From positions 1-25,266 of the forward strand of contig CALSCQ010002821.1 of NCBI GenBank assembly GCA_943704525.1: a stretch of DNA of 25,266 bases, in the 5' to 3' direction. Shown here one piece after another: positions 1 to 25,266 of this stretch. The notes below the pieces were generated by a model. That model had not been told where the DNA came from. It was given only the letters and a program-made list of their open reading frames with translations, and searched no databases. Within the stretch, counting starts at the first letter, position 1; every line of letters starts with the position of its first letter. This DNA comes from Pigoraptor vietnamica (lineage: Eukaryota > Opisthokonta > Filasterea). A program made the position numbers and the translations under genes.

Positions 1-215
1 GGGGGGGGCGCCGCCTCCGAGGCGCAACGAAGGAGAGGTTCCTTCGCACGCCGCATCGCTCGTTCCTTCTCACACGCCGCGCTCTTGCTTGCCGTTTTGC
101 GCGTTCGCTGCGTTTGCCGCCCGCGTTTGTGCAATGCATGAAGATGGAATTTCCGAGAGCTCGGTGTGAGGGCGTGTGTGGGCAGAGAAAGCGTAGGGAC
201 GCACGACGGTAGTGC
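1..215. other. 3' flank of the DPH4-like gene, no gene seen
   Basis: The window opens with a run of eight G and then GC-rich sequence. It lies downstream of the minus-strand DPH4-like stop codon and probably contains that gene's 3' UTR. I see no conserved protein, RNA gene or clear poly(A) signal. The short open frame on the minus strand here is an out-of-frame continuation past the real stop. Confidence 0.4.
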
Positions 216-1203
216 CTATCGAACACGGATGCTCAGCGAGCAGTCGGAACAGCACACGTCCGAATAGCCCTCGGCGAGGTCCGCTTCAGTGACGATAAAT
301 GCGCCGCCACATCGGCACTCCATCGAGTAACTGTGGGCGTCTGTGTGCGCGGCGGGGGTTGATTAGAGGCACACGTAAGTGTACGTACACACTACCCGGG
401 ACGTTGCAACAGACGAATGGCGTGCATCGATGGCGCTTGTTTCCATGCGCACCTTCGTCATGGTCCATCTCATCGACTGTGATAGTCGCGTGCACGGGCG
501 CCCGCTGCTCGAGCCGGGCGTCTGTCGGCGAGGAGAGAAAGGTATGAGCACAAGGGCTCATTGGCCGTGAGTGCGCATTTGTCACTCATCGTGCAGGACA
601 CGAGGACACGAGGAACAGGAGGAGACACGAGGAGCAGCAAGACGAAGAAGTCATTCGGTTAAAACAAAATAGCAGAGAATGACCCACTCTTCAGCTGAGC
701 GTCGTACGCCGCGCGCGTCGCCGGGTCCTTGAGCACCGCCCACGCCGCTTGAAGTCTGTGGAAGTGCTCGCGGGATTGATCGCTCGCACAGTCGCTCTCG
801 GCGGCGTCAGCAGCGCCTGCGCCGGCCTTGTCGGGGTGGTGCTGCGAGATATTGAGTCGCGGCGTCACTTGCTGATGTAGCACAGTACACTCGCAACTAT
901 TACAGTCGTGTAAAAAGTAGCATACACTCGCAATGCACATTACGCACGCGCGCACACGCATAACGCACACAAACCGCGCGCACATGCACGCACACACAGA
1001 CACACATAGACCTTCACATACGCACACTCGCACCCTCACACGCACACGCAAACCCACATCACGCACATGCACGCACATGCACATGCACACGCACATGCAC
1101 ACGCACACGCAAACGCACATGCACACACACACATACAATACATGCACACACACACATACAATACATGCACACACACACACACACCACACACACACACACA
1201 CCA

Positions 1204-1234
<31 letters not shown>

Positions 1235-1339
1235 TACCTGCAGCAGCAATCGCTGGTACTGCCTCTTGACAGCCTCGTGCGACGCGGACATGTCCAGTCC
1301 AAGGACTTCGTAGTGCTCGTCTAATCTGCGCTCAACCAT
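216..1339 (-). CDS. DPH4: DPH4/DNAJC24-like J-domain protein with CSL zinc finger (diphthamide synthesis)
   Basis: Four exons in transcript order: 1238-1339, 688-841, 453-521, 216-340. The spliced product is 149 residues, the length of human DNAJC24. Residues 1-85 form a J domain with the HPD motif at 36-38, just after the first intron. The C-terminal part is a CSL-type (DPH) zinc finger with ligands C117, C119, C139 and C142 (CRCGG and CSDC). The family is an iron-binding J-protein that works with Dph3 in cytosolic synthesis of diphthamide on elongation factor 2. Intron 1 (842-1237) is an almost pure TG-rich tract on the sense strand that starts at the donor GTATGTGTG. It is a multiple of three and stop-free, so an unspliced frame runs through it. 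Splicing from LLLQ to HHPDK restores the J domain. The start is the only in-frame ATG ahead of the domain. The identity is strong because both domains and the total length match. Confidence 0.92.
930..1237. repeat. CA/TG microsatellite tract filling intron 1 of the DPH4-like gene
   Basis: About 300 bases of interrupted (CA)n on the plus strand, read as (TG)n by the minus-strand gene. The repeat begins inside the 5' splice site: the donor at 1232-1237 reads GTATGT and runs straight into TGTGTG. The His/Thr-rich and Cys/Val-rich open frames across it on both strands come from the repeat and are not genes. Confidence 0.95.
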
Positions 1340-1754
1340 TCTAAGTGAGAGTCATCAATATATTCCAGCCACCAAAATGTGCTTGAACTCGCCGCTTGTT
1401 CTCAAATTGCCGCCACGTGATGTCCAGACTCACCTCTTAGGTAACACCAGAAAGTGTCCGCCAGTGTACTGAACCGCCAGCTGGCCGGTCGGGCCAGTAC
1501 ATCCGGGACGCCGACAGTCACAGCGGAATATCACGGACTCATCTGATTGCTGCACTGCGTAGACAACAAATGAACGCCCACATTTTTACATTGTATTGCG
1601 CACATCATAGGAACAGTTAGAGCGGCCGACTGCAGGCCGAGTCCCCAGGCCCAGACTGACTGCCGGTTGTCGGTTTAGCAACGGTCTTGAGCCGGCTGCC
1701 GCACACAGAAAGCACGCCGGCGAGAAGCTCGAAGCACACTCGGCTGACAGTCGG
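1340..1754. other. Spacer between severin 3' end and DPH4-like 5' end
   Basis: The spacer between two minus-strand genes holds the severin 3' UTR and the promoter of the DPH4-like gene. An AT-rich patch, ATATATT on both strands, lies at about 1358-1364, some 20 bases upstream of the DPH4-like ATG. That is too close for a usual TATA box unless the leader is very short. The rest is rich in short words such as GCCGG and CAGTC. No coding potential was recognised. Confidence 0.4.
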
Positions 1755-4700
1755 TCAAAAGGACGACTCGAAGACCTCATTCTCCCCGCCCTCTCTGATG
1801 CAGGAAATGGGGAGGAACTTGGGGCGGTTGTTCTTGAAGAGGTAGTCCTGCGACGCGGCCAACGTTACTAGGTCATACAGCAAAGTAGACGCTTGCCACA
1901 GGCACATTCCGGCACTTTTACAGAAACGAGTGACGACAGACGGTTGAATGTCAGACCACGGACTGGCCGGCAACAGCCGTACCGTCCTGGGTCACTGGGA
2001 TCTGTCGCATACAGTAATCACTCACCGACGCGTAGCCAAGGCCCTTCTGGCTCTCCTGCTTCGATGCGCCTTTTCCAATCCTGCGGCACGCACGAGCGAT
2101 TAATGACTGCCCGAGATCTCGTTTGCATCATTCCAAAGTACGTTGAACACCGCAAAGTAACGGCAGCACTCGGCTCCGACAGTGACAGACATTAACAGAA
2201 CAGAACATGTCACTCCTTACCAGACGAACACCTCGAAGCCGGCGTCGTAGACGAACACGTCGTTGGTGTCGAGCGACTTGCGCGTGAAAGGCTTGATCTC
2301 GGAAAATTCGAGCGTCCCAGAGGCATCACTGAGCCGGAATAGGCGCTTTGCGGACGTCGCGGGCTGGTCGTCCGCACCACCTGCGACATATGCGAGAACA
2401 CTCTTCTTCAGCCGCGAAATTCATGTACTGACAGTCAATTACTCGGACTGTAGGTAAACGCCTGTACGCAAGTTGCATTCAGTTGGTATAGCCACAATAA
2501 ATATACTGTAATAGTTGCCCCCCCCCCCCCCCCCCTGGCTTGTCACTTTCAGCCGATATCTGAACGTACCCTCTTCGGCGGACTTCACGGGTCCTTCGCC
2601 ACCAATGGTCTTCCAGAAGGCCTCGAAATCCTTGTCGTTGTCGCCCTCCTCTGCAGCCGCCAACACAGTGGTCAGTGTGAGCAATACCGGCCGCGCAGTC
2701 TACTTCAGTTCAGTCGGCTATACAGTACTGAAGTAGCTAAATAAATCAGATCGGTCGGTGTCGACCGTCGCGCGGCCGGAGAATTCCAAAACAGTGCAGA
2801 GCTGCACGTCACAGTAGCCGTCCGCCACGGTGGCAGTAACAGAGAGTGCGTGACTGCTATTATCGGCCGGAACTGCCAGTGCAGCGATTCGACAGCCCAT
2901 CGACACGATTAGCCATGCACGGACGAACTGAACGGCAGAAGAGAATGTTGAACAGGCTTTGCGCACCCATGACATGGACAGTCGGGAGGCCCTTGCGCTC
3001 GTCATCGATAGCGCGGCAGAGCTCGGCCCCCTTCTGCCGCTCCTTGCCGCTCGACTTGCCGCCGTTCCACTGGTATATTTTCATGCCGGCATCAAGGATG
3101 AAGACGTCGCCGCTGTTGAGCGAGGCGCGCTCGAGGGCGACCTCGCGGACGAGAATTCTGCCGCAGCGGAGAGCACATTTCTGTCAATCGGCCGGGACGG
3201 TGCGAATTGCGCCGCAAGCAACGACTGGACGGAGACGCGACACCGTCCGGCTACCATAACAAGAACACCCACGTCTTCTTTCCCTTCAGCTGGAGGAGGC
3301 GGGGGCGGTACTCCTCGGGCTTGACCTTCTTGAAGCCAGACTCTATGCCGCCCTTCAGAATCTGGAGCTTGGGGAAGTACGAGAGGAACAGCTCCGACTC
3401 GTGGCCCTGGATCTGTGTGGCCATTCGACGGAGGCGTTCGTTAGTCAGTTTGTGCGCGTTGCAAACTTTCGACAAACAAAGTGTGTGTGCAAATGAGCGA
3501 CGTGACAGGACAGCAGCCAGCTATGCAGTCTAAGCGCACCTCGCGGTGCTGGACGGGCTCGCCGCCGAGGTGGTCGTCCAACTCGACCGTCTTGTAGGCG
3601 GCCGTTCCGTACTCGTCCTGCGTCGACTCATCGCCAATCCAAAAGTGGACGTCCCAGCTGAGCTTGTCGCTCTTGGGGTCCTTCTTGAACGTCTGCGGCG
3701 CAATTTCCACAAGCAAGCCGAGTTATCATGCCGCACGTCAGGTGAGGTCGCTCAAACGGCCCTCACATACAGCCGGGATCTAATTGAACGATCGACCATA
3801 CGGGCCGCCGGTAACAAATGTGGGTCGTCCGCATACTGTCCACGGAAAAACGCCGGAGAAGCACTAACGCCGGCTGGCAGTCCATGTCTTTGTGAACGAT
3901 AAAGTACTCACCCGCAGGACAATGTACGAGTCGCCTGTCGGAAAAAAAATTCAAATTCCACGGTCAGCCGCGTAAAACGTCAACAGCACTCGGCGTGCAG
4001 TGCCAGTGTGGGCCGGGCAACTGCCATGTTTACTGTTGGTTTTCACGTACCGCTAAAAAACTTGCCGTACTCCTCCTTGGGCCACGAGACGACGTTGAAC
4101 TTCTCGATGCGCCAGATCTCAAGGCCGACCTTCTTGCCGGCGTTCTTCCACGCGGGCTCCGAATTGGCAGCCTCGAGCTTGACCTTCTTCTCCCTGCGTG
4201 GCATGGCCGATCGCCCGTATTAATAAAGCGGCACGCTGGTGACAGAGCGCGTACAGTATCGGCTGCCAGTGAGTTAGTACGAGACGACATTGCCGCTGGC
4301 GTGTGCTGTTACAACATGTATCAACTTACAGGTCAGAGCCAAGAAGGGCAATGTTCGAGTCTGCAGATCACGTGCAGTGAGGGATAAGCGCGCTCAAAAG
4401 GTCAGTACAATCAACGAAGATCGCGCGCGCCAAAGCACAAGTCGGCGAGCAGTCTGACACGCTGGCGGGACGAAACTGACGCCAGTCACGGCAGAACGGC
4501 ACCACCGCCGAGTGCGCCCAACAAGTGTGTGAATAGCGAACAGCGACTGCAAAAGCCGCCGCTACGACTGAAGGACGGCCAGTCGCACACAAGGCAGCCA
4601 ACTGTTGACAGCGCTTCATGACGCACCGTTGATGTCAAACTGCAAGGAAATGTGGGGACGCAAATTAGTTCAGAGCGGCGCCTGCAGTGCGTGCGACACG

Positions 4701-4931
4701 GCAGTCCCGGCTGCCGGAGCGGCCATGCCACCGGCCGGCGGCAAATGAAACGGGCCGACACTGCCGCCCACATGGGACAGACAACAGACGGGCAGGGTTC
4801 AGAGCATAGCGGGTCGGCAGCCCGGCGGCCCGGCGCCGGCCTGGTCACGGCTCGGACTGCTGACTAACTCTGAGTGACGGCTCGGGACCACAGGTGCATC
4901 AGCCTGCACTGACCTTCTTCGCCTTGATCAT
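1755..4931 (-). CDS. sevA: Severin, gelsolin-family actin filament-severing protein
   Basis: Twelve exons in transcript order: 4914-4931, 4627-4639, 4330-4360, 4051-4193, 3912-3934, 3540-3692, 3273-3412, 2967-3157, 2570-2650, 2221-2380, 2026-2080, 1755-1847. All phases agree and the product is 366 residues; Dictyostelium severin is about 362. It has a short N-terminal tail and three gelsolin repeats at roughly 43-155, 160-262 and 270-366. Repeat 1 contains GLEIWRIE and the conserved [17 protein letters not shown] block with Ca2+- and actin-contacting acidic residues. Repeat 2 contains [13 protein letters not shown]. Repeat 3 contains [15 protein letters not shown] and ends in FESSF. Known family role: Ca2+-activated severing and barbed-end capping of cytosolic F-actin. 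Exons 1, 2, 3 and 5 are very small (18, 13, 31 and 23 nt); exons 2 and 3 are needed to rebuild the severin N-terminus. The gene is head-to-head with the lectin-like gene at 5602. Confidence 0.95.
2518..2535. repeat. C18 homopolymer in a severin intron
   Basis: Eighteen consecutive C on the plus strand, read as G18 by the minus-strand severin gene, about 35 bases inside the intron at 2381-2569. It is one of several long G/C homopolymers in introns of this window (see also 10791-10810 and 16303-16320). Confidence 0.97.
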
Positions 4932-5601
4932 TTTCACAGAGATCCGGCTGCGGGACGAGTGCTTTCAGAGTTCAGTCTTGCAGCGCCCGAAGTGGTGCTT
5001 GGTGAACGTATCATCAGGCAGCTCGCTTGAATTTGGTCGGCGGATCGGCAGTGTCAGTCGGTCCGGGTCACTGCAGGCGCGGCGGGGCACTCTCACTGCA
5101 GATAAGTACTGTGAGAAGGCGTTGCAGTTCAATGCTCCTGAATCACAGGCCACGTCGAACGCCGTCTGATTCCACGCGCAGTGCCCTGAGCTGAGCTGAG
5201 CTGAGCCGTGAACGGGACCGCCGCCGGACTGCATGCGCAGCCGTGTTTTGGTGTGGGAAAACGCGAAACAAGCCGTGTTTCGTTGAGCCAATAAGAAAGC
5301 GTTCCGAGATCTCGCCAAATACTGTGCCCTGACTTGGGTTGCGGGTGACCGCTTCTCACCCCACCACCAGCAGCCGTGTACCAGTTGCGGTTTGTGCCTT
5401 CTTCGGACAACCGGCAAACTGAATGCGGCAATGAATTGAGCCGATTCAGTTTTGACGTGCCAGTGACTGACCTCGTCCGCTCTGTCAGTGGCCCAACCTT
5501 TCGCGCAAATAGCCATAGAATATAAGTGCGTCGGCGCAGTCACTCCCTGATTCAGACTGCCGATTCGGTCCACCGACGGTAACTGACGACTCACTGAGGA
5601 G
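4932..5601. promoter_or_regulatory. Divergent promoter region between severin and the lectin-like gene
   Basis: This 670-bp spacer separates the severin ATG (minus) from the lectin-like ATG (plus), so it should hold both promoters. A TATA-like element, TATAAG at 5521-5526, lies about 76 bases upstream of the plus-strand ATG. Other structure: four tandem CTGAG units at 5186-5205, and an inverted repeat CGAAAC/GTTTCG at 5264-5269 and 5277-5282. No clear TATA box was found for severin. Open frames across it on both strands show no recognisable protein. Confidence 0.6.
5521..5526 (+). promoter_or_regulatory. TATA-like box of the lectin-like gene
   Basis: The sequence TATAAG follows an AT-rich GAA in otherwise GC-rich DNA, 76 bases before the ATG at 5602. 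The spacing resembles the TATA-like element about 70 bases upstream of the Hcp ATG at 17123-17131. The assignment rests on sequence and position only. Confidence 0.5.
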
Positions 5602-7766
5602 ATGGGCTGCCTTCAATCGACACCGGCGCCGTCGTACGGCAGCAGTGCGTCCACGGCGCCAAAGAAGCCGGACTATTGGGACGTGGTCGTTGACTCGGAA
5701 GGCCTTTCCGAGGTCAGTGGATGGCGGGCTCGGCCGCCTTCCGCCGGCGCGCGTGGCCTGACCATCACAGACTGACGGTAGTTGTTGTAACTTGAACAGT
5801 CGCGCTCCCTTCGGCGACGACCTCAACAGACACACTGACATAGCGACTGCACTGCAGGTGCGGGGTGGTGCCGGAGGTGACCCATTCTACGACGGCGCAC
5901 TCGGTGCTATTGTGCGCGTCGTGGTTCGCTGTGGCGATGCCATTGACGGCATCCGAAACTCGTGGGTGCGACGGCCGAGGGCGCACATCACGGCGGTAAG
6001 TGGCTCGGTCGGGCTTCTGCCGGCTGTGTGCGCGCGTGGTCAGGAGTCGTTCGTCGCTCTTACTTAATCGAATGTTTGTGCTCATTCAGTCACGCGCTTA
6101 CGATGCGAGTCTTTCTCTCCTCATTGTACTGTCAGCTTCGGTTCTTAGCCCGGCGGCGTGTGATACTGACACGGCTGTCTGTGTGCCGTTGACAGGGAAT
6201 GGTGGCGAGGAGATGACGTTCGAAGTTCCCGCTGGGGATGCCATTGTGCGCGTCGACATTCACTTCACGTTCAGCGTCATCAAGGGCCTCAAGTTTTTCA
6301 CGCGGAACGGCGTCGAGTCACCGCAGTTTGGCAAGACCGACGGCACGCTCACTACCGTCACGGGTAAGTGAAAGTGCTACGCTGTTCCCGGCGCTTATTG
6401 CCGCTCCTTTGTGTTTGCATTTTGCTGCATGCCGTGTGCGTTTCTATCAGACGGCCTCTGATCAGCAGTTGCGGCCTGCAGTGCCCACTGGCAGCACTGG
6501 CATTAGTGTTTAGCCGGCGAACAATGCAGCAGGGAATTCAGTTCAGTGCTCTCATTCGCCACCGTGTTTGTCGGCCGCAGGTGCGTGCCTTATTGGCATT
6601 GCCGGCACCGCGGGCGGTCTTCTGGACTCTGTCGCGTTTGTGTTTGAGGGCCTGAGCGGAGAGGACGGCGAGATCGCAAAGAAGCGGTTCGGTCGCAAGT
6701 CCGCAGCCGCTGCTGCGAAGGCATCGCAGCCCGCCCCGGCGGCAGTGTCTCAGCAGCCCGCTGCGCCAGCGCCGGCTGCCGTCGACCCCGCTCAAAAGGT
6801 ATGGGCTCTTCAGTTCTGACACTTCGCGACCAGTCACATGGCGTCGGCTGTTACAATGTCGCCAGTGTAGTGTGAGCAGATGTGCGGCGAGCCACTAGTC
6901 TTTCGGTCCGGGCATGTGCTGAAAGAGAGGCAACTGAACACTCGCATTGCAACGCGTGCAGGCTGCCGAGGAGCAGGCTCGTGCGCGTGCCGAAGTGCTC
7001 CAGAAGCGGCCGCCCGGTTCATACGTTGCGTACACCAACTACTACAACCTGTTTCTCTCTGCGCGTCCCGGCGGCGCACTGGGCTTGTCGGAGCGATGCG
7101 GGCCTGCCGAGACTTTCCATCTCGAGCGCGCGGGTTCGAATCGCATCACGATCAAGACGCACGAGGGCACGTACGTCGGACGCGTGGGGGACTCTGTCGG
7201 CCACGGCCCAACGCCGTTTTTGTGGAACGAGATTTCGGACATTCGCGACGGCGAGGACAGCGAGATGACCGACGAGATCCTCGCAGGTGCCGGTCAGGAC
7301 TGCTTCCGCGTGCAGCTGCTGTCGCCGGAGGGGCACTACCTCGGCGCCGACCAGCTGGTGGGTCAGCTGAACACTGCATGCCCAACCGCCAGTGACGTGT
7401 GCGGCGATTCAGTTGCCCGTCAGTTGCAGTCGTGTTTTTGCATACTGTTTGTCTGTATATCTGTACAGTAAGTACGTCCGTCGGTCGCTCGTTTGCGTAC
7501 TTCTACATTCTTTTACCGTGCGTTTGCCTTGTGCGATTTTACCGTGCCTTTTCCTTGTGCGATTTTACCGTGCGTTTGCCTTGTGCGATGGCTCATGGTG
7601 TGCATGCAAACAGGGTTCCGTCTACCTCAACGACACGAGCACGGCCTACGAGATCTTCAACCGCGTCGATGCACTCAAGGTGGACAATTCCGCCATCAGC
7701 ATCAACGACATTCTGGGCGCCGTCGTCCAGCTTGCCAAGGACCACGCTGCGAAGCAGTCTCAGTGA
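5602..7766 (+). CDS. Predicted lipid-anchored protein with jacalin-like lectin domain and C-terminal beta-trefoil-like domain
   Basis: Six exons: 5602-5712, 5858-5999, 6196-6363, 6581-6798, 6962-7357, 7614-7766, giving about 395 residues. The start MGCLQS has Gly2 and Cys3, the pattern of N-myristoylation plus palmitoylation, so a cytosolic membrane-anchored protein is inferred. Residues about 38-160 resemble a jacalin-type lectin: GGAGGDPFYDG, then GDAIDGIRNSW, then LIGIAGTAGGLLDSVAF. Residues about 165-225 are a low-complexity Ala/Pro/Lys linker followed by a charged Glu/Arg helix. Residues 226-365 contain repeats such as YYNLFLSARPGG, HEGTYVGR and EGHYLGADQ, typical of a beta-trefoil (fascin-like) fold. 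The fold is inferred and the ligand unknown. The exon 2 donor is uncertain: the better site GTAAGT at 5996 breaks phase with the only good acceptor at 6195, while GT at 6000 keeps it. There is a TATA-like box at 5521 and a likely poly(A) signal at 7847. Confidence 0.82.
7511..7588 (+). repeat. 26-bp tandem repeat, three copies, in the last intron of the lectin-like gene
   Basis: Three adjacent 26-base units (7511-7536, 7537-7562, 7563-7588), each starting TTTTACCGTG and ending CTTGTGCGA. Units 1 and 3 are identical and unit 2 differs slightly. The array ends about 25 bases before the 3' splice site at 7613. Confidence 0.95.
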
Positions 7767-8336
7767 CCTGCGGCAGTGATCGGCGAATACTGAGCCCGGC
7801 GGCCGAGCACACGCCTCGACGTCGCCGGTGTAATCCCGATTTGGACATTAAAGCACATTGATGTTGACTCTTTGTGCCTTTTTGTTGCTTTGGCGAGGTT
7901 GTCTTGAATTAGAGGGGTGCTCAGTTGCTATTCGGATCAGATCCTGGCCTTCGGCGGGCAGTCTGTGTGCCGGGGGCAGTTCGGCCAGTTTCACCGAAAT
8001 CGTTCGGGACGGCCGGCCGTTGTCCTCAGGGATTAGTGACGAAGACAAGCAAGAGCCCACCCATACGATCCGATCGGGGGCGTGCAACACGGACACATTT
8101 TATATGTCAATGGTAGCGCGCGCCGGCCGGGCACGGCGGCCGAGTCAGTCCCTGGTAACCGCTGGTGTCCAGATGGGTAACCATCCATCAAGACAGCCAG
8201 CTGACGTGGCTATGCCGAGGTGTGGCTGCGGTTAGACATCGCACTCTCCACTTCTTTTACGCTCACATGCACTGCGCACACATGAGCTACACGTGCATGC
8301 GTCGCTAACTCCGACAAGCTGTGCTGTACATGACGC
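7767..8336. other. Spacer between the lectin-like and O-acetyltransferase genes
   Basis: This 570-bp spacer begins with the lectin-like gene's 3' UTR, which carries ATTAAA at 7847-7852, 81 bases after the stop and the likely poly(A) signal. The rest should contain the promoter of the acetyltransferase gene. An open frame on the plus strand at 7858-8235 starts with a hydrophobic stretch, but its body resembles no family and it lies on the poly(A) site. I do not call it a gene. Confidence 0.45.
7847..7852 (+). terminator. Likely poly(A) signal of the lectin-like gene
   Basis: ATTAAA, a common variant of AATAAA, 81 bases after the stop codon at 7764-7766. The downstream sequence turns GT/T-rich, as expected for a cleavage site. 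Confidence 0.5.
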
Positions 8337-8996
8337 ATGATGTCAGTGAAGATCACCAACGGGCGCACGGGCGTCACTCTCTCGTGGGAGTGCCATGTGA
8401 TCGGCGAGGACTTCCTCCGAACGAACTATCCGGGGTGCCGTACGGACGTCCTGACACGAAGCGATGGCGCCGTGGGTGCTTGTTCTGCGAAGTGTTGTGC
8501 TTCTGTTTATGTATTGTGAGCGCGTCACTGTCAGTTTGGTCGCTAGTCAGTCTGTCGGCTGTTGATGCGTATGGCTTCTCGACACAGATTATCTCTCCTG
8601 AAAGATCAGAGAAGCTCACGTTTCGGCTGGACGTTGGCGCAAGTTATGTTGTGCCACCGGTCGATGATGGAGAGAAGTGTGAGTGTCAAGATTGTTGTGT
8701 GTGTGCGTGTGTGCATGTGTGTGTGCGTGCGTGCAGTGCTTGTGTGCATGCGTGCAATGTGTGTGTGCATGCGTGCAGTCGCGTGTGTGCACAGTGTGTG
8801 TCGCCTTCCGTAACTGTCATGACCCAAATACCAACGAAGTTTGATTATCCATAGCAGCGAGCTCGTCCGATTGGCAGCGCGCCCCTGACGTGAGCCCCTA
8901 CTTGCACTCGACGGAGGATGGGCTGCGTGCGTTGCAAACAGTGTCCACAGAGCGTGCCAAGATGATTGCGGTGAGCGCGGATTGAACGACTTGTGC

Positions 8997-9072
<76 letters not shown>

Positions 9073-10011
9073 TGGGTTGTGGGTGTCATAACCCATCGCG
9101 TTGGAAGGCGTACTGTGAAGGACTTGTCCTCGTGCTCGTCGTGAACATTCCCCCTTGTTGCGCTGTCCGCCACTCTCTAAGCTCGTAATCGTTAACATTT
9201 TGTTTCAGGGAGAGCCGTACATGGCATGGGAGCCTGCGCTGGTCGCCGAGCGGCGTCGCGCGCGCTTCTTCGTGCACGCGTTCAACTCGTGTCTGGAGGA
9301 GGCGACGCGGCAGAGCATCATCGCACGCCTGTTCGGCCGTTGCGGAAAGAACGTCTACGTCGAACCCCCCTTCAGCTGCGACTACGGTGTGTTGTGAACA
9401 TGCTGTGCTGTGGCGGCATCCAACCTGCTCGTACTCGCGCGCCACTCTTGTCCTTCTTATGGCCCATTCATCCGCACCGTTTCACCCACCACTTTGTCGC
9501 GCATGTGACGCCGTCTTGCTTGTCTCCCTTCGATGTCGCCACAGGCACGCTCATCAGCGTCGGCGACAACACGTACTTCAACTTCGGCGCCGTCATTCTC
9601 GATTGCAACGCCGTGACAATCGGCCGCAACTGCAAATTTGGGCCGGGGGTGCACATTTACGCCGCAGCCCACCCTACGGACGCCGCCGAGCGCGACAGGC
9701 TGGTCGAGTTCTCGCGGCCGGTGACAATAGGCGATTCGGTGAGCGGGTCATGCATGTGTACACAAACGGGCGTGCGCACACGCAAGTGCATGCACGCACG
9801 CGCACGCACGCGTTTATTGCTGGTCCAGTGCTAACTTCACGATTGCGTGCAGTGCTGGATTGGCGGCTCCACCGTCATCCTCCCTGGCGTCACTATCGGC
9901 GATCGCGTGACCATCGGCGCAGGCAGCGTGGTCGTGCGCTCGATACCCTCCGACACGGTCGCGGTGGGCAACCCCGCACGTGTTGTCAAGCACCTCAAGG
10001 CGCCGGTATAG
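8337..10011 (+). CDS. Maltose/galactoside-type O-acetyltransferase (left-handed beta-helix) with N-terminal extension
   Basis: Proposed exons: 8337-8475, 8547-8678, 8858-8970, 9209-9386, 9545-9738, 9853-10011 (about 304 residues). The last four exons are secure. Residues about 115-175 match the small N-terminal domain of maltose/galactoside acetyltransferases (ERAKMIAGEPY, then [11 protein letters not shown] and FNSCLEEAT). Residues 188-300 form hexapeptide repeats of a left-handed beta-helix ([37 protein letters not shown]), ending in the usual GNPARVVK. His230 in IYAAAHPTD is the expected catalytic base. The family uses acetyl-CoA to acetylate sugars; the acceptor here is unknown. The first about 90 residues are unlike bacterial relatives and I recognise no domain in them. 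The exon 1/2 junction is ambiguous, with several phase-compatible GT/AG choices. The second-to-third exon junction (GTGAGT at 8679, CAG at 8855-8857) keeps frame, which supports the extension belonging to this gene. Confidence 0.82.
8686..8800 (+). repeat. TG-rich degenerate repeat in an acetyltransferase intron
   Basis: Interrupted TG/CATGCG repeats occupy most of the intron at 8679-8857, starting within about 15 bases of the donor GTGAGT. Apparent Cys/Val-rich open frames here are repeat artefacts. Confidence 0.9.
9001..9071 (+). repeat. (GT)35 pure microsatellite in an acetyltransferase intron
   Basis: Thirty-five uninterrupted GT units in the intron 8971-9208, beginning about 30 bases after the donor. 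The tract is pure enough to be length-polymorphic between isolates. Confidence 0.98.
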
Positions 10012-10274
10012 GGGGCAGCACGAGGACCCAAAGTGCCGGGAGCTACTCTCCTGCTTCCATTTCAAGACAAACGGACATGAGCCTGTAAAGTTGAAAACCC
10101 TGACCTTTCATTCGCCGACGTGCAAACAGTGTCCACACGCAGGCACACACGCACACCACGCACAACGAGGCACCCGACCTCTTGTCTGTCTATCCCTCCC
10201 AGAGGCACAACGCAACGCACGCAAACGCAACCGCACACAACGACACCATCTCGCCCTCTGAGTCCGCAGAAACT
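10012..10274. other. Convergent 3' spacer between acetyltransferase and ALDH7
   Basis: This 263-bp spacer lies between two stop codons facing each other. It must hold both 3' UTRs. It contains ACGCAC/ACACAC-rich sequence around 10130-10250 but no canonical AATAAA that I can see on either strand. No gene was recognised. Confidence 0.45.
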
Positions 10275-11766
10275 CTACTCGAACTTGATGCCCTGGGCAA
10301 GCGGCAGCTTGTCGCTGTAGTTGATCGTGCTGTTGGCGCGAACAAGGCAAAGGGAGAGTCAGTCGTATAGACCTTCTCGATAGTGGCGTTGTGTGTGGAT
10401 TTGACATCACGAGTAGGTTTTCGTACGCAACTCACCACGTCGCGCGGCGCATGTACTGCTTCCAAGAGTCGCTGCCGGACTCGCGGCCGCCGCCGGTCTC
10501 CTTCTCACCACCTGCACAAACGAGAGAAAATTAGAAAGCCATTATGGCTTGACAACAGTCTTCTGGCACTTTCGCTCTGAGTAGTCACACGGATTGTTAC
10601 GCAACGCACCGAAGGCACCGCCAATCTCAGCACCCGACGTGGGAATGTTGACGTTCACAATGCCGCAGTCAGAGCCGCGGGGCCTGCGCGGAGTTCCGCA
10701 CGCAAGGGTCAGCGCAAGGATCAGTGCGCAGTGATGAAGGCAATCTAAAATGGTTGGTGGTGTTCGTGTGTGTGTGTGTGTGTGTGGTTTGGGGGGGGGG
10801 GGGGGGGGGGATAGATGACACACCCAAGCCACTTGAACATGTTCGCGTGGTTCTTCGTGAAGAGGCTGCTGCTGAGACCCTGCGACACCTCGTTGTTCCA
10901 CTCGATCGCCTCGTCAATGGTCTGTGCATTCGTCCCAACTGTTAGATGTTGGAAATAACGTGCGTGCGCGCGCGCATGTGTGTGTGTGTGTGTGTGTGTG
11001 CGCGAAAATATAGGTGTATGTGTGTGTTTTTGTGCGCGGGTGTGAGTCGGGTGCCCGTGGGTGAGTGTGTACCTTGAACTTCATGACGTGCAGCACAGGG
11101 ACGAACGTCTCGTGCTGGACAACGGGCATGTCGTGGCGGACGAGCGCAATAGTTGGCTGCACAAAGTTGCCGGGGCCGTCGATTGTCTTGCCACCGACAA
11201 GGATGCTGCCACCCTGTTTCGCAAATCGAGTGTACGTTAGAACGCGAGAAGTGAAAAATGCGCTTTGTTGTGCGTGTACGCGCATACATACGTGCTGTGT
11301 GTGTGTGTGAGAGAGTTCGTGTGTGTGTGTGTGTGTATGTGTGCGTGTGTGTGTGTGTGTGTGTTGTGTGTGTGTGTGTGTGTGCGTGTGTATGATGCGT
11401 TCAAAGAGAGATAAATGGAAATATTCTTGTCACACGACAACATCAAGCCGGAATAACCACGGAACACTTCCAAACACACCTGCTCTTGCACCTCCTTCAC
11501 GCAGCGCTTGTAGTCCTCGACGGCGCGCTTCGTGTGGAGAGGGCCGCACAGCACACCATCTGCGCCACAGAGACGGAAGAGATGAACATGGTGCAAGCAC
11601 AGGGCAACGGAGAGATGAAACACACAGTGCTTGCATTGCAGCGCCGTGAACTGTAAATCGAGGCGCGAGTGGCAGTGCAAACCTTCGAGGGGATTGCCAA
11701 TCTTGACATGGCCGTACGCAGCCTTGAGGCGGTCGATGAAGGGCTGGTAGATCTTCTCGTGGAGCA

Positions 11767-11841
<75 letters not shown>

Positions 11842-13776
11842 ATGTGTGTGTGTGCGTGTGTGTGACGCAAAACAAACGTCAGAGAGATGTCGGATCAGCT
11901 GGAATCACAGTCGGTCGTCCATCGACTTCAGCACAAGCGTCACAGACACAGCAAAGAAGCCGAATGGCGTACGGCGCATTCCACCGCATGCACACGGTAC
12001 TATGGGGCATTACTACCACTCACCAGACGGCGCGTCGTCGTGCAACGCTGGCCCGCGGTGCCAACGGCCGCAAAGAGAACCGAACGAACAGCAAGCTCGA
12101 TATCGGCATCGTCCATCACTGGCATATCACCCCGTTAGCGTCGCGCATATCGACATGCGAGGCGTGGATCAAACGCGCACGCACACAGCAAAAAGTACGC
12201 CATGTATGATATTTGCATTTCGCACAGACAGGGCGCTCACCGATGAGTGCGTTGTTGCCGCCCAATTCCATAATGGACTTGCCAAAGCGGCGCTGCACGG
12301 CGACATTGACCTCGCGACCCACCTTCGCGTTGAGCGGGAATTGGAGTGGTGAGAGGGACGCACTTAAATTTCGGGAACAAACGGCGGACACAGTCGTCCC
12401 CACAGGACACAACAATCACACACACAACGCTCGCGCGCACAAACAGAGACAAAATTGAACACGCCCTACCTGTGTGCTGCCGGTGAAAGAGACGAGGTTC
12501 ACGTTCTTGTCCTCCGCCATGGCCTTGCCGATGTCAGCGCCGCCGCAGACGAGCGATGCAATGGCGCCCGGAAGCTTGTTGCGCTCGAGCACGCCCTGGA
12601 TGATGCGCGTCACAGCAATCGCCGAAAGAGCGACTGTCGGGGCCGGCTTCCTGCGGGGCACAGAGGCATAGTTGCGTAGGTTGGCGATGGCGTCATGAAT
12701 GTGCGTGTGTGTGCGTGCGTGCGCGCCTTCGTGCGTCTGTGTGTATGGTGTACGCATGTGCGTGTGCGTGCAACCACACGTTGTCGCCTTGCGGTCAGGG
12801 AGCGAGAGAGCCTCCGGAGACCCCGTGTACGCACCACAAGCATACGTTGCCGCCGACCATCGCGATGGCGTTGTTCCAGCCGTACACGGCGACGGGGAAG
12901 TTGAAGGCCGAAATGACGCCAACGACGCCCAGAGGGTGCCACTGCTCAAGGAGCGCGTGGCCGGGGCCTGTGGAAGGAACGGTTGCAAATAAGCAACATC
13001 GCAATCTCCGATGGCACTTACACACGCACTGCAAGCACCCACGCATGATCAGCCGAGATGTCACCAACGCCACATGGGACTACTCACGTTCGGAGGGGAT
13101 GACCTTTCCGCTCATCATGCGGCTGAGGCCCACGGCATAGTCGCAGATGTCGATGTACTCCTGCACTTCGCCCCAGCCCTCCGGAAGGATCTTGCCCATC
13201 TCGAGCGAGACGAGGCGGCCGAGCGGGTCCTTGTTCGCGCGAAGAGCGTCGCCAATCTGACGCACAATCTCGCCGCGCACGGGAGCGGGCACCTGCACAC
13301 ATGCACAGCAAGCCTTCAACACCTTGCGCAGCTCCAACACAAGCAGACCCAGCTCAGCGGTTCGACTATCGCACACTTGAACGAGACGAGATCGCCCAGA
13401 GTTCAACAGATCGAACGGACGCACGCACCAGAGCCCAGTCCTTCCACGCCTCCTTCGACGCCTTCACAGCGTCGTGGTACTCGGCCAGCGTGCCCTGCGT
13501 GGACAATTGTCAGCATCGACACTAAAGAGCCTCAGCACAGTGGGTCTGCGCACGTACTTCGCGGACGCGGGCGATGGGCTGGTTCGTTGCCGGGTTCACA
13601 GTCTCGTACACGCGACCCTTGCCGCCCCATTTGTCGACGAACACGCCGTCATTCTCCTCGCCCAGACCGAGATCCCTGAGGAACTTGAGGTCGTTGACGA
13701 GGAGGCGCGCCGACGACAGCGAGCGCGCGTGCGCAACCGCCGCGACGGACCGGCGGAACGAAATCGCCGCAAGCAT
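10275..13776 (-). CDS. ALDH7A1: ALDH7A1/antiquitin, alpha-aminoadipic semialdehyde dehydrogenase, predicted mitochondrial
   Basis: Fourteen exons in transcript order: 13558-13776, 13429-13494, 13088-13292, 12835-12967, 12470-12650, 12241-12322, 12024-12118, 11683-11767, 11480-11559, 11073-11213, 10824-10921, 10610-10683, 10436-10511, 10275-10329. All phases agree; 529 residues. The first about 25 residues ([20 protein letters not shown]) are Arg/Ala/Ser-rich and lack acidic residues, as in a mitochondrial presequence. Catalytic residues are present: Asn186 in [14 protein letters not shown], Glu287 in MELGGNN and nucleophile Cys321 in GTAGQRCTT. Long stretches match human antiquitin, including [26 protein letters not shown] and the C-terminus PLAQGIKF. 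Known role: NAD-dependent oxidation of alpha-aminoadipic semialdehyde in lysine breakdown, and of other aldehydes. Sense-strand CA repeats fill several introns; one runs directly into the acceptor of exon 8. It lies in tandem behind Hcp. Identity is very secure; mitochondrial location is inferred. Confidence 0.97.
10766..10810. repeat. TG repeat and G20 homopolymer in an ALDH7 intron
   Basis: A (TG)n run of about ten units followed by GTTT and then 20 consecutive G (10791-10810) on the plus strand. On the minus-strand transcript this is C20 followed by CA repeats, just after the donor of the intron 10684-10823. Confidence 0.96.
10969..11000. repeat. TG/CG microsatellite in an ALDH7 intron
   Basis: CG-rich then TG-rich dinucleotide run on the plus strand (CA on the transcript) within the intron 10922-11072. 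Confidence 0.9.
11296..11393. repeat. Interrupted TG microsatellite in an ALDH7 intron
   Basis: About 100 bases of interrupted TG repeat on the plus strand (CA on the transcript) in the middle of the intron 11214-11479. Confidence 0.93.
11769..11838. repeat. (TG)35 tract forming the 3' splice site of an ALDH7 intron
   Basis: Thirty-five uninterrupted TG units on the plus strand. On the minus-strand transcript this is a pure CA run whose last CA plus G is the CAG acceptor (11768-11770) of exon 8, which starts at 11767. There is no polypyrimidine tract between repeat and splice site. Confidence 0.97.
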
Positions 13777-14079
13777 TTTCCAAAGACAGCCTCAATGACA
13801 GGGGATGGCCGTGAGTACTTCACACGGTCTTACGTTTCGTTTTCAGTGGTTGTGCAAGGAGGGCTTTTGGGGTGTGTGGAACATGTGTTACGCTGTCACG
13901 TGGGACCTTCAAAAGTATGTATATAAGGCATTTGGTGGTTCAGTATTACCATATTAGGACATAAAAACTGCGCAATGACGCAAGGTGAAGCACGTGGTCG
14001 CTGTTACTTTACGTCAGAGTGTTACGTCGTTACTGATCGGAATCTGTTACACATTCATATTTACTTTTCCGAGGCTTTT
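13777..14079. promoter_or_regulatory. Spacer with Hcp 3' end and ALDH7 promoter
   Basis: This 303-bp spacer lies between the Hcp stop and the ALDH7 ATG, both minus-strand. It is more AT-rich than its surroundings. A TATA-like element is at 13917-13926 (TTATATACAT on the minus strand), about 141 bases upstream of the ALDH7 ATG. The Hcp 3' UTR lies in its right half. No coding region was recognised. Confidence 0.5.
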
Positions 14080-14803
14080 TCACAACGCGTTCGCAAACAC
14101 CTTGAAGTCCTTCGCGGGCTCGTCAATCGCGCCAATACCGTACGCCTTCACGAGCACGTCAAGGACGGGCGGAGGGACAAACGCGGGAAGCGAAGGCCCG
14201 AGGCGGATGTTCTTGATGCCGAGGTGGAGCATGGTCAGCAACACTGCAACCGCCTTCTGCTCGAACCACGAGATGGCAAACGAGATCCTGCAGCCCGAGC
14301 GAGATGGAATCCGCATTAGCGCCAATGTCACTTGTGCAACACACGCATGGCATGTAAAGGATTGATACTCACGGAAGGTCGTTAAGGCCGACGTTGAAGG
14401 CTTTAGAGAGCGCAGCCGCAATCTGGATGGCCGAGTAGGCGTCGTTGCACTGCCCGACGTCGAGGAGGCGCGGGATGCCGCCAATGGTGCCAAAGTCGTT
14501 CTTGTTGAAGCGGTACTGCGCGTGGAAGTGGAAAGAGCGTGTGTGTAAGTTGCGTGTAGCACGACCATGTCACGTGCGTGTCGCTTAATGCCCACCTTGC
14601 CGCAGCCAAGCGTAAGGACGACGTGGTCCTTGGGAAGGCCCTTGGCCAGCTTCGTATAGTACGAGCGCTCCCCTTCGGCGCCGTCGCAACCGCCAATAAC
14701 AAAGAAGTGCTTGATCGCTCCGCTCTTCACGGCATCAATAACCTGCAAGTCGAGCGGTGGGTAAGCAGGCTGTTGTCTCATGCGTGTAGAAGGACCACAC
14801 ACG

Positions 14804-14843
<40 letters not shown>

Positions 14844-15843
14844 CAGACGCACAGACGCACACGTGTCGTTGGTCACGCACCTTGTCCGCGACGGAGAGGA
14901 CCGCGTTGCGCCCAAAACCAACGGTGATCTCCTGCGGCTTCTTCGTCTCTGCGAACCCGGGCATCTCGAGGGCCTGCTTCACGACCTCGCTGTAGTCGTT
15001 GCCATTGATGTGCTTCACCCCCGGCCAGCCAACGGGGCCTGAAGAGAGTGGGCGCAGAGTGACCGTCAGCCATGTGTTTGTGTGCGATATCGTAAGAACA
15101 CACGCACTCGCACACTCACCGCGCGTGTAGATGCGGTTCTTGTAGCTCTCGCGGGGCTCGACGAGGCAGTTGCTCGTCATCACAATAGGGCCCTGGGCGG
15201 CGGGGACAGTTTCGTTAGCGTCTTGTGTGTGCACACAGACAGTTGTGTGAAGTGGCTCTGCTTGCCTTGAATTGCGAAAACTCCATCTTTTGCAGCTGCC
15301 ATGCGCTGCCGTAGTTGCCGACGAGGTGCTTGTACCTTCAGGCAAGAACACGGCGCGTCAGAGATGGCGGATCGACCACAGGGTTTTCGCACCAACGTGC
15401 ATGAAGTCTTCACTCACTTCTTCAGCTTGGGGTACGAGTGGGCGGGAAGGAGCTCGCCGTGCGTGTACACGTTGATGCCCTTGCCCTCCGTCTGCTTGAG
15501 AATGTCCTCCAGGTCTTTGAGGTCGTGGCCGCTGACGAGGATCGCGTGGCCGGCGACGGGCTGGACGTTCACCTGCGTCGGGACGGGGTGTCCGTACGTG
15601 CCGGTGCCGCCCGCATCGAGGAGCTCCATCGCGCGGAGGTTGTTCTCGCCGACGCGCAGGGCCATCGCGAGCAGCTTGTCGACGACGAGGGCGTCCTTCG
15701 ACGTGAGGAAGGACAGAGCCTCGTTGAGGAAGGCGCCGACCTTGGGGTCGTACTGCCCGAGGACATCGGCGTGCTCCGCGTAGGCTGTACAGAGGAAACT
15801 TGGTGTGTGAGCATTGCATTTGGCACACACACTCACATATACA

Positions 15844-15891
<48 letters not shown>

Positions 15892-17054
15892 GATAGTCTC
15901 TGCTCACCCGACATGCCCTTGAGGCCATACGTAATAAGCTCCTGCAGGCCGACGACGACCTCGCCGAGCGCATCCTTGCGGTCGCGAATGCCCACCTGTG
16001 AAACGGACATGGTAAGTAAATGGAAGACGCGAACAGCAATGCAAAACGCTCTCTAACGTTCGCGCACACGCACCTGCTTGCCCGCTTGGATGAGGCCGTC
16101 CACGCTCACATCCTTGACAGCAAACGTCGCGGGGCCATCGAGGGACTCGGGCGCGACACCCTTCGCCTTGCACGCCGCCTCGTACTCCGCCTTCGCCTTG
16201 TCGCGGTAGGCGAGCGCCTCTGTGATGTAGCTGCGCACACAATGGAAGAATTGTGTCAGTCACTGGCGGAAGGAGGCCTCTAATATCACGTGATTTTTTT
16301 TTGGGGGGGGGGGGGGGGGGCACCCACCTCTTAAACCTGTCGCCGTCAAAGTTGACGTTCGTGAGAGTGGCGAAAGTCGAGCGCATGATGAAGACGTCCA
16401 AGTCCTTGTCGGACGGCGTCGAGCCGCGGAGCTCGCGCGTGCGGATCGAATACATTGACACGCCCTGCAGCACAAGTCCGGCGCTGTTAGCAGGCTCTGA
16501 GACGCGGGCGTGAAATGCGCTACGAAGCCGATTACGCGGCAACATTCACGCACCTTCAAGACGTGCATGAGGAGGTCCTGCATGGCGGCCACCTCGGGCG
16601 TCTTTCCGCAGACGCCGCCCTCTATCGTTGTGCAGCCAGAGCCGTTGCGCGTCTGCTCGCACTGGAAGCAGAACATGGCAGAGTTCTTGTCTGCGACGGA
16701 GAGGGAGGAAAGGGCCATGTGAATAAAAAGTCGGACCACGCAAAAGCATAGCGTGTGATCCACTCACCGGCCACGGCCGCTTGGGTCGCATATCCCGCGC
16801 GAACAACGCGCGCCATCGGCGTCACCGACGGCGCCGCAGCACGGGTCGCCGTGCGCACGACCGGCGCGATCGAAGACATGGGCCGCCGCAGAGCAGCGCG
16901 CCCGGCCGTCCGCGCAACCTGAAGTCCGTTCTGCGAAAGGGGCGCAGATGCGCATTCTTCAGCGCTCTATCACACCCACGCGTTCCGCACGGTTGTTGCA
17001 TGACGGTCCGCCAGGACAGCCGTAAACTTGACTGATTGAACTGACCTTAAGCAT
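14080..17054 (-). CDS. hcp: Hybrid-cluster protein (Hcp, hydroxylamine reductase/NO reductase type), predicted mitochondrial
   Basis: Thirteen exons in transcript order: 17046-17054, 16768-16930, 16554-16690, 16328-16464, 16074-16230, 15908-15995, 15418-15784, 15266-15335, 15120-15192, 14881-15038, 14596-14742, 14373-14515, 14080-14287. All phases agree; 618 residues. Residues 1-57 are basic and Ala/Arg-rich with almost no acidic residues, a mitochondrial-type presequence before the prokaryotic start MFCFQCEQT at 63. The N-terminal Fe-S cysteines are C65, C68, C77 and C85. All ligands of the hybrid 4Fe-2S-2O cluster are visible: H317, E341, C385, C472, C500, C525, E559 and K561, in motifs such as [27 protein letters not shown] and SWFEQKA. 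Bacterial Hcp reduces nitric oxide and, in vitro, hydroxylamine, taking electrons from the NADH enzyme Hcr. The first coding exon is 9 nt (MLK). The intron 15193-15265 has a GC donor. The gene is head-to-head with a diflavin reductase. Confidence 0.97.
14808..14840. repeat. CA microsatellite in an Hcp intron
   Basis: About 16 CA units on the plus strand (TG on the transcript) in the intron 14743-14880. Confidence 0.95.
15193..15265 (-). other. GC-AG intron in Hcp
   Basis: On the minus strand the exon ends TTCAAG and the intron starts GCAAGC. It ends CCGCCCAG before GGCCCTATT. Joining here gives EFSQFK then GPIVMTSNC with conserved Hcp sequence on both sides and phase 0 at both ends. The nearest downstream GT would shift the frame. 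GC donors are a known minor class of spliceosomal introns. Confidence 0.85.
15831..15889. repeat. CA microsatellite in an Hcp intron
   Basis: Interrupted CA repeat on the plus strand (TG on the transcript), starting about 18 bases inside the donor of the intron 15785-15907. Confidence 0.95.
16294..16320. repeat. T9 G18 homopolymer block in an Hcp intron
   Basis: Nine T then eighteen G on the plus strand. On the transcript this is C18 then A9, directly after the donor GTGGGTG of the intron 16231-16327. Confidence 0.97.
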
Positions 17055-17122
17055 TTTCGGGTCGTCGTTCAGTGACAAAGAGTGAGTCTGATGCCAGCGA
17101 ATCTTTCGGCGTCTTGCGCCCG

Positions 17123-17131
17123 TATTTATAC
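17123..17131 (-). promoter_or_regulatory. TATA box of Hcp
   Basis: TATAAATAC on the minus strand, about 70 bases upstream of the Hcp ATG at 17054. It is flanked by the hexamers CCCGTA and TACGGG, which form an inverted repeat with a four-base centre. Confidence 0.6.
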
Positions 17132-17380
17132 GGGAACGGGCGCTCGCATTGGGGCCCAATTGTGGTGGGTGTGTATGTGCGCTCACAGTCGGAGTTTCAG
17201 TGCGAGAAACCGATGTCCGGGTGATCGCAAGGTATGACTAAGTACTGGAGATTGGTGTCTGGACACTGTGTGAAAAGTGGCTGTGAGTGTGACACCGCAG
17301 CAACGCAGAGGCCAAAACCTCGCAGGGACGTGCCGGGTGAGAGAAAAAAGGAGAAAAAAAAACGCGCACTCGTTTGTGTT

Positions 17381-17388
17381 TATATATT
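17381..17388 (+). promoter_or_regulatory. TATA-like element of the diflavin reductase
   Basis: TATATATT in GC-rich surroundings, about 140 bases upstream of the ATG at 17529. The distance implies a leader of roughly 110 bases if it is used. Confidence 0.4.
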
Positions 17389-17528
17389 TTGTGTCTGCGT
17401 TGTTACGTTGACTGTGCGCACACCTTTGGGCTGACCTGGACGCCGGCCGCTCCCTCATCACTTGAGACTACTTCCGGCGGCGAACAAACTCCAAACTTGA
17501 GAACTCTGCTGAACTTCACGAGAAGAAA

Positions 17529-20500
17529 ATGATGCGCGCACAGAAGCTGCTCGGCCGCGCCGCAACTCTGGTGCGGACACAGCAGTCTGCCTCAAAATCC
17601 CCGTCCCTCGCTATCATTGCCCGCTGGCATCGACACAATTCAACTGCGGCTGTGGCCGCGGGACCGGTAAGTCTACACAGTAACCGTTTCGCGTAATATT
17701 CGGTCCATCTCTCACGTTTGAGTTTGAATCACCCCAGGCCACGCTTAAGATCCTCTTCGGCAGCCAGACGGGTACTGCGCAGGGGTTCGCGGAGGCGCTG
17801 GGCGACGAGGCGCGCAGGCGGTCGGTCCCGTGCGAGGTCGTGGACCTTGCCGAATACACGCCGGTGCGTGACGCTGCATCCTGGAATGACGAACGTGGCA
17901 ACCCATGTTGTAGTCGATTTGCTAACGAGCATGTGTCATGTATGCTGCCCGCAGAGCGACTTGCTGAAGGAGCGTTCGGTCGTGCTCGTCACCGCGTGTT
18001 ACGGCGAGGGTGAGCCGACGGACAGCGCCAAGGACTTTGTTCAGTGGGTGTCGACGACAGCGGACAAGATGCCCACCGATCTCAAGTACTCGGTGGGTGG
18101 GCGTGACGGCCGGTTCGGTTGAGGGCCCTTCACGCAAACTGGCTTGGTACTCATGCGCATCTCCTCTGGCAGGTGTTCGGTCTCGGAAGCAGCAAGTGCT
18201 TTGCGGAGCGTTACCAGGCTGTCGGTGGGTGGAGGTGCAGTTGGCACATTATACGGCGTGCGTGTGCGTGGCACAAAGTGCTGACGGCTGTGCGTTTGCA
18301 TATCTCGGTGCGCGTCGCGCAGGGCGCCTTCTTGACAGGCGCCTGGAGGAGCTTGGGGCGTCGCGGATAGCTTCCCGTGGAGAAGGCGACGACGCCGGAA
18401 AGTGAGTGGCGTTGTCATCGTTGCGACAGCGCATCCCGCGAGTGCGCTTTCTGGGCCGCCGGCTGTTGGGCAGTCTTTTGGATAAGATGTTTGGGGGATA
18501 CGCTATCTTACTGCATGCTTCGCGCAGCATCGAAACAGACTTTGAAAAGTGGCAGGCCGACTTCTGGCAAAAGTTCGAGAGCCAAGTAGCCAAAACCCCT
18601 TCTGCCGCCAAGACGTCAGCCACGGAGTCGAAAGATGGTCTGGCAGAGAGGTATGTCAGTGGCCGTGCGTGCACGCGCCGATGCCCGATGCGACGGTTTC
18701 GTCGTATGTTGTATGGACGGTCGCTTTGAGTTAGTATCCGGCCACATGTCTGACGCGCTACGTCCCCGCAGCCCTCGCAAGTACAACGTCACTGTGACCG
18801 GCGGAACGCCCATTTCACTGAGAACTTTCCCGGCCTCAAATATGTCGTGAGTGCGCGATGACATTCACTCTCGACGCACGCACACACGCATGCTCACAAG
18901 CCACCGAAGAGAAGAGACCTGTTAATTCTTCACTACACGCGCAGAGGCACGGACCCGTCGAACCCAACTGTCGTCCCCGTCACCGTCAATCGGGAACTGT
19001 GTGACCCTCGGTCCAAGCTGTCGTGTCGCCACATTGAGCTCAATACCACTGGAACGGCCATGAAGTGGGTTCACGTGTGTGTGTGTGTGTGTGTATGTGC
19101 GCGCGCGCGTGTGCGTGTGTGTGCGTGTATCAGTGTGTGTGTGCGTGTGCGTGTGCGTGTGCGTGTGCGTGTGCTTGTGTGTGTGTGTGTGTGTGCGTGC
19201 GTGCGTGTGTGTACGCGTGTGTGTGTGTGTGTATGTGTTGTATGTCTATCAAGTACACAGTCTCACACACCATCATAGGTGAAGTTCATGCGACACCGGC
19301 GCTTACCTTGCGTGTTCCTTGCGCAACTAGGTACGAGACCGGTGACCACGTCGCCTTCTACCCGGAGAACGATCCCGCCCTCGTACACGAGATTGGCGAA
19401 CTCACGTGCTCGGACCTCGACGCCAACTACACTTTTTCCCCCGTCGACGGTATGCATGCGGCAGCGACGAGTGTGTCGCGCTGCTCGTTTTGAGCTAACT
19501 TACGCCGGTTCCATGCGCAGCGGGCGTGAAAGCTCCCTTCCCGAACCCGTGCTCGGCTCGCAACGTGCTGTCCAGGTTCCTCGATATCTCCCGCGCCCCA
19601 CTGCCGCAGACGATCCGAGCGCTTGCGGCGCACGCGCAGCAGAGAAGGCCGGCGGAGGCGGCAGAACTTCTGGCCCTCGCAAAGGTTCGTGTTGAGCATT
19701 CTGTGAGAGGCGTGTGTTGCGTGCGTGTGTTGCGTGCGTGTGTGCGCGCGGAGGGGGGGGGGGAGGGTACAGGTACATGAAAAGTCTGTCTCTTCTCCAT
19801 CTGATGCGAATACGACCTCAGGACAAGTACGCAAGCGACGTGAAGGGCAACATGCTCAACGTTGTGGATCTCATGCGCCGCTTTCCGTCGGCGCGGCCGC
19901 CACTCGCCGCCCTCATCGAGGCACTCCCGCGCGTTCACCCGCGATACTACTCGATCTCCTCCTCGCCCCTTGTGAGTGTGTGGCCAGATAGCATCGATCG
20001 CACATGCCCTTGCCCCTCACCCACGTATCCAGCATCGGTCGCACATGCCTTTGCCCGTCACTCACCGTCCCTCTTGCAGGTGCACCCGGACAGCATGCAC
20101 GTGACGCCCAAGGTGGCTGAGTGGACCGGCGGCTTCCCCGGGATGACGTCACTGAGGCGTGGCGTGTGCTCTGGGTACATGGCGACGCTGAAGCCCGGGG
20201 ACGAGGCGTGCGTGTTCATGCGCACGTCCAAGTTTCACTTGCCGAAGGACGACTCGACGCCGATCATTATGGTAAAGCGTGTTGAGTCCTTGTGGCTTCG
20301 TACATAAACAGGTGGTTGACACCCATTCGTGCTGCAGGTCGGTGCTGGCGCTGGTCTAGCTCCCTTCCGCGCATTCCTTGAGGAGCGTACTTACCGTGCC
20401 AAGAAAGGTGTGTTGCGTGCGTTCACCGCTTTGCACGGCTGGCACTCACTCACCTTAATGCTTCTCCCGCAGACGGCCGCTTTGGACATTCGCGACTCTA

Positions 20501-20991
20501 CTTCGGCACGCGCACGCCGCACTCCCGAATGTACGCGGACGAGATCGCCGATGCAGTCAACAGCGGCGCTCTCACCCAGTATCACGAGGCGTTTTCACAC
20601 GTGCCGGTAGGTACAGACGAGATCGATGCACGAGCAGCACACACACAGTTCGATACTTACAAACGCATTGTTCCCACACACAGAATGGCGCTCTCCTCGT
20701 CCATGAAAAGTTCATTGCCGATGCCGACGACATTTGGGGGCTGCTCAACAAGGGCGCTGTGATCTATGTGTGCGGGTGAGTCTGCGTTGTCGCGAGTCGA
20801 TGGGATTTGCAAAAAATTTGTCACTGAAATCGGGGGTTTTCAGGGGTGCGAATGGCTTTGGGACGGCCATGACAGCCGCATTTCAGCGCCTTTTCGTCAC
20901 GCACGGCGGAGCAGCGACGGAGACGGACGCCGTTGCCCGAGTTGCCGACGCAATGTCGCGCGGACGGTGGTTGGAAGACCTGGCAGACTGA
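17529..20991 (+). CDS. P450-reductase-like diflavin reductase with mitochondrial presequence
   Basis: Sixteen exons: 17529-17666, 17738-17863, 17955-18092, 18173-18224, 18323-18401, 18528-18650, 18772-18846, 18945-19064, 19331-19449, 19521-19684, 19822-19971, 20080-20271, 20338-20407, 20473-20606, 20684-20775, 20844-20991. All phases agree; 639 residues. Residues 1-46 are basic, with no acidic residue and no membrane helix: a mitochondrial-type presequence in place of the ER anchor of cytochrome P450 reductase (CPR). The FMN domain (47-220) has GSQTGTA and [10 protein letters not shown]. The FAD domain (about 230-490) has [11 protein letters not shown] and RYYSISSSP. The NAD(P)H domain (492-639) has [10 protein letters not shown] and YVCG. 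Rat CPR hydride-transfer residues Ser457, Cys630 and Asp675 are kept (S422, C590, D636). NADPH-phosphate ligands Arg597 and Lys602 are H558 and A563, and FAD-stacking Trp677 is A638. Electrons run NAD(P)H to FAD to FMN to an acceptor; I infer Hcp as acceptor from the divergent pairing. Alternative: partner of a mitochondrial P450. Confidence 0.94.
19077..19240 (+). repeat. TG/CG-rich microsatellite in a diflavin reductase intron
   Basis: About 160 bases of interrupted TG, GTGC and GTGTAT repeats that begin within about 12 bases of the donor GTGGGT in the intron 19065-19330. The Cys/Val-rich open frames here are repeat artefacts. Confidence 0.93.
19991..20063 (+). repeat. Two diverged 32-bp direct repeats in a diflavin reductase intron
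   Basis: Copies at 19991-20022 and 20032-20063, each starting GCATCG-TCGCACATGCC and continuing TTGCCC-TCAC, differ at a few bases. They lie in the intron 19972-20079 and the second copy ends just before the acceptor region. Confidence 0.85.
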
Positions 20992-21887
20992 GGTGCCGCT
21001 AAAAGTGACGGCACGATGACGAAATTATTATTATATGGTCATATTAAAATGTGTCGTCAATATGATGCCACTAAACTTCGTCTATAGGAATCTATGTGCG
21101 TCATGTCGCTCGGGGTTGACAATTTGGACTGTGCTGGTTTATGCTTGAATATTTTCCGTTCTCAATTTAAAGACCCCGGTGGATGCCTTGGCAACCAAGA
21201 ATCGAAGTGGCAAATTGAATCTGTCCAGCAACCCGATAAATTTATTTAACAATAGAAAATGTATTGTCCAAATAATTATTACGCGCAGTGTCTTGCAACA
21301 CCAAATAACAGAGCAGTGGGTAGACTGGGAGCATAGTGAGAGAGACGAGAGACTTGCTCTCCCTCCACCGTGTCTGTGCGCATCCTCGTTGCAATTTCCT
21401 CGCGAATTTGACTCAAAGTGCCGCAACTGACCGCTGTCATTGGAGCGTGGAGTGTGAAGCTGCGCGTGGCACTCCGTGGGTTGCATTTGGGACTTGAAAC
21501 GGACTTTTCTCTCGCCGCGGCGTAATTCCCTCGCATTGCGTTGTTCACGATTCGAGGTGTTGGGCGCTTGCTTTCTCGCTTCGAACTCGTACTGGTCGAC
21601 CCGAACGGGGTCCTCTTCGTTGCACCTTGTCAGTTAGGAGGTCAATCGGCGATTCGGTCGCGATGGTGTAGCCCTGCGAGCACGGGCCGACTGGCCGCTG
21701 TGTGCGACCGTGACCGGGTGTGCGTCCGCAGCGCACCCGGGGTCATAGCCGCGGGAGCTGACACTTCTTTCGGCGAATTGCGCCACGAGCGCGAGTGGCG
21801 TTTGCGCTTGGGGTCTTGTTCAGGCCCTGTCGGCGGCGCTCGTCGCTTTTGACGATTCGCCGCCGCGTGCGTTGCCGTTGAGCGAAG
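20992..21887. other. Spacer between diflavin reductase and PPP4R4-like genes
   Basis: An 896-bp spacer. It starts with the reductase 3' UTR, with ATTAAA at 21043-21048, about 52 bases after the stop. The segment to about 21310 is clearly more AT-rich than the rest of the window. The right part returns to high GC and should carry the promoter and 5' UTR of the PPP4R4-like gene. I see no tRNA, repeat or conserved reading frame; short open frames on both strands resemble nothing. Confidence 0.5.
21043..21048 (+). terminator. Likely poly(A) signal of the diflavin reductase
   Basis: ATTAAA about 52 bases after the stop at 20989-20991, inside an AT-rich segment and followed by TGTG-rich sequence. 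The lectin-like gene has the same variant in the same kind of position. Confidence 0.5.
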
Positions 21888-24800
21888 ATGGACGACTGGG
21901 AAGAGGCCGGCGTGACGCCCCCTGGCGAACGCGAGGAGGGGGAGAACATTGACGAGGTCAATTCGGAGCGCTCGATCACTGGATTCAAGGTGGGCTCTTA
22001 CACTGCAGGCGTCTGTGGGTCAGTGGACGGTTGACGCGACGCACATGTTTCTCATTGCTCGATTCCCTGTGCATTTCGTGGCATATCTGATGGCATGCAT
22101 TTGCTGCCGCTCTCGCAGACCGCCGAAGAGATTGAAAAGCTCACGCTGGACGAGGAGCTTGACGACGTAGAGCGGATATTGGTATTGTTGCGGTAAGTGA
22201 ATCGCCGCAGCACATTTCATATGCTTGTGTTCGTTCGCGGCTGTGTGCGTGTGCGTGTGTATATGTGCGTATTCGCGTGTGCAGGTGTGTCTGTGTCATG
22301 TCTGTGCCTGTGTGTCAGTGTGTATGCGTGTCGCTCGCATGTGTGTCTGTGTCATGTGCCACGTGCCTGTGTGTCAGTGTGCGTGTCGCTCGCATGTGTG
22401 TGTGTCCTGAGGGTACTCTATGGTCTTGCGTCTAATCGGCGCCTGGGCCGCTCTCAGATCTGGCAACGTCGTGCAACAAACGAGTGCGATTGGCATGATT
22501 GCGGATGCGCTGAAGGTGGCAAAGGAGGGGACGATTGCGAAGATATTGCCGAAGATGAGGGAACTCATGGAGACGGGCGCCGCGCCGTTGCAACGCGCCG
22601 CGTGCGCGTGCCTGGAGCAAGTGGGCGAGCAGCGGCTGCTGTCTGGACAGGAGTACGCCACGCTCGTCCTCCCCTCGCTCCTGAAGAAGTGCGACCAGCG
22701 AGACTCTGCGGACGTGAGCAAGGCGTGGCTCGAGGCGCTGCTAAAGGGCATCCCGCTGCTCTCGCGCGACGTCGTCAAGTCGGAGCTGTTGGACTATGCG
22801 ATTCAGAAGGGGCACATGTCCAAGCCCGTGCAGTCGCGCCTCGGGTGCTCGCGGCTGCTCGGCAGCATTGCGTCGAAGCTGGACAGCGAGAGGTGCGTGC
22901 GTGCGCGAGCGGGGGGCAAGGGTGGATGTTCTGCGCAGCAATTGTTGTTTATCTTTAAGGCTTTAAGCGGGGACGTTTTGAGAAAATTAGAGTGTGTGTC
23001 TGTGTGTTGGGGACGCTTACTCGCTCGGGATTGGGAGCCGGTGACTGATGCGTGTGCGGCGTGGAATACTGCAGCATGTCGAAGGATTATTTCCAGAAAA
23101 TCAGCTCGCTGAGCCAGGACACGGACTATGACGTGCGCGTGTCGATGTGCACGCAGCTGGACGCCATCTGCAGAAGTGCCGGGTACGTCTCGTGCTCTAC
23201 TTGTGCGTGCTTGTGTGCGTGCGCGCCCGTGGTGTATGGTGTGGAATGGGTGGGTGTGTGTGCATGCGCTTGTGTGCGTCTGTGCGTTTGTGTGTGCGTC
23301 AACACGGCCTCATCGAGTCTCTCTATCGTCACAGCCTGGAGCACACAAAAGCGACGCTCATCCCCGAGATTGTTGAGCTCACAAACGACGAGGAGGTCGT
23401 CGTACGACTCGCGGCCTTCCAATGTCTGATTGATCTTGTGACTTTCTTGGATAAGGGTGCGTGCAATGGCAGGGCGTTAGGGGCTGGTGCCCAAGCTGCA
23501 TGGGCATCAGCAGAATTGGTGGATAAGTGGTCGTTGTGTGTGCGCGCGCGCGTGTGCGTGTGTTTGTGTGCGTGTGTGCGTTGTGTGGGAGCCGGGTATG
23601 TGTTGGAATGGGTGTGAGTGCTCGCAAGCGGCATATGGAAAGGCAAATCTTGCATAGTACCGAGAACTCAACTGCACTTGTCCGCAGCCACGCTCGTTGA
23701 GACGGTGGTGCCCATCGTGTGTCGCTTTGTGGAGTCTGCGCCCGACAACGAAAACACGACGCTCCACGTCGCCTCTCTCTTCGGAAAGATCCTCCACAGG
23801 CTGCACCGTGGGTGTTGCATTGAGTGGCGATCGTACAAATGGACCGTTGCGCACGTGCGTTTGAATTTGCCGTTGTGTCGGTACTGATGGCTCACTTCCA
23901 CCCCTCGCTCACACGCTCGCAGACCTCCTGAACGAAGCTCAGATGACGATGTTCCTCGACTTTTACCGAAAACTCGCAACGCACCCGAGCGCAGAGTGCC
24001 ACCGACATTGCGCTTACAATATGCCGGTGCGTACGATTGACGTGTGGTGCTATGCCGCCTTTTGTTGTGCGGGCATCGGGCCAAAATCCTGACACTCTTC
24101 TTGGCTGTCCAGGCGGTCATTCTCGTCGTTGGCGCGGCGCGATACCCGTCGGAGCTGCACTCTACGTTTTCGCTGCTCGTGCAAAACTTTGACCTCCGCG
24201 TGCGGAAGATTATTGCGTCCGCGTTCCACGAATTTGCGGCGATCATCCCGGGAGAGCTCGGCATGCGCTTTCTCAAGGGTTCGCTGACGCAGTTGTTCGA
24301 GGACAAGTCGGGCGAGGTGATTGGGGCGCTGCTGGAGCGCCTCGGGGACACGTTTGCGAGCTTTGCGACCAAGATGGACGAGGAAAAGAAGGTACGTGGC
24401 GTGCTGTGACGCCGTGATGACGCCATGGTGTCGTGGTTGAGAAGTGCTCTTTTCTTGCCGCGTGGACGACGATACAATTCCTCACATGCATGTCCTGCTT
24501 TGCTGCGTCGAGTGTGACTGACACTCTGTTTCGATGCCCCTTGCGCAGTACACGGTCTTCACGGACCTTCTTCCCGCCATTCTCACGTGCGAGACGAACG
24601 TGCGCACAAACTGGCGGCTGCAGGAGGCGCTCATGCGGCGCTTCAAGTCGTTTCCGGACTACTTCCCCTCGGAGCTCATCTACCAGAAGATTGTGCCCCT
24701 CGTCTTCCAGTACATGGCCCCTGAGGTACGTCTGCGCACGTTGCGCTGCAGTCTTTCTTTGGTGGTGCGATGGCGGTGTTGATTTGCTGCGCCGCGGTTT

Positions 24801-25266
24801 CATGGTCGCTTCGTTGCGAGGCATATGGGACGCAATGACTTCGCGCGCCACACGTGCATCTGAGAGATTGACCGAGTGCAACCCGCGCAGAAAATGTTGC
24901 CCGTGCGAGAAGCTGCGTCGGAGGCCCTCGTGGTGATCCTGCGTTCGAATCGCAAGGCGGACCAGCGGCGAGAAATGTGCCGGCGGATACTCACGGACTT
25001 TGGCAAGAGCCCGAGCAGCTGGAACCGCTCGCTCTTCGTCGACATTTGCCGCTTCGTCTGCGACACGTTTTCCCGGAAGTTCTTCAAGGAGACGTTTTAC
25101 GAGCACTATCTCGACATTGGAAAGGTGCGCCGAGTCGCCAAACTGCATGATTGTCGGTTTCCTTCCCCCTCGTCTGGTCTTGAGAGTCGCAGGCGATCGC
25201 GTATAGCGTGCTTTCAAGTATTCACGTGCTAACTAAACCCCCTCTCTTCTCCCTCCCCTCCCCCCC
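21888..25266 (+). CDS. PPP4R4: PPP4R4-like HEAT-repeat regulatory subunit of protein phosphatase 4 (partial, runs off the right edge)
   Basis: Ten exons seen: 21888-21989, 22119-22192, 22458-22892, 23075-23182, 23335-23456, 23688-23807, 23923-24026, 24113-24391, 24549-24725, 24891-25124. All phases agree, giving 585 residues before an open intron that starts at 25125. Human PPP4R4 is about 873 residues, so roughly a third is missing. The N-terminus is acidic. Residues about 35-58 (TAEEIEKLTLDEELDDVER) match the same block of human PPP4R4 (TPEEIERLTVDEDLSDIER). The rest is helical HEAT-repeat sequence with matching landmarks in order: SKAWLEALL, VQSRLGCSRLLG, YDVRVSMCTQL, VVRLAAFQCL, HCAYNMPAVI, NWRLQEAL and LPVREAASEAL. 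Family role: cytosolic scaffold binding the PP4 catalytic subunit. The last 60 bases of the window are pyrimidine-rich, as expected just upstream of the next 3' splice site. Confidence 0.93.
22244..22410 (+). repeat. TG-rich repeat with a 56-bp higher-order duplication in a PPP4R4-like intron
   Basis: In the intron 22193-22457, a unit starting GTGTGTCTGTGTCATGT and ending GTGTCGCTCGCAT occurs twice in tandem (about 22285-22340 and 22341-22394). It sits within wider TG-rich sequence. Confidence 0.85.
23195..23300 (+). repeat. TG/TGCG-rich degenerate repeat in a PPP4R4-like intron
   Basis: The intron 23183-23334 is dominated by TGTGCGTG-type sequence starting near its donor GTACGT. A similar tract is present at about 23530-23600 in the next intron. 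Confidence 0.8.

Follow-up and report, generated by a model that had tools for sequence, protein, structure and literature searches.

Gene organization of the locus

The window, a stretch of 25,266 nucleotides of Pigoraptor vietnamica DNA, includes an Hcp gene on the minus strand (17054-14080) and the gene of a CPR-type diflavin reductase on the plus strand (17529-20991), placed head to head with intact frames (Table 1). The start codons, at 17054 and 17529, are 474 bp apart. This arrangement and both gene identities had been proposed in a first-pass annotation; the former is confirmed by our exon-by-exon reconstruction, and the latter by Pfam, NCBIfam and solved-structure matches. In the gene models predicted from the DNA, no internal stop occurs in the 13 exons of Hcp or the 16 exons of the reductase, and the introns are GT-AG throughout, except for one GC-AG intron after Hcp exon 8.

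The spacing between the two genes is ordinary for this locus, since the flanking gaps measure about 300 bp (start of the upstream aldehyde dehydrogenase, ALDH, to Hcp) and about 900 bp (reductase to the next presumed start). Two TATA-like sites, separated by 250 bp, were found between the genes by consensus match, and each is TATA-like on the opposite strand too. They would fit two separate promoters, which counts against a shared one.

Table 1. Features of the Hcp and diflavin reductase genes
Feature	Position	Strand	Remarks
Hcp gene, 13 exons, 618 aa	14080..17054	minus	rebuilt exon by exon; Pfam, NCBIfam, structure matches
Hcp exons 1-7	17046-17054, 16768-16930, 16554-16690, 16328-16464, 16074-16230, 15908-15995, 15418-15784	minus	
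Hcp exons 8-13	15266-15335, 15120-15192, 14881-15038, 14596-14742, 14373-14515, 14080-14287	minus	
Hcp exons 1-2, basic leader of ~57 residues	16768..17054	minus	mitochondrial targeting predicted
Hcp exon 3, N-terminal cluster motif C-x2-C-x8-C-x7-C (Cys65, 68, 77, 85)	16554..16690	minus	
Hcp exons 7-13, hybrid-cluster ligands His317, Glu341, Cys385, Cys472, Cys500, Cys525, Glu559	14080..15784	minus	
Segment between the start codons	17055..17528	.	474 bp
TATA-like TATAAATA	17130-17123	minus	~70 bp 5' of Hcp ATG; consensus match
TATA-like TATATATTTT	17381-17390	plus	~140 bp 5' of reductase ATG; consensus match
CPR-type diflavin reductase gene, 16 exons, 639 aa	17529..20991	plus	rebuilt exon by exon; Pfam, structure match
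Reductase exons 1-8	17529-17666, 17738-17863, 17955-18092, 18173-18224, 18323-18401, 18528-18650, 18772-18846, 18945-19064	plus	
Reductase exons 9-16	19331-19449, 19521-19684, 19822-19971, 20080-20271, 20338-20407, 20473-20606, 20684-20775, 20844-20991	plus	
Reductase exon 1, 46-residue basic leader replacing ER anchor	17529..17666	plus	mitochondrial targeting predicted
Reductase exons 2-6, FMN (flavodoxin) domain, residues 51-186; GSQTGTA loop; Tyr104 = CPR Tyr140	17738..18650	plus	
Altered NADPH 2'-phosphate site, exon 14/15 junction	20595..20698	plus	alignment to CPR
Ser557, kept	20595-20597	plus	
His558 = Arg597-equivalent of CPR	20598-20600	plus	
Ala563 = Lys602-equivalent of CPR	20690-20692	plus	
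Leu565 = Tyr604-equivalent of CPR	20696-20698	plus	
Reductase C-terminus: Ala638 = Trp677-equivalent; Asp636 = Asp675-equivalent, kept	20983..20991	plus	

The Hcp and its prokaryotic relatives

The predicted Hcp matched the Pfam Prismane family with 544 bits over residues 63-611 (curated cut-off 27) and the NCBIfam hydroxylamine reductase model with 774 bits (curated cut-off 367). Its best solved relative is E. coli Hcp (7de4, 594 bits); Desulfovibrio 1gn9 reached 549 bits. All 11 cluster ligands are present in the alignment, namely the four N-terminal Cys and seven hybrid-cluster ligands (His, two Glu and four Cys), whose identities we take to be those of Desulfovibrio Hcp. Across the 32.5 Mb genome, Prismane matched five stretches, each of them an exon of this gene, and a single Hcp gene was found.

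Class I Hcps lack a 4-residue insertion that class II proteins carry in the N-terminal cysteine motif (PMC10210160). Eight residues lie between Cys 2 and Cys 3 of the window Hcp, with no insertion, which is class I-type spacing and is found in most of the best 80 prokaryotic hcp loci (57/80 are 2-8-5). The seven residues between Cys 3 and Cys 4 are unusual, and the combination of x8 and x7 occurs in 0/80 of these closest loci. In the tree, 14 class II rows form a starred group to which the window Hcp does not belong, yet it falls in the starred half containing that group; 1gn9 is in the other half, long branches lead to both E. coli Hcp and 1gn9, and the tree does not settle where the window gene came from. 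The protein may be called class I-type, an assignment that is not clean in view of the x7 spacing, the class II E. coli Hcp as closest structure and the tree position.

Of 562 confirmed relatives, the best 80 supplied the prokaryotic loci; going by their titles, 79 come from bacteria and one from an archaeon. Many flanks were short: of the 66 loci outside class II, 54 extend 1.3 kb or more downstream and 44 extend 2 kb or more in both directions. Among these 80, an Hcr-like gene lies directly downstream in 12 of the 14 loci with class II spacing and in none of the other 66. The earlier statement that bacterial Hcp gets electrons from Hcr needs narrowing to class II Hcp in prokaryotes, and the spacing of the window Hcp is class I-type. 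No diflavin reductase was found in the available flanks, many of them short, of these 80 closest loci, so bacteria give no model for an Hcp-diflavin pairing. Such a reductase occurs anywhere in the genome in only 11 of 50 Hcp-bearing prokaryotic genomes searched; from both counts, prokaryotic class I Hcp does not appear to need one.

The diflavin reductase

The Pfam domains Flavodoxin_1, FAD_binding_1 and NAD_binding_1 place FMN, FAD and NAD(P) in CPR order. The best solved relative is 6njr, an NADPH-cytochrome P450 reductase (341 bits, residues 49-636), and identity to rat CPR is 34% over 616 columns. Pfam gave no Fer2 (2Fe-2S) match in the protein, which does not have the Hcr architecture of FNR plus C-terminal 2Fe-2S, and no relatives were found in viral contigs.

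At the NADPH site, R597, K602 and Y604 of CPR are replaced by H, A and L, and the C-terminal aromatic W677 by A, so that the 2'-phosphate site and the FAD-stacking aromatic are missing. The equivalents of the catalytic Ser457, Cys630 and Asp675 are kept, as are the flavin motifs, which makes decay unlikely. The usual residues (Arg, Lys or Arg, Tyr, and C-terminal Trp or Tyr) are present in 45/45 prokaryotic diflavin loci read (41 distinct genes), in rat CPR, in E. coli CysJ and in 5/5 own-genome paralogues with a visible C-terminus; among all sequences compared, only the window reductase has H/A/L plus A at these four positions. R634, likewise named as a 2'-phosphate residue in the accessible part of PMC3105092, is Asn here but is variable across the prokaryotic controls, and for that reason was not used as a marker. 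NADH-directed engineering altered the same positions, as W676A/W677A in CPR and R966/K972/Y974/W1046 in BM3 (PMC5817062, in part). Because engineers gained NADH enzymes in this way, the window reductase quite probably uses NADH, and the loss of the 2'-phosphate site and C-terminal aromatic is consistent with a reductase that, like Hcr, is driven by NADH.

Leaders and predicted compartment

Prokaryotic Hcps start at the residue aligned to M63 of the window Hcp. Residues 1-45 contain 8 K/R in Hcp and 7 K/R in the reductase, with no D/E in either. Hcp exon 1 has nine bases (MLK) and the second in-frame ATG is M21, in exon 2; a start at M21 would leave the leader still basic. No TM-like segment was found in either leader (maximum Kyte-Doolittle 0.65 for Hcp and 0.83 for the reductase), and the reductase has no membrane anchor, with a maximum KD19 of 0.83 in its first 70 residues versus 2.45 for the N-terminus of the paralogue on contig C1054, which does carry an anchor. 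Charge counts and hydropathy bear out the claim that basic leaders stand in place of the prokaryotic start and the ER anchor. Judged from these sequences, both proteins are probably imported into mitochondria. A common compartment is weak evidence for the pairing, since the third gene of the row, the adjoining ALDH, has a mitochondrial-like leader as well.

Related genes in the genome

Seven diflavin genes were found in the genome. A separate, closer CPR lies on C104; its individual segments share 41 to 69% identity with the rat enzyme, and its C-terminal end runs off the contig. The genome search found no Hcr-type reductase with a 2Fe-2S domain. The only significant Hcr match, on C818, was set aside as a competitor: its frame joins a pyridoxamine-oxidase-like part to FNR, lacks Fer2 and begins with an acidic N-terminus. 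A probable copper nitrite reductase (NirK) is found at C1236 (E 1.5e-84). P450 matches comprise 18 stretches on 8 contigs, one of which, C1129, was classified and has a P450 that is CYP4-like by its best solved matches (19 matches, E up to 1e-40). Fer2 gave four matches in an exon-by-exon search, in which introns could hide ferredoxins: those on C1236, C1095 and C330 look like xanthine-dehydrogenase-type domains, and the unclassified match on C274 (37 bits) could be a mitochondrial ferredoxin.

Proposed system and alternative explanations

Our proposal, with a probability of about 0.5, is that the pair specifies a mitochondrial system for reducing NO (or hydroxylamine), in which a class I-type Hcp is served by an electron supplier of its own. 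The FAD of the reductase would receive an electron pair from NADH, the electrons would pass singly to FMN, and from there to the N-terminal Fe-S cluster and the hybrid cluster of Hcp, where 2 NO would be converted to N2O. For the transfer from the FMN domain to Hcp, to which adjacency, predicted compartment and cofactor logic point, we consider the chances even. NO is the probable substrate by analogy with bacterial Hcp and from the probable nitrite reductase. The pair is a good candidate for NADH-driven mitochondrial NO removal because the reductase lost its usual NADPH-binding residues. Counted in favour of the candidate pairing are adjacency, the leaders, the NADPH-site loss, the kept catalysis, the lack of an Hcr in the search, the probable NirK and the description of the class I donor as unknown (PMC10210160), a class whose potential would permit NAD(P)H as a source via a partner (section 4.3 of the same paper). 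More tentatively, a P450-reductase paralogue may have moved to the mitochondrion, lost the NADPH site and the C-terminal aromatic, and become a dedicated NADH:Hcp reductase, completing a NirK route.

The genes could also be chance neighbours, the reductase being an NADH-dependent mitochondrial diflavin that serves another acceptor, such as a P450 or ferredoxin, or works as a general diaphorase, with Hcp fed elsewhere. The ordinary spacing and the P450 genes of this genome agree with this, as does the mitosomal diflavin of Giardia, without an Hcp link in the accessible part of its report. Against it, a given gene would adjoin one of seven diflavin genes by chance in about 0.1-0.2% of cases, or about 1% if any redox partner would have been noticed, assuming very roughly 10,000 genes from the gene density in the window; we regard chance neighbourhood as possible, though doubtful. 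Reduction of Hcp by mitochondrial ferredoxin as a general donor is somewhat less probable. It was put forward for Chlamydomonas HCP4 (PMC8003979, in part), the missing syntenic partners of class I genes have been read as a hint of a general donor (PMC10210160), and the C274 match could supply the protein; against it, three of the four Fer2 matches look xanthine-dehydrogenase-type, hidden ferredoxins apart, and no tie between a ferredoxin and the Hcp locus was found.

It is also conceivable that NADPH is still the cofactor of the reductase, or that the enzyme is losing function, with its changed residues due to drift. These residues are known from one genome only, and a tryptophan change in Anopheles minimus CPR raised the affinity for NADPH, not NADH, according to the available part of PMC3565348. 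We hold this reading to be improbable, as the 16 exons, flavin motifs and catalytic Ser/Cys/Asp are all intact and four specificity positions were lost together, a combination found in 0/41 prokaryotic genes.

If the more tentative reading of a relocated P450-reductase paralogue is correct, no electron donor of a class I-type Hcp would have been identified before this one, the route from nitrite (by NirK) through NO to N2O would be complete in the mitochondria of a eukaryote, and the pairing of Hcp with a diflavin would be a eukaryotic invention in place of Hcr. The full route, if true, would be an added N2O source in a eukaryote. The locus offers a concrete candidate where the class I donor is described as unknown and the eukaryotic proposal found is ferredoxin. 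In addition, a CPR-type reductase that apparently evolved to NADH in nature would be a test of the cofactor-switch rules from engineered CPR and P450 BM3.

Comparison with known systems

A published link between Hcp and a diflavin reductase was not found in the literature searched (one library and chosen wording); a Spironucleus paper, in its accessible part, lists HCP and treats CPR separately. A table footnote in PMC8003979, also seen in part, gives an HCP fused to 'sulfite reductase' in Cyanophora paradoxa. Should the term refer to the flavoprotein, Hcp and a diflavin would be linked in a second eukaryotic case; it may instead refer to the siroheme subunit.

Giardia, a eukaryote that also encodes Hcp, has a diflavin reductase, GiOR-1, in its mitosome, an organelle related to the mitochondrion. 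According to the available text of PMC3044749, GiOR-1 favours NADPH about 30-fold over NADH, was not active with ferredoxin, and its partner is given as unknown; its architecture is said to resemble Tah18, and that text reports no link to Hcp. Chlamydomonas shares an organellar eukaryotic Hcp (HCP1-4, HCP2 being mitochondrial) and a nitrite reductase, the mitochondrial NIRK (PMC7412212, in part), and differs in the ferredoxin proposed as electron source of HCP4 and in the presence of CYP55.

With CPR/POR, the window reductase shares the domain order and the catalytic Ser/Cys/Asp, and it differs in starting with a basic leader where CPR has the ER anchor, and in the loss of the 2'-phosphate site and C-terminal aromatic. 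The E. coli Hcp-Hcr system, which includes the closest solved Hcp, resembles the window pair in that a gene for a candidate reductase driven by NAD(P)H (here NADH, by prediction) lies next to Hcp. However, E. coli Hcr combines FNR with 2Fe-2S, and the window reductase is a CPR-type FMN/FAD protein; the window Hcp is without the insertion of the class II E. coli Hcp; and the window pair are divergent eukaryotic genes, whereas E. coli Hcp-Hcr form an operon.

Structure and predicted targeting of the gene pair

The window contig (C1172) belongs to a genome of 32.5 Mb in 1395 contigs. Gene models of the Hcp and of the reductase, assembled from reading frames and splice sites, confirmed the head-to-head arrangement described in the first-pass annotation, with 474 bp separating the start codons. 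The Hcp matches the Pfam Prismane model with 544 bits and the NCBIfam hydroxylamine reductase model with 774 bits. The reductase presents the flavodoxin, FAD-binding, and NAD-binding domains of Pfam; its best matches among solved structures are P450 reductases, and it shares 34% identity over 616 columns with rat CPR, which we take to be chain 1j9z.

Features of the gene pair and of other redox genes in the Pigoraptor vietnamica genome
Feature	Contig	Position	Strand	Description
Hcp gene	C1172	17054 to 14080	minus	13 exons, 618 aa, one GC-AG intron
GC-AG intron of Hcp	C1172	15265-15266	minus	AAG/GCAAGC, 3′ of exon 8
Reductase gene	C1172	17529 to 20991	plus	16 exons, 639 aa
TATA-like element	C1172	17130-17123	minus	TATA-like on the opposite strand too
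TATA-like element	C1172	17381-17390	plus	TATA-like on the opposite strand too
Aldehyde dehydrogenase gene	C1172	10.9-13.8 kb	minus	Pfam Aldedh
(CA)n/(GT)n long tracts	C1172	11400-11850, 14800-14850, 15825-15890, 19070-19235		mainly intronic
Poly-G run	C1172	~16303-16320		intron 4 of Hcp
Diflavin gene	C104			CPR, nearest to rat CPR (41 to 69% identity by segment)
Diflavin gene	C1054			anchored, CPR-like
Diflavin gene (L042)	C1250			P450 matches just upstream, same strand
Diflavin gene (L039)	C490			873-aa open frame: N-terminal pyruvate-oxidoreductase-like part, C-terminal CPR-type half
Diflavin gene	C1156			methionine synthase reductase closest
Diflavin gene	C430			CPR-like
Hcr-query match (L152)	C818	16500-18596		long open frame
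Copper nitrite reductase match	C1236	11550-12404	minus	TIGR02376, model positions 11-311 of 326, single open frame
[FeFe]-hydrogenase-like stretch	C598	16616-17458	plus	TIGR02512, within a 2092-aa open frame
Flavodoxin-domain gene (L045)	C1060			N-terminal hydrophobic segment; TYW1-like stretch further along (our reading)

Residue M63 of the Hcp aligns with the start residue of prokaryotic Hcps, and the protein therefore carries about 57–62 extra N-terminal residues. Its first 45 residues include eight K/R and no D/E. In the reductase, a first exon of 46 residues precedes the FMN domain, its first 45 residues include seven K/R and no D/E, and the N-terminus has no anchor-like segment. Residue composition and the anchor check thus bear out the earlier description of two basic presequences and a reductase free of an ER anchor, and the leader composition indicates that both proteins are likely imported into mitochondria. 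The aldehyde dehydrogenase, which we read as antiquitin-like, also has a mitochondrial-like leader, and forms with the Hcp and the reductase three consecutive genes of this kind; common targeting alone is therefore weak evidence for a module.

Cofactor site of the reductase

In an alignment that also included rat CPR, CysJ, and five of its own-genome paralogues, the reductase alone has His, Ala, and Leu at the positions of Arg597, Lys602 (or Arg), and Tyr604. Its C-terminus is RWLEDLAD, where all the others have Trp or Tyr, and its glycine-rich loop is GAGAG, while G-x-G-T-G or S-T-G is shown or allowed in seven of the eight alignment rows. The sixth paralogue (C104) stands outside this residue comparison, as its contig ends before the site. 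Two control sets were inspected among the matches listed: 16 diflavin loci, spread over 11 of the 50 genomes with Hcp, and 29 further loci in a one-phylum sample of 200 genomes (35 with a match). The Arg, the Lys or Arg, the Tyr, and the C-terminal aromatic residue are kept in all 45 loci, which correspond to 41 distinct genes, as four pairs overlap. The equivalents of the catalytic residues Ser457, Cys630, and Asp675 are retained in the reductase together with the flavin motifs. The exon 14/15 junction falls inside the altered site; the His is coded 5′ of it and the Ala and Leu 3′, so that a small splice-site shift would not restore the NADPH motif.

Residues named for the 2′-phosphate in PMC3105092 are S596, R597, K602, and R634; the last, an Asn in the reductase, is variable among the control loci and was not counted, and the Tyr604 marker was drawn from an engineered BM3 set. 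Shifts from NADP towards NAD tabulated in PMC5817062 include CPR W676A/W677A, BM3 W1046A, BM3 R966D/W1046S, and BM3 R966N/K972H/Y974F/W1046D. In Anopheles minimus CPR, on the other hand, NADH affinity was not increased by the same change at the tryptophan (PMC3565348). Judged from its residues, the reductase has lost the NADPH site; most simply, it would be a functional, NADH-using enzyme, and NADH as its likely cofactor is in our view a well-grounded reading.

Class of the Hcp and partners in prokaryotes

The Hcp keeps all four N-terminal cysteines and the seven hybrid-cluster ligands, whose positions we took from Desulfovibrio and located by alignment. Its N-terminal motif is C-x2-C-x8-C-x7-C. 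Among the best 80 of 562 confirmed prokaryotic relatives, the spacing is 2-8-5 in 57, and a loop lengthened to 11 or 12 residues, as in class II, occurs in 14; with x8, the window Hcp is without the class II-defining insertion, although x7 is an atypical spacing. The highest identities in this set are to L049 (61% over 522 columns) and L051 (60% over 550). Two results cut against a class I reading: the closest solved structure is the class II Hcp of E. coli (594 bits, versus 549 for Desulfovibrio 1gn9), and the tree sets the window Hcp, its exact place being tentative, in the starred half containing the class II group, yet apart from the starred group formed by the 14 class II rows. Class I is still allowed, since PMC10210160 describes class II as nested inside class I.

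The available flanks of the same 80 loci, translated in frames of 80 aa or more and searched with an E threshold of 1e-4, presented no match to the window reductase or E. coli CysJ, and 13 to E. coli Hcr. In twelve cases the Hcr match immediately follows hcp, every one at a class II locus; the class II loci without an adjacent match are L078 (0.8 kb downstream) and L123, and the thirteenth match, at L118, is weak and about 3 kb from hcp. The general statement that bacterial Hcp is fed by Hcr thus fits class II (an adjacent Hcr-like gene at 12 of 14 loci) and does not extend to the 66 others, none of which has an adjacent Hcr, with at least 1.3 kb of downstream sequence in 54. This survey agrees with PMC10210160, which assigns Hcr to class II and describes the class I donor as unknown. 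A diflavin reductase is present anywhere in only 11 of the 50 Hcp-bearing genomes searched, which represent 50 of the 80 loci.

Candidate electron donors and related redox genes

Genome searches were made exon by exon, so that genes composed of very small exons could escape. At least seven diflavin genes are found, including the window gene. The gene on C1250 is probably a protist P450-reductase fusion, and that on C490 we read as a probable MET10-type sulfite reductase alpha, as in fungal MET10. The sole significant match to E. coli Hcr, on C818, is weak; we read it as a pyridoxamine-oxidase-like plus FNR frame, with no 2Fe-2S domain at its end and an acidic N-terminus. Three of the four Fer2 matches in the genome look like xanthine dehydrogenase.

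The match to the copper nitrite reductase model (E 1.5e-84, 287.5 bits) is slightly below the curated cut-off of 296.3, and the same model matches seven of 14 control genomes, one above cut-off; the gene is probably NirK and would be a source of NO in the same genome. The hydrogenase-like stretch on C598 (168 bits, cut-off 406) may represent either a fused hydrogenase or a Nar1-like protein; its model matches 13 of the 14 controls, one above cut-off.

Adjacency and proposed role

The gaps flanking the pair are of a few hundred bases, which makes the 474-bp spacing ordinary. The two TATA-like elements may represent two putative core promoters. Assuming about 10,000 genes (our own estimate) and seven diflavin genes, the chance of one adjoining Hcp is about 0.1–0.2%, or about 1% if any redox partner is counted; this favours a link between Hcp and the reductase, though post hoc.

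The earlier proposal of a recruited mitochondrial Hcp reductase was partly supported. NADH use is likely, given the changed cofactor site; for electron transfer, we propose the reductase as a candidate donor to Hcp, with a probability of roughly 0.5. A complete nitrite-NO-N2O module, putative here, is a more tentative proposal. Outside this genome, a table footnote in PMC8003979 records, for Cyanophora paradoxa, a fusion of the HCP gene with one encoding ‘sulfite reductase’. If the partner designated in that footnote is a CysJ-like flavoprotein, it would be independent evidence of the pairing of Hcp with a diflavin reductase in eukaryotes.
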